From Mariniflexile maritimum (GTDB lineage: Bacteria; Bacteroidota; Bacteroidia; Flavobacteriales; Flavobacteriaceae): DNA of 64,000 nucleotides. This document shows, piece by piece, positions 1 to 64,000 of this stretch (position 1 is the stretch's first letter; each line of letters opens with the position of its first letter). Position numbers and translations under genes: made by a program. A model generated the notes under the pieces. The model was not told where the DNA came from and searched no databases. It worked only from the letters and a program-made list of their open reading frames with translations. The stretch lies in the NCBI RefSeq assembly GCF_009746565.1, contig NZ_WRPN01000006.1, forward strand, positions 124,001 through 188,000. Direction: 5' to 3'.

Positions 1-127
1 CGCGGGCGCCCCAGCGTTTGTCGCGTTTTAAAAGTTGTTGAATCACTTTATCGGCATAGTGGCCTTCATTAAAAATTAGGGTCAATCCGTCAATAACCGA
101 AAAGCATAAATTTCTGTGTAATCGCAT
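1..127 (-). CDS. RsmB/NOP-type rRNA cytosine-C5 methyltransferase, N-terminus only
   Basis: An open frame on the minus strand starts with ATG at 127 and runs off the left edge, giving 42 residues. It begins MRLHRNLCFSVIDGL and ends RDKRWGAR at the edge. This resembles the N-terminal helical (NusB-like) segment of flavobacterial Fmu/Sun-type proteins, which methylate cytosines in 16S rRNA using S-adenosylmethionine. The catalytic domain lies outside the window, so the assignment rests on the N-terminus as remembered for this family. About 110 bp separate it from a terminator hairpin belonging to the next operon, so it is probably transcribed alone. It could be another RNA methyltransferase of the same superfamily. 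Confidence 0.65.
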   Translation of the reverse strand, partial: MRLHRNLCFSVIDGLTLIFNEGHYADKVIQQLLKRDKRWGAR

Positions 128-235
128 GGTTTGTAAATAAGTGTGCAAAGTTACGTTTTAAATGTTTTATTTGTTTATTGGTTTTTAAGTTTATTGTTTT
201 TGCCTTTAAGTTTTGAAGAAATCCATTTGGTTTGC

Positions 236-274
236 AAAAAAAAAAAGAGGCTTTTTTAAGATCCTCTTTTTTTT
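236..274 (-). terminator. Rho-independent terminator of the ECF sigma operon
   Basis: An inverted repeat AAAAAAGAGG / CCTCTTTTTT (stem about 241-250 and 263-272) sits 22 bp beyond the stop codon of the 297-722 gene. Read on the minus strand it is followed by a run of at least ten T. The mirror-image T run on the plus strand could make it bidirectional. Confidence 0.7.
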
Positions 275-296
275 GCTTTTTTATGTAATTTATTGA

Positions 297-722
297 TTAG
301 TTGCGCCCCCGTTTTTTATATTCGTCAAACATTTTGCGCTTAAAGTCGTCTTCAATTTTATGGAGCATGATTATTTTTTTTGCCGAAATAACTTTTGTTA
401 ACCTATCGATAAAATCGTTTTCGGCGGCTTGTCGTTTTGCCTCGTTTAAGCGTGTTTCCTTTAAAAATTGTTTGGCTTCTTCTTCGGATAGTGTTTCAAA
501 ATTTATTTTTTTACGCGCTTGGTAAGCATCACCTCTTAATTTTGAGTTTTCTTCTTCATAGCTATTGTAAATGGGCCAGAATTGTTGCGCTTCTTTTTCG
601 CTTAAATCCAGTTTTTCGGTTATGTACGCAATTTTTAGGGTTTTTATTTTATCTCTGTTTGGTTGCCCAAAGGTGATAATTGAAAACCCCAGAATGAATA
701 GGATGCTTGTAAGTGTTTTCAT
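297..722 (-). CDS. Secreted Spy/CpxP-like 'sensor of ECF-type sigma factor' protein
   Basis: A 141-residue protein with an N-terminal signal peptide (residues 1-19, ending FGQ) followed by an all-helical, highly charged domain. The central segment around residues 38-56 (LDLSEKEAQQFWPIYNSYE) is of the LTxxQ/Spy type found in small periplasmic sensor or chaperone-like proteins. It is the last gene of a three-gene operon with an ECF sigma factor and a one-span membrane protein; the gap to the preceding gene is only 12 bp. In Flavobacteriaceae this family is commonly named 'sensor of ECF-type sigma factor' because of this position. A role in sensing envelope stress is inferred from context. No cysteine or catalytic residue suggests an enzyme. 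Confidence 0.7.
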   Translation of the reverse strand: MKTLTSILFILGFSIITFGQPNRDKIKTLKIAYITEKLDLSEKEAQQFWPIYNSYEEENSKLRGDAYQARKKINFETLSEEEAKQFLKETRLNEAKRQAAENDFIDRLTKVISAKKIIMLHKIEDDFKRKMFDEYKKRGRN

Positions 723-734
723 TTTTTCTTTGAT

Positions 735-1235
735 TTATTTCGTAATGATGTCTTCAATTTCCAGATTGTCAATCAGGTAATTTTCCAATGTTTGAGAGTT
801 AAAACCATCATTAATTAAATGTATTTCCGATAGTTCTTCATCTGTAAAAAGCGATGCAAACTCATTGGTATCCAAATCTTCATTTAGGATATACTGTTCC
901 AAACTGGCGGTTTCAATGGCGTCGATGGTTATAGGTTTGTTGGTGTTGAAAAACACATGGAACATTAAAAGAACGCTTGCGGCAACTAGGGATGCTGAAG
1001 CTATTTTTTGCCATGTAACCAGTTTGATAACCTTAACTTCTTTCTTTGAGTTTATGGTGTTGATGATGTTGTTTTCCAAGGTATCGAAATAAGCATCGGG
1101 TATTTCATGGCCCGATTTTGTTGCAAGCGATTTTAATTTGATATCGCACAGAATTTCGTTTTCCAACGTATCGAAATAACCTTTTGGAACTGTGAAACCG
1201 GTGTTTTTTATGGTATGTAATGTGTTTGTTTTCAT
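735..1235 (-). CDS. One-span membrane protein of the ECF operon, candidate anti-sigma factor
   Basis: A 166-residue protein with a cytoplasmic N-terminal part, one membrane span at about residues 75-96, and an acidic C-terminal part expected in the periplasm. The N-terminal half holds a duplicated motif: P-x-x-YFDTLEN occurs at about residues 17-26 and again at 46-55. It lies 33 bp after the sigma factor gene and 12 bp before the secreted sensor gene, the usual slot for an anti-sigma factor. No zinc-binding anti-sigma motif (HxxxCxxC) is visible, so it would bind sigma differently if it does so. The function is inferred from gene order and topology only. Confidence 0.65.
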   Translation of the reverse strand: MKTNTLHTIKNTGFTVPKGYFDTLENEILCDIKLKSLATKSGHEIPDAYFDTLENNIINTINSKKEVKVIKLVTWQKIASASLVAASVLLMFHVFFNTNKPITIDAIETASLEQYILNEDLDTNEFASLFTDEELSEIHLINDGFNSQTLENYLIDNLEIEDIITK

Positions 1236-1268
1236 CTTATTAATAAGACTTTATTTTTTATAAAAGGT

Positions 1269-1811
1269 TTAATTTTCGGTTAAATAGGCTTCAATTTTTT
1301 TAACGGCTATGTGGTAGGAAGCTTTGAGTGCGCCTTCGCTGGTTTCTAAAATTTCGCACATTTCGCTATATTTTAATTCCTGAAAATATCTCATGTTAAA
1401 TACCAATTGTTGCTTTTCGGGCAACATGGCAATGGCTTTTTGTAATTTAAGTTGAATGGCGTCGCCTTCAAAATATACGTCGGCACTTAATTTATTTACG
1501 GCCAGTGCCAAAACTTCTTCGCTGGTGACTTGAAAGCGTTTTGCTTGTTGGTTGATAAAGGTTATCGCTTCGTTGGTGGCAATGCGGTACATCCATGAAA
1601 ATAATTTACTGTCGCCCTTAAAGTTATGGATGTTGTTGTAAATTTTAATAAAGGTGTTTTGAAGCACATCGTCGGTATCGTCATGCGACTTTACCATATT
1701 GCGAATGTGCCAATACAAACGCTCTTTGTAAAGCGTTATTAAGGCTTTAAAGGCTTGTTCTTTATGGGTTTCCGATTTTAATTGTTCTAATAATTGTGTT
1801 TCGTCAATCAC
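1269..1811 (-). CDS. ECF-type RNA polymerase sigma factor (sigma-70 family)
   Basis: A 180-residue protein with the two-domain layout of extracytoplasmic-function sigma factors. Region 2 covers about residues 20-90 and includes DDVLQNTFIKIY (about 47-58) and the tryptophan-containing FSWMYRIATNEA (71-82). Region 4 covers about residues 122-178, with LPEKQQLVFNMRYF followed by the helix-turn-helix YSEMCEILETSEGALKASYH. It directs core polymerase to a small regulon, usually including its own operon. It is the first gene of an operon with a one-span membrane protein and a secreted helical protein, which probably control its activity. Its length is normal for the family. Confidence 0.93.
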   Translation of the reverse strand: MIDETQLLEQLKSETHKEQAFKALITLYKERLYWHIRNMVKSHDDTDDVLQNTFIKIYNNIHNFKGDSKLFSWMYRIATNEAITFINQQAKRFQVTSEEVLALAVNKLSADVYFEGDAIQLKLQKAIAMLPEKQQLVFNMRYFQELKYSEMCEILETSEGALKASYHIAVKKIEAYLTEN

Positions 1812-1911
1812 AAAACCAGTTTTAATTTAGACGGTTTAAATTACTAAAAGTTTAAAGGCGTTAGAAGAAAAATTTTCAAAAAATAACAAACACTTGAAAA
1901 TCAATTGATTG

Positions 1912-1938
1912 CAAAAATATAATCGATAAAATACACAA
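1912..1938 (-). promoter_or_regulatory. Possible housekeeping promoter of the ECF sigma operon
   Basis: On the minus strand a -7 box TATTTTTG (complement of 1912-1919) is preceded by TTG (complement of 1936-1938) with 16 bp between, slightly short of the usual 17-23 bp. It is about 100 bp upstream of the sigma factor start. The remaining intergenic DNA (1812-2043) is AT-rich and shows no gene. Confidence 0.4.
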
Positions 1939-2043
1939 TAAACACGATTAAATGCATTTTTTCTTGTGGATTATTGTTTTTTGTTATATGTTTGCTCCAG
2001 AAACCTACTTATGGTGTTAGTCGTCCCCAAGTCTAACATGGAT

Positions 2044-2082
2044 AAAAAAAAGGATAGAACCCCCAAATCTCTATCCTTTTTT
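2044..2082 (-). terminator. Terminator of the mutase-exporter operon
   Basis: The inverted repeat AAAAGGATAG / CTATCCTTTT (about 2047-2056 and 2071-2080) has a 14-base loop and T runs on both sides. It is 20 bp beyond the stop of the ABC exporter on the minus strand. Confidence 0.75.
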
Positions 2083-2102
2083 GTTTTTATAGTAAGTTGT
2101 TG

Positions 2103-3929
2103 TTATTCAAAACTTTGCATGTCAACAAGTTTTTTGTAAATACCATTTTTGGCAATGAGTTCGTTGTGTTTGCCTTTTTCAACAATTTCACCTTTATTCA
2201 GCACTACTATTTCATCGGCATTTTGAATGGTTGAAAGCCTATGCGCTATAACAATTGAGGTGCGGTTTTTCATCATATTTTCCAAGGCCACTTGCACCAA
2301 ACGTTCGCTTTCGGTATCGAGGGCTGAGGTTGCTTCGTCTAAAACCATGATGGGCGGACTCTTTAAAACGGCACGCGCAATGCTTAGGCGTTGTTTTTGG
2401 CCACCAGAAAGTTTGTTGCCCGCATCGCCAATATTGGTTTCAATACCATTGGGCAAATCTTTAACAAATTCCCAGGCATTGGCAATTTTTAGGGCTTCGA
2501 TAACCTCGGCATCGGTAGCATTGTCTTTTCCTAGTTTGAGGTTGTTTTTTATGCTATCGTTAAACAGAATGGCGTCTTGTGTTACAATTCCCAACTGGTT
2601 TCTAAGGGAACTGGTGGTTAAATTGCGTATATCAAAGCCATCAATTAAAATACTTCCTTTGTTAACATCATAAAAACGGGTTATTAGGTTGGCTATGGTT
2701 GACTTTCCGCTACCCGATTGCCCCACCAGCGCCACGGTTTTTCCTTTAGGGATTTTTAATGAAAAATCTTTTAAAACGTATTCATTTTCATATTTGAAGG
2801 AGATGTTGTCAAACACAATTTCAGAGTCAAACCCTGTTTTTATAACCGCTCCATCCTTATCTTTTAATGGGTTGGGCGTATCGATAATTTCCTGAATACG
2901 TTCGGCAGCGGCATCCCCTTGTTTGATGTTGTATAGTCCTCTAGCTATGGCCTTTGCAGGTACCATAATGTTGTAAGCAAGCCCCATGTATGCGATAAAT
3001 GAACTGCCATCCAGCGATTTATCGACCAAAACCAATTGCCCTCCATACCATAATAAAATGGAAATAACCAAAATGCCCAAAAACTCGCTGGTAGGTGCCG
3101 CTAAATTTTGACGGTTAAATAGTTTATTTGAATAATGATAGGAGCGGGTTGAAGAATCTTGGAATTTTGTATCAAATTTTTCTTCGGCGTTAAAGCCTTT
3201 TATAATGCGCAATCCGGTTAAGGTTTCTTCCAGAATGGATAAAATGATGCCCTGTTCCGTTTGAACACGATCCGATTTTCGTTTTAGGCTTTTGCCAATC
3301 CTGGAAATGATCATGCCCGATAACGGAATAAAAACAAACACAAACATAGTAAGTTTTAAACTGATGATCATCATCATGGCTACCGTAAAAAGGATGGTTA
3401 AAGGCTCTCGTGCTATTAACTCCAGAACGGGCAACATGGAGTATTGAAGCGTTGAAACATCGTTTGTAACACGCGACATGATATCGCCCTTTTTTTGTTC
3501 AGAAAAATAGGATAGTGGCAATTCAACCGTTTTTTTGTAAACGGCATTTCTTAAATCCCTTACCACGCCATTCCTTAAAAATACCATGAAGTAATTTGCC
3601 AAATAACCAAAAATATTTTTTAAAAGAAACAGTATGATAATAAGGCTTACAACCATAAGCAAGGCCTTTTGAGGGTCGTTTTCGGCATACAGGTTTACTT
3701 GGTACGCCAAATAATCTTTATAAAAATCCTTTAAAGAGGAAAGCCCCTCATAAGCGGGCTTAACGGTTGGTTTTACTTGATTTTTCTCGAATAGGATATC
3801 GAGCATAGGTATAAGTGCAATAAACGATAGGGCGCCAAATAAGGCATATAAAATGTTCGATAAAATATGTCCTAACGCATGACGCTTGTAAGGTTTTGCA
3901 TACCTAAGGATATTAAAAAATTGCTTCAT
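2103..3929 (-). CDS. MsbA-like ABC exporter, fused permease and ATPase
   Basis: A 608-residue half-transporter of the ABC-B exporter type. The N-terminal domain (about residues 1-330) contains six predicted membrane spans. The C-terminal ATPase has Walker A GQSGSGKST near 403, signature LSGGQKQRL near 510, and Walker B IMVLDEATSAL near 530. Such proteins act as homodimers in the inner membrane and flip lipids or export amphipathic molecules; MsbA-type lipid A flippases are the closest functional analogues. Its start codon overlaps the stop of the upstream phosphomutase by one base (TAATG), indicating translational coupling. Coupling to a sugar-phosphate mutase and a nearby polyprenyl glycosyltransferase fits envelope lipid or glycolipid assembly. 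The exact substrate cannot be told from sequence. Confidence 0.9.
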   Translation of the reverse strand: MKQFFNILRYAKPYKRHALGHILSNILYALFGALSFIALIPMLDILFEKNQVKPTVKPAYEGLSSLKDFYKDYLAYQVNLYAENDPQKALLMVVSLIIILFLLKNIFGYLANYFMVFLRNGVVRDLRNAVYKKTVELPLSYFSEQKKGDIMSRVTNDVSTLQYSMLPVLELIAREPLTILFTVAMMMIISLKLTMFVFVFIPLSGMIISRIGKSLKRKSDRVQTEQGIILSILEETLTGLRIIKGFNAEEKFDTKFQDSSTRSYHYSNKLFNRQNLAAPTSEFLGILVISILLWYGGQLVLVDKSLDGSSFIAYMGLAYNIMVPAKAIARGLYNIKQGDAAAERIQEIIDTPNPLKDKDGAVIKTGFDSEIVFDNISFKYENEYVLKDFSLKIPKGKTVALVGQSGSGKSTIANLITRFYDVNKGSILIDGFDIRNLTTSSLRNQLGIVTQDAILFNDSIKNNLKLGKDNATDAEVIEALKIANAWEFVKDLPNGIETNIGDAGNKLSGGQKQRLSIARAVLKSPPIMVLDEATSALDTESERLVQVALENMMKNRTSIVIAHRLSTIQNADEIVVLNKGEIVEKGKHNELIAKNGIYKKLVDMQSFE

Positions 3930-5659
3930 TAAATAAGGTTCATGTCTTTTAAAATCGCATCGGCCTTTGCATCCAGTAAAGCCTCTGTTTTGTTAAAATC
4001 CGCTTTCGATTTTAAAGCGGTATTCACGCTCACGTAAAACTTTATTTTTGGCTCGGTACCGCTTGGTCTTAACGCTACTTGACTACCATCTTCTAAATGG
4101 TAAATAATAACGTTCGATTTTGGAATGTCAATCGATGAGGTTTCGCCCGTAATGATGTTTTTGGAAGTTGATAGTTCGTAATCATCAATTTTTAAAACCT
4201 TGGCGCCATTTACCACTTTTAATGGATTTTCGCGTGCATCGGCCATCATTTGCTTGATTTCTGCGGCACCTTCAATACCTTTTTTGGTTAACGACACTAA
4301 TTTTTCTTTGTAAAAACCATGTTCTACATACAGTTTTACCAATTCATTATAAAAAGAACTGCCCGTAGCTTTTGCCTGTGCTGCTATTTCGCAGGCTAAA
4401 AGGGTAGAGGTAACGGCATCTTTATCGCGCACAAAATCGCCTACCATAAAACCAAAACTTTCTTCGCCGCCACCAATAAAATCAAGATGGTCAAAATCTT
4501 TAATCAATTTTGCAATCCATTTGAAACCGGTCAATACTATCTTGCTTTCAACGTTGTAAGCTTCGGCAATTTTGGTTAGCATGGGCGTTGAAACAATTGT
4601 TGAGGCAATAAATTCCTTTCCTTTTATTTTTCCTTGGGCTTTCCATTGTTTCAGCAAAAAGGCGGTCATCATCAGCATGGTTTGGTTGCCGTTAAGCAAT
4701 TCCAGCTTGTTTTCCGAATTTCTAACCGCCACACCCAATCGGTCGCAATCGGGGTCGGTACCAATAACAATATCGGCATTTACTTTTTCGGCAAGCTCTA
4801 AGGCCATTTTCAAAGCAGCGGGTTCTTCAGGATTTGGTGATGCTACCGTTGGGAAATTTCCGTTGGGTACTTCCTGTTCTTTTACAAGGTGAACATTTTT
4901 ATAACCGGCACGTTTTAAGGTTTCTGGAACCGCGGTTATGGATGTGCCGTGTAGCGATGTAAATACGATGGTTAATTTATCCTTGGCATCTTGTGGAGTG
5001 TTAAAACTGGCATTTTTAACCGATTGGTTTATAAAAACATCATCAACCTCTTTGCCTATATAATGTATCAACGAATTGTTGGGTTCAAATTTAATATCGG
5101 CATATTGCAAACTGTCAATGGCATTAATAATGTCGCCATCTTGTGGTGGTACCAATTGGCCGCCATCTTGCCAATACACTTTATAGCCATTGTACTCTGG
5201 TGGGTTGTGCGATGCGGTTAACACGATGCCGCAGTGGCAATTAAGGTGTTTTACGGCAAACGATAATTCGGGTGTTGGCCGTAAATCTTCAAACAAATAC
5301 ACTTCAATGCCATTTGCTGAAAACACATCGGCAACTACCTTGGCAAGCGATTTACTGTTGTTTCGGCAATCGAAGGCGATCACTGCTTTTGGGGTTTCGT
5401 TAGGAAACGATTTGTGCAGATAATTGCTCAATCCTTGTGTGCTCTTGCCCAGCGTGTATTTATTGATGCGGTTAGTGCCCACGCCCATAATACCGCGCAT
5501 GCCACCCGTGCCAAACTCGAGGTCTTTATAGAAACTTTCCTGAATATCTTTTGGGTTGAAGGCAATGCTGTTTTTTATAATGCTTTGGGTTTCTGCATCA
5601 AAAGTTGGGGTTAACCACGTATTGATACGGTCTAAAATTTTTGGTTCAATGTGTATCAT
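3929..5659 (-). CDS. Phosphoglucomutase/phosphomannomutase family phospho-sugar mutase
   Basis: A 576-residue alpha-D-phosphohexomutase that interconverts sugar 1-phosphates and 6-phosphates through a phosphoserine. Visible motifs: active-site [13 protein letters not shown] (about residues 142-154), the Mg2+ loop [10 protein letters not shown] near 305, the sugar-binding GGGEESFG near 396, and the phosphate-binding RPSGTEPK near 531. The length is typical of the 560-600 residue class found in Bacteroidetes and Firmicutes. An in-frame ATG eight codons upstream (5683) would also open the frame; 5659 is preferred because MIHIEPKIL resembles the usual N-terminus. It supplies hexose 1-phosphate for glycan synthesis and is coupled to the ABC exporter downstream. 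Confidence 0.92.
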
Positions 5660-5762
5660 AATGCTCTGAAATATAGGTTTCAAAAGTAATCAATTGTAAA
5701 ATAATAATTTTTATAAAGGACTTTTTTGAAATGGGATTTTCTGAATTTGAAAGGTATTAATT

Positions 5763-6707
5763 TTAATTTATTTCGGCTTTAATTAAATATCTTTTTTTAT
5801 CTGATTTTGTGCGTAAAATAATTTCACCCAAAAAACCGGCCACAAAAAATTGGGTGCCAATAATCATGGTTGAAAGCGATAAATAAAATTGGGGCCTTTC
5901 GGTAATGAGCCTGCCCGTTGGGTTTAAAAATAATTTGTCGATACCCAAATAAAGCGCAAAGCCGAAGCCAATGGCAAACATAATGAAGCCCAAAGCACCG
6001 AATAAGTGCATGGGGCGTTTGCCAAAACGCGATAAAAACCAAATAGTGATAAGGTCCAAAAAACCATGGATAAAACGGTTCATGCCAAACTTGGTTTCGC
6101 CATATTTTCTGGCTTGGTGCTGAACCACTTTTTCGCTAATGTTTAAAAATCCGGCATTTTTTGCCAAAACGGGAATGTAACGGTGCATTTCGCCATTTAC
6201 ATCAATGTTTTTAACCACCTCTAGTTTGTAGGCTTTTAGTCCGCAGTTAAAATCGTTCAATTGAATGCCCGATGTTTTTCTGGCAGCCCAATTAAATAGC
6301 TTTGAGGGTAGGTTTTTTGAGATGACGGAGTCGTAGCGTACTTTTTTCCAGCCAGAAACCAAGTCGAAACCACCGGTAACAATCATGTTGTAAAGTTCGG
6401 GTATTTCGTCTGGGTTGTCCTGTAAATCGGCATCCATGGTAATAACCACACTGCCCGAGGCTTTTTCAAAACCGGCGTGTAGGGCTTGCGATTTGCCGAA
6501 ATTCTTTAAAAACCGAATGCCTTTTACGTTTGGGTTTTCTGCTGCAAGTTGGGTAATAATTTGCCAGGAATTATCGGTACTGCCGTCATCAATAAAAATA
6601 ATTTCATATAAAAAATGATTGGACTGCATAACCTTTGCAATCCAATCGTGTAGTTCGCCCAAAGCGTCTTGTTCGTTAAGTAGCGGTATAACTACTGATA
6701 TATCCAT
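5763..6707 (-). CDS. Polyprenyl-phosphate glycosyltransferase, GT2 family (DPM1/GtrB-like)
   Basis: A 314-residue membrane glycosyltransferase. The N-terminal GT-A domain shows the nucleotide-binding DDGSTD (residues 40-45) and the metal-binding DADLQD (92-97). Two membrane spans follow near residues 236-258 and 270-300. This layout matches dolichol-phosphate mannosyltransferase and bacterial GtrB/ArnC proteins, which move a sugar from a nucleotide donor to undecaprenyl phosphate on the cytoplasmic face. It is read on the minus strand, 103 bp upstream of the mutase gene, in a cluster that suggests envelope glycan or glycolipid assembly. The sugar cannot be predicted. Confidence 0.88.
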   Translation of the reverse strand: MDISVVIPLLNEQDALGELHDWIAKVMQSNHFLYEIIFIDDGSTDNSWQIITQLAAENPNVKGIRFLKNFGKSQALHAGFEKASGSVVITMDADLQDNPDEIPELYNMIVTGGFDLVSGWKKVRYDSVISKNLPSKLFNWAARKTSGIQLNDFNCGLKAYKLEVVKNIDVNGEMHRYIPVLAKNAGFLNISEKVVQHQARKYGETKFGMNRFIHGFLDLITIWFLSRFGKRPMHLFGALGFIMFAIGFGFALYLGIDKLFLNPTGRLITERPQFYLSLSTMIIGTQFFVAGFLGEIILRTKSDKKRYLIKAEIN

Positions 6708-6907
6708 TGGTTTCTTTCGTTAGTTGAAACTCTGCGTTTAGTTGTGGGACTTCTGGTTTTTCAACAGTTTGACGATAATGGTTGTTAAGTTATTTGTTGT
6801 TAAGGCGATCTATCTAAATAACAAATAGCTCAATACCAGTTAGATGGTTCGTCCATCAATATCTGGTTAACAAGTTTTCAAAAAATTGATGCTTCAAAAA
6901 TACAGAA

Positions 6908-7438
6908 TTATTCTGTGTCGGGATTGTTTTTTTTCATGACGGCGGCAACTATTAAGCCGATTATGCTGAAAAACACCAGGTAACCGGCCAATCCTTTTAA
7001 AATATTGCCAATGGCGAATTGATCTTGCGATTCGATTTTTTCTACTGCTTCAGCTATCCCTTCGCTGGGTGCGTGAAAATTTTCCATCATCTGAACGGTT
7101 TTTTCTATGGTCTTTTCTTTTAAAACAGTAGCGGCATCCGTATCAATAAAATTAAAAAGTAAATATGAAACCAAGGTACTGATTACCAAGCCAAGTAATA
7201 TGGTGATAAAATAAGAGGTAAATGCCTCCTTAAAACTGGCGTACCCATTTTGGGCCTGTTTAACCTTGACAACCGATAAAATTCCCAAAGTGATGATGAC
7301 AATAAGTATGACTATAGCATACCACATATTGGTAAGAAGTTCTAGATTTACGGCATAAGAAACAACGGTGAATAGCGCTAAAAGAGCGCCTAGATAAAGA
7401 CCGTAATTGGTTGCGATTGATTTTAAAGTGTTATTCAT
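6908..7438 (-). CDS. DUF4199 family membrane protein
   Basis: A 176-residue integral membrane protein with four predicted spans at about residues 11-31, 38-58, 75-97 and 143-166. A longer charged segment lies between spans three and four, and a short hydrophilic tail ends the protein. Length, span pattern and the F-K-x-A-F motif after span two match DUF4199, which is largely restricted to Bacteroidetes and has no known function. It precedes the GT2 glycosyltransferase on the same strand, a pairing I recall from other Flavobacteriaceae. It is divergent from rpmE2, with separate promoters in the shared intergenic region. Confidence 0.8.
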   Translation of the reverse strand: MNNTLKSIATNYGLYLGALLALFTVVSYAVNLELLTNMWYAIVILIVIITLGILSVVKVKQAQNGYASFKEAFTSYFITILLGLVISTLVSYLLFNFIDTDAATVLKEKTIEKTVQMMENFHAPSEGIAEAVEKIESQDQFAIGNILKGLAGYLVFFSIIGLIVAAVMKKNNPDTE

Positions 7439-7476
7439 AATAATATATTTGTGGTGTTAGTTTCTTAATGAGTACC

Positions 7477-7510
7477 CAAAGATAGCAAATCGTTACATTT
7501 TTGTTGCAAA
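7477..7510 (-). promoter_or_regulatory. Promoter of the DUF4199 gene
   Basis: On the minus strand the -7 box TATCTTTG (complement of 7477-7484) is preceded by TTTG (complement of 7507-7510) with 22 bp between. It lies about 40 bp upstream of the start codon at 7438 and back to back with the rpmE2 promoter. Confidence 0.5.
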
Positions 7511-7529
7511 TAAAAATTATAAAAAAGTG

Positions 7530-7559
7530 TTGTACAGTTGTAAAAAATACTTATTTTTG
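7530..7559 (+). promoter_or_regulatory. Promoter of rpmE2
   Basis: TTG at 7530-7532 and TATTTTTG at 7552-7559 are separated by 19 bp, an excellent match to the Bacteroidetes housekeeping promoter (TTG, about 19 bp, TAnnTTTG). The start codon is 37 bp downstream. Confidence 0.65.
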
Positions 7560-7596
7560 CAAACCAAAATTGAAAAGAATATTAAAGCTTTAAGCG

Positions 7597-7848
7597 ATGA
7601 AAAAAGATATACATCCAGGTAATTATAGAATAGTAGCGTTCAAGGACATGTCCAACGATGATGTGTTTTTAACAAAATCTACTGCAACCACCAACGAAAC
7701 CTTAGAGGTTGATGGTGTAGAGTACCCACTTATTAAAATGGAGATTTCTAGAACATCGCACCCATACTACACCGGTAAATCCAAATTGGTTGATACTGCC
7801 GGACGTATCGATAAATTTAAAAACAAATATGCCAAGTTTAGCAAATAA
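7597..7848 (+). CDS. rpmE2: Ribosomal protein L31, type B (zinc-independent)
   Basis: An 83-residue protein beginning MKKDIHPGNYRIVAFKD and ending in a basic segment (DKFKNKYAKFSK). The length and the HPxxYTGKSKLVDTAGRIDKF segment identify the large-subunit protein L31. It has no cysteine, so it is the type B form lacking the zinc ribbon; in some bacteria the type B protein replaces the zinc form when zinc is scarce. It has its own promoter and a strong terminator, so it is monocistronic. Whether a zinc-type paralogue exists elsewhere cannot be seen here. Confidence 0.96.
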   Translation: MKKDIHPGNYRIVAFKDMSNDDVFLTKSTATTNETLEVDGVEYPLIKMEISRTSHPYYTGKSKLVDTAGRIDKFKNKYAKFSK

Positions 7849-7863
7849 ACTTAACAATATGTT

Positions 7864-7900
7864 AAAAAAGCCTTCAATAATTTATATTGAAGGCTTTTTT
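7864..7900 (+). terminator. Terminator of rpmE2
   Basis: A 15-bp perfect stem AAAAAAGCCTTCAAT / ATTGAAGGCTTTTTT (7864-7878 and 7886-7900) with a 7-base loop starts 15 bp after the rpmE2 stop. Confidence 0.85.
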
Positions 7901-7996
7901 ATTTTACTCAATTACTCTACTTTTGAATTGATAAACAGTAAGTTTAGAGTTGGAATACGAATTTTTAACTCTTAACTTTTAACTTTTAGCTTTAAA

Positions 7997-9172
7997 ATGA
8001 ACTACATCCTTTTTGACGGGCCATCGCGTAACAATCTGTTGCCATTCACATTCACGCGTCCTGTCGCCGATATAAGAGTTGGAATTTTAACCATCCGCGA
8101 AAAATGGGAAACGTTTTTAGATTCCACCACCACAACCATCACCGAAGACTATTTGTCCGATAAATACCCAATGGTTGAAATGGATGAAAACGTGATGATA
8201 AACGCATCATACCTGCCAAATTTGGAACTGGTTGAAATGATTAAAAACTTGCAGGAAAACCAAGCCATTTTTAAAGATGAAGATGTGATCGCTTTCTTTT
8301 CAAAGGACACCCAGGAAGAAGTCGATTTTGAAACCTACGAGGCCATCGAGTTTGTTGATGAGGTTATTAAAATTGAGCACACTTGGGATATATTCTCTAA
8401 AAATGGTGAGGCCATCCAAGAAGATTTTAATTTGCTAACCGATGGTAGAAAATCAAGACCCATACCGTCGAGCAACCATGTAATTGCCGCCGAAAATATA
8501 TTTATTGAAGAAGGCGCCCAACTGGAATTTGTTACCCTAAACGCAACCAAAGGTCCCATTTATATTGGTAAACATGCCGAAATTATGGAAGGCAGCCTCA
8601 TACGTGGCCCTTTCGCGTTGTGCGACAAAGGTATCGTAAAAATGGGTGCTCGAATTTATGGGCCAACAACCGTAGGGCCTTATTGTAAAGTTGGTGGCGA
8701 AGTGAACAATGCGGTTTTTTTTGCCAACTCAAACAAAGGGCATGATGGTTATATAGGAAATTCCGTGATTGGTGAATGGTGCAATTTGGGCGCCGATACG
8801 AACGGTTCCAATTTAAAAAACAATTATGCTGAAGTCCGTTTGTGGGATTACGAAACCGAAAGTTTTGCGAAAACCGGTTTGCAATTTTGCGGACTCATGA
8901 TGGCCGACCACAGCAAATGCGGTATCAATACCATGTTCAATACCGGAACGGTTATAGGCGTTAGTGCCAATATTTTTGGAAGTGGTTTTCCGCGAAATTT
9001 TATACCCAGTTTTAGCTGGGGCGGTAACGGCGGCTTTACTACCTACTTAACAAAAAAAGCGTTTGAGGTGGCCGAAATTGTTATGGCCAGACGCGAAATT
9101 CCGTTTACAGATGCAGACAAGGCCATTTTAGAGCACGTTTTTGAAGAGACCAAAAAGTATCGAAGGGATTAG
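7997..9172 (+). CDS. GlmU-like protein: nucleotidyltransferase-like domain plus left-handed beta-helix
   Basis: A 391-residue protein. The N-terminal part (about 1-150) starts NYILFDGPSRNNLLPFTFTRP, typical of a nucleotidyltransferase-like domain found with Bacteroidetes GlmU-family proteins. From about residue 160 to 330 there are hexapeptide repeats of the left-handed beta-helix type, with GPIYIGKHAEI and MGARIYGPTTVG visible. This resembles the two-domain layout of GlmU, the bifunctional UDP-GlcNAc pyrophosphorylase/acetyltransferase, but the classical LxxGxGTRM pyrophosphorylase loop is not apparent. The catalytic reaction is therefore uncertain; sugar-nucleotide metabolism is the reasonable guess. 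The short upstream region has AT-rich repeats of AACTTTTA and no clear promoter. Confidence 0.82.
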   Translation: MNYILFDGPSRNNLLPFTFTRPVADIRVGILTIREKWETFLDSTTTTITEDYLSDKYPMVEMDENVMINASYLPNLELVEMIKNLQENQAIFKDEDVIAFFSKDTQEEVDFETYEAIEFVDEVIKIEHTWDIFSKNGEAIQEDFNLLTDGRKSRPIPSSNHVIAAENIFIEEGAQLEFVTLNATKGPIYIGKHAEIMEGSLIRGPFALCDKGIVKMGARIYGPTTVGPYCKVGGEVNNAVFFANSNKGHDGYIGNSVIGEWCNLGADTNGSNLKNNYAEVRLWDYETESFAKTGLQFCGLMMADHSKCGINTMFNTGTVIGVSANIFGSGFPRNFIPSFSWGGNGGFTTYLTKKAFEVAEIVMARREIPFTDADKAILEHVFEETKKYRRD

Positions 9173-9179
9173 TTTTTTG

Positions 9180-9187
9180 TATATTTG
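9180..9187 (+). promoter_or_regulatory. Possible -7 box of the PD40 gene
   Basis: TATATTTG matches TAnnTTTG exactly, 19 bp before the start codon at 9207. No TTG lies at the usual distance upstream, so this is a weak prediction. Confidence 0.35.
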
Positions 9188-9206
9188 AGTATTATACAGT
9201 ATTCAA

Positions 9207-10103
9207 ATGGCGAAACTACTAACAAGCATCATCATTCTAATAAGTGGTATCGGGGTTTCACAAACGGAAAAATTCACCGTTAAAAACGTGTCGATTAATA
9301 ATGAATACCCTCATTTTGGATTGATGCTCGTTAACGATTCCAAAATAATTTTCACTTCTTATTTATTGGATAAAAAAGACCGGTTGAAGCGTTTTCAAGG
9401 AAACCCGCTCCTTACTGTTTTTGAAGGTGATATTGAAAACGGAGCGATTCAAAATATTAAAAACATTGAAATTGACCCTGCTGAAAAACTGAATTACATC
9501 ACAAGTGCAAGCATGTCTTCTAACGGAAAACAACTTTATATAACCACAACCCTTACTGATAACGCCATTGATGAAGATAATTTTCAAATAAAAGTTGGCG
9601 AACATAAAAACGGTGTGGGTTGGACCAATTTTAAAACCTTACCGTTTTGTAATCCAAAATATTCTTATGCCCATCCTTCAATAAGCAAAGACGGAAAAAC
9701 ATTGTATTTCACCTCAAATTTAAGAGGCGGAAAGGAAACAACAAAAGGCGGTTCGGATATTTTTAAAGTAGCTGTTTTAGGGGACAATACGTTTGGCGAA
9801 CCTGTAAATTTAGGAAGCCAAGTGAACTCGTACAGTAAAGAAATGTTTCCGTTTATTGCAGACGATAATACCTTATATTTTGCTTCAAACAGACCGGGCG
9901 GTTTTGGGAATTTCGATATTTACAAAAGTAAAATGAACACCCACGGTACCTTTGAAAAAGCCGTAAAACTACCCAAGCCTATTAATAGCAATCAAGATGA
10001 TTTTTGCTTTATTACAAATTCAAATGGTACATTTGGCTATTTCGCTTCAAAACGGGATGGCGGTAAAGGTGATGATGATATTTATTTTTTTGTTTCTGAA
10101 TAA
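9207..10103 (+). CDS. Secreted PD40 (WD40-like) beta-propeller protein
   Basis: A 298-residue protein with a signal peptide (about 1-18, ending GVSQ). The mature part carries several WD40-like PD40 blades: SKDGKTLYFTSNL (about 160-172), DNTLYFASNRPGG (about 220-232) and FGYFASKRDGGKG near the C-terminus. In Bacteroidetes such propellers often sit N-terminal to OmpA-like peptidoglycan-binding domains, but this protein ends after the propeller. It is expected in the periplasm or on the surface, probably as a protein- or glycan-binding scaffold. It may be co-transcribed with the GlmU-like gene 34 bp upstream, although a -7 box also lies between them. No enzymatic residues are evident. Confidence 0.8.
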   Translation: MAKLLTSIIILISGIGVSQTEKFTVKNVSINNEYPHFGLMLVNDSKIIFTSYLLDKKDRLKRFQGNPLLTVFEGDIENGAIQNIKNIEIDPAEKLNYITSASMSSNGKQLYITTTLTDNAIDEDNFQIKVGEHKNGVGWTNFKTLPFCNPKYSYAHPSISKDGKTLYFTSNLRGGKETTKGGSDIFKVAVLGDNTFGEPVNLGSQVNSYSKEMFPFIADDNTLYFASNRPGGFGNFDIYKSKMNTHGTFEKAVKLPKPINSNQDDFCFITNSNGTFGYFASKRDGGKGDDDIYFFVSE

Positions 10104-10113
10104 TATCTTACCA

Positions 10114-10296
10114 TTAATGGGCGCACGTGGTGTATTTCACCAACATATTTTTAAAAGAACCATTTGAAAGGTTCATGGAAACTTCGGGAGACCCTACGCG
10201 ATCACTGTTGTTGTTGGAATCGTCGTTTTTACTACAGGAAAGTACTGTTGTAGCCAACAGAAGTGCCATGATGGTTAATTGGTTGGTTATAACCAC
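10114..10296 (-). CDS. Small putative lipoprotein, possibly a gene remnant
   Basis: A 60-codon frame with a GTG start (10296). The N-terminus has a hydrophobic stretch ending in a lipobox (TTVLSC, cysteine 21) and then a serine/asparagine/aspartate-rich linker (SKNDDSNNNSD), typical of Bacteroidetes lipoproteins. The mature part is only about 40 residues. An alternative ATG lies nine codons downstream (10269). The n-region lacks the usual lysine or arginine, and an in-frame TGA immediately precedes the GTG, so the original N-terminus may be lost. It follows the oligopeptide-binding lipoprotein by 25 bp on the same strand. It may be a real small lipoprotein or the stub of a larger one. Confidence 0.4.
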   Translation of the reverse strand: MVITNQLTIMALLLATTVLSCSKNDDSNNNSDRVGSPEVSMNLSNGSFKNMLVKYTTCAH

Positions 10297-10321
10297 TCAT
10301 CGGCATAAAATAAAAAGGTCA

Positions 10322-11983
10322 TCACTTTTTATAAACTTTTTTCAGTTCCAATAAATTAATAGGGTTAATGCCTAGGCCAACTACATTTTTACGTGTAAAA
10401 CGCACCACTTCATCATAAAACATCACAACAACGGGTGCTTTTTTCATAATCAAACTATCCATTTTTGCATAGAGTTGTTCGCGTTTCTTTGTGTCGGTAA
10501 TTGTAAAGGTTTCTTCATACCATTTATCAAATTGTACATCTTTAAAGTGGGAATAATTAGGGCCGTTTGGCGCAAAATTTTTACTGTAATATAGCGATAG
10601 ATAATTTTCGGCATCTGGGTAATCGGCAACCCAACTGGCTCTAAACACAGCGAGTTTTCCGTTGGCTTTGGCATCTTTTAAGGTTGCCGCAGGAATAACA
10701 TCTATATCAACCGTTAACCCAATTTTTTGAAGTTCGCGTTGAATATATTCGCAAAAGCTTAAATAATTACCAATGGTGGTTATGGTTATTTTAGGGTTGT
10801 TTAAGCCCGTTTCCTTTTTAAACTGTGCAATTAATTGTTTTGCTTTTTCCGGTTGAAAATCAAACCCGGTGGTTTCGTTATAACCGGGCAATCCTTTAGG
10901 TATAAAGCCACCGTTGGCGGGAATGCCCACGCCATTACGCAAATAAATCATCATTTTTTTTCGGTCAAAACCATAGTTTACGGCTTTTCTAATGAGTTCC
11001 GATTGAATTTCGGGAATGTCCGTATCCATGTAAAACCCTAGGTATTCGGTGTTTAGGTACGGCCCTCGAATCATGTTTACATCGTTCTTGTAAAGGTCTC
11101 GCAACTGTCCGTTTGCCGTTAAAATTTCATCTTTATAGGATGCGTCCAACCCCGACACAAAATCGATATTACCTTGTGCAAATTGTAAAAATTCACTTTG
11201 TTTGTCGGGTAGAAATGTGATGGAAACGGCTTCCAGATAGGGTAGATTTTTACCGTTTGCATCGGTTTCAAAATAACGGGTGTTTTTTCTAAACACCAAT
11301 TTTATGTTTTCTTCCCAACGTTTAAATTTAAAAGGGCCGGTTCCAATGGGGTGCGATCGAAAACCGCTTCCATAATGTTCTACAATTTCTTTAGGTACAA
11401 CTGAACAGTATTTCATGGTAAGCAGTCCTAAAAACGCAGGGAAAGGCTGTTTTAATTTTATGGTGAAAAGGCTATCGTTTTCTGCTTTAAAACGTTCAAC
11501 TTTACTTAAAACCCAGCTTCCGGGCGATGCAATTTGTTTGTCCAGCAAGCGGTTCAGGCTATATTCAAAATCGGTGGCATTCACCGTTCTTGTAGAATCT
11601 TTTCCGAATAAAATATCGTTATGGAAATACACGTCATCGCGTAAAAAAAACGAGTAGGTTAGTGCATCTGCTGAAATTTCCCAACGTTTTGCAATGCAAG
11701 GTTGTACGTTTAGCGCATCATCCATTTGCACAAGGCCGTTAAACAATTGGTTGGTGGCCCAAATATCGGCAATGTCCTTTGAAAACGCGGGGTCCAGCGA
11801 GCCAATATTTTTGTGCTCGTTGTACCGAAACACAGTTGTGTTGGCTATTTTTGAAGATTTATCATGGCAGGACATACAAAGCTGTGCCAATAATAAAAGC
11901 ATGAAAAAGTTTAAATGTGCACGATGTTTTATTGCCAAAATAACATGTTTTAACCCTTCAAAAATAAAGTTTTTATTAGCCAA
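10322..11983 (-). CDS. Peptide-binding lipoprotein of ABC importers, SBP family 5
   Basis: A 553-residue extracellular solute-binding protein of family 5 (DppA/OppA-like). Near residues 28-39 there is a lipoprotein signal (FFMLLLLAQLCMSC) with lipobox cysteine 39, so the working start could be a later codon than the ATG at 11983. The mature protein has the family pattern: NIGSLDPAFSKD near the start, WEISADALTYSFFLRDDVYFH, SHPIGTGPFKFKRW, and the C-terminal AVFRASWVADYPDAENYL. It should bind di- or oligopeptides outside the inner membrane. No Opp/Dpp permease or ATPase gene is adjacent, so its partner must be encoded elsewhere, or it works in another way. Confidence 0.88.
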   Translation of the reverse strand: MANKNFIFEGLKHVILAIKHRAHLNFFMLLLLAQLCMSCHDKSSKIANTTVFRYNEHKNIGSLDPAFSKDIADIWATNQLFNGLVQMDDALNVQPCIAKRWEISADALTYSFFLRDDVYFHNDILFGKDSTRTVNATDFEYSLNRLLDKQIASPGSWVLSKVERFKAENDSLFTIKLKQPFPAFLGLLTMKYCSVVPKEIVEHYGSGFRSHPIGTGPFKFKRWEENIKLVFRKNTRYFETDANGKNLPYLEAVSITFLPDKQSEFLQFAQGNIDFVSGLDASYKDEILTANGQLRDLYKNDVNMIRGPYLNTEYLGFYMDTDIPEIQSELIRKAVNYGFDRKKMMIYLRNGVGIPANGGFIPKGLPGYNETTGFDFQPEKAKQLIAQFKKETGLNNPKITITTIGNYLSFCEYIQRELQKIGLTVDIDVIPAATLKDAKANGKLAVFRASWVADYPDAENYLSLYYSKNFAPNGPNYSHFKDVQFDKWYEETFTITDTKKREQLYAKMDSLIMKKAPVVVMFYDEVVRFTRKNVVGLGINPINLLELKKVYKK

Positions 11984-12120
11984 TTCTAATAATTTGATTG
12001 GTAAAAAAAAATAAGTGTGACTTTTTGCCCGTTGCCGTGTCCTAATTAAAAGATTATTTTGCTATTAGTAACAAAAGAGTCTCTCAAATTTATTAACAAG
12101 GATTACCTATTTGTAATGTT

Positions 12121-12152
12121 AAGAGCGTTTCGGGTTGGAACGCTCTTTTTTT
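12121..12152 (+). terminator. Terminator-like hairpin in a divergent promoter region
   Basis: A perfect 9-bp stem AAGAGCGTT / AACGCTCTT with a short loop is followed by a run of T (12121-12152). Both neighbouring genes diverge from this region, so no annotated gene is terminated by it. It may end a short upstream transcript or act on a leader. The hairpin overlaps the -33 region proposed for mtaB. Confidence 0.6.
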
Positions 12153-12162
12153 ATTAACTTTG
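12135..12162 (+). promoter_or_regulatory. Promoter of mtaB
   Basis: TTG at 12135-12137 and TAACTTTG at 12155-12162 are 17 bp apart. The predicted transcription start, a few bases downstream, lies beyond the TTG codon at 12167, which supports the ATG at 12182 as the mtaB start. Confidence 0.5.
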
Positions 12163-12181
12163 CACCTTGTTATTAAAAGAA

Positions 12182-13513
12182 ATGGATTCTCGAAAAAAAG
12201 TTGCCTTTTACACCTTGGGTTGTAAGCTTAATTTTTCTGAAACCTCTACCATTGCTAGAAGTTTTGCAGATGAAGGGTTTGATCGTGTGGATTTTTCTGA
12301 AACCGCCGATATTTATGTGATAAACACCTGTTCGGTAACCGAAAATGCCGATAAGCGTTTTAAAAGTATTGTAAAGCAGGCACAAAAAGTAAACCCCAAA
12401 GCGTTTGTAGCTGCCGTGGGTTGTTATGCACAATTAAAACCGCAGGAATTGGCCGATGTTGAGGGTGTTGACTTGGTTTTGGGCGCCACCGAAAAGTTTA
12501 AGATTACCGATTATTTAAACGATCTTTCCAAGAACGATTTTGGTGAAGTACATTCGTGCGAAATTGAAGAAGCCGATTTTTATGTGGGCAGTTATTCCAT
12601 TGGCGATAGAACCCGTGCCTTTTTAAAGGTTCAGGACGGTTGCGACTATAAATGCACTTACTGTACCATTCCGTTGGCGCGCGGTATTTCGCGTAGCGAT
12701 ACCATGCAAAATGTGTTGCAAAATGCCAGAGAGATTTCAGCCCAAAACATAAAGGAAATTGTGCTTACGGGCGTTAATATTGGCGATTATGGTAAGGGTG
12801 AATTTGGAAACAAAACCCACGAACACACCTTTTTGGATTTGGTAACCGAATTGGATAAGGTTGCAGGCATCGAGCGGTTGCGCATTTCTTCCATTGAACC
12901 CAACCTGCTTAAAAACGAAACCATCGATTTGGTGTCAAAATCCCGGGCTTTTGTACCTCATTTCCATATTCCGCTACAAAGTGGCAGTAATGCTATTCTT
13001 AAAAAAATGAAGCGTCGTTACATGCGTGAACTGTATGTGGATAGGGTTTCAAAAATTAAGGAAGTTATGCCTCATGCTTGTATTGGCGTGGATGTTATTG
13101 TTGGTTTTCCGGGTGAAACCGATGCCCATTTTTTAGAAACCTATAACTTTTTAAACGAATTGGATATTTCCTATTTGCATGTGTTCACCTATTCTGAGCG
13201 CGATAATACCGAAGCGGTTGCAATGGAAGGTGTTGTGCCCATGAACGTTAGGAACAAGCGCAGTAAAATGTTGCGTGGTTTGTCGGTTAAAAAACGTCGC
13301 GCCTTTTACGAAAGCCAATTAGGTGCCACAAGAACCGTATTGTTTGAAAGCGAAAACAAAGAAGGCTACATACATGGCTTTACTGAAAATTATGTGAAAG
13401 TAAAAGCACCATGGAACCCAGAATTGGTAAATACCTTGCATGACGTAACCCTAACAAAAATTGATGCCGATGGTTTGGTGCGATTTGAGTTTGCAGGCGT
13501 TCTTTCAAATTAA
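12182..13513 (+). CDS. mtaB: tRNA t6A37 methylthiotransferase
   Basis: A 443-residue radical-SAM methylthiotransferase that converts t6A37 of certain tRNAs to ms2t6A. The N-terminal UPF0004 domain has its three cluster cysteines at residues 14, 50 and 81. The radical SAM motif CDYKCTYC gives cysteines 154, 158 and 161, and a C-terminal TRAM-like segment follows about residue 375. The YTLGCKLNFSET start and the overall length fit the MtaB subfamily rather than MiaB or RimO. The start at 12182 is chosen over an in-frame TTG at 12167 because the family begins near MDSRKKVAFYTLGC and because of the promoter position. It appears to be monocistronic. Confidence 0.93.
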   Translation: MDSRKKVAFYTLGCKLNFSETSTIARSFADEGFDRVDFSETADIYVINTCSVTENADKRFKSIVKQAQKVNPKAFVAAVGCYAQLKPQELADVEGVDLVLGATEKFKITDYLNDLSKNDFGEVHSCEIEEADFYVGSYSIGDRTRAFLKVQDGCDYKCTYCTIPLARGISRSDTMQNVLQNAREISAQNIKEIVLTGVNIGDYGKGEFGNKTHEHTFLDLVTELDKVAGIERLRISSIEPNLLKNETIDLVSKSRAFVPHFHIPLQSGSNAILKKMKRRYMRELYVDRVSKIKEVMPHACIGVDVIVGFPGETDAHFLETYNFLNELDISYLHVFTYSERDNTEAVAMEGVVPMNVRNKRSKMLRGLSVKKRRAFYESQLGATRTVLFESENKEGYIHGFTENYVKVKAPWNPELVNTLHDVTLTKIDADGLVRFEFAGVLSN

Positions 13514-13621
13514 CGTGTAAATAATTGGCAATAACCCGAATAATAGTCCGTTTAACTTGTTTTTTCTATAAACAAAGTTCATATTCATACATTTAACAGC
13601 GAAAAGCTTCATGCCCCAAAT

Positions 13622-14125
13622 ATGAACAGAATAATCGTTTTTTTGTGTTTTTCCCTGCTATTGTTCACGAGTTGCTATCAAGATGCCGATGATGACTTAA
13701 CGGTTGAAGGTGTTTGGAAACTTACCGCCTATAACGTTGCCGACGGTTTCGATTTAAACAACGATGGCCTTGCGAACGTGAATTTACTCAACGAATTAAG
13801 TTGCTCTAATAATGAGACCTTGGTTTTTCAATCAAATGGCATCGTAACTTCCAACCAAACGTTTAACCCTGCCATTCAAATTAGTTTGGTAACGGGCACT
13901 CCCGATACCTATTTTTTTAATGTGTCTTGTGATGATGTGGGCATTATTGGTTTAGCGGCGCAATTTACGTTGAAAGGGCGCTTGATTTTGATTGACGACC
14001 GGCCAGCAACCCTTGCCGGCAATACTTTAACGCGTATTTTTAATGATGCCCTAAAAGTTTACAATCAAGATTTTACCCAAGTGGTTGCTACAAAAGATAT
14101 AACATTGGTTTACACAAAGCAATAA
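13622..14125 (+). CDS. Lipocalin-like lipoprotein
   Basis: A 167-residue lipoprotein. The signal (residues 1-18) ends with the lipobox LLFTSC. The mature part begins with acidic residues (YQDADDDL) and then the pattern VEGVWKLTAYNVADGFDLNNDG typical of Bacteroidetes lipocalin-like domains, which form a small beta-barrel. Ligand and role are unknown. It is convergent with the GNAT gene and separated from it by a hairpin. About 110 bp of AT-rich sequence lie upstream, without a clear promoter match. Confidence 0.72.
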   Translation: MNRIIVFLCFSLLLFTSCYQDADDDLTVEGVWKLTAYNVADGFDLNNDGLANVNLLNELSCSNNETLVFQSNGIVTSNQTFNPAIQISLVTGTPDTYFFNVSCDDVGIIGLAAQFTLKGRLILIDDRPATLAGNTLTRIFNDALKVYNQDFTQVVATKDITLVYTKQ

Positions 14126-14132
14126 ATGCGAA

Positions 14133-14170
14133 AACAAAAAAAATCCGAAGTTATAAACCTCGGATTCTGT
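14133..14170 (-). terminator. Terminator between the lipocalin-like and GNAT genes
   Basis: A stem AATCCGA / TCGGATT (14142-14148 and 14160-14166) is flanked by an A run on the left, giving a T run on the minus strand. It mainly serves the GNAT gene, whose stop lies 28 bp away. Confidence 0.6.
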
Positions 14171-14197
14171 ATTTTTAGTAAATCGTAACCTAAAAAA

Positions 14198-14494
14198 TCA
14201 TATTCGCAAACCAACAGGAAGCATGCGTTTGTATTTTCTATTGCTTCTCACAAACTTCGCAATTTCAGGGCTTGTAGGCACCACACTTAAATTGCGTTCT
14301 TCAATTTGTTCAAACACCGCAGATAAAAATTCCTTGCTAAAATCTTCGGCATTAATTTCTTCTGGAATGATAAGTTTTGTTAAAAAAATCTTTCGTTCTT
14401 GCAGGGAATATTCAATTTTGGCTAAATGATTGTCGATTTTAATTTCAAACTGGCGTAAAAAATCATTGTCTATTAATTCTGCAGCATCAATCAT
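14198..14494 (-). CDS. Short GNAT-fold N-acetyltransferase-like protein
   Basis: A 98-residue protein with the compact GNAT layout seen in the YjdJ/NATD1 group: FEIKIDNHLAKIEYSLQERKIFLTKLIIPEE, then a helix (SKEFLSAVFEQIEERNLSVVP) and the ending PEIAKFVRSNRKYKRMLP. The VVPTSPEIAKFVRSNRKY segment corresponds to the acetyl-CoA-binding end of the fold in this group. The glycine-rich CoA loop (Q/RxxGxG/A) is not evident, replaced by INAEDFSKE, so catalysis is doubtful. It is a single gene, convergent with the lipocalin-like gene. Substrate unknown. Confidence 0.65.
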   Translation of the reverse strand: MIDAAELIDNDFLRQFEIKIDNHLAKIEYSLQERKIFLTKLIIPEEINAEDFSKEFLSAVFEQIEERNLSVVPTSPEIAKFVRSNRKYKRMLPVGLRI

Positions 14495-14649
14495 GGTAAG
14501 TATGTTTATTTCTTAGGAAAATCTTAAAATAGTGCGTGCTATTTACATAATTTTGTAATGCAAATTTACGGAAAATAATCGTTACTAAAAAGTAAAATTT
14601 CCGTTAATGCCTTATAAAATAAGCAATTACTTTTTATTTTATTGTATCA

Positions 14650-15321
14650 ATGATGCCAAAACAACCAATACCAGTTTACTTTATGCCCGGAATGGCAGCA
14701 AGCTCAAAAATATTTGAATATATTGAATTGCCTAACACTCAGTTTGAAAGTTATTATTTAGAGTGGTTTTTGCCACTAAAAAACGAAACCATCGGTCACT
14801 ATGCATTACGAATGGTTGCGAAAATTAAACATGAACATGTTGTTTTGGTAGGCGTTTCCTTTGGGGGTGTTTTGGTGCAGGAAATGAGCAAGCACCTAAA
14901 GGTTAAAAAACTTATTATTATATCCAGCATAAAGTTAACCAGCGAGTTGCCCCAAAAAATGCGATTGGCAAAAGCAACCATGGCTTACAAGTTGTTGCCC
15001 ACGCAACTGGTTGGAAATATCGAGCTTTTGGCAAAATATGCTTTTGGTAGCAATATAGCCAAACGCCTCGAGTTATATAAAAAATATCTTTCGGTTACCG
15101 ATAGTGGTTACCTAACGTGGGCCATAAAGGAAATGGTTTGCTGGAAACAGGATGCTTACTCAACCAATTTGGTGCATATCCATGGCGATAATGATGCGGT
15201 ATTTCCTATAAAAAACATTTCAAATTGCGTAAGGGTAAAAGGTGGTACGCATGTGATGATAATAAATAAGTATAAATGGTTTAACGAAAATTTACCAAAG
15301 ATAATTTTAAATAACGAATGA
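14650..15321 (+). CDS. Alpha/beta hydrolase family protein
   Basis: A 223-residue cytoplasmic alpha/beta hydrolase. The nucleophile elbow is GVSFGG with serine 70; the acid is probably D182 in HGDNDAVFP and the base H201 in GGTHVMI, giving a complete triad in the right order. The oxyanion segment is near YFMPGMAASS at residues 10-19. The protein is shorter than typical lipases and has a reduced cap. A second ATG one codon downstream is an equally good start. It is followed after 32 bp by a lytic transglycosylase gene on the same strand and may share its transcript. Substrate unknown. Confidence 0.82.
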   Translation: MMPKQPIPVYFMPGMAASSKIFEYIELPNTQFESYYLEWFLPLKNETIGHYALRMVAKIKHEHVVLVGVSFGGVLVQEMSKHLKVKKLIIISSIKLTSELPQKMRLAKATMAYKLLPTQLVGNIELLAKYAFGSNIAKRLELYKKYLSVTDSGYLTWAIKEMVCWKQDAYSTNLVHIHGDNDAVFPIKNISNCVRVKGGTHVMIINKYKWFNENLPKIILNNE

Positions 15322-15353
15322 AAATTTTTAACTTTCGATAAAACTTGTTGAAA

Positions 15354-16274
15354 ATGAAGACTGTACAAAAAATATTGGCGTTTATTGGGTTGTTAAGTTT
15401 ATGTGCGTTGTTTGTTTACGCAATTCAAGAAGCGCCAACCGATGAAAATTTTGAGAAGAAGTTAATAAACGATTATAACGTTTATGCGCTTCAAATACCC
15501 GAAAATTTAGATTTTGCCGGTGAAGCAATGCCCCTTAAAAGTCCCGATATTTACGAACGCATGGATAAGGAATTGTTGGTAAATACCTATTGGCAATCCA
15601 ACGGTTTGTTGATGTTTAAGCGTGCCAAAAAGTACTTTCCCATCATAGAACCTATTTTGAAAAAGCATGGTATTCCAGACGATTTTAAATATTTGGCCGT
15701 TATTGAAAGCGGACTTACCAACGCCGTTTCCCCAGCGGGTGCGCGCGGTGTTTGGCAAATCATGCCAGCTACTGCGAAAGAAAATGGTTTGGAAGTAAAT
15801 GAAAATGTGGACGAACGCTACCATATAGCAAAATCAACCGAGGTGGCTTGCAAATATTTATTAAAGTCCAAAGAAGAATTAGGTTCCTGGACGCTTGCTG
15901 CTGCGGCCTATAATGCCGGAAATTCGGGCATTTCAAAGTATTTAAAAGAACAAAATGTTTCCAATTATTACGATTTATTGTTGGGCGAAGAAACCGGCCG
16001 TTATGTATTCCGTATCGTGGCATTGAAGGAAATTATGACGAATCCTGCTAAATATGGTTTTAATTTCAGGGAAAAAGATTTGTACAATAACGTACCTACC
16101 TATAATGTTCAAGTTAATACTGAAGTTACCGATTTCACCAAATTTGCCGAAAAATATGGCATCAATTACAAAATACTAAAAATACACAACCCCTGGTTGA
16201 GAGAGCCCAAGCTTAACAATAAAACAGGAAAAAGTTACACTATTGAAATACCTGAGAAAGGGTATTACAATTAA
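15354..16274 (+). CDS. Membrane-associated lytic transglycosylase (MltD-like)
   Basis: A 306-residue protein with an N-terminal hydrophobic segment (about 7-24) serving as signal or anchor. The SLT domain shows the catalytic glutamate 118 in AVIESGL, followed by SPAGARGVWQIMPATA (126-141) and the substrate-groove motif AAAAYNAGNSGI. The C-terminal portion (about 255-300, VNTEVTDFTKFAEKYGINY...LKIHNPWLREPKL) resembles a LysM-type peptidoglycan-binding module. The enzyme would cleave peptidoglycan glycan strands to 1,6-anhydro products in the periplasm. The ATG at 15354 is preferred to an in-frame TTG three codons upstream. It sits between an alpha/beta hydrolase gene and a DJ-1/PfpI lipoprotein gene on the same strand. 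Confidence 0.9.
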   Translation: MKTVQKILAFIGLLSLCALFVYAIQEAPTDENFEKKLINDYNVYALQIPENLDFAGEAMPLKSPDIYERMDKELLVNTYWQSNGLLMFKRAKKYFPIIEPILKKHGIPDDFKYLAVIESGLTNAVSPAGARGVWQIMPATAKENGLEVNENVDERYHIAKSTEVACKYLLKSKEELGSWTLAAAAYNAGNSGISKYLKEQNVSNYYDLLLGEETGRYVFRIVALKEIMTNPAKYGFNFREKDLYNNVPTYNVQVNTEVTDFTKFAEKYGINYKILKIHNPWLREPKLNNKTGKSYTIEIPEKGYYN

Positions 16275-16324
16275 CGAATTTGCTTGTTTTTTGTTTGAGA
16301 ATTTAACCGAAACCATAATTAAAA

Positions 16325-17080
16325 ATGAAAAAGCTCTCTTTAGTAGCAATTGTGTTGATAGCCTGTGTTTTATACAATTGTCATTCCGATAAGTCAAAAA
16401 CAAATGGTCTTACAGAACCCCAACAAACCACCGAAATAGCATCGGACACCTTAACGAAGCACTTAAAACCTTTTAACGCGAAATTACCAACCATTGGGCT
16501 TTTAATGTATAACGGGGTATTGCAAACCGAAGTAACGGCGGCTTCCGATGTGTTCGCAAAACCTTCAGAAGAGGGCAAACAACTATTTAACGTGATTACC
16601 ATAGCCGAAACTGCAAACCCCATCACTACGGAAGAAGGTTTAAAACTGCTGCCCGATTTCACCTTCAACAACTGTCCGGAATTAACAGTTCTTTTTGTGC
16701 CTAGTGCCTATGATATGTATGCCCAAGTGCACAACAAAGCGATTGTTGATTTTATAAAAGAAAAAAACAAGGAAACCAAGTACACGGTTAGTAACTGCGG
16801 TGGTGCGCAATTAATAGGCACTTCCGGTATTGCCGATGGCAAAAAAATAGTAACCTGGATTGGTGGTGGCAAACAACTGCAAAAGGATTACCCTAAACTA
16901 AAAGTACAAAACGATTCGTTGGTAAGTTATGTTGAAGATGGAAAATTCAGTTCCTCAAACGGTAATTTAACGAGCTACATTTCGGCCTTGAACTTGGTTG
17001 AAAAAATGTCAGGTCCTGCGCACAGAAAATTCGTGGAATCGTATTTGTATCTTGACAGACTTCAAAACTGGAAGCCTTAA
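16325..17080 (+). CDS. DJ-1/PfpI family lipoprotein
   Basis: A 251-residue protein with a lipoprotein-type signal (cysteine 19 in LYNC). The mature part is a class I glutamine-amidotransferase-like DJ-1/PfpI domain: TIGLLMYNGVLQTEV (about 56-70) and the nucleophile elbow VSNCGGAQLIG with cysteine 158, followed by GIADGKKIVTW. Most members are cytoplasmic; an exported, lipid-anchored form is less common. The family includes glyoxalases, chaperones and transcription regulators, so the activity is not predictable. The asparagine at lipobox position -1 is unusual but tolerated in this phylum. The gene lies 50 bp after the lytic transglycosylase gene and converges with the PepSY gene. Confidence 0.82.
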   Translation: MKKLSLVAIVLIACVLYNCHSDKSKTNGLTEPQQTTEIASDTLTKHLKPFNAKLPTIGLLMYNGVLQTEVTAASDVFAKPSEEGKQLFNVITIAETANPITTEEGLKLLPDFTFNNCPELTVLFVPSAYDMYAQVHNKAIVDFIKEKNKETKYTVSNCGGAQLIGTSGIADGKKIVTWIGGGKQLQKDYPKLKVQNDSLVSYVEDGKFSSSNGNLTSYISALNLVEKMSGPAHRKFVESYLYLDRLQNWKP

Positions 17081-17155
17081 AAAGAAGATTAAAAACCTTG
17101 CTAATCTTCTTCTTAAAGCTTAAAAACAGTATTTTGACAATTTGTTTCAAAAATT

Positions 17156-18277
17156 TTATTTCCGTTTCTTTTTAAGTTTGTTCAACCAAATAATAGTACC
17201 TGTTATGGGTAAGCTTGTAGCGATTAGGCAGGCTAAAAAATAAATGATTTTTGACAACGTACCGAAAATTTCACCCGTATGGATAGGACGAATTAACGAT
17301 GCTATTTTTGTGTTCAGTGGTTTATCCTCAAATCGTTCAACTGCCAAAATCGCGCCTGAAGGGTCCACATATAAATTATCGGTTGTTACGGGCGACCAAT
17401 GCGCATCATTTGTTTTTCTGAACATGTAATAATTGTTTTTTTTATTTGGAAAGGACACTGAAAGTTCGCCATTGTAATTGAAAGTTTTATTGGCTATGGC
17501 AATGGCTTCATCAATGGAAATACTCTTTTTTTTGAGTGTTTTTTCAGTTTTAAATCCTGGGGGTTTTCTGTTGAAAATTTCAGCACCTATTAAATTTCCT
17601 AACCCTTTTTTATAGCCATCAAACGACCAACATAACCCTGTAATGCCCATTATGAGTATAAAAAAACAAGCATAAAACCCAAGTGTGTTGTGTAAATCGT
17701 GATTAATACGTTTCCAGTTGGCACTGGTTTTAATTTTAAAGCCTTGCTTAACGTTTTTCCATTTAAGCTTTTTAGGAAACCATAACACAATGCCAGAAAC
17801 GGCAAGCACTAAAAAAATAATCGTAGCGATTCCAACAATGGGGCGCCCAATGGCTGCGTCAAAAAGCAACCAGCGGTGAAGTTTGAACATGGTTAGCAAA
17901 AAAGCATCTGCACTTGTTTTCTCAACTTTGTGGATGCTTGAAGTGTAAGGATTCACCAATACTTGCGAGCCACGGCGCTCTTTTAAATCTTTTTTTACAA
18001 AAAACTCGTACGCCCCATTGTTTGTTGAAGGTATAGTAAGGCCTGTTACAAATCCATTGTTTGATGTTTTCAATGTTTGCGTTAAACTTTCAATGGTTGC
18101 TTTTTTTGAGGTGGCTTCAACAATGATTTCTTCAGAAAAAAACGATTTAATTTCTTCTTCAAAAACCAAAATAGTACCGCTTAAACACACCAAAAAATGA
18201 ATGATGCCGCTGCTTAAACCTAACCACAAATGGATGTCGTTAATAAATTTCCTAATTCTAAAGGTTTTTTTCTTCAT
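17156..18277 (-). CDS. PepSY-associated transmembrane protein of an iron uptake locus
   Basis: A 373-residue inner-membrane protein of the PepSY_TM family. Membrane spans lie near residues 22-44, 138-160, 200-222 and 337-362, with periplasmic PepSY domains between them. The pattern DIHLWLGLSSGIIHFLVCLSGTILVFEEE at the N-terminus is diagnostic, with histidines on the spans (H16, H27, and HRWL after HKVEK). In Bacteroidetes and Proteobacteria these genes commonly accompany TonB-dependent siderophore receptors and are thought to reduce or help unload ferric siderophores at the inner membrane. It follows such a receptor gene on the same strand, separated by 155 bp that contain an inverted-repeat element. 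Ferric reductase activity is an inference. Confidence 0.87.
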   Translation of the reverse strand: MKKKTFRIRKFINDIHLWLGLSSGIIHFLVCLSGTILVFEEEIKSFFSEEIIVEATSKKATIESLTQTLKTSNNGFVTGLTIPSTNNGAYEFFVKKDLKERRGSQVLVNPYTSSIHKVEKTSADAFLLTMFKLHRWLLFDAAIGRPIVGIATIIFLVLAVSGIVLWFPKKLKWKNVKQGFKIKTSANWKRINHDLHNTLGFYACFFILIMGITGLCWSFDGYKKGLGNLIGAEIFNRKPPGFKTEKTLKKKSISIDEAIAIANKTFNYNGELSVSFPNKKNNYYMFRKTNDAHWSPVTTDNLYVDPSGAILAVERFEDKPLNTKIASLIRPIHTGEIFGTLSKIIYFLACLIATSLPITGTIIWLNKLKKKRK

Positions 18278-18326
18278 TATAAATAGATGTTAATCGAAAA
18301 TTAGTTTGTCTAAAAAGCCGGTGTTT

Positions 18327-18397
18327 AGTCATTGCAAGACGCGAGCAATAAGTTGATTGTAAAAAAATTACATGCTACCTCGTTCTTTGTAATGACT
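18327..18397. repeat. Degenerate inverted repeat of the CATTGCGAGG family
   Basis: Arms AGTCATTGCAA (18327-18337) and TTGTAATGACT (18387-18397) are complementary with one mismatch, enclosing about 49 bp that include GACGCGAGCAATA and CTACCTCGTTC. The content resembles the better preserved copies at 55826-55973, so this is probably an old copy of the same dispersed element. Confidence 0.55.
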
Positions 18398-18432
18398 GTT
18401 TTTAGATATTATTTCGATGATTTTTTTACCAA

Positions 18433-20811
18433 TTAAAACTTATAGGTTAGTACTCCGGCAAAGTTTCTTGGGTCGGTTTGGTTTATGTAGCTGGTTCTGT
18501 AAGCGTTATAGCCAATTTTGTTAAAAATATTGTTTAATAAAAACCGGAAATTCCAGTGTGCGTTAAATACATAAGCAGCTTGCAGGTTGGTTTGTGTATA
18601 GGCCGCAACATTAAATGGTTTTTGGTTTGGAACAATGCCTTGGTGCGTTACGGCGCCCGAACTCCAGTCATTTATGGGTCTGTCGCCTGTATAATAGATG
18701 CCTGCACCTGCGGATAAGCCTTCCAAACTACCACGAAACGTGTAGTTTGCGTAAGCATTAAATGTGTGTTTTGGCGTGTTCAAAGGTGCAGAACCATACA
18801 CATAAGAGGTGTGTTCTTTATATTGTGCATCAATATAGGAATAGCCGGTAATGAGCTCTAGGTTTTCTAAAATACGGCCGGTTAATTCAACTTCAATGCC
18901 TTTTCGCTCGTCGTTTCCTCCTTTTTGGTAGTAGCCTGTTGCAACCCAGTTTTCATCGTAAACAGGTAGATTAATATCTTTATTGTTTATTTTGAAGAAG
19001 GTGAAATTTAGGCGTAAGCGACTCTCCAGCCAGTTGGTTTTTATGCCCGTTTCAAATTGGTCAAAACGTTCATTGCCCAATTGTTTGCCATTACTATCCA
19101 AGCGTGTACCTGTTCGGGGGTACGAACTGTTGGTGTACGAAACAAAAACATTGATATTTTCAATAGGAATTACAATGATTCCCGCCAATGGGTTAAACGC
19201 ATCACTTTCGGTAGTTTCAGTTTCAGCATCGGTTTGTGTGGTGCTGTAACGGAAGCCCATAAATGTTTTCAACCATTTGTTAAAGGTGATAACATCTTGA
19301 GCTACAATGCCTAATGCTCTTGATGCTGAGCCAGATTCACTTAACACTCCAAATGCTAAAACATTTGGTAACATTCGCGTATTGTTTGTGAAAACATCAA
19401 TGGTATCGATGGTTGAAATGCTTTGGTTTGTTGTGCCGAATTTTGTTGTTCTGTAATCAAAGCCAACTTGGAATGTGTGCGAAATACGGCCCGTTTTCAA
19501 GTCGTCGCCAACCAAATCGAATTGTAAAACGCTGTTGTCATCATTACGTGTAGATGTTGAATAGCCACGTTTTCGTTGGTTGTAAATTGCGTTTCCGGAA
19601 CCATCCTTTACAACGGCCCCTAAACTGGCACCTTTATCATCCAAATTTAAGCTAGACGTGTACAAAGCGGCTTTTAAACTTAATTTGTCGGTTAAATCTC
19701 TATTGAATCTCACCGAATAGGTTGCGTTTTTTGTGAGCGATTTGTCATTGTCATAGCCTAAAAATTGGTTGCTGGGTAAGTTGTAAATAGCATTAATGTC
19801 ATTTTCGGCTAGGTTTACTGTACCTAAATCGGGGGTTCTGCTATCATCAAAATAATCCATTTCAAGAGTTATGGTCGATTTTGGGTCCACTTTCCATTCA
19901 AAGGACGGATTGATGTAAAAACGATCAGAAGAGACACCCGACCTAAAACTATCGGCACGTTCTAGGGCGCCGTTAATCCTGAAGGCTAGATTTTCGGTTT
20001 TGTCAATAGGGCCAAATACATCAAACGTTGTGCGTGCTTGTCCAAAACTGCCCAAGCGGATGGAAGCGTTTCCGCCAGTATAGTATTTTGGTGTTTTTGT
20101 AACAATGTTTATAACGCCTCCCGGACTTCCCAAATCGGTTGCTACACCTTGTGTAATGGAGGCGGCCCCTTTTAATACCTGAATGTTGTCAACACCTTGC
20201 ATGTCGGTTAAAATGCCAGTTCCCCTAAAATCGGAATGGACACGAACACCGTTTTTCAAAATAGGAATTCCTCTAAAACCGCGCGACGACATACTTTCGC
20301 GTTTGTTTCCGTAGGTTGCAAATGTGTAAACTCCGGGTACGTTTTTTGTGGCATCCGAAATGGTAAGGTTGCCTTGTTGCTCTATTACTTTTTCAGAAAT
20401 AATCGAAATACTTTGAATTTGTTCATAGGGTGCTAAAGGCAATCGTGTAAGCGCTTCAATTTTGTCTGGATGCTTGTGGCGATTTCCAAAAAGCTCTATT
20501 TCGTCCAATTCAGAATCGCTTATTAGATGAAATGAAACAGAAATGGTTTCGTTGTTTTTTAAAAAAATGGTCTTGCTTACCGATTTATAGCCAACTGCCG
20601 ATGCTTGGATACCGTAGTTTCCAGCAGAAACATTGGAAATTTCAAAATAACCGTGTTCGTTTGCCGATGTACCTTTTGTAGAGCCTTCAATTAAAACATT
20701 GGCAAATGGAATACCTTCCTTGGCCTCGTTTGTGATTATTCCCGTTATTTTTGATTGTGAAAAAGATACTTGCATAGCAAGTAATACTAGTAAAGTGATT
20801 GTTTTTTGCAT
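18433..20811 (-). CDS. TonB-dependent siderophore receptor with CarboxypepD_reg-like domain
   Basis: A 792-residue outer-membrane receptor. Signal peptide about 1-18 (ending SFSQ); CarboxypepD_reg-like domain about 20-105; plug domain about 125-235 with VYTFATYGNKRESMSSRGFRG and ILKGAASITQG; then a 22-strand beta-barrel ending in GVLTYKF with a C-terminal phenylalanine. The plug pattern (NVPGV, RGF, GSPGGVINIVTK) is that of FhuA/FpvA-type siderophore receptors rather than SusC. It imports ferric siderophores using TonB energy. Upstream are an exact-spacing promoter and a palindrome that looks like an iron-regulator operator. A PepSY membrane protein gene follows downstream. Confidence 0.93.
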   Translation of the reverse strand: MQKTITLLVLLAMQVSFSQSKITGIITNEAKEGIPFANVLIEGSTKGTSANEHGYFEISNVSAGNYGIQASAVGYKSVSKTIFLKNNETISVSFHLISDSELDEIELFGNRHKHPDKIEALTRLPLAPYEQIQSISIISEKVIEQQGNLTISDATKNVPGVYTFATYGNKRESMSSRGFRGIPILKNGVRVHSDFRGTGILTDMQGVDNIQVLKGAASITQGVATDLGSPGGVINIVTKTPKYYTGGNASIRLGSFGQARTTFDVFGPIDKTENLAFRINGALERADSFRSGVSSDRFYINPSFEWKVDPKSTITLEMDYFDDSRTPDLGTVNLAENDINAIYNLPSNQFLGYDNDKSLTKNATYSVRFNRDLTDKLSLKAALYTSSLNLDDKGASLGAVVKDGSGNAIYNQRKRGYSTSTRNDDNSVLQFDLVGDDLKTGRISHTFQVGFDYRTTKFGTTNQSISTIDTIDVFTNNTRMLPNVLAFGVLSESGSASRALGIVAQDVITFNKWLKTFMGFRYSTTQTDAETETTESDAFNPLAGIIVIPIENINVFVSYTNSSYPRTGTRLDSNGKQLGNERFDQFETGIKTNWLESRLRLNFTFFKINNKDINLPVYDENWVATGYYQKGGNDERKGIEVELTGRILENLELITGYSYIDAQYKEHTSYVYGSAPLNTPKHTFNAYANYTFRGSLEGLSAGAGIYYTGDRPINDWSSGAVTHQGIVPNQKPFNVAAYTQTNLQAAYVFNAHWNFRFLLNNIFNKIGYNAYRTSYINQTDPRNFAGVLTYKF

Positions 20812-20843
20812 GATTTTATTTAGATTGATTTTAAATAGCGATG

Positions 20844-20875
20844 CAAATATAGAATTGAAAATGAATTCCGCAAAA
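20844..20875 (-). promoter_or_regulatory. Promoter of the siderophore receptor gene
   Basis: On the minus strand TATATTTG (complement of 20844-20851) is preceded by TTTTG (complement of 20871-20875) with exactly 19 bp between the TTG and the -7 box. It is 33 bp upstream of the start codon at 20811. Confidence 0.6.
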
Positions 20876-20877
20876 TT

Positions 20878-20892
20878 TATTTAGACTAAATA
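20878..20892. promoter_or_regulatory. Candidate iron-regulator operator palindrome
   Basis: TATTTAG-A-CTAAATA is a perfect 7-bp inverted repeat with a one-base centre, located immediately upstream of the -33 box of the receptor promoter. TATTTAG recurs at 20817-20823 with a one-mismatch partner TTAAATA at 20831-20837, just before the start codon. The shape resembles DtxR/MntR-type boxes (TTAGGnnAnCCTAA-like). Binding by an iron-responsive repressor is inferred. Confidence 0.5.
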
Positions 20893-20995
20893 TAAATAAT
20901 ATTTTCTTGGTGCTTGATGCTTAAAAAGATAACAGATAGAAAAAAGAAAGTAGTTGTAGCAGGAAAACACATTTTGCCTAAAGAATATTTAAGGC

Positions 20996-21032
20996 AAAAA
21001 AAAATCATATTTCTCTGGAAAATATGATTTTT
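20996..21032 (-). terminator. Terminator of the membrane TPR-like gene
   Basis: An 11-bp stem AAATCATATTT / AAATATGATTT (21002-21012 and 21020-21030) with a 7-base loop is followed on the minus strand by a run of T from the A tract at 20996-21004. A second weak hairpin (20974-20997, TTGCCT/AGGCAA) follows it. Confidence 0.75.
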
Positions 21033-21056
21033 AAATTTTTCAATTACAAGGAAGGG

Positions 21057-21632
21057 TTAACCACGGCGTTTTTGCGCCCTTATTGAACCGCCGGCACCAA
21101 AATGTTGGTTGGGCATTTGCGCGCGTTTCATATTGTCTTTCATCATTTTAATCTGGTCGGTTAGCATGCCTTGTTTATCTAGTTTTTGAGCTTCTTGAAG
21201 TAGTTTTTCGGCTTCCAATTTTCGGCGTTTTGAAAAAGCAATGCCCGATAGGTTCAATTTTGCCATCGCCATATCATGGTCCATCGAAAGGCCCAACATA
21301 ATGGCTTTCTTAAAATATTTCTCGGCCTCGTTCATGTTGGTTTGCGACACCATCAAACCGTGCAAATAATTGTAGTACCCTTGTTGTTTTCTAACTAAAG
21401 CAGCTTCCGGGTTTTTAATTTTGTCCAACCATTTTTTAGCTCCCGGAAAATCCTGTTTGCGCAATCTTAAAAATGCCAGTAAAATAAATTCGTTCTTAAA
21501 ATATAGAAACACAAATATTAAGGACAGCAAAATGTACATGATGCCGTTTCCTATGTTTCCCTCAATAAATTGATAAATGGCATATCCAAAAATACCAGTA
21601 GCTATAATAAGTTTAATGATTTTATTGTACAT
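21057..21632 (-). CDS. Membrane protein with TPR-like C-terminal region
   Basis: A 191-residue protein with two closely spaced membrane spans at about residues 6-21 and 28-47, followed by a cytoplasmic helical region of two to three tetratricopeptide-like repeats (about 65-160: AKKWLDKIKNPEAALVRKQQG, NEAEKYFKKAIMLGL, AEKLLQEAQKLDKQG). The tail is glycine/arginine-rich. The N-terminal two-span segment is similar to DUF2892-like hairpins. Function is unknown; TPRs suggest protein interactions at the inner membrane. It is divergent from rpmH and has its own terminator. Confidence 0.72.
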   Translation of the reverse strand: MYNKIIKLIIATGIFGYAIYQFIEGNIGNGIMYILLSLIFVFLYFKNEFILLAFLRLRKQDFPGAKKWLDKIKNPEAALVRKQQGYYNYLHGLMVSQTNMNEAEKYFKKAIMLGLSMDHDMAMAKLNLSGIAFSKRRKLEAEKLLQEAQKLDKQGMLTDQIKMMKDNMKRAQMPNQHFGAGGSIRAQKRRG

Positions 21633-21824
21633 TTTATGGGTTGTTATGTTATAACATGCAATTTCAAGATTGAATGTTTCATTTTAGATTGCAAAGAAAC
21701 TAAATTTTTATCAAAATCAATCCATAGATTTTTAACAAAAAACCACCGCTCAACCAAAAAAAACCTAGCATAAAACCGCGATTTTACGATAAGAAAATTA
21801 ATTGGAAATATTTTTAAAATAACA

Positions 21825-21855
21825 TTTGCCAAAGTAAAAAGTCTTTGTATATTTG
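21825..21855 (+). promoter_or_regulatory. Promoter of rpmH
   Basis: TTTG at 21825-21828 and TATATTTG at 21848-21855, with 19 bp between the TTG and the -7 box, match the consensus exactly. The rpmH start is 70 bp downstream of the -7 box. Confidence 0.7.
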
Positions 21856-21924
21856 CGCTCAGTTTTGGAGAAAGCCAAAATAGCAAATAAAAAAGTACAA
21901 TTCAGATTTTAAAGATACAAGATA

Positions 21925-22086
21925 ATGAGTAAAAGAACATTTCAGCCATCAAAAAGAAAAAGAAGAAACAAGCACGGTTTTAGAGAAAGAATGGCTTCTG
22001 CTAATGGAAGAAAAGTACTTGCTCGTAGAAGAGCTAAAGGAAGAAAAAAATTATCTGTGTCATCTGAAGCAAGACATAAAAAATAA
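21925..22086 (+). CDS. rpmH: Ribosomal protein L34
   Basis: A 53-codon gene starting [19 protein letters not shown] and continuing [26 protein letters not shown], which is diagnostic for the large-subunit protein L34. The protein is extremely rich in lysine and arginine. The short C-terminal extension (SSEARHKK) is usual in Bacteroidetes. It has its own consensus promoter and a terminator 26 bp downstream. Unlike in many bacteria, rnpA does not follow; carB follows instead. Confidence 0.96.
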
Positions 22087-22111
22087 TGATTAACAATTGT
22101 TAATATTTTAA

Positions 22112-22141
22112 AGGTGTTACTTAAGTGTAACGCCTTTTTTT
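22112..22141 (+). terminator. Terminator of rpmH
   Basis: Stem AGGTGTTAC / GTAACGCCT (22112-22120 and 22127-22135, one G-U pair) with a 6-base loop, followed by a run of seven T. Confidence 0.75.
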
Positions 22142-22156
22142 ATATCTACGAATCAC

Positions 22157-22164
22157 TACTTTTG
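22157..22164 (+). promoter_or_regulatory. Possible -7 box of carB
   Basis: TACTTTTG matches TAnnTTTG, 36 bp before the carB start and directly after the rpmH terminator. There is no good TTG at the usual distance, because the terminator occupies that position. Confidence 0.4.
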
Positions 22165-22200
22165 TAAACTAATAATAAAAACACTATTTAAACAGTAAAA

Positions 22201-25053
22201 ATGCCGAAAAATCCAAAACTAAAATCCATTTTAATTATAGGCTCTGGCCCCATTGTTATTGGGCAAGCATGCGAATTCGACTATTCAGGAACACAAGCTT
22301 TACGATCGTTGCGAGAAGATGGTATTGAAACCATCCTTATCAATTCAAACCCGGCAACCATTATGACCGATCCCTCCATGGCCGATCACGTGTATTTGTT
22401 GCCCCTTACTACAAAATCGATCATTAAAATACTGAAAGAGCACCCTCAAATTGATGCCGTTTTACCAACCATGGGCGGACAAACAGCATTGAATTTGTGC
22501 ATTGAAGCCGATGAAAAAGGGATTTGGAAAGATTTTAATGTAGAAATTATTGGAGTGGATATTGCCGCCATCAACATAACCGAAGATAGGGAGCAATTTA
22601 GGGAACTGATGCTTAAAATAGGGATACCTATGGCACCTCAGGCTACGGCCACTTCTTACCTAAAAGGAAAGGAAATTGCGCAAGAGTTTGGCTTTCCGCT
22701 CGTAATTAGGGCCTCCTTTACATTGGGCGGTGCCGGTGCCTCTTTTGTTCATAAAGAAGAAGATTTTGATGAATTGTTGACCCGCGGTTTAGAAATTTCA
22801 CCCATCCACGAGGTCATGATCGATAAAGCCTTGTTAGGCTGGAAAGAATATGAATTGGAGCTGTTGCGCGATGCCAATGATAATGTAGTCATCATCTGTT
22901 CCATCGAAAACATGGACCCCATGGGCATCCACACAGGAGATTCCATAACCGTGGCACCAGCCATGACCCTAAGCGATAGAACCTACCAAAGAATGCGCGA
23001 TATGGCCATTCACATGATGCGCAGTATTGGCGATTTTGCTGGCGGTTGTAACGTGCAGTTTGCGGTAAGCCCCGATGAAAAGGAAGATATTATTGCCATT
23101 GAAATCAACCCACGTGTGTCGCGTTCTTCGGCATTGGCAAGTAAGGCAACGGGGTATCCTATTGCCAAAATAGCGGCCAAATTAGCCCTTGGCTACCATT
23201 TGGATGAGTTACAAAATCAAATCACAAAATCCACTTCGGCCTTATTCGAGCCTACGTTGGATTATGTAATAGTTAAAATACCACGTTGGAATTTCGATAA
23301 ATTTGAGGGTTCTGATAGGGTTTTGGGCATTCAAATGAAATCGGTTGGTGAAGTTATGGGCATTGGGCGCTCCTTTCAAGAAGCCCTCCATAAAGCCACC
23401 CAATCGCTTGAAATTAAGCGCAACGGATTGGGAGCAGACGGAAAGGAAAACAAAGATTATAACCAAATAATCGAAAAATTAACCTATGCATCTTGGGATC
23501 GGGTGTTCATCATTTACGATGCCATTGCCATGGGAATTCCGTTAAGCCGCATCCATGAAATCACAAAAATCGATATGTGGTTTTTGAAGCAATATGAAGA
23601 ATTGTTTTTGCTTCAAAAGGAAATTTCCACCTATAAAATTGATACCATTCAAAAAGATTTATTGCTGGAAGCGAAGCAAAAAGGCTATGGCGATAGGCAA
23701 ATAGCACACATGTTGGGTTGTTTGGAAAGCCAAGTTTATAATAAGCGTGAAGAATTTGGCGTGAACCGGGTTTATAAATTGGTTGATACCTGCGCTGCCG
23801 AATTTAAGGCCCAAACACCTTATTACTATTCAACTTTTGAAAGTGACATGGAAACTGCCGATGGCAACCGCTACCCAGCTAATGAAAGTGTGGTTACCGA
23901 TAAGAAAAAAATCATTGTTCTGGGTTCTGGCCCAAATAGGATAGGCCAAGGGATCGAGTTCGATTATTGTTGTGTGCATGGGGTTTTGGCTGCTGCCGAG
24001 TGTGGCTATGAAACCATTATGATTAACTGCAACCCTGAAACCGTCTCGACCGATTTTGACACGGCACATAAACTGTATTTTGAACCTGTTTTTTGGGAAC
24101 ATATCTACGACATCATCAAGCACGAAAAACCAGAAGGTGTTATTGTACAATTAGGGGGTCAAACGGCTTTAAAACTTGCCGAAAAATTAACAAAATGGGG
24201 CGTTAAGATTATAGGTACCAGTTTTGAATCGTTGGACTTGGCTGAGGATAGGGGGCATTTTTCAAATCTATTGAAGGAAAACAACATCCCTTACCCACAG
24301 TTCGATATCGCTACAACTGCCGATGAAGCTTCGGCGATTGCCGATGTTTTGGACTTCCCAATATTGGTAAGGCCTTCTTATGTGCTGGGTGGCCAGGGCA
24401 TGAAAATTGTTATCAACAAGGAAGATCTTGAGAAACATGTGGTTGATTTGTTAAGCCAGATGCCTGGGAATCAATTGCTTTTGGACCATTATCTTGAAGG
24501 CGCCATTGAAGCGGAAGCCGATGCGATTTGTGATGGGGAAGATGTTTACATTATTGGTATCATGGAACATATCGAGCCTTGTGGTATCCATTCCGGCGAT
24601 AGTAATGCCATGTTGCCGCCCTTTAATTTAGGCGATTTGGTAATGCAACAAATTAAGGATCATACCAAAAAAATAGCTTTGGCGCTTAAAACCGTAGGGC
24701 TTATAAACATTCAATTTGCCATTAAGGACGATGTGGTTTATATTATAGAAGCCAACCCAAGAGCTTCCAGAACCGTGCCTTTTATAGCGAAAGCCTATGG
24801 CGAACCGTATGTAAATTATGCAACAAAGGTAATGTTAGGTCATAATAAGGTGAAAGATTTTAACTTTAATCCGCAATTAAACGGTTATGCCATCAAGCAG
24901 CCTGTTTTCTCGTTTAACAAGTTCCCGAATGTGAATAAAAAATTGGGGCCAGAAATGAAGAGTACCGGCGAAAGTATCTTGTTTATTGATAGTTTGAAGG
25001 ATGATGAATTTTACGAAATCTATTCCCGCCGAAAAATGTACCTTAACAAATAA
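22201..25053 (+). CDS. carB: Carbamoyl-phosphate synthase large subunit, short form
   Basis: A 950-residue enzyme subunit that makes carbamoyl phosphate from bicarbonate, ammonia and two ATP for pyrimidine and arginine synthesis. It has two homologous halves: ILIIGSGPIVIGQACEFDYSG (about 10-30) and IIVLGSGPNRIGQGIEFDYCC (about 570-590). Each half is followed by an ATP-grasp domain, with FTLGGAGASF near 175 and YVLGGQGMKI near 730. The protein ends soon after the second ATP-grasp half; the roughly 120-residue C-terminal MGS-like regulatory domain of the E. coli enzyme (about 1070 residues) is absent. The small subunit gene carA is not in the window. This short form is usual in Flavobacteriaceae as far as I recall. 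Confidence 0.96.
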   Translation: MPKNPKLKSILIIGSGPIVIGQACEFDYSGTQALRSLREDGIETILINSNPATIMTDPSMADHVYLLPLTTKSIIKILKEHPQIDAVLPTMGGQTALNLCIEADEKGIWKDFNVEIIGVDIAAINITEDREQFRELMLKIGIPMAPQATATSYLKGKEIAQEFGFPLVIRASFTLGGAGASFVHKEEDFDELLTRGLEISPIHEVMIDKALLGWKEYELELLRDANDNVVIICSIENMDPMGIHTGDSITVAPAMTLSDRTYQRMRDMAIHMMRSIGDFAGGCNVQFAVSPDEKEDIIAIEINPRVSRSSALASKATGYPIAKIAAKLALGYHLDELQNQITKSTSALFEPTLDYVIVKIPRWNFDKFEGSDRVLGIQMKSVGEVMGIGRSFQEALHKATQSLEIKRNGLGADGKENKDYNQIIEKLTYASWDRVFIIYDAIAMGIPLSRIHEITKIDMWFLKQYEELFLLQKEISTYKIDTIQKDLLLEAKQKGYGDRQIAHMLGCLESQVYNKREEFGVNRVYKLVDTCAAEFKAQTPYYYSTFESDMETADGNRYPANESVVTDKKKIIVLGSGPNRIGQGIEFDYCCVHGVLAAAECGYETIMINCNPETVSTDFDTAHKLYFEPVFWEHIYDIIKHEKPEGVIVQLGGQTALKLAEKLTKWGVKIIGTSFESLDLAEDRGHFSNLLKENNIPYPQFDIATTADEASAIADVLDFPILVRPSYVLGGQGMKIVINKEDLEKHVVDLLSQMPGNQLLLDHYLEGAIEAEADAICDGEDVYIIGIMEHIEPCGIHSGDSNAMLPPFNLGDLVMQQIKDHTKKIALALKTVGLINIQFAIKDDVVYIIEANPRASRTVPFIAKAYGEPYVNYATKVMLGHNKVKDFNFNPQLNGYAIKQPVFSFNKFPNVNKKLGPEMKSTGESILFIDSLKDDEFYEIYSRRKMYLNK

Positions 25054-25076
25054 TATACGATTGTGGGTAAAAACAT

Positions 25077-25104
25077 AAAAAGAGCCGCAACTGCGGCTCT
25101 TTTT
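25077..25104. terminator. Bidirectional terminator between carB and the thioesterase gene
   Basis: A 12-bp stem AAAAAGAGCCGC / GCGGCTCTTTTT with an AACT loop lies between the two convergent genes and has A and T runs on both sides. Confidence 0.85.
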
Positions 25105-25124
25105 ATGTTTATTAAGTAAAACCT

Positions 25125-25679
25125 TTAGTTTTCTACCAATTCCATCTTTGCATTTTGACCCTGTAACGAATCCAAATAAAGTTCCATTTTAAATTCCGAG
25201 GTTCTAAAAGCGGTGGTTCGGTTTTTGGCCTGTTCTTGTCGGGCAATACTTCTGGCAAAGCGGCGCACTTTGTTTTTGGTGTCTAAAATAATCCCCGGGA
25301 TAGGCACGTTTTCACCTTGTTTGTTCTTTGCTACCATGGTAAAGTACGATGAATTGCAGTGTTTTTTTTCGCCGGTTTGGATGTTTTCAGATTCCACCCT
25401 TACCCCAACCACCATAGAGGTACGTCCTGTAAAATTGATGGATGCTTTAAGCGTAACAAGTTCGCCAACTTCAATGGGGTTTAAAAAATCGACTTTATTT
25501 ACCGATGCCGTAACACAGTAATTACCAGAGTGTTTGGAGGCGCACGCAAATGCAATTTGGTCCATAAGCCCAAGAATGTAGCCGCCATGTATTTTTCCGC
25601 TAAAATTTGAGTTCGATGGCAGCATGAGCTGCGTCATGGTTACTTGGGATGCTTCGGTTGTTTTGTAATTTCTTTCCAT
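25125..25679 (-). CDS. Acyl-CoA thioesterase, hotdog fold (YciA/BFIT-like)
   Basis: A 184-residue protein. Residues about 15-125 form a hotdog-fold acyl-CoA thioesterase domain, with the central helix segment GKIHGGYILGLMDQIAFACASKHS and the strands CVTASVNKVDFLNPIEVGELVTLKASI. It would hydrolyse acyl-CoA to free fatty acid and CoA in the cytoplasm. The C-terminal 55 residues, charged and helical (VRRFARSIARQEQAKNR), extend beyond the minimal domain. It starts 21 bp downstream of the stop region of the preceding small membrane-protein gene on the same strand, so both may share a transcript with rmuC. Confidence 0.87.
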   Translation of the reverse strand: MERNYKTTEASQVTMTQLMLPSNSNFSGKIHGGYILGLMDQIAFACASKHSGNYCVTASVNKVDFLNPIEVGELVTLKASINFTGRTSMVVGVRVESENIQTGEKKHCNSSYFTMVAKNKQGENVPIPGIILDTKNKVRRFARSIARQEQAKNRTTAFRTSEFKMELYLDSLQGQNAKMELVEN

Positions 25680-25700
25680 AAAAGGGCATCAATAGTTTCT

Positions 25701-26057
25701 TTAATTTGGTTTTGTGCTTTCTTCTACTTTGGTTATAAAATATTTGGTGTCTCCCAACCAAAATAATTTTTTATAGCGCTCAAAATAGTGTAGTTTCACA
25801 TATTTACCCTGCAAATTTATTAGGTCTTGCTTTACTTGCTCTTGACTGTCCTCAACTGAAAATTCAAATTGGAGCGATTCGGAAACCCCTTGGCTTATCT
25901 GTCCTTCCCATGTTTTTACAATTACCCCTTTTTTGCTGAATTTTACCAGTTCGCCCGCACGGATACCATCACTGTAATGCGCAAAATAAAGGAAACAGAA
26001 ATAGCCGATAAGGACTACAAAAAGACCAATTCCGATTTTAATTAAGACATTTTTCAT
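25701..26057 (-). CDS. Small membrane-anchored protein of unknown function
   Basis: A 118-residue protein with one N-terminal hydrophobic segment (about 6-26) and a soluble beta-rich remainder: YSDGIRAGELVKFSKKG, VKTWEGQISQGVS, then GKYVKLHYFERYKKLFWLGDTKYFITKV near the C-terminus. I recall close relatives in Flavobacteriaceae carrying the name '6-phosphogluconate dehydrogenase', which is almost certainly an error since the protein is far too short and lacks a nucleotide-binding fold. It lies between rmuC (12 bp upstream) and the thioesterase gene on the same strand. Probably an inner-membrane protein with a periplasmic domain. Confidence 0.7.
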   Translation of the reverse strand: MKNVLIKIGIGLFVVLIGYFCFLYFAHYSDGIRAGELVKFSKKGVIVKTWEGQISQGVSESLQFEFSVEDSQEQVKQDLINLQGKYVKLHYFERYKKLFWLGDTKYFITKVEESTKPN

Positions 26058-26069
26058 AGCGCTCTAAGT

Positions 26070-27458
26070 TTATTCAATTTCTTTTTCTGCTCGTTTTAAA
26101 ATATTTTCGGGTAGCGATTTTTTAGCTTTGGCCCCTAATCGTTTTAATTTCTCAACGCTGGTTATGAGGTTGCCACTACCTTCAAAAAGTTTGTTCATTG
26201 CCGCATTGTAATCGGTTTTGGAAGCATCAATTTTTTTGCCAATACCAATTAGGTCGCTCATTAAACCTTCAAATTTATCGTATAAAGCACCTGCTTGTCG
26301 TGCAATTTCAATGGCATTTTGTTGTTGTTTTTCGTTGTTCCACATACTATCGATGGTACGAAGCGTAGCCAACAGGGTAGAAGGCGTTACAATAACAATA
26401 TTCTTTTCAAAAGCTTTGTTGTAAATACTATTGTCTTCATTCACAACCACGGCGAATGCGGGTTCAATGGGTATGAACATGAGTACAAAATCGGGCGATT
26501 CTATATCATATAAATCTTGATAATTTTTTTCAGAAAGTTGGTCAACATGCTTTCTAATAGAGTTGATGTGCGCTTTTAAAAATGGGGCTTTATCATCATC
26601 TTCCGCGTTTACAAAACGTTCGTAATCGGTTAAGGACACTTTACTGTCAATAATCATTTTTTTATGGTCGGGTAAGTGCAATACCACATCGGGCAGTACG
26701 CGCGTTCCATCTGCTAAGGTAAAGCTTTGTTGTACAAAATACTCCCTATCTTTCTCTAAACCAGACTTTTCCAGAACGCGTTCTAAAACCAATTCCCCCC
26801 AATTTCCCTGCATTTTGCTATCGCCCTTTAAGGCGCGGGTTAGGTTGGTGGCTTCTTTTGTCATTTGCTGGTTTAGGTCTTTTAAGCCCAATAATTGCTC
26901 TTTTAGGGCTGAGTGCATGCTGATGCTTTCCTTTTGGGTTAAATCGACTTTTTCTTCAAAGGTTTTGATTTTTTCTTGAAGCGGGTTTAAAATGTTCTTG
27001 ATGTTTTCTTTATTCTGAAGGGTGAATTTTTCCGATTTTTCCTCTAAAATCTTGTTTGCCAATAGCTCAAAATCTTTGCGAAGTTGCTCTTGGCGCAATT
27101 CAATTTCTTCATCGCGCTTTAAGCTTACTTGTTGCAGGTTTTCGTATTCGGTGTTTCTGCGCGTTAATTCCGAATTTAAAAACTCTTTTTCCCTGCGGAT
27201 TTCTTCGCGTTCTGTTTCAATTTTAGAAATGGTTTCTCTTAAATCGGTAAGTTGGGAATTGAAAATTTGATTTTGTTTTGTAGTTTCAGCTTCTTTAAAT
27301 TGTTTAAAATCAGTTAATTGCTGTTGTAAATTGGTGTTGCGCTCTTCAAGTGTGCTTTGTTGGCTCCTGCTCTTTAGTTTGTTGAAATAGCTGCCCAACA
27401 AGAAACCTATAACAGTGAAAATGAGTATAATTAGAATTTGAAGGATGAAGTCGGTCAT
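26070..27458 (-). CDS. rmuC: DNA recombination protein RmuC
   Basis: A 462-residue protein. The N-terminal membrane span (about 4-23) anchors it; residues 30-200 form a long coiled coil rich in Glu, Lys and Gln; residues about 205-430 form the RmuC domain, with GNWGELVLERVLEKSGL, YFVQQSF, LPDVVLHLPDHKKMIIDSKVSL, and FVLMFIPIEPAFA. The D-[SxK]-x-S pattern in IIDSKVSLTDYERF belongs to a PD-(D/E)xK-like nuclease core. RmuC limits inversions at short repeats in E. coli, but its biochemical role is unsettled. It is the first gene of a likely three-gene minus-strand operon. Confidence 0.93.
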   Translation of the reverse strand: MTDFILQILIILIFTVIGFLLGSYFNKLKSRSQQSTLEERNTNLQQQLTDFKQFKEAETTKQNQIFNSQLTDLRETISKIETEREEIRREKEFLNSELTRRNTEYENLQQVSLKRDEEIELRQEQLRKDFELLANKILEEKSEKFTLQNKENIKNILNPLQEKIKTFEEKVDLTQKESISMHSALKEQLLGLKDLNQQMTKEATNLTRALKGDSKMQGNWGELVLERVLEKSGLEKDREYFVQQSFTLADGTRVLPDVVLHLPDHKKMIIDSKVSLTDYERFVNAEDDDKAPFLKAHINSIRKHVDQLSEKNYQDLYDIESPDFVLMFIPIEPAFAVVVNEDNSIYNKAFEKNIVIVTPSTLLATLRTIDSMWNNEKQQQNAIEIARQAGALYDKFEGLMSDLIGIGKKIDASKTDYNAAMNKLFEGSGNLITSVEKLKRLGAKAKKSLPENILKRAEKEIE

Positions 27459-27602
27459 AGATGATATAGAAAATTTATCAAATATAAATGTTTTCGTTTG
27501 AAGTTTGTAGATGGGAAGCTGAAGTTTTGACTGAAAAGTTGTTGCACCGATTCGCAGAGGTTGTTTAAATGAAAACCGCGACCGATTTTGATAGGTTCAA
27601 CA

Positions 27603-28397
27603 CTACTTCTTCACTCTAAAACTTCCGGTAAGTTCATCAAAAGCAATTAAATCTTTTGGGAATAAGGTATTAAAAGTGCCTTTTGAAATGAGATTGCAAG
27701 GTGTGTTCGACACCACATTGTTTTCAGACATCACAATTAAGGTATCGCACAATTGAATGGCCAAATCTATTTCGTGTGAAGAAAACAAAATGGTTTTATG
27801 GGTTTCTTTAGCCAATTTTTGAAGCAGTTTCAAAATATAGGCTTTGTGGTACATATCGAGGTGCGAGGTGGGCTCGTCTAAAATTATCAAATCGGTATCT
27901 TGTGCCAAGGCGCGCGCAATCATCACTTTTTGAAGTTGGCCATCGCTTAACTCGAAACATTTTTTGTGCTTTAAATCTAAAATATTGGTTTGGTTGATGG
28001 CTTTGTTAACCATATCAATATCATTTTCAGATAAATTACCAACCCAATTCGTGTAGGGTTGCCTGCCCAATGCCACCAGCTCAAAAACCGAAAGATTTTT
28101 GGACATCATCTGTTCGGTGAGTACCAAGCTCATCACTTTGGCCAATTCAAGCGCAGGATAGTGTTTTATGTTCTTGCCGTTTATAAAAACACTGCCTTTT
28201 AATTCGTTTTGAACATGGGTAAGTGTTCGTAATAGAGTCGATTTTCCAATACCATTACCCCCAACCAAACCTACCAATTCGCCTTGGCGCAATGCAATAT
28301 TTATATTTGAAGCAACAAGGGTTTGTGACTTTTTAGATTGATACCCAATAGCTAAATCGTTGGTTTTTAATATGATATGTTGGTGTTTTTTCTCCAC
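27603..28397 (-). CDS. btuD: ATPase of a vitamin B12/iron-chelate ABC importer
   Basis: A 264-residue ATP-binding protein of the FepC/BtuD class. Walker A GGNGIGKST at residues 46-54, signature LSDGQLQKV at 150-158 and Walker B LIILDEPTSHLD at 170-181, with a switch histidine in LFSSHEIDL. It would energise the FecCD-type permease encoded just upstream on the same strand (65 bp gap). The B12 assignment rests on position: the same locus carries a binding protein and, divergently, a TonB receptor controlled by a cobalamin riboswitch. By sequence alone it could serve an iron siderophore or heme. Confidence 0.85.
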   Translation of the reverse strand: MEKKHQHIILKTNDLAIGYQSKKSQTLVASNINIALRQGELVGLVGGNGIGKSTLLRTLTHVQNELKGSVFINGKNIKHYPALELAKVMSLVLTEQMMSKNLSVFELVALGRQPYTNWVGNLSENDIDMVNKAINQTNILDLKHKKCFELSDGQLQKVMIARALAQDTDLIILDEPTSHLDMYHKAYILKLLQKLAKETHKTILFSSHEIDLAIQLCDTLIVMSENNVVSNTPCNLISKGTFNTLFPKDLIAFDELTGSFRVKK

Positions 28398-28462
28398 TAA
28401 TTCATTAAGTTTTATCTAAAAATCTAATAGTCTAACAATCTAATTTCTCTAACACGTCCAAT

Positions 28463-29494
28463 TCAAAACACCATTTTCCGTTTTCGTACCAACAGCCAAA
28501 TCACCACCGGCGCACCCACTAACGAGGTAATGGCGTTTATAGGTAGGGTGTAATCGCTATTCGGCACTTGCGCAATACTGTCGCAAACAAGCATCACGAT
28601 GGCACCAAACAAAAATACGGCGGGCAGTAATATTTTATGGTTGGAAGTATTAAAAACCTGACGTGTTAAATGCGGAATTGCCAACCCGATAAACGCAATG
28701 GGGCCTGTAAAAGCTGTAATGGTACCAGCTAATAAACTGGTTGAAATGATGATGGCCAACCTGCTTCTTTTAATGTTCAACCCCAAACTTTTAGCGTAGT
28801 TTTCGCCTAAAAGTAAGGTGTTCAACGATTTTATGGATGCTAAACAAATTGCAATGCCAAAACAGTAAATTACAAAGAAAATGGCCAATTCATCCCACGA
28901 TAAATTGCCCAAACTACCAAAGCCCCAAAAAATATATTGTTGTAACTGTTGTGCGGAACCAAAATAAGAAAGTACACTCACAATAGCGGCCGTAATACTT
29001 GCAAACATAAGGCCAATGATGAGGATTGCCATGGTATCGCGTACTTTTATAGAAACCATCAAAACGGCGAGCAGCACCAAAAAACTGCCCAAGCTAGCTG
29101 CTAATACAATACTCCATTTTGAAATTAAAAACGTTGCAAAAATACCGCCAAAAACCGATGAGCCCAAAATAACCAATGCTACGCCCAAACTAGCCCCCGA
29201 ACTGATACCCAATACAAATGGGCCTGCCAATGGGTTTCTAAAAAGGGTTTGCATTAATAGCCCAGAAATACCCAAACCTGAACCGACTAAAATAGCGGTA
29301 ATCGCTTTGGGTAATCGGTAATTTTGAATAATGTTTTGCCAGGTTTCTTGTTCGGTGGTGGTACCAATTAGGCTGTAAAAAACATCTTTAAAAGGAATAT
29401 AAACGGAACCTAAGCTTATGTTTGCGAAAAAGCATAATATAAGCAAGGTACCTAATGCTAAAAATGAAAATTTGTATGTATTTGAATTTGGCAC
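28463..29494 (-). CDS. btuC: FecCD-type permease of the B12 importer
   Basis: A 343-residue polytopic inner-membrane protein with about ten spans. Family motifs are clear: IIQNYRLPKAITAILVGSGLGISGLLMQTLFRNPLAGPFVLGISSGASLG in the first third (here seen as consecutive short blocks), GPIAFIGLAIPHLTRQ near 265-280, and NSDYTLPINAITSLVGAPVVIWLL near the end. These define BtuC/FecCD permeases. Its stop abuts the start region of the binding-protein gene (29494/29495), so the two are tightly coupled. The cobalamin substrate is inferred from the locus. Confidence 0.88.
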   Translation of the reverse strand: MPNSNTYKFSFLALGTLLILCFFANISLGSVYIPFKDVFYSLIGTTTEQETWQNIIQNYRLPKAITAILVGSGLGISGLLMQTLFRNPLAGPFVLGISSGASLGVALVILGSSVFGGIFATFLISKWSIVLAASLGSFLVLLAVLMVSIKVRDTMAILIIGLMFASITAAIVSVLSYFGSAQQLQQYIFWGFGSLGNLSWDELAIFFVIYCFGIAICLASIKSLNTLLLGENYAKSLGLNIKRSRLAIIISTSLLAGTITAFTGPIAFIGLAIPHLTRQVFNTSNHKILLPAVFLFGAIVMLVCDSIAQVPNSDYTLPINAITSLVGAPVVIWLLVRKRKMVF

Positions 29495-30676
29495 TTATTC
29501 TAAACGTTTAAAAAAGTAAAGGTCATCATTTTTTAGTAGTTCTGGATGACAAATTTTAATGATGTCTTTTAAAACCAAATCGGGTCGGGTCGTGCCCAGT
29601 TCAAAATACAAAACACCACCCGATGCACCTTTGGTATTGTTTGCAGAATAGATGCTTTTATTTTTGAATGCTTTAAATAGTGCATGGTGCGAATTGCCAT
29701 TTTTAAGGGCTTCTAACGTTTCGTAATTTGACGGACTTAACCAAATATCGGCATCTTTAGCTTTTACGAAAACCGTTTCAAAATTAAGCGATAAACTGCC
29801 CGTTCCTTGCGAATCGTTCCATAAATAATTAGTGTTGGCATCTTTTAAAAGTTGTGCTTCAGTACTCGTACCGTTAGGTAAATACCAAATATCGTTGTGC
29901 ATGGCACCACTTAAAACAGTCGGTTTGTTTTGCGCTTTTGAAGCTAGTTTTTTTGCTTCTAAATAATTGATTTCTATAGTTTTGAAAATAGAATCGGCTT
30001 CTTTTTCCTTGTTGAACAAAACACCAAAAAACTTTATCCATTCAGCTTTTGCAAGTGGCGACTCCTCAACCCAGTCGCCATTAAAAATAACCGGAACGCC
30101 CGATTTTTTTATGGTTTCAAAGGTTCGGTTAGTACCATCAACCCCAAAACCAATCACAACATCTGGCTGCAATGCCAGCAAAACTTCGGTGTTAATGCCT
30201 TCGTTTTTACCTAATTCCCTAACCAAATTGTTGTCAATACGTTTCCGTGTTTTTTCTGAAGAAATATAATCAATTCCCGGAAAGCCAACCAAGGTTTGCT
30301 CCACCTTCAAAAGTTCCAGGGCAGGGATATGCGTGGTGCTGGTAACCACTATTTTTTTAATGGGAAGGTTGATGGTTGCATTAAAATCGCCTTCTGGAAC
30401 CCGTGTTTTTTTGTTTTTAACCAATAAGTAGCGATACTTATTTTCGGCTTTTGGCCACGGATTTTTTATTTCCAAAATTTTATAACCGTTGTATTCTTCC
30501 ACTGAAAAACCGGTGGCATATTTAAGTTCCAACGGATTGCCCTCAAGGATATTTTCAGGTTGTTTTTTGGGTTCGTTTTTGCAATGAAACACGAAAACCA
30601 AAAACAACAACACAACAAAGTTTAAGTTATTGCTTTTTGTGTAACAAAAGTCACCGTTCATTTTTTTCATTGCCAT
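29495..30676 (-). CDS. btuF: Substrate-binding lipoprotein of the B12 importer
   Basis: A 393-residue class III periplasmic binding protein. The N-terminal signal ends with a cysteine near residue 32 (FVFHC), so it is probably a lipoprotein. The binding fold shows KIVVTSTTHIPALELLKVEQTLVGFPG, ALQPDVVIGFGVDG and GVPVIFNGDWVEESPLAKAEWIKFFG, typical of BtuF/FepB proteins. The N-terminal 80 residues before the first fold motif are longer than in E. coli BtuF. Additional in-frame ATGs at codons 3 and 6 could also serve as start. It heads the three-gene importer operon and is divergent from the riboswitch-controlled btuB. Confidence 0.87.
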   Translation of the reverse strand: MAMKKMNGDFCYTKSNNLNFVVLLFLVFVFHCKNEPKKQPENILEGNPLELKYATGFSVEEYNGYKILEIKNPWPKAENKYRYLLVKNKKTRVPEGDFNATINLPIKKIVVTSTTHIPALELLKVEQTLVGFPGIDYISSEKTRKRIDNNLVRELGKNEGINTEVLLALQPDVVIGFGVDGTNRTFETIKKSGVPVIFNGDWVEESPLAKAEWIKFFGVLFNKEKEADSIFKTIEINYLEAKKLASKAQNKPTVLSGAMHNDIWYLPNGTSTEAQLLKDANTNYLWNDSQGTGSLSLNFETVFVKAKDADIWLSPSNYETLEALKNGNSHHALFKAFKNKSIYSANNTKGASGGVLYFELGTTRPDLVLKDIIKICHPELLKNDDLYFFKRLE

Positions 30677-30700
30677 TATTTTTGATGAAATTCTGCAAGT

Positions 30701-30808
30701 ATGCGAGACGGGTCAAATTTAACAATATATATAGTAGCAGGAATTATAATTGCCCATTTTTTGGTGGGCTTTATTTATTTGGCTTATAAACTTACCAAGA
30801 AAAAGTAA
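30701..30808 (+). CDS. Possible 35-residue single-span membrane protein
   Basis: A short frame starting ATG at 30701 encodes MRDGSNLTIYIVAGIIIAH followed by FLVGFIYLAYKLTKKK. It has one clear membrane span (about residues 9-29) with a polar N-terminus and a cluster of lysines at the C-terminus, which is the layout of real small membrane proteins. It lies between the divergent importer operon and the cobalamin riboswitch. A TATTTTTG box lies at 30677-30684 just upstream, without a good -33 partner. Such a clean layout is unlikely in non-coding DNA but cannot be proven from one sequence. It might be an accessory subunit of B12 uptake. Confidence 0.45.
   Translation: MRDGSNLTIYIVAGIIIAHFLVGFIYLAYKLTKKK
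30714..30721 (-). promoter_or_regulatory. Possible -7 box of the B12 importer operon
   Basis: On the minus strand TAAATTTG (complement of 30714-30721) matches TAnnTTTG, 37 bp upstream of the importer start at 30676. No TTG is found at the proper distance. It overlaps the small plus-strand frame at 30701-30808. Confidence 0.35.
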
Positions 30809-30839
30809 GTTTTCTATCTTCAATCTTAACTATTATAAG

Positions 30840-30847
30840 TATCTTTG
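30840..30847 (+). promoter_or_regulatory. -7 box for the riboswitch-btuB transcript
   Basis: TATCTTTG matches TAnnTTTG and places the transcript start a few bases before the first conserved riboswitch sequence. There is no clear TTG box upstream. Confidence 0.5.
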
Positions 30848-30855
30848 CGCTGAAA

Positions 30856-31118
30856 TTTGGTTCGACGTACTTTATCCCAATAGCAGTGGGGTATTGGGTC
30901 GATTAAAAGGGAATCAAGTGAAAAGATTGACGATTTATGATTAACGATTAACGAATTTTGAAAAAAAATTCTGAAATCTAAAATACATATTCGTTTCTCT
31001 ACATTCTTGAACTGTTCCCGCAACTGTAAGCTACAACGCTTCATGTTCAACTTCAATGTCACTGAAGATTTTTCTTTGGGAAGACCAACATGAGGACGCA
31101 AGTCAGGAGACCTGCCAT
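30856..31118 (+). promoter_or_regulatory. Cobalamin (B12) riboswitch upstream of btuB
   Basis: The conserved pieces of the cobalamin element appear in order: TTAAAAGGGAATC (30903-30915) with GTGAAA following, TGTTCCCGCAACTGTAAGC (31013-31031), GTCACTG (31058-31064), TTGGGAAGACC (31076-31086), and the B12 box CAAGTCAGGAGACCTGCC (31099-31116). Adenosylcobalamin or a related corrinoid binding would repress btuB. The region between the GTGAAA segment and the CCCGC core is about 80 bases longer than usual and can form its own arm. The btuB start is 85 bp downstream. An ATG inside the element (31090) is in frame with btuB but is not a plausible start. Confidence 0.93.
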
Positions 31119-31200
31119 TTTCAAAACAAATAAGTTAAACTTTCGGGATAAAAGTTTGCGTATGATTTGCCATGCGGTTCTCGATTTATTAGTCATTAAA

Positions 31201-33180
31201 ATGAACAAAAAAACACATGTTTTGGGTGTCCTGTTTTTAGGGATGTCCATGGTTGGTTTTGCACAAAAAAGTGTGCAATACTTTCCGGTCGCGTTCGAAG
31301 GGTTTCGAAGCGTTATTGATTCAACTAAAGTTGAGCAACTTGATGAAGTTGTTATTACAGATTCACGATTTAAGCTAAAACGTGAAAATTCGGGTAAGGT
31401 TATTACCAAGATCACACAAATTGAATTGCAGCATTTACAAGGCAAGTCGATTGCCGAAATACTTAATGCCACGGCCGGAATAGAGATTAACGGCACCAAA
31501 AGCAATGCCGCACAAACCTTAAGTTATTATGTTCGTGGTGGAAGAAACAGGCAGGTTTTGGTGCTTATTGACGGTGTAGCTTTAACCGATGCATCGCAAA
31601 TTGCCAACGATTATGATTTACGGTTGCTAAATGCAGATCAAGTTGAAAGTATTGAAATATTAAAAGGCGCTTCCAGTAGCTTGTATGGCTCGGGGGCAGC
31701 TACGGCCGTTATTAATATTAAGCTTAAGGAAGCTTCAAAAAATGTGATTGCGGCAAATTTTAAAAGCGTTATAGGTAGCAACCAATCCCAAAACAACCAA
31801 GGCTATGCCATTGAGGATTTTAGAAATTCGGTGTCCGTTAACGGTACACTTCATAATTTTAGTTATTTGGCAAGTTTTGGCAACCAATATACCAGTGGGC
31901 TATCGTCGTTAAAATCAATTGAAACGGATAAAGATGCCTTCAATTCCATAAACGGTAACCTGAAATTAGGGTATCGGGTTTCTGAACAGTTTAAAATGAC
32001 CCTATACGGAAGTTTTGACGATTTTAAGGCCGATTTTGATGATCTGTACTCAGGCCTGGAACTGAAGGACGTTACAAAAACCAATCAATATCGTGTTGGT
32101 ATCGCGCCAGAGTTTAGCTATAAAAACGGAAGCATCAACCTAAATGCAGCCTATAATAATACGAAACGCGATGCCGTAAGTTCTAGCTATCCTGCCATTT
32201 ATAAAGCAGAAAGCATGATTGCCGACGTGTTTAATAGATACCAGTTTAATGAGGACTTTTACACGGTTTTAGGCTTAAATGTTCAAAAAAACAACATGGA
32301 AAGTTTAGCAATACCGTATGGCAGTACCAACCTGCAACAAAGCATTAACCCCGATATTTCTAAATTTACCAGCACCGACCCGTATGTAAATGTGGTTTAT
32401 ATCTCCAATTTTGGATTGAACATCAATGCGGGCGCCCGCTTAAACAACCATTCAGAATATGGTTCGCATACCGTATATAGTTTAAATCCTTCTTATAAAA
32501 AACATTTGGGTTTTGGTTATCTTAAAGGGTTGGCAACTTACAGTACGGCATACATCACGCCATCATTGTACCAATTGTTTGAACCAACCTATGGCAATAT
32601 TGATTTGAAGCCCGAAGAAAATGAAACCGTGGAATTGGGCGCAGAACTTAATATAACCCAAAAAGCAACCTTTAGCGTGGTGTATTTTAACAGAAAGGAA
32701 ACCCAATTTATTGATTTTGTCGATTTAGGTAATTTTGTTTATAAATACCAAAACGTAGCCGATTCATTTACCGCAAGCGGTGTGGAATTTAGTGCCGATT
32801 ACAGTCTGTTAAATAATTTAAAAATTAAAGGAAATGCGACCTACACCCACGTTGAAGAAGATTTAAGGTTGCGCATTCCAGAGCTTAAAGTAAATGCAAC
32901 CCTTTTATACGAGCTTTCTGAAGCTACTTTTTTAAGTGTATCCTATCAATTTAATGATGACCGTTCGGATGCTGTTTATAATGCTTCCACCTTTCAAAAC
33001 GATATTGTAAATTTAAAATCCTATAGTCTTTTCGATTTTTATATCAGTCAGAAAATAATCCATAACAAAGTAACCCTGTTTGCCAACATCACGAATATTT
33101 TAAATGAGGAATTCGAGGAATTAAATGGCTATTCCACGCGTGGAAGAAATGTAAATATTGGATTGCATATTAATTTATAA
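31201..33180 (+). CDS. btuB: TonB-dependent vitamin B12 receptor
   Basis: A 659-residue outer-membrane receptor. Signal peptide about 1-21 (ending GFAQ); TonB box-like EQLDEVVITDSRF at about 45-57; plug with IAEILNATAGIEINGTKS, YYVRGGRNRQVLVLIDGVALTD, and ILKGASSSLYGSGAATAVINIKLK; then the beta-barrel. It lacks the CarboxypepD_reg domain of other receptors here, as expected for BtuB-type proteins. The upstream cobalamin riboswitch strongly supports corrinoid uptake. The start at 31201 is chosen because it begins a proper signal peptide and follows the riboswitch; in-frame codons up to 31090 belong to the RNA element. It is divergent from the BtuFCD-like importer operon. Confidence 0.93.
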   Translation: MNKKTHVLGVLFLGMSMVGFAQKSVQYFPVAFEGFRSVIDSTKVEQLDEVVITDSRFKLKRENSGKVITKITQIELQHLQGKSIAEILNATAGIEINGTKSNAAQTLSYYVRGGRNRQVLVLIDGVALTDASQIANDYDLRLLNADQVESIEILKGASSSLYGSGAATAVINIKLKEASKNVIAANFKSVIGSNQSQNNQGYAIEDFRNSVSVNGTLHNFSYLASFGNQYTSGLSSLKSIETDKDAFNSINGNLKLGYRVSEQFKMTLYGSFDDFKADFDDLYSGLELKDVTKTNQYRVGIAPEFSYKNGSINLNAAYNNTKRDAVSSSYPAIYKAESMIADVFNRYQFNEDFYTVLGLNVQKNNMESLAIPYGSTNLQQSINPDISKFTSTDPYVNVVYISNFGLNINAGARLNNHSEYGSHTVYSLNPSYKKHLGFGYLKGLATYSTAYITPSLYQLFEPTYGNIDLKPEENETVELGAELNITQKATFSVVYFNRKETQFIDFVDLGNFVYKYQNVADSFTASGVEFSADYSLLNNLKIKGNATYTHVEEDLRLRIPELKVNATLLYELSEATFLSVSYQFNDDRSDAVYNASTFQNDIVNLKSYSLFDFYISQKIIHNKVTLFANITNILNEEFEELNGYSTRGRNVNIGLHINL

Positions 33181-33186
33181 ACTCTA

Positions 33187-33233
33187 AAGACCTTTCAGGT
33201 TTTGTTTCATAAACCAAAATCTGAAAGGTTTTT
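33187..33233. terminator. Bidirectional terminator between btuB and the M48 protease gene
   Basis: Long stem ACCTTTCAGGTTTTG / CAAAATCTGAAAGGT (33190-33204 and 33215-33229, one G-T pair) with a 10-base loop, between convergent genes; T run on the plus strand. Confidence 0.8.
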
Positions 33234-34466
33234 CTATTTGCGCAAGTTTACAATACGCTGCAAAAGGGTAGGGTGCGAATAGTGCATAAACACATACGCA
33301 GGGTGCGGTGTTAAGTTGCTCAAACTATTTTTTGATAGTTTTTTTAATGATGAAATAAGCGGCTCTGCTTTATATGTGTTTTTTGCGTAAGCATCGGCTT
33401 GGTATTCAAATTTTCTTGAAAACCAGTTCATAACCAATCCCGTAATTTCTGAAATGGGTGCATAAAGCAACCCAAAAGCGATCAACCCAATATGAAAACT
33501 CGGTATTTCAACGCCCAACGCCTGTGATAATAGGGGGTTTGAAATAAAAAGCGATAAGATAAAAAGCATGAACCCAGTAAGCAAAATCGAGGCAAATAAA
33601 TTGAAAATGATGTGTTTCTTTTTATAATGTCCTACCTCGTGGGCTAACACTGCTACAATCTCATCTTCCTCCAAATCATGTATCAACGTATCATAAAGCG
33701 TTACGCGTTTTTCGTTTCCAAAGCCCGAAAAATAGGCGTTTGCTTTGGTACTCCGTTTGGAGCCATCAATCACAAAAATTTTATCGAGCTTAAACCCGAC
33801 GCTGTTGGCGTATTCTGATATTTTATGGCGCAAATTGCCCGCTTCCAACGGTGTTTGTTTGTTAAAAAGCGGTACAATAAGTTTGGAGTAAAACATATTC
33901 ATAAACACCACAAAAACACTTACCAAGCCCCAAGCATAGAGCCAAAAATTACTGCCGGCCCATTGATAAAACCAAATGATTAATGCTAAAATTCCGCCGC
34001 CAACAAAAGCCATCATCAACCAACCTTTTAGTTTATCCATAAAAAAGGTTTTTTTGGTGGTTTTATTGAAACCGAATTTTTCCTCAATTACAAATGTGCT
34101 GTAATATGAAAATGGGGTTGTGATGATGTCGCTACCAATCATGATTATTCCAAAGAAAATAAGGGCGACAATGATGGGGTTTTCACTGAAACCTCGTGCG
34201 ATGGTATCAACAAACTCAAACCCATCAAATAATAAAAAGCCTAAAGTTAAAACCATTGAAAACGTGGATGTTACTAAGCCGAATTTATAGTTAATGGCTT
34301 TATATTTTTGCGATTTTTTATAGGCCGTTTCATCATAAACATCTTGTAATTCTTTAGGAAGGGCATCGTTAAAATGTTTGGCGTTCAAGGCATCGATAAT
34401 TTTGTCAACAATAAAATTGATGCTGATGATGGCGATGATGATGTAGAAAAGGGTGTTAGCTGTCAT
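33234..34466 (-). CDS. Membrane M48 metalloprotease (CAAX protease/Ste24-like)
   Basis: A 410-residue integral membrane protein of the Ste24 type. The zinc motif HEVGH lies near residue 272 (VAVLAHEVGHYKKKH) and the third ligand is in EYQADAYA near 357. Around six membrane spans occur at the N-terminus, before the motif and after it. The IDGSKRSTKANAYFSGFG segment before the catalytic motif is typical. Bacteria usually lack CAAX-prenylated proteins; this family is thought to degrade membrane proteins, like HtpX. It is a single gene, convergent with btuB. Confidence 0.9.
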   Translation of the reverse strand: MTANTLFYIIIAIISINFIVDKIIDALNAKHFNDALPKELQDVYDETAYKKSQKYKAINYKFGLVTSTFSMVLTLGFLLFDGFEFVDTIARGFSENPIIVALIFFGIIMIGSDIITTPFSYYSTFVIEEKFGFNKTTKKTFFMDKLKGWLMMAFVGGGILALIIWFYQWAGSNFWLYAWGLVSVFVVFMNMFYSKLIVPLFNKQTPLEAGNLRHKISEYANSVGFKLDKIFVIDGSKRSTKANAYFSGFGNEKRVTLYDTLIHDLEEDEIVAVLAHEVGHYKKKHIIFNLFASILLTGFMLFILSLFISNPLLSQALGVEIPSFHIGLIAFGLLYAPISEITGLVMNWFSRKFEYQADAYAKNTYKAEPLISSLKKLSKNSLSNLTPHPAYVFMHYSHPTLLQRIVNLRK

Positions 34467-34549
34467 GTAAAACTTTCGATTTTTATAAATTCAAATTTCA
34501 ATTGTTAATGATAGGGCTTGGGATTTGTGTTTTGATTATTGATAAATTT

Positions 34550-35347
34550 TCAGAGAAAATTTCTCTGCCGTTTCGCTTCAAAAACAAGAATGCCCGCTGC
34601 AACCGACACGTTCATGGAATCGATGTCGCCTTGCATGGGAATAATAATGTTTTGTGTTGCACTTTTTAACCACACGTCGCTCAAACCGGTCGCTTCCGTT
34701 CCCACAACAATGGCGGTAGGTTTGGTAAAATCTTGGGTAGTATAATTTTTTGAAGCTTGTAACGCTGCACAATAAATAGCGATATGTTTTTCTTTTAGAA
34801 AGGTAATAATTTCTGAAGTGGTGCCAATCGCAACTTTATTGGTAAAAACACAACCCACGCTAGAGCGAATGATGTTGGGGTTGTACAAATCGGATTTGGG
34901 GTTGGCAATAATTACCGCATCAACCTTGGCGGCATCGGCGGTTCGTAAAAGGGCACCAATATTTCCGGGTTTTTCGGGTGCTTCGGCAACTAAAATTAAT
35001 GGGTTTTTCGTGTCAAATGTTAAATCGTCAATATTATGGGTTTTGCATTTCGCAACTGCAAGAACACCTTCGGTAGTATCGCGATAGGCCAATTTTTCAT
35101 AAACTTCTTTTGAAATCTCAATAGTGTTTAGCTGTTTGGTTGTTAAATTATTAAGCTGTTCTTCCGAAAATAATTCAGGATAAAACAAGAGTGTTTCCAA
35201 TGCATAACCACCTTTTAATGCCAACGAAATTTCCCTTATTCCTTCAATTAAAAACAAACCGCTTTTTTTGCGCTCGCGCGATTTGTCTTTTAATTGCACC
35301 AGTTGTCGAATATATGGATTTTGGGGGCTTGTTATCAGTTTGTTCAT
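34550..35347 (-). CDS. TrmH/SpoU family RNA 2'-O-methyltransferase
   Basis: A 265-residue SPOUT methyltransferase. The N-terminal substrate-binding domain (about 1-95) starts LITSPQNPYIRQLVQLKDKSRERKKSGLFLIEGIREI. The C-terminal SpoU domain has all three motifs: NIGALLRTADAAKVDAVI (about 128-145), GTEATGLSD near 215 and IPMQGDIDSMNVSVAAGILVFE near 235-256. It 2'-O-methylates a ribose in rRNA or tRNA using S-adenosylmethionine; the target nucleotide cannot be deduced. The layout matches the YsgA/RlmB-like group. It lies 18 bp after the DUF3810 gene and may be co-transcribed with it. Confidence 0.92.
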   Translation of the reverse strand: MNKLITSPQNPYIRQLVQLKDKSRERKKSGLFLIEGIREISLALKGGYALETLLFYPELFSEEQLNNLTTKQLNTIEISKEVYEKLAYRDTTEGVLAVAKCKTHNIDDLTFDTKNPLILVAEAPEKPGNIGALLRTADAAKVDAVIIANPKSDLYNPNIIRSSVGCVFTNKVAIGTTSEIITFLKEKHIAIYCAALQASKNYTTQDFTKPTAIVVGTEATGLSDVWLKSATQNIIIPMQGDIDSMNVSVAAGILVFEAKRQRNFL

Positions 35348-35365
35348 GTGATGACAAAAGTAATT

Positions 35366-36433
35366 TTAAATGTTAGTATTCTCAAAATAATTAACCAAAA
35401 GCGCCACCACATAGCTGTAGCTTTCCATGCCTTTTGCCTGTTTATTGGCTTTTAGGTACGAGCTGTACGTTAATTTAAAGAACGGTTCCAATGGGTTTTC
35501 ATAGCTATCCCAAAAATCGCGGGCTTCCTTATAATTGTTTAAAATGCCCTTGTTAACCGTGTTGTAAAGTGTATCAAAAACCGCTTCATCACGACGCGCA
35601 ATTTCATTAAGGCAAAAGCGCAATGCAAAGGTGTAACCCGAATATTTAAAATAAATATCATCATGGTTTATGGCGGCCAAACACCCAATAAAATTCGCCT
35701 CATTTTCAGCGGCAAAACCCAACTGGTGCGCCATTTCGTGCGTGGTTGTTGTTGGAAATAAATACGTGGGAATCAACCCATCAACATGCGCTTCGCCCGT
35801 TAACGGATTCAAATACCCACTAAAACCCATATAGGTTAACGGATAGCTAAAAAGTGATTTTTTAATGCTTTTTGGGTGGTATTCCAACTTCGGAAAGCTG
35901 TTTTTTAAATGGGCATAACCTGTTGGTGCCATTTCAAAAATAACCGATTTTGAATAGGGAATATCAATTTTAAGCGTGTCGTTTCCGGCAATTTCGCTGT
36001 ATAGCATATTCGATTTTGAAATAAGGGTTTCGGTTACTTTTATAAGTTGCTCGGTGGTATAATCAGCTTCCAAATGCAAACTTTTGTGCAGTGGCAAGCG
36101 GTAATAATTCAGCCCCCAAAACAAGTGAAATGCAAAATAAACCATCGAAATCGCCGAAAACACATCCAAAAACCACCCTTTTGTATCTGTTTTTAAACGC
36201 TTAAAATTTTTAAAAACCCACCGCGCCATATAAATAATTGCAAACGCATACACCACATCGCCAAACGAAAACGGCAGCCAACCCAACATAAACCTGAATG
36301 TTTGCGAAATGTACGGGTAAATACCGTTGCTATAAAATCGTTCCACAAAATCGGGGTAGTTGGCCAGCCATTTCACCAAAAAATACTGTGGAATAATCGA
36401 AAATGCAATAATGGTTTTTGTTTTTTTCAGCAT
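35366..36433 (-). CDS. DUF3810 family membrane protein with zincin-like motif
   Basis: A 355-residue protein with about three N-terminal membrane spans (to about residue 110) and a large soluble C-terminal domain. The latter contains TTTHEMAHQLGFAAENEANF near residue 233, an HExxH zinc-protease motif with a downstream glutamate pattern (ExE/N). Family members (DUF3810) are Bacteroidetes and Firmicutes proteins of unknown function, though the motif suggests a metallopeptidase. The protein would sit in the inner membrane. It shares a strand with the RNA methyltransferase gene 18 bp downstream and is divergent from pepD. Confidence 0.85.
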   Translation of the reverse strand: MLKKTKTIIAFSIIPQYFLVKWLANYPDFVERFYSNGIYPYISQTFRFMLGWLPFSFGDVVYAFAIIYMARWVFKNFKRLKTDTKGWFLDVFSAISMVYFAFHLFWGLNYYRLPLHKSLHLEADYTTEQLIKVTETLISKSNMLYSEIAGNDTLKIDIPYSKSVIFEMAPTGYAHLKNSFPKLEYHPKSIKKSLFSYPLTYMGFSGYLNPLTGEAHVDGLIPTYLFPTTTTHEMAHQLGFAAENEANFIGCLAAINHDDIYFKYSGYTFALRFCLNEIARRDEAVFDTLYNTVNKGILNNYKEARDFWDSYENPLEPFFKLTYSSYLKANKQAKGMESYSYVVALLVNYFENTNI

Positions 36434-36492
36434 GCATCAAAAGTAATAAAAATTTGTACCCTATGGCAGGTGTTTATTTATTAAGGTTTCTT

Positions 36493-36621
36493 CCTGCTGT
36501 CCGCTATATCTTTTTGCGAAACAGTCCCGAACTTGTTTCGGTATCTTATCAAATTTACTGGTTTTCACTAGGTTATTGCATATCATCCATGTTTCGCAAA
36601 AAGGATGCCGCTACCATCAGG
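36493..36621. repeat. Dispersed inverted-repeat element (CCGCTATATCTTTTTGC type)
   Basis: The left arm CCTGCTGTCCGCTATATC (36493-36510) continues TTTTTGCGAAAC; the right arm GTTTCGCAAAAAGGATGC (36591-36608) continues CGCTACCATCAGG. TTTTTGCGAAAC / GTTTCGCAAAAA are perfectly complementary, and the outer parts pair imperfectly, around a loop of about 68 bp. I recognise this arrangement (pyrimidine arm with CTATCTTTTT, purine arm with AAAAAGGATxxCGCT) from intergenic DNA of many Flavobacteriaceae. It has no coding capacity and lies in the divergent region between the DUF3810 gene and pepD. Confidence 0.6.
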
Positions 36622-36635
36622 AGTAATAGCAATGG

Positions 36636-36670
36636 TTTGGTACTGTTTAAAGTGATTTTTAGTAACTTTG
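36636..36670 (+). promoter_or_regulatory. Promoter of pepD
   Basis: TTTG at 36636-36639 and TAACTTTG at 36663-36670 are separated by 23 bp, at the long end of the accepted range. The ATG at 36691 follows 20 bp later. This supports that start over longer in-frame alternatives that would read through the repeat. Confidence 0.5.
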
Positions 36671-36690
36671 CAAAACTTAATAAAAGCATC

Positions 36691-38154
36691 ATGAATTCAG
36701 AAATAAGACAGCTCAAGCCCCAACAACTTTGGAATAAATTCGTCGATTTAAACGCCATACCGCGCGCCTCAAAAAAAGAAGCCCGAGTGGTCGCTTTTAT
36801 AAAAGATTTTGGAAAAAACCTAGGCTTGGAAACCTTTGAGGATGCGGTTGGTAACGTTATCATCAAAAAACCGGCCACAGCGGGTATGGAACATAAAACC
36901 ACCGTGGTATTGCAGTCGCATTTGGATATGGTGCACCAAAAAAACAACGACACCGCGTTCGATTTCGATACACAGGGTATCAAAATGTATATTTCTGGCG
37001 ATTGGGTACATGCCGATGGCACAACCCTTGGTGCCGATAACGGCTTGGGCGTTGCTACCATACTGGCAATTTTAGAAAGCACTACCATTGCTCATCCCGC
37101 TATTGAAGCCTTATTTACCATTGATGAGGAAACCGGTATGACAGGGGCAAAAGGCTTGAAAGGCGGTTTGCTAGAAGGTAAAATCCTTTTAAATTTAGAT
37201 ACCGAAGAAGATGATGAATTGGGCGTAGGTTGTGCCGGCGGTATTGATGTTACAGCTACCAGAACCTATGTTGAAGAGGAAACACCCGAGTTCAAAATAG
37301 GCTTTAAAATAAACGTAAAAGGGTTACAAGGCGGACATTCGGGTATGCAAATCCATGAAGGGTTGGGTAATGCCAATAAACTTATGAACCGCTTGTTGTT
37401 TGATGGCTTTGAAAACTTCGGATTGCGCATTTCTGAAATTGATGGCGGTAGTTTGCGCAACGCCATACCAAGAGAAAGTAAAGCGATTGTAGCCATTGAT
37501 GCCATGCACAAAGAAACGTTTTTGTTGGAGATGAACGCACATGCCGAAGCTATAAAAGCGGAATTAAAAACCAAGGAACCCGATTTAAAAATTGTTATTG
37601 AAGCCTGCGAAACACCAAAAAAAATCATGGATTTAGGGATTCAAGAAGGACTTACCAGAGCTCTGTACGCAGCGCAAAACGGTGTGTACCGCATGAGTGC
37701 CGATATTCCCAATTTGGTTGAAACCTCCAATAATATCGCTAGGGTAGTGGTAAAAAATGGCAAAATTAAAATTTCCTGTTTAACGCGTTCATCGGTAGAG
37801 AGTTCTAAAATGGATTTGGCAAATACGTTGCGCGCCACCTTTGAATTAACAGGCTGTGAAGTCGATTTTTCGGGCGACTATCCAGGGTGGACCCCTAACA
37901 TGGAATCGCCCATCTTAAAAATAATGACCCAAATTTATACTGACCTAACAGGTGAAGAACCGCACGTTGCAGCATGCCATGCCGGATTGGAATGTGGCAT
38001 TTTAGGGCAACATTATCCTGATATGGATATGATTAGTTTTGGGCCGAACATTAAAGGTGCACACTCGCCCGATGAACGCGCCCAAATTTCATCGGTGCAA
38101 AAATATTGGAAGTTTGTACTGGAAATTTTAAAACAGATACCGGATAGAAATTAG
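36691..38154 (+). CDS. pepD: Aminoacyl-histidine dipeptidase (M20 family)
   Basis: A 487-residue di-zinc peptidase of the PepD type, which cleaves Xaa-His and other dipeptides in the cytoplasm. Metal-binding landmarks: QSHLDMVHQKN near 75-85, GADNGLGVA near 117, DEETGMTGAKGL near 146-157, LDTEEDDEL near 168, and the C-terminal GAHSPDERAQI. The lid domain (about 200-385) includes KGLQGGHSGMQIH. The start MNSEIRQLKPQQLWNKF fits the family. The frame is open far upstream to 36418, but that stretch overlaps a repeat element and lies before the promoter. It is a single gene. Confidence 0.93.
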   Translation: MNSEIRQLKPQQLWNKFVDLNAIPRASKKEARVVAFIKDFGKNLGLETFEDAVGNVIIKKPATAGMEHKTTVVLQSHLDMVHQKNNDTAFDFDTQGIKMYISGDWVHADGTTLGADNGLGVATILAILESTTIAHPAIEALFTIDEETGMTGAKGLKGGLLEGKILLNLDTEEDDELGVGCAGGIDVTATRTYVEEETPEFKIGFKINVKGLQGGHSGMQIHEGLGNANKLMNRLLFDGFENFGLRISEIDGGSLRNAIPRESKAIVAIDAMHKETFLLEMNAHAEAIKAELKTKEPDLKIVIEACETPKKIMDLGIQEGLTRALYAAQNGVYRMSADIPNLVETSNNIARVVVKNGKIKISCLTRSSVESSKMDLANTLRATFELTGCEVDFSGDYPGWTPNMESPILKIMTQIYTDLTGEEPHVAACHAGLECGILGQHYPDMDMISFGPNIKGAHSPDERAQISSVQKYWKFVLEILKQIPDRN

Positions 38155-38274
38155 AATTAAGGTGCATTGGCAGTTTTCAGTAAAAAAAAAATTGGCAATC
38201 ATTATGCCGTTAACTGTTTATGAACTTTTACGTTTTGTGTTGAAAATACAATTGGCTTTTTTAAGGATATTATG

Positions 38275-39303
38275 TTAGTCGCTTTTTTCTTTTTTCAGTA
38301 TTTTAACGATGCGGTTAATGATAATTTCCGATAAGTTCCACTCATAGCCATCAAAATTAGTTGTATTGATAAATTGAACCACAACCGTATTGATGTCCTT
38401 ATGGTATTCTGCAAGACTTTGATACCCAGGAACTAGGCCTCCGTGCTCATAAACATAAGGATATATTTCTTGTTCCCCTTCATCGAATACGGGACCATCG
38501 TTTAGGGCACGCAAAAACAGGCCCACGTCTTCTGCCGTAGCCAACATGCCATTTTCGTTGGTCTTAAAATCGTCTTCAACACCCACATAGTAGCCGCTCA
38601 TAACATCCTTTAAATCCACTTCGTTAAGCGAAAAAAACGTATTGTTCAGTTTCAATGGTTTCAATATTTTCTCTTTAATATAGTGTTCATGGCTGTATCC
38701 TAATACCTTATCAATAATGTTACGAAGCAGCAAATAATTTGTGTTTGAATATTCGTAGCCATCATCGGGTTTAAAACTAGCTGGTAAATCGAGGGCAAAT
38801 TCAAGGGCGTTTTTGCCGTTTTTTTGTTCATCTTTCCAAAACGCCGGATTATTGGTAAAATTGGGAATGCCGCTTCGATGCTGTACCATCATTTTCAAGG
38901 TAATGCTTTCCGCATTTTCAATTCTGCCTACAAGCTCGGGGAAATAATGGGCAAGGGTTTCATTTAAGGACAAGCGTTTTTCCTTGGCTAATTTGGTAAT
39001 AGAAACGGCAACATATAACTTGCTAATGCTTGCAATTTTGAACAACGATTTTGGGTTGGCCGGTATTTTGTTTTTTCGGTCTTTCCAGCCACCTGTATAA
39101 AACGCCGGCGGTTTACCAGCTTGGTCCACATAAACGATCATGCCGTCAAACCCATATCCAAGGGCTTCATCTACTTGTTCTTGAACCGTGTCGGGAAGCG
39201 GTAAAATCCAAGCCTTGACCAAAATCCAGGGCACGAACCACAACGAGGATATGCTTGCAATAATGAATATAATTTTGAGTATTTTTTTTGTTTTTTTGGT
39301 CAT
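38275..39303 (-). CDS. Serine hydrolase of the beta-lactamase/penicillin-binding (S12) family
   Basis: A 342-residue protein with an N-terminal membrane span (about 9-33) as signal-anchor. The catalytic pattern of class C beta-lactamase relatives is present: S92-x-x-K95 in SISKLY, Y185-S-N187 in YEYSNTNY, and HGG near the C-terminus (YEHGGLVPGYQS). The active site would be periplasmic. Such proteins include D-aminopeptidases, esterases and regulators of cell-wall turnover, so the substrate is open. It stands alone, with no clear promoter or terminator. Confidence 0.88.
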   Translation of the reverse strand: MTKKTKKILKIIFIIASISSLWFVPWILVKAWILPLPDTVQEQVDEALGYGFDGMIVYVDQAGKPPAFYTGGWKDRKNKIPANPKSLFKIASISKLYVAVSITKLAKEKRLSLNETLAHYFPELVGRIENAESITLKMMVQHRSGIPNFTNNPAFWKDEQKNGKNALEFALDLPASFKPDDGYEYSNTNYLLLRNIIDKVLGYSHEHYIKEKILKPLKLNNTFFSLNEVDLKDVMSGYYVGVEDDFKTNENGMLATAEDVGLFLRALNDGPVFDEGEQEIYPYVYEHGGLVPGYQSLAEYHKDINTVVVQFINTTNFDGYEWNLSEIIINRIVKILKKEKSD

Positions 39304-39594
39304 GCTTTTTCAGTACGCGGACATAATATAGCAAATAAAAACCAAATAGACAATTGGCAAGGAGGGTTTTAGTGGGTAGGCTTACAACAGCAATTCATTT
39401 TTATACGGTTTTGTTGCCTGCTGGATTTTAATTGGTTTTCAGACTTTAAAATAGCTGATAAATAGTCTCTTTTGCCATTAAATATCGAGCTTTTGATGCG
39501 TTAATTTTTTTGTTAGTTCTGTGGATTACAAACTATTTGCATCCATTTCATATAACAAGAGCAAGTATCATAAAATCTAAGTTTTTTTGTTTTT
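39304..39594. other. Intergenic region without recognised feature
   Basis: About 290 bp between the serine hydrolase gene and the next minus-strand gene. It is AT-rich, with no plausible reading frame, no strong hairpin and no exact TAnnTTTG box with a partner on either strand. Confidence 0.5.
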
Positions 39595-40107
39595 TTATTC
39601 CACCAAGGATTTTGAAATGGTTAAATAATCATTTTTCAATAAGTCTTTGTTTTCAAGAATGGTCCAGCACAAAATTTTATAGAAATGTTCTTTGGTTTCA
39701 ACGGTGGTTATCAGCATATAAAAATGGCCATCTTCGTTAGACCAGCTCATTTCAACTTGTGCATGTTGGTTTTTGTTTGATTCAAATTCCGTTATTTCGG
39801 AAAGGGTTCTGTTTTGCGTTTCAAGTTGATAGTCTTTAGTAAAGTTTTCTAAAAATTCTCTAGCATTTTGAAACACCATGCTTAAAGATTGTAACTCGTC
39901 CTTTGAATCTTCAATAACAATAACATAGGCTTCTTTTACGATATTGTTGTATTGCAAGGTGGCAACATCATTCAAATTGTAGGTTTTAACCATGTAATTT
40001 GGTATTTCCAAACGATAACAGTTGCCGCCACTTTTAGTTGAAAAGTTTTGGGAAAAAGAATGATGGGTTATTGTTGCTAGAAGCAGAAAGGCAATAAATG
40101 TTCTCAT
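39595..40107 (-). CDS. Secreted protein of unknown function
   Basis: A 170-residue protein with a signal peptide (MRTFIAFLLLATITHHSFSQ). The mature domain alternates strands and helices: LEIPNYMVKTYNLNDVATLQYNN, AYVIVIEDSKDEL, then HAQVEMSWSNEDGHFYMLITTVETKEHFYKILCWT and a C-terminal helix. This resembles PsbP/MOG1-like small domains found in flavobacterial exported proteins, though I would not assign one with confidence. The start at 40107 is preferred to an upstream ATG at 40176 because it gives a proper signal peptide. It follows the large TonB receptor gene by about 100 bp on the same strand. Confidence 0.68.
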   Translation of the reverse strand: MRTFIAFLLLATITHHSFSQNFSTKSGGNCYRLEIPNYMVKTYNLNDVATLQYNNIVKEAYVIVIEDSKDELQSLSMVFQNAREFLENFTKDYQLETQNRTLSEITEFESNKNQHAQVEMSWSNEDGHFYMLITTVETKEHFYKILCWTILENKDLLKNDYLTISKSLVE

Positions 40108-40208
40108 AGCATTTGTGTTTTTTATGATAACATAACAAAAGGTACTCCTGTTGTTTGTTTTTTGAACCAACACCAAATACCCTTAACCAAATATACAAAA
40201 CAACCGTT

Positions 40209-42674
40209 TTAAAATTTCATGGTTGTACGCACATTAAACACACGGGGGGTTAAATAGTTGGGTATGGCATATTGGCGTTTGGTATAAACATCGCGTACCC
40301 ACGTGTTGGTGATAGCGTTTTGCACATCGAACATATTGAAAATTTCAAACCCAAACGAGAGTTCCTTGAACGGTTTTTTCCAACCGTTGTTAAATTGTTT
40401 ATTGGCATCCACCAAAACAAATTGCAGACCTAAATCGGCACGTTTGTAATCGGGCAAGCGGTTTTGGTAGTCGTAGGGGTTGGCATAACTGGGCGATCCA
40501 CCGGGCAACCCTGTATTGTAAACCAAGTTCAAGTACATTTTCATATTAGGTACGTTGGGTACATAATCTTGAAAAAGAGCTGCAAATTTTAAACGCTGGT
40601 CGGTGGGGCGGGCAATATAGCCTTGGTTATTAATGTTTTCCTCAGTTTTTAGATAGCCAAAACTAAACCACGATTCGGTGCCCGGAACAAACTCGCCATT
40701 TAATCGCATATCCAAGCCGTATGCATAAGCCTTGGCATTGTTGTTGGCAGCATAGCGAATACGCACGTTTTCAAGTGTATAAGGGTTAACATCGTTCAGG
40801 TTTTTATAATAGGCTTCGGAAGTGAGCTTAAAGGGGCGTTCCCACATTTTAAAGCTATACTCGTTTCCTAAAACCAAGTGAAACGATTGTTGCGCTTTTA
40901 CATTTGGTTGCACAACGCCGTTTGCATCACGCAGTTCTCTGTAAAATGGTGGTTGGTAGTATAAACCGGCCGCTATTCTAAAAAGCATGTCTTTTTCCCA
41001 ATAGGGTTTTATGGCGAATTGTGCCCGCGGACTGAAAACGGTTTGGTTTGATTTGGAGGCAGTGTTTTTGTCGCTTACCGACCAATTATGCACCCGAACT
41101 CCCGCATTGTACCAAACGTCGCTTGTGCCTATGGTGGCGCGTTTGCTCCATTGGGCGTATGCTTGCAAGCGGTTTATGGTTGTGTAATTGGCGGCCCTTA
41201 CGTTTTGAAATGCTTCCAAAGGGCCGCTATATGGTATATAAGGTTGCTCGTTTACAGGTGTCGTTTTGGGCGGACGAATGGAAAATCCAGCAGAATCGAT
41301 AACTTCCCACTCTATAAGGCGGTCGCGAATATCTTCATTGGTGTATTTTAAAGCCCATTCGAAGCGGTTTTCCCCCATTTTAAAATCGCCTTTATGTTCA
41401 ATGTTGGTAATTAGGGCATCCAAATCGTTGCGACCATGGTTTAATTGGCTACCAACACCGCGGCTAAATTCAACGTCGCCTAAATTTTCATCACCAATAT
41501 TGGTGTTTACTTCACCCAATCGGTACTGTGCCAAAATATCAAAATACTCTTCTTCGGTGGTGTGGTATCTGGAGGCGATTGCTTTCAAGGTTAAATCGTT
41601 ATTCACAAAATAAGTGCCTTTAAAAGCCCCAAAATAGGTTTGGTAACGGTCTTTTTCCCGACCTTCATAAAACACCAAAAGCGCAATGGGGTCGGCTAAA
41701 GTGCCAAAATTGGTCTGTCTTGTTTGTGGTTGGTAATTGTATTTGTTAAGGGATGCGTTCCCTAAAAAACTTAAGTGGAATTTACTGGAAAACATATAGG
41801 TAAAATACCCTTGGGCATCGCCAAATGCAGGTTTGTAATTGGTTTCGGTTTCCTTGGCTTTTACCAATAGGCTATTGTCGCGGTAACGCACGCCAACAAT
41901 GCCCGAAAATTTAGAATCTTTGCTGATGCTTTCAACCGAAACACTGCCACCAAGCAAGCTTATATCGGCATTCACTTCAAATTGATAGGGGGTTTTGTAA
42001 GTGATATCTAAAACGGACGATAATTTATCGCCATATTTTGCTTGAAAACCACCTGCCGAAAAATCGACGTTTTGTACCAAATCGGTGTTTACAAAACTTA
42101 AGCCTTCCTGTTGGCCCGAGCGTACCAAAAACGGACGATACACTTCAATATCATTTACATACACTAAGTTTTCATCATAATTGCCACCGCGTACCGCGTA
42201 TTGTGTGCTTAATTCGTTGTTGTTGCTCACACCGGGAAGCGTGAGCAATAGGTTTTCAACACCTGCATTCGCACCCGGAATCTTCCGTATGGTTTCGGGT
42301 TTTAGGCTAACAATGCCCGCAACCTCCTTTTGGCGTTTGTTGGTAACCATGACAGCGGCTATTTGTTCAACGGAAGTGCTCATTACAGGGTTAAACTCAT
42401 AATCCTCGCCATTTTTTAAATTGAATTTTGCCACCACTTTTTTATGGGAAAGATGGGTGAATTCTACTGAAACATCGGTGTTTGCTGGAATTTCCAACAA
42501 ATAAAAACCATTGGCGTTGGTTACGGTACCCTTGTTGCCGGCTTTAATGTTTACGTTTAAAATGGGCGTGTTGGTTTCATCTAAAATAACACCTTTTATG
42601 GTAGCTGTTTGGCCATAGCCTACAAATAGCGTGGCAAACAATAGCGCAATGGAAACTTGAAATTTTGTTTTCAA
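40209..42674 (-). CDS. TonB-dependent receptor with CarboxypepD_reg-like domain
   Basis: An outer-membrane receptor of about 821 residues. The likely start is TTG at 42674, which yields a signal peptide MKTKFQVSIALLFATLFVGYGQ; the frame is open to an ATG at 42737, but that would overlap the upstream gene by 47 bp. Next come a CarboxypepD_reg-like domain (TIKGVILDETNTPILNVNIKAGNKGT), a plug (IPGANAGVENLLLTLPGV, YAVRGGNYDENLVYVNDIEVYRP), and a large barrel ending FNVRTTMKF. No SusD partner is adjacent, so it is not a glycan-uptake SusC in the strict sense. It is 16 bp after the M23 peptidase gene and likely co-transcribed. Substrate unknown. Confidence 0.9.
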   Translation of the reverse strand: MKTKFQVSIALLFATLFVGYGQTATIKGVILDETNTPILNVNIKAGNKGTVTNANGFYLLEIPANTDVSVEFTHLSHKKVVAKFNLKNGEDYEFNPVMSTSVEQIAAVMVTNKRQKEVAGIVSLKPETIRKIPGANAGVENLLLTLPGVSNNNELSTQYAVRGGNYDENLVYVNDIEVYRPFLVRSGQQEGLSFVNTDLVQNVDFSAGGFQAKYGDKLSSVLDITYKTPYQFEVNADISLLGGSVSVESISKDSKFSGIVGVRYRDNSLLVKAKETETNYKPAFGDAQGYFTYMFSSKFHLSFLGNASLNKYNYQPQTRQTNFGTLADPIALLVFYEGREKDRYQTYFGAFKGTYFVNNDLTLKAIASRYHTTEEEYFDILAQYRLGEVNTNIGDENLGDVEFSRGVGSQLNHGRNDLDALITNIEHKGDFKMGENRFEWALKYTNEDIRDRLIEWEVIDSAGFSIRPPKTTPVNEQPYIPYSGPLEAFQNVRAANYTTINRLQAYAQWSKRATIGTSDVWYNAGVRVHNWSVSDKNTASKSNQTVFSPRAQFAIKPYWEKDMLFRIAAGLYYQPPFYRELRDANGVVQPNVKAQQSFHLVLGNEYSFKMWERPFKLTSEAYYKNLNDVNPYTLENVRIRYAANNNAKAYAYGLDMRLNGEFVPGTESWFSFGYLKTEENINNQGYIARPTDQRLKFAALFQDYVPNVPNMKMYLNLVYNTGLPGGSPSYANPYDYQNRLPDYKRADLGLQFVLVDANKQFNNGWKKPFKELSFGFEIFNMFDVQNAITNTWVRDVYTKRQYAIPNYLTPRVFNVRTTMKF

Positions 42675-42690
42675 ATGGATAAATAATTTT

Positions 42691-44376
42691 TTATTTTCGG
42701 TAAAACAATGCCTCAAAAGTAGCACTATTTCCAACATTATCGGTTACGATTACTTTTAAATTGTTCTTGGTTTCTATGGCTGTATTATCATTAAAATCGT
42801 AGGTTAATGTGTTAGTTTTATAGTCGTATTCCATTAAAATCCACTTGCCGTTTATCGTGGCGCGGTAGTTTGATATGCCCGAAAGCGCATCGTCTATTTT
42901 AATTTTTAAAAACCTGAAATTGCTCAACCATTGTCCGTCCTTAAAGTTTAATGGCGAAATGGTTGGCGCAACCGTATCAGTAGCGAGCGCATAGGTGCCC
43001 AAGGTTTTGGTGCTTGTTGATAAAACACTACCGTTTCTTTTGGTTGAAGAATATACGGGGTAATTTTTGAAGCCTACCAAGCGGGCAATAAATAGTTTGT
43101 CCCTATCGGCATCCTTGTAGTTGCTAATATCATAGCTAATGGTGAAGTTTTTGCGGGTAGGTACTATATCCTTATGCAAGGTTAGGGTGTCGTTCCTCAC
43201 GTTAAAATCCATATAAAAGTTTTCGTAAAAGGTCTCAGGATAAAAATCTACGGCAATATTTCCAGATTTTAAACTGGTATGTTGGGAAGCCGTAATATAA
43301 TAAGGAGTGGTTTTAGGTGTTTGTGGCTTTGTGTTGGTTGGCTTACGCCCTTTAATGTTAATGGATACAAAGGTTTCATTGTTTTTGAAATCGGACACGC
43401 GTATTTTATAAATGGATGAGATGCTGTCTGCAATGTTTAAAACGCCGTCGTTTATTATGGGCTTCAGCATGCTTAATGGGTTGTTTTTTTTGAACAATTT
43501 TTGGATGCGTTGCCGTTTGGTTACATAATGTTCGTAGTCAATATATTGGTTAAGGCAGGACGATTCATCAAAAGAGAACACGCTAAAATCGACTTCAAAA
43601 TTTTGACTGCCGTTAAAAAAGGTTTGTATGTTGTAAACCCCATTGGCGTTGGCTGCTAGGTCTTGCCTGTCGGTGGTTTCAATGCCAAAACCTATATTGC
43701 CAAAAGCTTCAACAGGTTCTGCGTTGTAATCGCCATTTTTTAAAGGAATGAGCCTTAACTTTTGGTTGGTATTTGTTTTGTTTATGGAAGCGTTTTCATC
43801 TAAAGGAAAGGCAAACAATGCGCTTACAACGGGTTTGGTGGTATCTTTTATATCCAAGCCAAAAAGCATGGGGTTCATGGGGCGTTCTTCTTTATCGCGA
43901 ATTTCAAAATGCAGATGCGGCCCGCCGGAACCACCCGAATTGCCCGTGTAAGCTATCAGGTTGCCTTTTGTGATGGGCAGTAAATCGGCAGCAGGAAACA
44001 CTTCAACCTCATAAGATTCTTGTTCATATTGCTTTTGTTTGATGAAGGCCTCAATTTCGGGCGAAAAGCTTTGTAAATGCCCATAAACCGTTGTGTAACC
44101 ATTGGGGTGGGTAATGTACAGGGCCTTTCCGTAGCCGAAATGGGCTACTTTTATGCGGCTTACAAACCCATTGGCGGGAGCAATAACCCTTAAGCCTTCA
44201 CGCTGTTGGGTTTTAATGTCCAGTCCTGAATGGAAATGGTTGGAGCGCAGTTCCCCAAAGTTGCCAGCCAAAATAAGCGGTACTTCCAATGGGGAGCTAA
44301 AATAGTCTTGTGGATAATTGTTTTGCGCATTTACAAATAGCGTCGCACTTAAAAAGAGGGATAGGATGAATCGCAT
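42691..44376 (-). CDS. M23 family metallopeptidase
   Basis: A 561-residue exported protein. Signal peptide MRFILSLFLSATLFVNAQ; peptidase M23 domain at about 30-165 with zinc ligands H49 and D53 in HFHSGLDI and the H154-L-H156 pair in PHLHFEIRD; catalytic histidine probably in VYGHLQ (H100). The remaining 400 residues are beta-rich domains not typical of small LytM enzymes, with IDDALSGISNYRATINGKW near the end. The family cuts peptidoglycan cross-bridges or activates amidases. The start at 44376 is chosen for the signal peptide over an ATG at 44436. It is divergent from the zapA operon and followed by a TonB receptor gene. Confidence 0.9.
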   Translation of the reverse strand: MRFILSLFLSATLFVNAQNNYPQDYFSSPLEVPLILAGNFGELRSNHFHSGLDIKTQQREGLRVIAPANGFVSRIKVAHFGYGKALYITHPNGYTTVYGHLQSFSPEIEAFIKQKQYEQESYEVEVFPAADLLPITKGNLIAYTGNSGGSGGPHLHFEIRDKEERPMNPMLFGLDIKDTTKPVVSALFAFPLDENASINKTNTNQKLRLIPLKNGDYNAEPVEAFGNIGFGIETTDRQDLAANANGVYNIQTFFNGSQNFEVDFSVFSFDESSCLNQYIDYEHYVTKRQRIQKLFKKNNPLSMLKPIINDGVLNIADSISSIYKIRVSDFKNNETFVSINIKGRKPTNTKPQTPKTTPYYITASQHTSLKSGNIAVDFYPETFYENFYMDFNVRNDTLTLHKDIVPTRKNFTISYDISNYKDADRDKLFIARLVGFKNYPVYSSTKRNGSVLSTSTKTLGTYALATDTVAPTISPLNFKDGQWLSNFRFLKIKIDDALSGISNYRATINGKWILMEYDYKTNTLTYDFNDNTAIETKNNLKVIVTDNVGNSATFEALFYRK

Positions 44377-44500
44377 AATGAATACAGTTGTTGCTAAAAT
44401 ATCAATAAGATATGAATGGGCAAAAGAATAAAACAAAAATCAGGTCGCTAGCCCCGATTTAGGGCAATAACGAGAATTTTTAAATTTTATTGAAAAACAA

Positions 44501-44531
44501 TTGTAATTTATAGACAGGTATGTTAACTTTG
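44501..44531 (+). promoter_or_regulatory. Promoter of the coiled-coil/zapA operon
   Basis: TTG at 44501-44503 and TAACTTTG at 44524-44531 are 20 bp apart, matching the Bacteroidetes consensus. The first start codon is 25 bp downstream. Confidence 0.6.
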
Positions 44532-44555
44532 TGAGATAAGTATTGAAATTTGCAA

Positions 44556-44846
44556 ATGAGTAATATTGAAGATATTGTACATTCGTTAGAAAGCAAAATA
44601 AACAAAGTATTACAAAAACTTGAGCTATTGAAGCATGCCAACTCTAAACTAAGTCAAGAACTGGAGGCTTCAAAGCAAGAAATTCTAAACCAAAAACAGC
44701 ATATTGCCACTTGGGAAGAAAAGTATGAAGCGCTTAAAATAGCAAATTCGATACTGGGTAGTGACGAAAATAAACGAGAAACCAAGCTTAAAATAAACGC
44801 ATTAATTAGGGATATTGATCATTGTATTGCGCAATTGTCCGATTAA
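44556..44846 (+). CDS. Small coiled-coil protein preceding zapA
   Basis: A 96-residue protein that is almost entirely coiled coil from about residue 8 to 60, with heptad-like leucines and isoleucines (ESKINKVLQKLELLKHANSK, LSQELEASKQEILNQKQ). It lies 15 bp before zapA on the same strand and under the same promoter. In size and shape it resembles ZapB-like division coiled coils, and a partnership with ZapA at the Z-ring is a reasonable inference, but no family motif proves it. The ATG at 44556 is preferred to an in-frame TTG two codons earlier. Confidence 0.75.
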   Translation: MSNIEDIVHSLESKINKVLQKLELLKHANSKLSQELEASKQEILNQKQHIATWEEKYEALKIANSILGSDENKRETKLKINALIRDIDHCIAQLSD

Positions 44847-44861
44847 GCACTTAGAAATCCA

Positions 44862-45155
44862 ATGGCGGAAAAGCTTAAAATAAAATTGTCTATAGCAAAT
44901 AGGGTGTACCCCCTAACCATTGATGCAAGCCAAGAAGAAGGCTTGCGAAAAGCCGCTAAAGACATTGATGCCATGATTAAGCAATTTGAAGAAAGTTACT
45001 CTGTTAGGGACAAGCAAGATGTACTGGCCATGTGCGCCCTGCAATTTGCCTCCCAAGTTGAACAGAAAGCTATTGATAAAGAGTATGTAAACGAGCATGT
45101 AGAAGAAAAACTAAATGCTTTAAACCAGTTGTTGCAAGCTCATTTGGTCTCTTAA
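44862..45155 (+). CDS. zapA: Cell division protein ZapA
   Basis: A 97-residue protein with the ZapA pattern: KIKLSIANRVYPLTIDASQEEGLRKAAKDIDAMIKQFEESY at the N-terminus, then a helix with KQDVLAMCALQFASQVE. ZapA binds and bundles FtsZ filaments at the division septum. It follows a small coiled-coil gene by 15 bp. Downstream lies the 6S RNA and then rny; zapA next to the 6S RNA gene also occurs in gamma-proteobacteria. Confidence 0.92.
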   Translation: MAEKLKIKLSIANRVYPLTIDASQEEGLRKAAKDIDAMIKQFEESYSVRDKQDVLAMCALQFASQVEQKAIDKEYVNEHVEEKLNALNQLLQAHLVS

Positions 45156-45179
45156 ACGTTCTTTAAAATAAACTAAGTT

Positions 45180-45367
45180 ACTGCCTACATTAGTTATTTT
45201 TTTTGATAAACTCAACGTTAATTCTTTAAAAAGGGTGAGTTTAAGTTGTAAAAGCAAGCTGCATCCGCTGGATTTATTTCAGTACCGCAGATCCTTGATC
45301 AGCTTGTTAGCCCTAAACTTGTTTTTAAGGAGTTTATACAAAATTTCAAACTGATGTAGGCTTTTTT
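45180..45367 (+). ncRNA. ssrS: 6S RNA, flavobacterial type
   Basis: Between zapA and rny a stretch of about 185 bases folds as a long closed rod. The ends GCCTACATTAGTT (45183-45195) and AACTGATGTAGGC (45349-45361) pair over 13 bp, and the 3' arm is followed by TTTTTT, so the closing stem also acts as terminator. Internal stems include CAAGCTG/CAGCTTG (45255-45261 and 45300-45306), ATCC/GGAT (45263-45273) and GATC/GATC (45290-45300). The segment AAACTC at 45208 can pair either with GAGTTT at 45237 or with GAGTTT at 45330. Shape, size and the zapA context match 6S RNA, which binds the housekeeping RNA polymerase. The separate flavobacterial family (6S-Flavo) is what I recall for this group. 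Confidence 0.82.
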
Positions 45368-45394
45368 ATATACTAAAATTAACTAATTACACGA

Positions 45395-46966
45395 ATGGAT
45401 AAATTTATATTAATAGCCGTGGGCATAGTGCTAGGACTTGTCATAGGCTTTATCATTGCCAAGGTTCTGGAAAAAAACAACGCTTCCAAACTGGTAAAGG
45501 AAGCTAAAAAAAGTGCAACGCTCATTCTGAAAGAGGCTAATAGCGAAGGTGAATCAATAAAAAAAGATAAAATACTTCAAGCCAAGGAAAAGTTTATTGA
45601 GCTTAAATCGGAACACGAAAAAGTAATACTGGCCCGTGACAAAAAAATGGCGGAGGTTGAAAAGCGCATCCGCGATAAGGAGTCGCAGCTATCAAATGAA
45701 TTGGCCAAAAGCAAAAAACTAAACGATAGCCTAGAAGAAAAGGAAAAGGATTATGACCACCGATTGGAAGTGCTGGAAAAAAAGCAAGAAGAGATCGATA
45801 AACTCCATAAAAACCAAGTACAACAACTAGAAATTATTTCTAGCCTTTCGGCCGAAGACGCCAAGGAGCAACTGGTAGAGTCATTAAAGGGCGAAGCTAA
45901 AAATGATGCCATGGCTTTTATCCAAAGTGCTATGGAAGAGGCTAAATTAACGGCCGAACAGGATGCCAAAAAAATCATCATCAATACCATCCAACGCATT
46001 GGAACCGAAGAAGCAGTTGATAATTGCGTATCTGTTTTCAACATAGAATCGGATGATGTAAAAGGTCGCATCATTGGTCGTGAAGGAAGAAACATTCGTG
46101 CCATTGAAGCCGCTACTGGTGTAGAAATAATTGTTGATGATACCCCAGAGGCCATTATTTTATCGTGTTTTGATTCGGTTAGACGCGAAATTGCCCGTTT
46201 ATCGTTGCATAAATTGGTAACCGATGGCAGAATCCATCCAGCTCGCATTGAAGAAGTTGTTGAAAAAACAACCAAACAAATTGAACAGGAAATAATAGAG
46301 GTTGGTAAACGTACCGTTATCGATTTGGGCATTCACAACCTGCATCCAGAGCTTATCAAAATGGTAGGTAGGATGAAATACCGGTCGTCTTACGGACAAA
46401 ATTTATTGCAACACTCGCGCGAAGTGGCAAAACTTTGTGGTGTGATGGCTGCTGAATTAGGTTTAAATCCAAAACTAGCCAAACGCGCTGGTTTATTGCA
46501 CGATATTGGTAAAGTGCCCGATGCTGAAACCGATATGGAAACCCCACACGCCATACTTGGTATGCAATGGGCTGAAAAATATGGGGAAAAGGATGAAGTG
46601 GTTAACGCCATAGGAGCGCATCACGACGAAATTGAAATGAAATCGCTGTTGGCACCCATTGTTCAGGTATGCGATGCTATTTCAGGTGCGCGTCCTGGTG
46701 CACGTCGTCAGGTTTTGGATAGCTATATCCAACGCTTAAAAGATTTGGAAGATATTGCTTTCGGGTTTAACGGTGTTAAAAAGGCCTACGCTATTCAAGC
46801 AGGCCGTGAGTTAAGGGTGATTGTGGAAAGCGAAAAGGTGGACGACCAAAAGGCGGCCGATTTATCATTCAGCATTTCACAAAAAATACAAACCGATATG
46901 ACCTATCCGGGGCAGGTAAAGGTTACTGTAATTAGGGAAACCCGAGCTGTTAACATTGCAAAATAA
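45395..46966 (+). CDS. rny: Ribonuclease Y
   Basis: A 523-residue membrane-anchored endoribonuclease that initiates mRNA decay. Order of domains: N-terminal span (about 3-24), long coiled coil (about 30-170), KH domain (about 210-275, with [24 protein letters not shown]), and HD domain (about 335-430) with the metal motif in [10 protein letters not shown] near 370 and the first histidine in [11 protein letters not shown]. The C-terminal segment REIGVEDQ-like [27 protein letters not shown] is also conserved. The length is normal. It lies after the 6S RNA and its terminator and is followed by a hairpin. Confidence 0.96.
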
Positions 46967-46967
46967 A

Positions 46968-47035
46968 ATTCCAGCGAAAGCAGGAATCCCACAATAAATT
47001 AATTAAAATCCAGCTTTATGCCGGATTTTTTTGTT
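46968..47035 (+). terminator. Hairpins and terminator after rny
   Basis: A small hairpin ATTCCAGC-GAAA-GCAGGAAT (46968-46987, one mismatch) immediately follows the rny stop. A second hairpin, AAATCC-AGC / GC-CGGATTT (about 47006-47028), is followed by a run of T and is the probable terminator. Confidence 0.55.
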
Positions 47036-47037
47036 TT

Positions 47038-47079
47038 GTCAAAAGTCAAAAGTCAAAAGTCAAGAGTCAAGAGTTAAGA
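47038..47079. repeat. Seven-base tandem repeat, six units
   Basis: GTCAAAA occurs three times in a row and is followed by GTCAAGA twice and GTTAAGA once, making six 7-bp units that decay towards one end. Confidence 0.85.
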
Positions 47080-47100
47080 TGGATTTTTTAATTTTGCTAA

Positions 47101-47164
47101 CAACTCAACAACTCAACAACTCAACAACTCAACAACTCAACAACTCAACAACACAACAACTCAA
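47101..47164. repeat. Eight-base tandem repeat, eight units
   Basis: CAACTCAA is repeated eight times; unit seven reads CAACACAA, the rest are identical. It lies just beyond the xerD stop codon and contains no coding frame. Confidence 0.9.
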
Positions 47165-47171
47165 CACCCAT

Positions 47172-48068
47172 TTACCGCCTCGGATGGTATTTTTCAACAA
47201 CCTCGGTTAAATGTCCTTTGTCTAAATGCACGTAAATTTCGGTGGTGGTAATGCTCTCGTGACCCAGCATAAGTTGTATGGAACGTAAATCGGCATTATT
47301 TTGCAAGAGATGCGTGGCAAAAGAATGTCTGAACGTATGCGGCGAAATACTTTTTTTAAGTCCAATTTTGGTGGCAAGTTGTTTAATAATGGTAAACACC
47401 ATGGCTCGCGTAAGCTGTTTGCCCCGTCTGTTTAAAAATAGCGTATCCTCAAACCCATGGGAAGTTTTAATATGGCAACGAACCTCATTTCGGTATATGT
47501 TAATGTATTTTTGGGTTATGGCTACAATAGGCACAAAACGCTGTTTGTCGCCTTTTCCCGTAACCTTAATAAAGCCTTCATCAAAAAACAGATCGGAAAG
47601 TTTTAAATGGATCAATTCACTAACACGCAACCCGCAGCCATATAAAGTTTCTAGCATGGCACGGTTGCGTTCACCTTCGGGCTTACTTAAGTCGATGGCT
47701 TGTATTAAAGCGTCTATTTCTTTTTCAGAAAGCGTGTCGGGAAGTTTGCGCCCTATTTTTGGCGATTCAATCAAATCTAAAGGATTGGAGGCAATGTAAT
47801 CTTCAAAAACCAAATAACCGAAAAAACTGCGCAAGCCCGATATTAAACGCGATTGCGAACGGGTGTTTACCACCTTGGCGGTTTCGTAAATAAATTGCTG
47901 AATGGTTTCGGTTGAAATGGTAAGGGGCGATTCTTTGATAGCATGTGCTTCTAAATACGCCATTAGTTTTTTTATGTCAAACGCATAATTAGCTATGGAG
48001 TTTTGCGATAAACCACGTTCAATCCTTAGGTATAATTGATAATCTTTTAGTGCTTGTTCCCATTTCAT
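47172..48068 (-). CDS. xerD: Site-specific tyrosine recombinase XerD
   Basis: A 298-residue tyrosine recombinase. The N-terminal SAM-like core-binding domain covers about 1-90, and the catalytic domain has all the expected residues: R148 in GCGLRVSEL, K172 in TGKGDKQR, H244 and R247 in HTFRHSFATHLL, H270 in LMLGHESI, and nucleophile Y279 in TEIYVHLD. XerD acts with XerC (or as a lone XerD-like protein) at the dif site to resolve chromosome dimers. I recall xerD divergent from aroQ in many Bacteroidetes; here an outer-membrane protein gene lies between them. Its 3' end abuts the tandem repeats. Confidence 0.94.
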   Translation of the reverse strand: MKWEQALKDYQLYLRIERGLSQNSIANYAFDIKKLMAYLEAHAIKESPLTISTETIQQFIYETAKVVNTRSQSRLISGLRSFFGYLVFEDYIASNPLDLIESPKIGRKLPDTLSEKEIDALIQAIDLSKPEGERNRAMLETLYGCGLRVSELIHLKLSDLFFDEGFIKVTGKGDKQRFVPIVAITQKYINIYRNEVRCHIKTSHGFEDTLFLNRRGKQLTRAMVFTIIKQLATKIGLKKSISPHTFRHSFATHLLQNNADLRSIQLMLGHESITTTEIYVHLDKGHLTEVVEKYHPRR

Positions 48069-48178
48069 CCTGTAAAAGTAACTAATTTATTGAAGCAAAC
48101 TTTTTAATGATTTTGGTTGCTTTTGGGAGTGTTTAATAAATGAGTTCACTATTAATAATCAAATAATTAAAACTATTT

Positions 48179-48781
48179 ATGAAAAAACCTTTATTTGTTG
48201 TCGTTTGCTTTTTGGCAATTACAGCGTTGAGCGCTCAAAATAAATCGGGCGATTTTACATTAGCCCCACAATTGGGTTTAAATTTGTCCAACTATACAAG
48301 TTCAGAAAACCTGAATAATAAAGTTAGAACCGCTTTTAATGTTGGCGTTATAGCAGAGTATTATTTTAACGACCGATGGAGTCTTCGTTCCGGTTTGGTT
48401 TATGATTCAAAAGGGACTAAAATAACGTCATCGGGTCAAGATTATATTGATAAGTTGAACTATATAGCAATTCCTTTACACGCCAATTGGCATTTTGGTT
48501 CCAACAGAAACTGGTTCTTAAATTTTGGTCCTACCGTGGGGTTTTTGGCAAGTGCTAAAGGCGATACACCTGGAGGGGAAATTGATATTAAAGATGCAAT
48601 AGAAAGTTCTTTTGATGCAGGTTTGGGCGCAGGTATAGGTTATAAATTTGATATTGCCGATGCTACACAATTATATATCCAGTATCAAGGATATAATGGT
48701 TTTATTGATTTATTCAATGCAGATTTTAGCGTATTCAATGCCACGTCGGCATTTAATTTAGGTGTGGTTTTTCAATTATGA
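48179..48781 (+). CDS. Outer-membrane beta-barrel protein (PorT-like)
   Basis: A 200-residue protein with a signal peptide (MKKPLFVVVCFLAITALSAQ) and a small beta-barrel: alternating strands such as LAPQLGLNLSNYTS, AFNVGVIAEYYFNDRWSLRSGLVYDSKG, YIAIPLHANWHFG and FDAGLGAGIGYKFDI. The pattern is that of the PorT/OMP_b-brl_2 family common in Bacteroidetes. It ends in hydrophobic VVFQL, as expected for outer-membrane insertion. Role unknown. It lies between xerD (divergent) and aroQ (same strand), followed by a terminator. Confidence 0.85.
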   Translation: MKKPLFVVVCFLAITALSAQNKSGDFTLAPQLGLNLSNYTSSENLNNKVRTAFNVGVIAEYYFNDRWSLRSGLVYDSKGTKITSSGQDYIDKLNYIAIPLHANWHFGSNRNWFLNFGPTVGFLASAKGDTPGGEIDIKDAIESSFDAGLGAGIGYKFDIADATQLYIQYQGYNGFIDLFNADFSVFNATSAFNLGVVFQL

Positions 48782-48797
48782 TTAAGTATGTGTCCCT

Positions 48798-48830
48798 AAA
48801 AAACCGAAGTTCATCCCTTCGGTTTTTTTT
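48798..48830 (+). terminator. Terminator of the outer-membrane protein gene
   Basis: Stem AAAACCGAAG / CTTCGGTTTT (48800-48809 and 48817-48826) with a 7-base loop and a run of eight T. It sits only 14 bp upstream of the proposed aroQ -7 box. Confidence 0.8.
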
Positions 48831-48844
48831 ATGTCTTTTTTTTA

Positions 48845-48852
48845 TACTTTTG
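48845..48852 (+). promoter_or_regulatory. Possible -7 box of aroQ, implying a very short leader
   Basis: TACTTTTG matches TAnnTTTG and ends four bases before the aroQ ATG. If it is used, the message would start at or next to the start codon. No TTG box lies at the proper distance. Confidence 0.35.
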
Positions 48853-48856
48853 AAAT

Positions 48857-49273
48857 ATGAAAAAACTAATCATCATTAACGGGCCTAATTTAAACTTGTT
48901 GGGAAAGCGCGAACCCCATATTTACGGCAGTTTATCGTTTACCGACTTTTTAGAGCAACTTAAAAGCAAGTTTCCATTGGTTCAAATAGACTATTTCCAA
49001 TCGAATGTTGAAGGCATTATTATTGACAAATTGCACGAAGTGGGCTTTAACTGCGATGGTATCATACTTAATGCAGGCGCATACACACATACGTCCATTG
49101 GAATTGGCGATGCAGTAAAAGGCATTGAAACGCCCGTGGTTGAGGTGCATATTTCCAACACCTTTGGTCGTGAGGCCTTTAGGCACCAGTCTTATATTTC
49201 GGTGCATGCTAAAGGGGTCATTCTTGGTTTTGGGATGCAAAGTTATGAGTTGGCTATCCAAAGTTTTTTATAA
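48857..49273 (+). CDS. aroQ: Type II 3-dehydroquinate dehydratase
   Basis: A 138-residue enzyme of the shikimate pathway that removes water from 3-dehydroquinate. Family motifs: INGPNLNLLGKREPHIYG with R18 and catalytic Y23, LNAGAYTHTS with N72, VEVHISN with catalytic H98, and REAFRHQSYIS with R109 or nearby. The length is normal for this dodecameric family. It follows a terminated outer-membrane protein gene and converges with lpdA. Confidence 0.95.
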   Translation: MKKLIIINGPNLNLLGKREPHIYGSLSFTDFLEQLKSKFPLVQIDYFQSNVEGIIIDKLHEVGFNCDGIILNAGAYTHTSIGIGDAVKGIETPVVEVHISNTFGREAFRHQSYISVHAKGVILGFGMQSYELAIQSFL

Positions 49274-49321
49274 GGTATCTTAGGTTTTTAGAATCTTAGA
49301 ATTTTAAACCTGTATTTAATA

Positions 49322-49352
49322 AAAAAAGGTTTCAGAATTTCTGAAACCTTTT
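49322..49352. terminator. Bidirectional terminator between aroQ and lpdA
   Basis: Stem AAAAGGTTTCAG / CTGAAACCTTTT (49324-49335 and 49341-49352) with a 5-base loop between convergent genes. Confidence 0.8.
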
Positions 49353-49375
49353 CTATATCTAATAATCTATGAAGT

Positions 49376-50752
49376 CTATAAGTGAATTACTTCGCCATAA
49401 GCATCGGCCACCGCTTCCATTACCGCTTCACTCATGGTAGGGTGTGGGTGCACGGTTTTTAATACTTCGTGTCCGGTGGTTTCAAGTTTTCTGCCTAAAA
49501 CAGCTTCGGCAATCATATCGGTTACGCCAGCACCTATCATGTGGCAACCTAACCATTCACCATATTTGGCATCAAAAATAACTTTTACAAAACCTTCTTT
49601 GTTACCGCCGGCACTTGCCTTTCCAGATGCTGAAAACGGGAATTTTCCAACTTTAATATCAAACCCTTTCTCTCTGGCTTGTTTTTCGGTTAAACCAACA
49701 CTGGCAATTTCTGGACTGGCGTAGGTACAACCCGGTATGTTTCCATAATCCAAGGCTTCCACATGCAATCCTGCAATTTTTTCAACACACAAAATGCCTT
49801 CTGCAGAAGCGACGTGCGCTAACGCTTGACCAGGTGTAACATCGCCAATAGCGTAATAACCGGGTATGTTGGTTTGGTAAAAACTGTTTACCAGAATTTT
49901 ATCGCGGTCAACTACAATGCCTACATCTTCCAGTCCTATGTTTTCAATGTTTGTTTTAATGCCAACGGCACTTAATATAATGTCGGCTTCCAAAACTTGT
50001 TCGCCATCTTTGGTTTTAACGGTTGCTTTCACGCCTTCGCCCGAAGTATCAACTTTGGTTACTTCGGCAGAAGTCATAATGTTGATACCGCTTTTTTTGA
50101 ATGATTTTTCAAGTTGTTTTGATACATCTTCATCTTCAACAGGCACCACATTTGGTAAAAACTCTACAATGGTAACCTCGGTTCCCATAGCATTATAGAA
50201 ATATGCAAATTCTACGCCAATAGCGCCAGAACCCACTACAATCATTTTTTTGGGTTGGCTTGGTAAGCTCATGGCTTCCCTGTAGCCAATAACTTTTTTG
50301 CCGTCTTGTGGCAAACTAGGCAACTCGCGCGAACGTGCTCCAGTGGCGATAATGATATGGTCGGCACTGTATTCTTTTCCATCAACTTCAACCTTTTTGC
50401 CTGGTTTTAGCGTGCCGTAGCCTTCAATAACATCAATTTTGTTTTTCTTCATTAAAAATTGAACGCCTTTGCTCATGCCATCGGCCACACCTCGGCTACG
50501 TTTTACAACCGCACTAAAATCCTTATCATAGCCATTAACGGTTAAACCATAATCTCCGGCATGTTTAAGATATTCAAAAACTTGGGCAGATTTCAATAGT
50601 GCTTTTGTGGGAATACAGCCCCAATTTAAACAAACGCCACCAAGATTTTCTTTTTCAACAACGGCCGTTTTAAAGCCTAATTGCGATGCTCTAATAGCCG
50701 TAACATAGCCTCCGGGCCCACTTCCAAGAACAATAATATCGTATTTACTCAT
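49376..50752 (-). CDS. lpdA: Dihydrolipoyl dehydrogenase (E3)
   Basis: A 458-residue FAD disulfide oxidoreductase. FAD-binding GSGPGGYVTA at 10-19, redox-active disulfide C41 and C46 in GGVCLNWGCIPTK, NAD-binding GSGAIGVEFAYFYNAMG near 175-190, and the C-terminal catalytic HPHPTMSEAVMEA. It reoxidises dihydrolipoamide in pyruvate and 2-oxoglutarate dehydrogenase complexes and the glycine cleavage system. The genes for those complexes are not adjacent. It is a single gene, convergent with aroQ. Confidence 0.95.
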   Translation of the reverse strand: MSKYDIIVLGSGPGGYVTAIRASQLGFKTAVVEKENLGGVCLNWGCIPTKALLKSAQVFEYLKHAGDYGLTVNGYDKDFSAVVKRSRGVADGMSKGVQFLMKKNKIDVIEGYGTLKPGKKVEVDGKEYSADHIIIATGARSRELPSLPQDGKKVIGYREAMSLPSQPKKMIVVGSGAIGVEFAYFYNAMGTEVTIVEFLPNVVPVEDEDVSKQLEKSFKKSGINIMTSAEVTKVDTSGEGVKATVKTKDGEQVLEADIILSAVGIKTNIENIGLEDVGIVVDRDKILVNSFYQTNIPGYYAIGDVTPGQALAHVASAEGILCVEKIAGLHVEALDYGNIPGCTYASPEIASVGLTEKQAREKGFDIKVGKFPFSASGKASAGGNKEGFVKVIFDAKYGEWLGCHMIGAGVTDMIAEAVLGRKLETTGHEVLKTVHPHPTMSEAVMEAVADAYGEVIHL

Positions 50753-50843
50753 GAGATTTTTTTAATCGTTAATTTCAGGCTACGAATTTACGAAACCTAT
50801 TTTTAATAATGAATTTAGAAATCTATAAATTTATATCTTTTGT

Positions 50844-50851
50844 TACCTTTG
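50844..50851 (+). promoter_or_regulatory. -7 box of the NDH-2-like gene
   Basis: TACCTTTG matches TAnnTTTG, 17 bp before the start codon at 50869. The expected TTG at about 19 bp upstream is absent. Confidence 0.4.
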
Positions 50852-50868
50852 CTTTCAAGCATTAGTTT

Positions 50869-52158
50869 ATGAACATACCAAAAACAAGTTTTCCGCGCAT
50901 TGTAATTATTGGTGGCGGTTTTGCTGGCATAGCGTTGGCAAAAAAATTATCAAAACAAGAAGTGCAGGTTGTGTTATTGGATAAACATAACTATCATACG
51001 TTTCAGCCTTTGTTGTATCAAGTATCAACAGGCGGTTTAGAGCCTGATTCAATTGCGTATCCCATTCGTAAAGTACTTAAGGATTTTCCTAATTTTCATT
51101 TCAGATTGGCACATGTTGAAGAAATAGTTGCTGCTGAAAATAAGGTGATTACCAATATTGGCGAACTTAAATTTGACTATTTAGTGGTGGCATCGGGTTC
51201 TAAAACCAACTATTTTGGAAATGCTGAAATTGAAAAAAATAGTATGGCCATGAAAACCATACCACAATCGCTTAATTTAAGAAGCTTAATTCTTGAAAAT
51301 TTTGAGGATGCGTTACTAACTTCCGATTTGCATGAACGTAATGCCCTTATGAATTTTGTGATCGTAGGCGGTGGTCCAACAGGAGTTGAGTTGGCGGGTG
51401 CACTGGCAGAAATAAAAAAAGGCATTCTTCCTAAAGATTACCCCGATTTGGATACACGTTTGGCACAAATACACATCATTCAATCGGGTGATTGTATTTT
51501 AAATGGCATGAGTGAGAAAGCTTCTGAAAAAGCTGAAGATTTTTTAGAAAAATTAGGTGTTAATATTTGGAAAAACCTCAGGGTAACAGGTTACGATGGG
51601 AAAACAGTAACGACTAACACCGATTTAACCTTTGAAACTGCTACCCTAATTTGGGCAGCAGGTGTAAAAGGCGCTACCATAAAAGGTTTGGATGCTAGTG
51701 GATATATAACGAAGGGCGAACGGCTTTTAGTTGATGAATTTAACCAAGTTAAAGGATTTGCGAATATTTTTGCTGTTGGAGACATAGCCTGCATGGTTAC
51801 CAATGAGTTTCCTAACGGTTTGCCCATGATGGCACAACCTGCCATTCAACAAGGAAAACAGTTGGGCGACAACATGGTGCGTTTAATTGAAAAGAAACCC
51901 ATGAAGCCTTTTGAATATAAGGATAAAGGTGCCATGGCAACTATTGGAAGAAACAAAGCGGTAGTTGATTTGCCCAAATTCAAATTTCAAGGTGTTTTTG
52001 CTTGGTACGTTTGGATGTTTGTTCACCTTTTTTTCTTAATAGGATTTAGAAATAGGATGGTGGTTTTTGTAAATTGGGTGTATAATTATGTGCGTTTTGA
52101 CAGGGAAGCACGCTTGATAATTAGGCCGTTTAAGCGGCGTTTGAAAGAAGCGGAATGA
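50869..52158 (+). CDS. Type II NADH dehydrogenase-like FAD oxidoreductase
   Basis: A 429-residue pyridine nucleotide-disulfide oxidoreductase of the Ndh type. FAD-binding IIGGGFAGIALAKKL near 13-27, YHTFQPLLYQVSTGGLEPD near 43-61, NAD-binding VIVGGGPTGVELAGAL near 164-179, and the FAD-contacting FAVGDIA near 304. The C-terminal 60 residues include hydrophobic helices (FAWYVWMFVHLFFLIGF) that bind the membrane. NDH-2 passes electrons from NADH to quinone without pumping protons. It is a single gene with a plain promoter. Confidence 0.92.
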   Translation: MNIPKTSFPRIVIIGGGFAGIALAKKLSKQEVQVVLLDKHNYHTFQPLLYQVSTGGLEPDSIAYPIRKVLKDFPNFHFRLAHVEEIVAAENKVITNIGELKFDYLVVASGSKTNYFGNAEIEKNSMAMKTIPQSLNLRSLILENFEDALLTSDLHERNALMNFVIVGGGPTGVELAGALAEIKKGILPKDYPDLDTRLAQIHIIQSGDCILNGMSEKASEKAEDFLEKLGVNIWKNLRVTGYDGKTVTTNTDLTFETATLIWAAGVKGATIKGLDASGYITKGERLLVDEFNQVKGFANIFAVGDIACMVTNEFPNGLPMMAQPAIQQGKQLGDNMVRLIEKKPMKPFEYKDKGAMATIGRNKAVVDLPKFKFQGVFAWYVWMFVHLFFLIGFRNRMVVFVNWVYNYVRFDREARLIIRPFKRRLKEAE

Positions 52159-52248
52159 TTGACGAACAACGACTAACGAATAACTTCCTTGATTGGAGCT
52201 AACCGTTTTTTAGTTAATTTTCATTGTTAAATAGGGTTCCAATTTCAG

Positions 52249-52800
52249 CTAAACACCATCCGTGAAGTGGCGAATGTCTTTTTCTTTTTCAAATTTGGCA
52301 TGGTTGTAGGAGGTCGATTTTCCTTTCGGAATGGATAGCGATTCCCAGTCGTTTCCCTTCAAAAGTTTTCCCAAAAACACAATTTGCCCAATATGGTACG
52401 CATAATGGCACAGTTGCCTGTTAATGGCCTCTGTAACCGTATGGCCTTCGTTTCTAATATACACAATCCGTTCTAAATCAGGAGCCTCTAATGATTTTAA
52501 AGCTTTGAACAAGCATAGCCAACCGCTTTCCCATGCGGCTATTAAATCTTCTTTGGATGTGTAACTGTCCTCAAACTCCGCATCGCGTTGGCGCCAGGTT
52601 TTTTCGCCGTCTTCGGTTAAAAAATTGGTCCATCGGCTTAACATGTTGCCTACAAGATGCTTTGCAATGATTGAAATCGAGTTGGAAGCCTCACTGCTTT
52701 GCCATTGCAATGCTTCAAAAGTAAGCCTATCAAACGTTTTGTCGCCCAAGCTTTTATAATATTCAAACTGTTTGATGGCACTTGTTAAATAATGTTCCAT
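52249..52800 (-). CDS. DinB-like protein, DUF1572 family
   Basis: A 183-residue four-helix-bundle protein. Histidines at the metal-binding positions of DinB-like proteins are present: KHLVGNMLSRW near 45-57 and HYAYHIGQIVFLGK near 132-145. The length and the motif FEYYKSLGDKTFDRLTFEALQW match DUF1572. Metal-dependent DinB proteins include thiol transferases, but no function is known for this group. It precedes the secreted msrB gene on the same strand, which starts beyond a 40-bp gap. Confidence 0.85.
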   Translation of the reverse strand: MEHYLTSAIKQFEYYKSLGDKTFDRLTFEALQWQSSEASNSISIIAKHLVGNMLSRWTNFLTEDGEKTWRQRDAEFEDSYTSKEDLIAAWESGWLCLFKALKSLEAPDLERIVYIRNEGHTVTEAINRQLCHYAYHIGQIVFLGKLLKGNDWESLSIPKGKSTSYNHAKFEKEKDIRHFTDGV

Positions 52801-52840
52801 AATGTTATTGAAATTAAAAAAACCAAATATACTTTAAAAT

Positions 52841-53308
52841 TTATTCGGCAGGAATAAATTTAAGTGCCACACCGTTAATACAATGCCTAATGCCCGTGGT
52901 GTTTTTTGGGCCGTCATTAAATTTATGTCCTAAATGCCCGCCACAGGTGGCACAGTGTTCTTCAATGCCGTATAACAGCGAGCCATTGGAAAACGCAACG
53001 TTTCCTTTTATTTCTCTATCAAAACTGGGCCAACCGGTACCCGAATCGAATTTATGGTCACTTTTAAACAAAGGGGTGTCGCAACCCGCACAAACGTAGG
53101 TACCTTTTTTATAATTTTTATTCAATTCACTGGAAAAGGCGCGTTCCGTTCCCCCTTTTCGCATCACGTAGTAAGCGGTTTCAGAAAGTTGTGCTTTCCA
53201 TTCCTTATCGGTTTTTGTAACCTCGAAACTTGCTTTGGAGTCTTTTTGGGCATGCCCATTACAGTAAAAAAGAAATAAGGTAATGCATAAAGTCAATAAT
53301 CTTTTCAT
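52841..53308 (-). CDS. msrB: Peptide-methionine (R)-S-oxide reductase, exported
   Basis: A 155-residue MsrB with an N-terminal signal peptide (MKRLLTLCITLFLFYCNGHAQ). The domain shows zinc cysteines C73/C76 and C119/C122 in CAGC and CATCGGH, and the catalytic C143 in GIRHCINGVALKF. MsrB reduces methionine-R-sulfoxide in proteins. The signal peptide places it in the periplasm, where it would repair oxidised envelope proteins; the electron donor is unknown. The start at 53308 is preferred to an ATG at 53404. It is divergent from the M48 lipoprotein protease gene. Confidence 0.93.
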   Translation of the reverse strand: MKRLLTLCITLFLFYCNGHAQKDSKASFEVTKTDKEWKAQLSETAYYVMRKGGTERAFSSELNKNYKKGTYVCAGCDTPLFKSDHKFDSGTGWPSFDREIKGNVAFSNGSLLYGIEEHCATCGGHLGHKFNDGPKNTTGIRHCINGVALKFIPAE

Positions 53309-53473
53309 TTGTTTTCTTATTTGAAAGTCCGAATTACTAAATTTGTCGTATGATATGTTAAAACATAACACCTTGATTGTGATATAAAAAATGGAAGTGA
53401 CCAATTATTTGCAGGCGTGTCTTAAAAGGAAACAGCAAATTTTGTACATTTATTAATAATTAAAACCAATACC

Positions 53474-54289
53474 ATGAAACTAAAAAACATATTCGTTATG
53501 TTAGGGAGTGCCGCATTCATTGTGTCGTGTGCCGTAAACCCTTTCACAGGAAAAAAAACAATGGCTTTAGTGCCAAATTCACAACTGTTTCCAACGGCTT
53601 TTGCACAATATGACCAATTTTTAAGTGAGAACAAAGTGGTAAAGGGAACCGCCGATGCCGCTATGGTTACAAGAGTTGGCCAAAAAATTGCCGTTGCCGC
53701 AGAACGTTGGTTAACTGCAAATGGTTACGCAGGTTATTTAAACGACTATAAATGGGAATATAATTTGGTGGACGATAAAACCGTTAATGCCTGGTGCATG
53801 CCCGGTGGAAAAATAGTTGTTTACACGGGTATTTTGCCAATTGCTAAAGGCGAAACAGGTTTGGCCGCTATTATGGGGCATGAAGTGGCACACGCATTGG
53901 CCAACCACGGGCAACAGCGTATGAGCGCCGCTTATGTGCAACAAGGTGTGGCCATTGCCGGAAATGTTGTTATTAAAGACGAGCAATCCAGAAATGCCTT
54001 CAATCAATATTACGGCGTTGGTTCGCAAGTGGGCGTAATGCTACCCTTTAGTAGAAGCCATGAAACCGAAGCCGATCAAATTGGGCTCTATTTAATGGCC
54101 ATAGCAGGCTACAACCCCGCCGAAGCCGCCGAACTTTGGAAACGTATGAGCGCCCTAGCCAACGGTCAAGCACCACCAGAGTTGTTAAGCACGCACCCTT
54201 CAAACGAATCGCGCATAGCAAATTTAACAGCCTTGGCACCTAAAGCGAAGGCCGAAGCCGAAAAATTTGGTGTAACCTCATTTAAATAA
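53474..54289 (+). CDS. Lipoprotein M48 metalloprotease (LoiP/YcaL-like)
   Basis: A 271-residue lipoprotein: signal and lipobox FIVSC with cysteine 19, then an M48 domain. The zinc motif HEVAH is at 136-140 (IMGHEVAHALANHG), with the third ligand in SHETEADQIGL near 200. The C-terminal part holds ELLSTHPSNESRIANL, typical of the family. Such proteases (E. coli LoiP, YcaL) degrade misfolded outer-membrane proteins. It lies alone between msrB and an MFS transporter, with its own terminator. Confidence 0.92.
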   Translation: MKLKNIFVMLGSAAFIVSCAVNPFTGKKTMALVPNSQLFPTAFAQYDQFLSENKVVKGTADAAMVTRVGQKIAVAAERWLTANGYAGYLNDYKWEYNLVDDKTVNAWCMPGGKIVVYTGILPIAKGETGLAAIMGHEVAHALANHGQQRMSAAYVQQGVAIAGNVVIKDEQSRNAFNQYYGVGSQVGVMLPFSRSHETEADQIGLYLMAIAGYNPAEAAELWKRMSALANGQAPPELLSTHPSNESRIANLTALAPKAKAEAEKFGVTSFK

Positions 54290-54328
54290 TCATTTAATAA
54301 ATTATAATAAAAATATTTGTTTACTTTG

Positions 54329-54360
54329 AAGCCGCTCTTAAAAAGGAGTGGCTTTTTTAT
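54329..54360 (+). terminator. Terminator of the M48 lipoprotein gene
   Basis: Stem AAGCCGCTC / GAGTGGCTT (54329-54337 and 54346-54354, one G-U pair) with an 8-base loop and a T run. Confidence 0.75.
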
Positions 54361-54461
54361 TGAAATACTCATTTTATTTCAATGGTTTTCAATTTTTCAA
54401 ATGAAGATTGAAACTTGACGGTTTTTTTTGAATAATAAGTTTTTAAACCTAATTAATTACC

Positions 54462-55796
54462 ATGGACCAACCTGAAAAGGGCAGTAAAAAATTATTGAAC
54501 GCTTGGGCATTTTATGATTGGGCCAATTCGGTTTATGCCCTAACCATTGCATCTTCCATATTTCCGCTTTTTTACGCTACTTTGTTTTCAAGCGCGGATG
54601 AATTGATTTCGGCATTTGGTTTTCAAATGAAGCCCACGGTTTTAATTTCCATAGTTACCGCATTCACGTTTTTGGTGGTTGCCTTTACATCGCCCATTCT
54701 GTCTGGTATTGCCGATTATGTGGGCAACAAAAAAAGTTTCATGAAATTCTTTTGTTATGTTGGCAGTGTTGGGTGCATTGGTCTTTATTTTTTCAGTTTA
54801 GAACATATTTACGCCAGTATCACGTTTTATTTTATGGGCTTAATTGGTTTTTGGGGCAGTTTGGTGTTTTATAATTCGTATTTGCCCGACATTGCCTTTC
54901 CTGAACAGCAAGATAAGGTAAGCGCCAAAGGGTTTTCATTTGGATATATAGGAAGTGTTATTTTATTGCTCTTAAACCTTGCCATGGTTATGAAACCCAA
55001 CTGGTTTGGCTTTGATATAGGCATTACCGAAGCCGAAAAAAATGCCGCATCCATAAAGGCCATGAAAGTGTCGTTTATAACGGTTGGTGTTTGGTGGGCC
55101 TTATTTAGCCAATATACGTTTTATGTGTTGCCAAAAGGGGTTTCTTCAGGCCATAAGGTTACAAGGTCGGTTGTTTTGAACGGTTTTAGGGAACTGCAAT
55201 TGGTTTGGAAGCAACTAAAAGGCAATTTAAGGCTGAAACGCTATTTGTATGCCTTTTTTGTATTTAGTATGGCCGTACAAACCATTATGCTGATGGCCGT
55301 GTATTTTGGGGAAAAGGAAATTTTATGGGCCAGTGAAAGTGAAAAAACCACAGGCCTGATAGTGAGCGTGTTATTGATACAGTTGGTGGCTATTTTTGGC
55401 GCCGAAACAACCTCGCGTGCTTCGGGAAAATTTGGTAATATCAATACCCTTATCGTTATTAATGCGATATGGATGGCCCTGTGTTTTTATGCTTATTTTA
55501 TGGTTACGCCCATGCAATTTTACGTTGCGGCGTTTATGGTGGGGTTGGTTATGGGCGGCATACAGGCATTGGCACGATCGACCTATTCCAAATTTTTGCC
55601 AAAAACCGATGATACCACGTCGTACTTTAGCTTTTATGACGTGGCCGAAAAAATAGGGATTGTTATTGGAATGTCCATTTTTGCGGTGGTCGATCAAATG
55701 AAAACCATGCGGCATGCCATCCTGTTTTTGTTCGCGTTTTTTTTGATAGGCATTATTTTGTTGTTTCGCGTGCCCAAAGAAGCCAAAAAAAGTTGA
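54462..55796 (+). CDS. UMF1-type MFS transporter
   Basis: A 444-residue major facilitator with about twelve membrane spans. It begins MDQPEKGSKKLLNAWAFYDWANSVYALTI, whose AFYDWANSVY is diagnostic of the UMF1/Atg22-like MFS group, and contains ADYVGNKKSFMKFFCYVG between spans two and three. The group is implicated in amino acid efflux from vacuoles in fungi; bacterial substrates are unknown. A stretch of dispersed repeats starts about 30 bp after its stop. Confidence 0.9.
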   Translation: MDQPEKGSKKLLNAWAFYDWANSVYALTIASSIFPLFYATLFSSADELISAFGFQMKPTVLISIVTAFTFLVVAFTSPILSGIADYVGNKKSFMKFFCYVGSVGCIGLYFFSLEHIYASITFYFMGLIGFWGSLVFYNSYLPDIAFPEQQDKVSAKGFSFGYIGSVILLLLNLAMVMKPNWFGFDIGITEAEKNAASIKAMKVSFITVGVWWALFSQYTFYVLPKGVSSGHKVTRSVVLNGFRELQLVWKQLKGNLRLKRYLYAFFVFSMAVQTIMLMAVYFGEKEILWASESEKTTGLIVSVLLIQLVAIFGAETTSRASGKFGNINTLIVINAIWMALCFYAYFMVTPMQFYVAAFMVGLVMGGIQALARSTYSKFLPKTDDTTSYFSFYDVAEKIGIVIGMSIFAVVDQMKTMRHAILFLFAFFLIGIILLFRVPKEAKKS

Positions 55797-55825
55797 AAAA
55801 AACAGTCATGGCAAGAACGACAACT

Positions 55826-55973
55826 TCATTGCGAGGAGCCACACCGTCATTGCGAGGCACGATGCAATCTTATGAAAAAGAACTAACATGAAACAGATTA
55901 CTTCGGTCGTGCCTCCCTCGTAATGACGTCATTGCGAGTAGCCACACCGTCATTGCGAGGCACGAAGCAATCT
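55826..55973. repeat. Cluster of CATTGCGAGG-type repeats
   Basis: A 45-bp unit starting TCATTGCGAGGAGCCACACC (55826-55870) recurs in direct orientation at 55929-55973 with two mismatches. Between them lies an inverted, slightly longer version (55894-55928, ACAGATTACTTCGGTCGTGCCTCC region), so the block can fold into long hairpins. Within each unit the core TCATTGCGAG occurs twice. Elements of this type are scattered in many Bacteroidetes genomes; a degenerate one is at 18327-18397. Confidence 0.85.
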
Positions 55974-56003
55974 GTTAATTAAGAAGGTATGGAATTAGTT
56001 TAA

Positions 56004-57074
56004 TTGGGGAAAGATGATTTGGTAATGGTAGTAAAGGATATTTTTAATATTAAAAAGGGTAAAAAAGCGAAAGAATCTAATTTTGGTGAGCGGTATATTC
56101 AAATTGAAGACTTAAGAAATGATTTTAATTGGAAATATGCAGAAATAGACCCAAAGAATGTGTTGTGTGATAAAAATGATATTTTAATTGCTTGGGATGG
56201 TGCAAATGCTGGTACAATAGGATATAATTTAGAAGGTGTTTTAGGTAGTACTTTAGCCAAATTAACACCAAAAAAAGTTGAAATTATTCACCCAAATTAC
56301 TGTGGAAGGTTCTTGCAATCAAAGTTTAATTATTTGCGAGAAAATTGTACTGGAGCAACTATACCCCATATATCTAGAGCTTCTTTAGAAAACTTAGAAA
56401 TCCCCCTCCCCAACCTAGAAACCCAAAAGCGCATCGCCGCCATTTTAGATGAAGCCGACACCCTGCGCCAACTAAACCAACAACTTATCGCCAAATACGA
56501 CGCCCTAACCCAAAGCCTCTTTTTGGATATGTTCGGTGACCCTGTTACGAACCCGATGGGGTGGGATGTTTATTTAGGAAAAGATTTATTCAAATATTCA
56601 AGTGGTAGATATAATCCAACTAAGAACTTAAATGATAGTTTTAGGTTTCCTACTTATGGTGGTAATGGGATTACTGGCTATTCTAAGGATTGGTTGGTTG
56701 ATTATGCTACAATTATAATTGGTAGAGTTGGTGCTTATTGTGGTAGCGTTCATATTACAAATGGGAAAATATGGGTTACAGATAATGCCATTTACATTAA
56801 AACATTTAAACAAAGCATGAATCTTATTTTTTGTTTTGAAGCTTTTAAAAAATATAATTTAAATAGATTTGCAGATTTTTCGGGGCAACCAAAAATTACT
56901 CAAAAACCTCTTGAAAGTTTAGAATTTATTTATCCCCCAATCCACCTCCAAACCCAATTTGCAGAGCGTGTACAGGTTATAGAACAACAAAAACAACAAG
57001 CCCAAGACGCCCTACAAAAAAGCGAGTTGTTGTTTAACAGCCTGTTGCAAAAGGCATTTAACGGCACGCTCTAA
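56004..57074 (+). CDS. hsdS: Orphan type I restriction-modification specificity subunit
   Basis: A 356-residue HsdS with two target-recognition domains (about 1-135 and 180-320), each followed by a conserved helix: PNLETQKRIAAILDEADTLRQLNQQ (about 133-157) and the C-terminal HLQTQFAERVQVIEQQKQQA. The frame opens at TTG 56004. An in-frame ATG at 55989 would give M-E-L-V, but is followed at once by TAA (56001-56003), so the first codons may have been lost to a stop. No HsdM or HsdR gene lies in the window. The gene could supply alternative specificity to a distant system or be decaying. Its first base pairs abut a repeat cluster. Confidence 0.85.
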   Translation: MGKDDLVMVVKDIFNIKKGKKAKESNFGERYIQIEDLRNDFNWKYAEIDPKNVLCDKNDILIAWDGANAGTIGYNLEGVLGSTLAKLTPKKVEIIHPNYCGRFLQSKFNYLRENCTGATIPHISRASLENLEIPLPNLETQKRIAAILDEADTLRQLNQQLIAKYDALTQSLFLDMFGDPVTNPMGWDVYLGKDLFKYSSGRYNPTKNLNDSFRFPTYGGNGITGYSKDWLVDYATIIIGRVGAYCGSVHITNGKIWVTDNAIYIKTFKQSMNLIFCFEAFKKYNLNRFADFSGQPKITQKPLESLEFIYPPIHLQTQFAERVQVIEQQKQQAQDALQKSELLFNSLLQKAFNGTL

Positions 57075-57130
57075 TTGCCCTCCTCCCGAGAGGTGGTAGA
57101 AGACCGGGGTGGTATTCCACATTTTTTCAT

Positions 57131-57178
57131 AAAAAAGCAACCTGTTAGTTGCGTAACACCAACTTACAGGTTGCTTCG
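57131..57178 (-). terminator. Terminator of clpC and possibly hsdS
   Basis: Stem AAGCAACCTG / CAGGTTGCTT (57135-57144 and 57167-57176), extended by TTAGTTG/CAACTTA, with a T run on the minus strand from the A tract at 57131-57136. The 97 bp between it and the clpC stop (57179-57274) contain no gene; they include TTTTTGCAAACAGTCCC, which resembles part of the repeat at 36493-36621. Confidence 0.6.
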
Positions 57179-57274
57179 TTCTTAATCAACAGTTTGTTTT
57201 ACTGCGTTCGTAATAGCGTTTTTGCAAACAGTCCCATCCCGGTTTTCGTAAAGTCCTTAAAAAAAAGGGGCCTG

Positions 57275-59821
57275 CTACGATTCGGTGGGCTTTTCGGCTT
57301 TTTTAATGCTGATGTTCAGTTCTTGGGTTTTTTCATCCAAATCGATGCTTATTTCGTCGCCTTCTTCAACATGCGACGTAATAATCTCTTCCGCTAAAGC
57401 ATCTTCAACATATTTTTGAATGGCCCGTTTTAAGGGGCGTGCGCCGTATTGTTTATCGAACCCTTTTTCGGCAATATAATCCTTGGCTTTGTCGCTCAAT
57501 TTTAAAATATAGCCTAAATCTTTTATTCTTAACAGCAGTTTGTTTAGTTCAATGTCAATAATCTTGTCAATGTCTTCTTTTTCAAGGGCATTGAACATCA
57601 CTACATCGTCAATTCTATTTAAAAACTCTGGTGCAAACGATTTTTTTAGGGCGTTTTCAATAACGCTTTTTGCGTTGGCATCTTCTTGCGATTTTTGCGA
57701 GGCCGTACCAAAGCCGATACCGGTTCCAAAATCCTTCAATTTTCGGGCACCAATATTGGAGGTCATGATGATGATGGTGTTTCTAAAATCAATTTTCCGT
57801 CCCAAACTATCGGTTAAATAGCCATCATCAAGTACCTGCAAGAGCATGTTGAATACATCGGGGTGCGCTTTTTCAATTTCATCCAAAAGAATAACAGCGT
57901 ATGGTTTCCGACGTATTTTTTCGGTTAGTTGGCCGCCTTCTTCATAGCCTACATAGCCTGGAGGTGCGCCAACCAATCTGGAAATGGCAAATTTTTCCAT
58001 GTATTCGCTCATGTCTATCCTAACAAGCGAATCCTCGCTGTCAAACAATTCTTTGGAAAGTACTTTCGCCAATTGCGTTTTGCCCACCCCGGTTTGACCT
58101 AAAAATATAAACGAGCCAATGGGCTTGTTTGGGTCTTTTAGGCCTGCACGGTTGCGCTGAATGGCCTTTACAACCTTGGCTACCGCTTCGTCTTGGCCAA
58201 TAACCTTGCCTTTAATGAGTTTTGGCAATTCGGCCAATTTGTTGATTTCGGTTTGTGCAATCCGGTTTACGGGAATGCCTGTCATCATCGAAACCACATC
58301 GGCAACATTATCTTCGGTAACAATTTCTCGGTGTTGTTTGGTGTCTTGTTCCCATTTTTCTTGGGCAATGGCTAATTCTTTCTCAATGCGTTTTTCGTCG
58401 TCCCTAAGTTTTGCGGCTTCTTCGTATTTTTGTTTTTTAACGACCGAGTTTTTGGTTTCCTTAACAATTTCAAGTTCTTTTTCAAGCTCAATGATTTGTT
58501 TGGGCACTTCAATGTTGGTTATGTGTACGCGCGATCCGGCTTCATCCAAGGCATCAATGGCCTTATCGGGCAGAAAACGCTCGGTCATGTACCTGCTTGT
58601 TAATTTCACGCAGGCTTCAATGGCTTCGGGGGTGTAATCAACATTATGGTGCTCTTCGTATTTGGCCTTGATGTTGTTTAGGATTTCAATGGTTTCTTCA
58701 ACAGTGGTAGGTTCTACAATTACTTTTTGGAAACGGCGTTCCAAAGCACCATCTTTTTCAATATATTGCCTGTATTCATCCAAGGTTGTGGCGCCAATGC
58801 ATTGAATTTCACCACGTGCCAGCGCAGGTTTGAACATGTTGGAGGCATCTAAACTTCCCGTAGCACCTCCTGCACCAACTATGGTGTGAATTTCGTCGAT
58901 AAACAGGATAACGTCGTCGTTTTTCTCAAGCTCGTTCATTACGGCCTTCATGCGCTCTTCAAATTGGCCGCGGTATTTGGTGCCCGCTACTAAACTGGCC
59001 AAATCTAAGGTTACAACGCGCTTGTTGAACAAGATCCTGGAAACTTTCCGTTTGATGATGCGCAGTGCCAACCCTTCGGCTATGGCCGATTTGCCCACAC
59101 CGGGTTCGCCAATTAAAAGCGGGTTGTTTTTCTTTCTTCTGCTTAAAATTTGCGATACGCGTTCAATTTCTTTCTCCCTTCCAACTACGGGGTCGAGTTT
59201 GCCCTCTTCGGCCAAGGCCGTTAAATCGCGCCCAAAATTGTCCAATACGGGTGTTTTGGATTTTTTATTGGTTTTACCTGCGGGCGTGTTGAAAATATCT
59301 TTGGAGCCTTCATCCTCAATATGCGAGTCGTCATCTTGAAACGATTCGGCTTTGGGTTCTCTATAGTCACTATCGTTAGTTATCATAAATTTGAATTGTT
59401 CTTTAACATTATCGTAGTCAACTTTCAACTTGTTTAAAAGTTTTGTAGTGGGGTCGTTCTCGTTTCTTAAAATACAGAGCAACAGGTGCGCTGTATTTAT
59501 TGATGTGCTTTGAAAAAGTTTAGCCTCTAAAAAGGTTGTTTTTAGCGCGCGCTCTGCCTGCCTTGTTAAGTGCAGGTTTTTTTTCTGGTTCGATGCCACG
59601 GCCGTATTGGGGTTTGCCGGACTTAATATTTCCACTTTGCGCCGTAGGTGGTTTAAATCAACGTCCAACGCGTTCAAAATGGTTATGGCCTTACCATCGC
59701 CATCGCGTAAAAGCCCAAGCATTAAGTGTTCCGTTCCAATAAAATCGTGGCCTAAGCGCAGGGCTTCTTCTTTGCTGTAAGCTATAACGTCTTTTACTCT
59801 TGGTGAAAAATTATCATCCAT
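57275..59821 (-). CDS. clpC: ClpC-type AAA+ unfoldase of the Clp protease
   Basis: An 848-residue Clp/Hsp100 protein. N-terminal double Clp-N repeat (about 1-145), first AAA+ domain with Walker A GEPGVGKSA and Walker B-like LFIDEIHTIVGAGG, a middle UVR-like segment (KKQKYEEAAKLRDDEKRIEKEL, about 430-455), second AAA+ domain with GQTGVGKTQ and VILLDEIEKAHPDV, and a C-terminal substrate-sensor domain. It unfolds proteins and feeds them to ClpP. The start at 59821 is chosen over an ATG at 59872, since MDDNFSPRVKDVIAYSKEEALRLGHD is the usual N-terminus. It is divergent from gyrA. Confidence 0.95.
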   Translation of the reverse strand: MDDNFSPRVKDVIAYSKEEALRLGHDFIGTEHLMLGLLRDGDGKAITILNALDVDLNHLRRKVEILSPANPNTAVASNQKKNLHLTRQAERALKTTFLEAKLFQSTSINTAHLLLCILRNENDPTTKLLNKLKVDYDNVKEQFKFMITNDSDYREPKAESFQDDDSHIEDEGSKDIFNTPAGKTNKKSKTPVLDNFGRDLTALAEEGKLDPVVGREKEIERVSQILSRRKKNNPLLIGEPGVGKSAIAEGLALRIIKRKVSRILFNKRVVTLDLASLVAGTKYRGQFEERMKAVMNELEKNDDVILFIDEIHTIVGAGGATGSLDASNMFKPALARGEIQCIGATTLDEYRQYIEKDGALERRFQKVIVEPTTVEETIEILNNIKAKYEEHHNVDYTPEAIEACVKLTSRYMTERFLPDKAIDALDEAGSRVHITNIEVPKQIIELEKELEIVKETKNSVVKKQKYEEAAKLRDDEKRIEKELAIAQEKWEQDTKQHREIVTEDNVADVVSMMTGIPVNRIAQTEINKLAELPKLIKGKVIGQDEAVAKVVKAIQRNRAGLKDPNKPIGSFIFLGQTGVGKTQLAKVLSKELFDSEDSLVRIDMSEYMEKFAISRLVGAPPGYVGYEEGGQLTEKIRRKPYAVILLDEIEKAHPDVFNMLLQVLDDGYLTDSLGRKIDFRNTIIIMTSNIGARKLKDFGTGIGFGTASQKSQEDANAKSVIENALKKSFAPEFLNRIDDVVMFNALEKEDIDKIIDIELNKLLLRIKDLGYILKLSDKAKDYIAEKGFDKQYGARPLKRAIQKYVEDALAEEIITSHVEEGDEISIDLDEKTQELNISIKKAEKPTES

Positions 59822-60176
59822 AATTTGTTTCCTTTCTGCATTAAAAATACTAAAACATTTTACTAACGGCAAAAACTATACCCTAAAATGTGTGAAATCG
59901 CCATTTACAAGAATTTTTTTTGAGAAAAACACCAATGAAATGGGGCGATACCATATAACTTTTAAAAAAAAATTAAAAATCACTTATGAAAGTTGCTAAT
60001 TGACAAAAAAAACTTTATAAAATCAAAGTTTTTTAAGGCTTATTTATCAACGAAAAAAGCAGCGTTAATTGTTAATAAAAAACACGAAAAAACAGCTTGA
60101 AAACACTTACCATGACTATTGAAATGCGTATATTAGCATGTTTTGAAAAACACATAAAAACTTAATTAAAATATTT
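59822..60176. other. clpC-gyrA divergent intergenic region
   Basis: 355 bp of very AT-rich DNA between two divergent starts. It holds one hairpin (AAAAAACTTT / AAAGTTTTTT, about 60007-60034) and no exact TAnnTTTG box with a partner on either strand, so the promoters could not be placed. No small reading frame looks convincing. Confidence 0.5.
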
Positions 60177-62735
60177 ATGGCAGAAGGAGAAAAATTGATC
60201 CCTATTAATATTGAAGATGAGATGAAAACGGCTTACATTGACTACTCAATGTCGGTCATTGTGTCACGTGCCCTACCAGATGTAAGAGATGGTTTGAAGC
60301 CCGTACACAGACGCGTACTGTTTGGTATGCACGAATTAGGGGTTAGGGCTACTGGAGCGCACAAAAAATCGGCAAGAATCGTGGGAGAGGTTTTAGGTAA
60401 ATACCACCCACACGGTGATACATCGGTTTACGATGCCATGGTGCGTATGGCACAAGAGTGGAGTTTGCGTTATATGTTGATAGATGGCCAAGGTAACTTT
60501 GGCTCGATTGATGGCGATAGTCCTGCGGCAATGCGTTATACCGAAGCACGTATGCGCAAGATTTCTGAGGATATGCTGGCAGATATCGACAAGGAAACTG
60601 TGGACCACAAACTGAATTTTGATGATACCCTGCAAGAGCCCACCGTGTTACCAACGCGTATTCCGGGGCTTTTGGTTAATGGTGCATCGGGTATTGCCGT
60701 GGGAATGGCAACCAACATGCCACCGCACAATTTAACCGAGGTTGTAAACGGCACCATTGCCTATATTGAAAACAACGGTATTGAAATTGATGAATTGATA
60801 AAACACGTAAAAGCCCCCGATTTTCCAACGGGCGGTACCATTTACGGATACGATGGCGTTAAGGAGGCGTTCCATACGGGTCGCGGTCGTATCGTCATAC
60901 GTGGTAAAGCCAATATTGAGGAAGTGCAAGGGCGCGAATGTATCATCGTAACCGAAATTCCTTACCAGATCAATAAGGCGGAAATGATCAAAAAAACGGC
61001 CGATTTGGTAAACGAGAAAAAACTGGAGGGCATTGCTACCATTCGCGATGAATCGGACAGAAACGGCATGCGCATCGTTTACGTGCTAAAACGCGATGCC
61101 ATACCCAATATCGTACTTAACAAATTATACAAATATACGGCCTTACAATCGTCGTTCAGCGTAAATAATATTGCGTTGGTCAATGGGCGTCCGCAGTTGC
61201 TGAACCTAAAGGAACTTATTCATTATTTTGTTGAACACCGCCATGACGTAGTGGTAAGGCGCACGACCTTCGAGTTGCGCAAAGCGGAAGAACGCGCCCA
61301 TATTTTAGAAGGCTTGATTATTGCCTCTGATAATATTGATGAGGTTATAGCCATTATCCGAGCATCCTCAAATGCCGATGAAGCGCGGGAAAACTTAATA
61401 AAGCGTTTTGAACTTTCTGAAATTCAGGCCAAGGCCATTGTAGAGATGCGTTTGCGTCAACTTACTGGTTTAGAGCAAGATAAATTGCGTTCAGAGTATG
61501 AAGATATTATGAAGCTCATCATCGACCTAAAAGACATCTTGGAGAAAAAAGAGCGTCGTATGGAAATCATCAAGAACGAACTGGTTGAAGTGAGGGAGAA
61601 ATATGGCGACGAGCGTCGTTCAACCATCGAATATGCAGGAGGCGATTTAAGCATTGAGGATATGATTGCCGATGAGAAAGTGGTCATCACCATTTCACAT
61701 GCGGGATACATCAAACGCACTTCCCTGTCCGAATACAAAACCCAAAACAGGGGCGGTGTAGGGCAAAAAGCCTCCACCACCCGAAACGAGGATTTTCTGG
61801 AACATTTATTCGTTGGTACCAACCATCAATACATGTTGTTTTTCACCCAAAAAGGAAAATGTTTCTGGATGCGCGTTTACGAAATTCCCGAAGGCAGTAA
61901 AACCTCTAAGGGGCGCGCCATTCAAAACTTAATCAATATTGAACAGGATGATGCTGTAAAAGCGTTTATATGCACCCAAGACCTTAAGGATGAGGATTAT
62001 ATAAACAGTCATTATGTCATTATGGCAACCAAACAAGGTCAGGTTAAAAAAACCTTGCTGGAGCAATATTCGCGCCCCAGGACCAACGGTATCAACGCCA
62101 TTACCATTAAAGAAGACGATATGTTGTTGGAAGCGCGCTTAACCACAGGGGAAAGCCAAGTGATGTTGGCGCTAAAATCGGGTAAAGCGGTTCGTTTTGA
62201 AGAAGCAAAAACCCGCCCAATGGGTAGAAGCGCTTCGGGCGTAAGGGGCATCACCCTTGCCAATAAAAACGATGAAGTTATTGGCATGGTTACCATTGAA
62301 AACCCGCAAGAGGAATCGGTACTGGTAGTTTCTGAAAATGGCTACGGAAAACGTTCGTACATTGACGACCCCGAAGACGGCGAACCGGTTTACAGAATTA
62401 CCAACCGTGGCGGAAAAGGCGTTAAAACCATTTCAATTACCGAAAAAACAGGAAATTTAGTGGCCATAAAAAGTGTAACCGATACCGATGACTTAATGAT
62501 CATCAACAAATCGGGCATCGCCATTAGGTTGGAAGTTAAGGATTTAAGGGTTATGGGAAGAGCGACCCAAGGCGTAAAACTCATTAACCTTAAAAACAAC
62601 GACTCCATAGCGGCCGTTGCCAAGGTAATGCATGATGAAGATGAAATGGATGCTTCAGAAAGTATTGAAAATAGCGATGGGTTGGATGCTGGCACAACTC
62701 TTGATACTAGTGATGAAAATAACACAGAACTTTAA
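60177..62735 (+). CDS. gyrA: DNA gyrase subunit A
   Basis: An 852-residue type II topoisomerase subunit. Catalytic tyrosine 121 lies in [10 protein letters not shown]. The quinolone-resistance region reads [15 protein letters not shown], with threonine 82 at the position of E. coli Ser83 and aspartate 86 at Asp87; threonine here is natural in the family as far as I recall. The C-terminal beta-pinwheel (about 500-815) has GyrA-box-like NRGGVGQK and [10 protein letters not shown]. The acidic tail ([19 protein letters not shown]) is typical of the group. A TPR protein gene follows 30 bp downstream. Confidence 0.97.
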
Positions 62736-62765
62736 ATAAATAGTACAAATTAAATATTACAAAAA

Positions 62766-64000
62766 ATGAAAAAACAGATTATCATAGCTGTAGCCATTTC
62801 ACTGAGTGCGTTTTCATTCGCGCAGAAGAAGGAATTAAAAGAGGCTGAGAAAGCTTTAAAAGGGAACAATTATGCCGAAGCAAAAACAGCTTTGAAGCAA
62901 GCCGAAACCATGATGTCATCTATGGATGATAAACTTAAAGATCAATATCATTATTTGCATGCACAAGCATTATATGCCGGTGGCGCCGCTTCTATTAACG
63001 ATATTGAAACTGCCTTGGAAGATTTGAAAAAAGTAACCAGCGGCTACGGCACCGAGATTGCCCAATTAAAGCAAACCATGGTGAATGGTATTTTAACAAA
63101 AGGCAATAAATTTTATGAAAACAAAGATTATTCCTCTGCTTCAAAATATTTTGAAAAAGCCTATCGCCTAAGCACAAAAGATACCGTGTTTCTTTATTAT
63201 GCAGCCGCTACCGCTGTAAATGTTCAGGAGTACGACAGAGCCTTATCTATTTATGAGGAACTTAAAGATTTAGGTTATACTGGCATTGAAAAACAATACT
63301 TCGCCATCAACAAAGAAACGAATGAAGAAGAAGTTTTGGATAAAAGCACACGCGATCTATACGTGAAAGCTAAAAGCCATATTAAACCGGGAGAGCGCAT
63401 AACCGAATCAAAAAAACCTGAAATTGTTAAAAACATAGCGTTAATTTATGTAAGCCAGGGAAAAGATGATGAAGCACTAGAGGCCATGAAAGCGGCACGT
63501 GCCGAAAGTCCAGATGATATAAACCTGCTATTGTCCGAAGCAAATATTTATTATAAAATGGGCAAAACAGAGGAGTTTAAAAATTTATTGGAAAAAGCAA
63601 CCCAAATGGACCCCAACAACCCAGAATTGCAATATAATTTAGGTGTTATTTCTGGAGAATCCGGGCATCCAGAGGAAGCACGGGCCTATTATCAGAAAGC
63701 TATTGAATTGGATCCCAAGTACATTAATGCCTATATCAACCTTTCTGCCTTAATTTTATCAAAAGAGGAATCCATCATCAAGGAAATGAACGGTTTGGGG
63801 ACTTCCAAAAAAGACGATTTAAGGTACGATGAATTAAGGGTTCAACGCCAGGAACTCTATAAAAGTGCCATTCCTTATTTAACAAAGGCACTCGAAATTG
63901 ATTCCAAAAACATAAGTGCCGCCAAAACCTTAATGAATATTTATAGCATTATTGGTGAAACGGCAAAACATAACGAAATGAAAGCCAAAGTGGAAGCTCT
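62766..64000 (+). CDS. Exported TPR protein, cut by the window end
   Basis: A frame starting ATG at 62766 runs off the right edge after 411 residues. The N-terminus MKKQIIIAVAISLSAFSFAQ is a signal peptide. Several tetratricopeptide repeats follow: NYAEAKTALKQAE, DYSSASKYFEKAYRLS, EYDRALSIYEELKDLGY, AEANIYYKMGKTEEFKNLLEKA, and PEEARAYYQKAIELDP. TPRs mediate protein interactions in the periplasm or outer envelope. The gene is 30 bp after gyrA and likely part of its transcript, a pairing I recall from other Flavobacteriaceae. The C-terminal portion is not visible. Confidence 0.88.
   Translation, partial: MKKQIIIAVAISLSAFSFAQKKELKEAEKALKGNNYAEAKTALKQAETMMSSMDDKLKDQYHYLHAQALYAGGAASINDIETALEDLKKVTSGYGTEIAQLKQTMVNGILTKGNKFYENKDYSSASKYFEKAYRLSTKDTVFLYYAAATAVNVQEYDRALSIYEELKDLGYTGIEKQYFAINKETNEEEVLDKSTRDLYVKAKSHIKPGERITESKKPEIVKNIALIYVSQGKDDEALEAMKAARAESPDDINLLLSEANIYYKMGKTEEFKNLLEKATQMDPNNPELQYNLGVISGESGHPEEARAYYQKAIELDPKYINAYINLSALILSKEESIIKEMNGLGTSKKDDLRYDELRVQRQELYKSAIPYLTKALEIDSKNISAAKTLMNIYSIIGETAKHNEMKAKVEA

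Follow-up and report, generated by a model that had tools for sequence, protein, structure and literature searches.

6S RNA is a small RNA that silences RNA polymerase and adjusts transcription across the cell. The Bacteroidota, which have a promoter type of their own, also possess it, and the 6S-Flavo family (Rfam RF01685) was named in 2010 (PMC2864571). For Bacteroides thetaiotaomicron, the accessible part of one report describes a 6S RNA with product RNAs of two classes (PMC7366714). We found little in the literature searched on how 6S RNA is made or released in Bacteroidota. Outside the phylum, excerpts of published work describe a ZapB-ZapA-SsrS array in beta- and gamma-proteobacteria (PMC7641849), and a release rearrangement in Bacillus subtilis 6S-1 and Aquifex 6S RNA, in which the freed 3' strand of P2 pairs with the distal 5' side of the bubble (PMC8876501, PMC4227106). 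The E. coli K-12 annotation runs zapA, 41 bp, ssrS, fau. The boxA antitermination signal has its usual place in ribosomal RNA genes. Its published pattern, GYTCTTTAANA, comes from a study, seen in excerpt, that treats the boxA of rRNA operons and suhB and surveys gamma-proteobacterial protein genes, excluding non-coding RNAs by its own statement (PMC5725501).

The window (the whole 64,000-nt stretch of DNA analysed here) carries at 45180-45367 the ordinary 6S RNA of a flavobacterium (Table 1). Positions 45210-45335 on the plus strand match RF01685 in sequence and core structure with 104.2 bits, above the gathering score of 85 (E 2.6e-17), and Pfam recognizes ZapA and RNase Y on either side, so that an earlier note's reading of this stretch, 6S RNA between zapA and rny, is confirmed on both counts. 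The nearest named relatives of the RNase Y are in Flavobacteriaceae, e.g. Flaviramulus, Mariniflexile and Tamlana. As in E. coli, zapA lies directly upstream of the 6S gene on the same strand, and as in the proteobacterial array, zapB precedes zapA (PMC7641849); the excerpt of that paper mentions no ZapB-ZapA-6S order in Bacteroidia. The E. coli locus differs in having fau rather than rny downstream, and in lacking a boxA-like site, as judged by eye over 70 nt at the K-12 zapA-ssrS junction. By its published description, the B. thetaiotaomicron RNA shares phylum and RNA class with this one (PMC7366714). Two other RNAs were seen in the window: a Cobalamin riboswitch at 30841-31133 (88.2 bits, with a long insert) and a Flavo-1 RNA at 36486-36628 on the minus strand (60.8 bits, with a large hairpin insert of 68 positions).

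Table 1. Coordinates, in the window, of the features of the zapB-zapA-6S-rny locus.
Feature	Position	Strand	Remarks
TAACTTTG, -7 box of zapB promoter	44524..44531	+	TTG at 44501-44503, 20 nt upstream
zapB-like coiled-coil gene	44556..44846	+	best Pfam match ZapB, E 0.00036, under the curated cut-off; residues from 44559 on
zapA	44862..45155	+	Pfam ZapA E 1.7e-19; stop TAA 45153-45155
boxA-like element GTTCTTTAAAATA	45158..45170	+	2 nt past zapA stop; first 11 bases an exact GYTCTTTAANA
6S RNA (6S-Flavo) with closing stem and U-run	45180..45367	+	RF01685 104.2 bits; own model R1 178 bits
P1, 5' strand	45183..45195	+	pairs with 45349-45361, then six T; P1 covariation in 38 sequences
Element A (P2, 5' strand)	45206..45213	+	pairs with D, 45330-45337; putative product-RNA template; 98.9% of cells paired
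AAC opening the 5' side of the central bubble	45214..45216	+	AAC in 38/38 Flavobacteriaceae and 50/51 diverse rows; C45216 the proposed product start
5' strand of possible 12-bp helix collapsing the central bubble	45220..45231	+	with 45323-45334; best fold once 45208-45216 is blocked
Element B (local partner of A in the earlier note)	45236..45243	+	present here; lost or drifting in relatives
CTGGATTTATTTCAG hairpin insert	45268..45282	+	apical loop of 6S RNA; sequence comparison
Element C, UAAACUUG, 3' side of bubble	45314..45321	+	possible mimic of the -7 box (TAnnTTTG); A2/T7/G8 kept in 38/38
Element D (P2, 3' strand)	45330..45337	+	pairing counts with A
rny (RNase Y)	45395..46966	+	Pfam RNase_Y_N E 2.4e-37

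The Rfam structure leaves elements A, B, C and D unpaired, and P1 and P2 fall outside it. With RF01685 the RNA was detected in 290 of 299 Flavobacteriaceae genomes and in 37 of 296 genomes of a phylum sample, 36 of them from the same order. Our own covariance model, R1, which was built with the closing helices that Rfam omits, found it in 153 of 246 genomes of the order (E 0.01), in 49 of 247 genomes of the class sample (E 0.1) and in 39 of 296 genomes of the phylum sample, one of which is a weak 35-nt match outside the class; all of these genome counts are lower bounds, since stricter filters were used. Genome G037, missed in the phylum-sample count, gives 49.5 bits with R1 when its own stretch is searched. 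This 6S-like RNA (L065, G037:C56) belongs to another family of the class, and has perhaps been relocated, since its contig differs from that of rny (G037:C47). Of the loci from outside the family, 12 were scored against Rfam, and all of them fall short of every gathering threshold. The distant R1 matches are believable because, in 113 of the 114 locus records (several genomes being counted twice), zapA and rny enclose the RNA and share a strand; outside the order this holds for 21 of 22 loci (L113-L134, with L133 the exception). R1 with its closing helices thus detects the RNA more widely in the class, including below the Rfam threshold. Eleven reverse-strand R1 matches (30-35 bits) were dropped as an artefact of the rod scoring against its own complement.

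Three alignments were used. A1 is a plain sequence alignment of 38 full-length sequences (40 non-redundant sequences less L023 and L065), and A2 and A3 were fitted to the rod model. A3 holds 100 sequences, 38 of them from Flavobacteriaceae, with L090 and L168 omitted and L172 and L173 added. In partner-swap tests, element positions were taken from A2 and A3 and no aligned pair columns were used; the rank expected by chance is 0.5.

The fold of the 188-nt RNA (−57.8 kcal/mol, z = −6.8) is well past chance, being equalled by none of 200 shuffles. The RNA forms a rod, two helical arms with the central bubble between them, and covariation keeps the arms: RNAalifold on A1 gives the rod with 36 consensus pairs, 24 of which show double changes. 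The earlier note described the closing stem as a perfect 13-bp helix that doubles as terminator. P1 does run without interruption for 13 pairs, of which 12 are Watson-Crick and one (45191-45353) is U-G, and TTTTTT follows at 45362-45367. A terminator scan, which permits loops of 3-8 bases only, did not flag P1 and its U-run. In the apical loop, loci L011 and L016 carry CTGAATTTATTTCAG, which resembles CTGGATTTATTTCAG, and there are three exact copies of CTGAATTTATTTCAG elsewhere in the genome; these sequences are therefore perhaps a small mobile or dispersed palindrome.

The long-range pairing of A with D is conserved among the relatives. In A3, 98.9% of the A:D cells are paired, seven of the eight pairs are doubly changed (79 double-change cells), and the covariation score is 0.321 vs. 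0.122 for shuffled alignments, with 0 of 500 shuffles as high. Even in A1, which was aligned without structure, two of the pairs have nine doubly changed cells between them. The pairing of 45208-45213 with 45330-45335, which the earlier note had put forward, thus stands, with covariation in both A1 and A3.

How is this RNA expressed? On the sense strand of 44300-45250, the sole TAnnTTTG is the one before zapB at 44524. A promoter of the form TTG-N19/20-TAnnTTTG lies 639-662 nt upstream of 6S in all 25 Flavobacteriaceae loci with long flanks, and in 23 of these its TAnnTTTG is the only one in the 760 nt upstream; L013 and L016 carry a second, nearer 6S. Among 19 long loci from outside the family, 14 have TAnnTTTG 647-705 nt upstream (with TTG 18-21 nt before it in 5 of the 14), and in the other five TAnnTTTG is absent within 900 nt upstream of 6S. 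Close to the RNA, a scan that is blind to promoters of other sigma factors shows no enrichment of TAnnTTTG: it occurs within 60 nt upstream in 2 of 51 diverse loci vs. 1.83 expected, and between a point 80 nt before the end of 6S and the start of rny in 1 of 44 vs. 3.9 expected (one further locus, with no rny start, was excluded). Thus, canonical promoters dedicated to 6S or to rny do not seem to exceed chance. A scan for sigma-70-type promoters was set aside, having found 2 vs. 2.5 expected.

The simplest model for these results is a single transcription unit in which the zapB promoter would drive zapB, zapA, 6S and, in part, rny. The ribosome would stop at the end of zapA, and boxA would then load NusB/NusE, sparing the untranslated transcript from Rho. 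The P1 stem and U-run would terminate most transcripts, and processing would generate the 5' end of 6S. We infer that a zapB-zapA-6S(-rny) transcript, guarded by Nus factors, is the precursor from which the 6S RNA is released.

The element on which this account turns lies between zapA and 6S. Of 100 loci, 72 have GTTC[TA]TT within 110 nt upstream of 6S; in the diverse set the count is 36 of 51, where shuffles predict 0.57, and on the antisense strand it is 1 of the 51. Four of the 15 diverse loci without it carry the near variant GTTCTTA. Allowing at most one mismatch, 23 of the 51 diverse loci carry the full pattern GYTCTTTAANA (0.68 expected), and nine carry it exactly (0.03 expected). The genome of the window has 11 copies of GTTCTTTRAMATA vs. 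2 of a reversed control pattern; apart from the 6S copy, those tested have no Rfam match or tRNA nearby. When mismatches are allowed, GTTCATAGACATATTG is found in the rRNA operon of the same genome, 162 nt ahead of 16S, and CGTTCATTGACATATTG follows tRNA-Ala there, at the position expected for 23S. The element has the same pattern as the boxA of rRNA operons and suhB, and, as in rRNA operons, it stands upstream of an untranslated structured RNA (PMC5725501, in excerpt). For boxA together with 6S RNA we found nothing in print, in a search that may have missed prior art on the structure of Bacteroidota 6S RNA.

Could the conserved GTTCTTTAAMATA element instead be a 6S promoter for another sigma factor, with no boxA involved? 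Among the diverse Flavobacteriaceae compared, its distance to the RNA is about constant (21-25 nt), as would be expected of such a promoter. Over 72 loci, however, this distance varies from 11 to 102 nt, and the element is in this respect unlike a core promoter; moreover, it fits the published boxA pattern and has counterparts in the organism's own rRNA operon. We regard the promoter reading as rather unlikely. By eye, a small hairpin was seen between the boxA-like site and 6S in L113, L116, L123 and L132, and it may be a processing site. At G000:C1:81077 (L268), GTTCTTTGACATA is followed by a strong inverted repeat, CCACAACGGAAAATC / GATTTTCCGTTGTGG, with no Rfam or tRNA match; this is possibly another boxA-led RNA.

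By analogy with the 6S family, the central bubble of the rod would mimic an open promoter and hold the housekeeping RNA polymerase, which would be freed when it transcribes a short product RNA from the 5' side of the bubble. Within this phylum, a 6S RNA with product RNAs had already been reported, for B. thetaiotaomicron (PMC7366714, in excerpt). Element C is a candidate mimic of the -7 box: in Flavobacteriaceae, A2, T7 and G8 of TAnnTTTG are kept in 38 of 38 sequences, but at position 5, for which the consensus calls for T, 36 of the 38 have C. Outside the family the resemblance is weaker (A2 in 38, T7 in 48 and G8 in 34 of 50 diverse rows). Overall, mimicry of -7 and -33 by the 6S RNA would be a weak match. 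The -7 box of F. psychrophilum spans −12 to −5 (PMC9723704, in excerpt). The spacing from C to D is 7 nt in 13 of 38 rows and 8 nt in 22 of 38; with 7 nt and a box at −12 to −5, +1 falls opposite C45216, and an 8-nt spacing shifts it by one base. The product RNA is predicted to be 5'-GUUGAGUUUAUC.

If copying begins at C45216, the product would take up strand A and free D, which would refold locally. In the clade of the window, the most likely outcome is a 12-bp helix that collapses the central bubble, much like the release rearrangement described for 6S-1 of B. subtilis and for the Aquifex RNA (PMC8876501, PMC4227106, in excerpt). Unlike that arrangement, however, the helix here is predicted and clade-specific: it is strong in the clade of the window, and there is little or none of it in L002, L008, L013 and others. 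Its swap rank is 0.439 (p = 0.035) with 100 sequences and 0.428 (p = 0.083), with z = −0.11, with 51 diverse sequences. As a feature of the whole family it is doubtful, given its clade-specific occurrence, its weak swap signal at n = 100 and the lack of significance at n = 51. Nevertheless, if synthesis of the product RNA refolds the 6S RNA, this clade-specific helix is likelier to form than A:B.

Alternatively, refolding could be of the E. coli type, in which 45330-45335 of the freed D would pair with AAACUU at 45315-45320, on the bubble's 3' side. This helix is present in the window and forms in the fold in which A:B is forced, the folds of 3' fragments have a small edge over those of shuffles (mean z −0.61 and −0.40), and with 100 sequences a sequence's own partners do slightly better than swapped ones (rank 0.423, p = 0.014). 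On the other hand, the pair counts are those of shuffled sequences (75.5% vs. 75.6%), no single register of C with D is conserved, and an earlier swap test with other boundaries brought no gain (0.627, n = 100; 0.596, n = 50), which makes a hairpin of this type unlikely. From the results for both helices, it seems that the release structures vary by clade while the rod is kept.

The boxA-like element could also serve rny rather than the 6S RNA. In favour of this reading, 43 of 44 loci lack TAnnTTTG over the stretch from 80 nt before the 6S end to rny. We also looked at 12 genomes of the class that have no R1 match in the phylum-sample count, with zapA judged by eye. In seven, zapA adjoins rny with too little room for 6S, and GTTC[TA]TT occurs in none of these seven; two of them have near variants, L267 GTTCTTATA and L257 CGTTCAATAA. 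Two others have a diverged 6S candidate (R1 26.2 and 16.2 bits), of which L259 carries GTTCTTT, and thus GTTC[TA]TT, and L258 GTTCTTA. In the remaining three, zapA was not identified by eye. A role for the element in the expression of rny instead of 6S appears very doubtful.

Finally, the earlier note proposed a switch, in which A pairs with either D or B, and the exchange between the two frees polymerase. AAACTC at 45208-45213 and GAGTTT at both 45237-45242 and 45330-45335 are indeed all present, and in the window A:B is even a perfect 8-bp helix. Other results also speak for it: several unrelated clades have local partners of A of 8-9 bp (L141, L148, L127, L132), local pairing of A exceeds that of shuffles, with a mean z of −1.04 for the 51 diverse sequences and −1.98 for the 38 Flavobacteriaceae, and the 5' fragment folds with z of −0.45 to −0.59 relative to shuffles. 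Yet A:B shows no compensatory change in the 38 sequences of A1, and in A3, where the B columns are loosely aligned outside Flavobacteriaceae, it is indistinguishable from shuffles in cells paired (59.3% vs. 59.9%) and in covariation (0.038 vs. 0.043). Covariation, which had been proposed as a check of both pairings, is thus found for A:D and not for A:B. D tracks changes in A and B does not: where position 45207 is C, in five Flavobacteriaceae rows, D has the matching G in 5/5 and B stays A in 5/5, and in L155, L124 and L153, where A itself is altered, D changes with it. Exchanging B partners across species makes no difference (mean rank 0.498 in 51 diverse sequences vs. 0.220 for A:D).

Folding predictions agree with this. 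In the full RNA the probability of A:D is 0.95-0.997 and that of A:B 0.000, and forcing A:B costs 6.8 kcal/mol. In the growing transcript, A:B has a probability of 0.94 when synthesis has reached 45245, 0.23 at 45325 and 0.00 at 45350, where A:D already has 0.93; A:B is thus a likely early fold that later gives way. Moreover, the product RNA would itself take up strand A, in competition with B. The local pairing therefore exists here but is not a conserved alternative, and a conserved switch between two competing pairings is highly improbable; the A:B hairpin would be, at most, a transient of the unfinished transcript. Given the 8-9 bp partners in several clades and the z-scores beyond shuffles, local pairing of A may have a helper role in folding. 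The class-wide alignment appears to tell the selected pairing, A:D, from pairings that merely resemble switches. Pairing of B with C was also rejected, as several pairs are often broken and only one doubly changed cell is seen in 38 sequences.

Taken together, we favour an account that combines the 6S rod, an operon driven by the zapB promoter, antitermination through boxA and release by synthesis of a product RNA, and give it a probability of roughly 0.7. For the broader proposition, that 6S RNA lacks a gene of its own across much of the class Bacteroidia and is instead carved from the zapB-zapA(-rny) messenger with the help of boxA-dependent Nus antitermination, as in rRNA operons, the balance tips only slightly in favour. 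With product RNAs reported for B. thetaiotaomicron and 6S-Flavo named in 2010, the RNA itself was already known, and what is apparently new is the unit in which it is expressed. With a boxA beside 6S RNA, antitermination would reach a stable RNA other than rRNA, in addition to a few messenger leaders. That zapB-zapA-6S stands in the same order here and in beta- and gamma-proteobacteria suggests that division genes and the silencing of polymerase have a link that is old or recurrent. If the account is true, the RNA that silences polymerase would be tied to the expression of cell-division genes and, via its terminator, to that of RNase Y.
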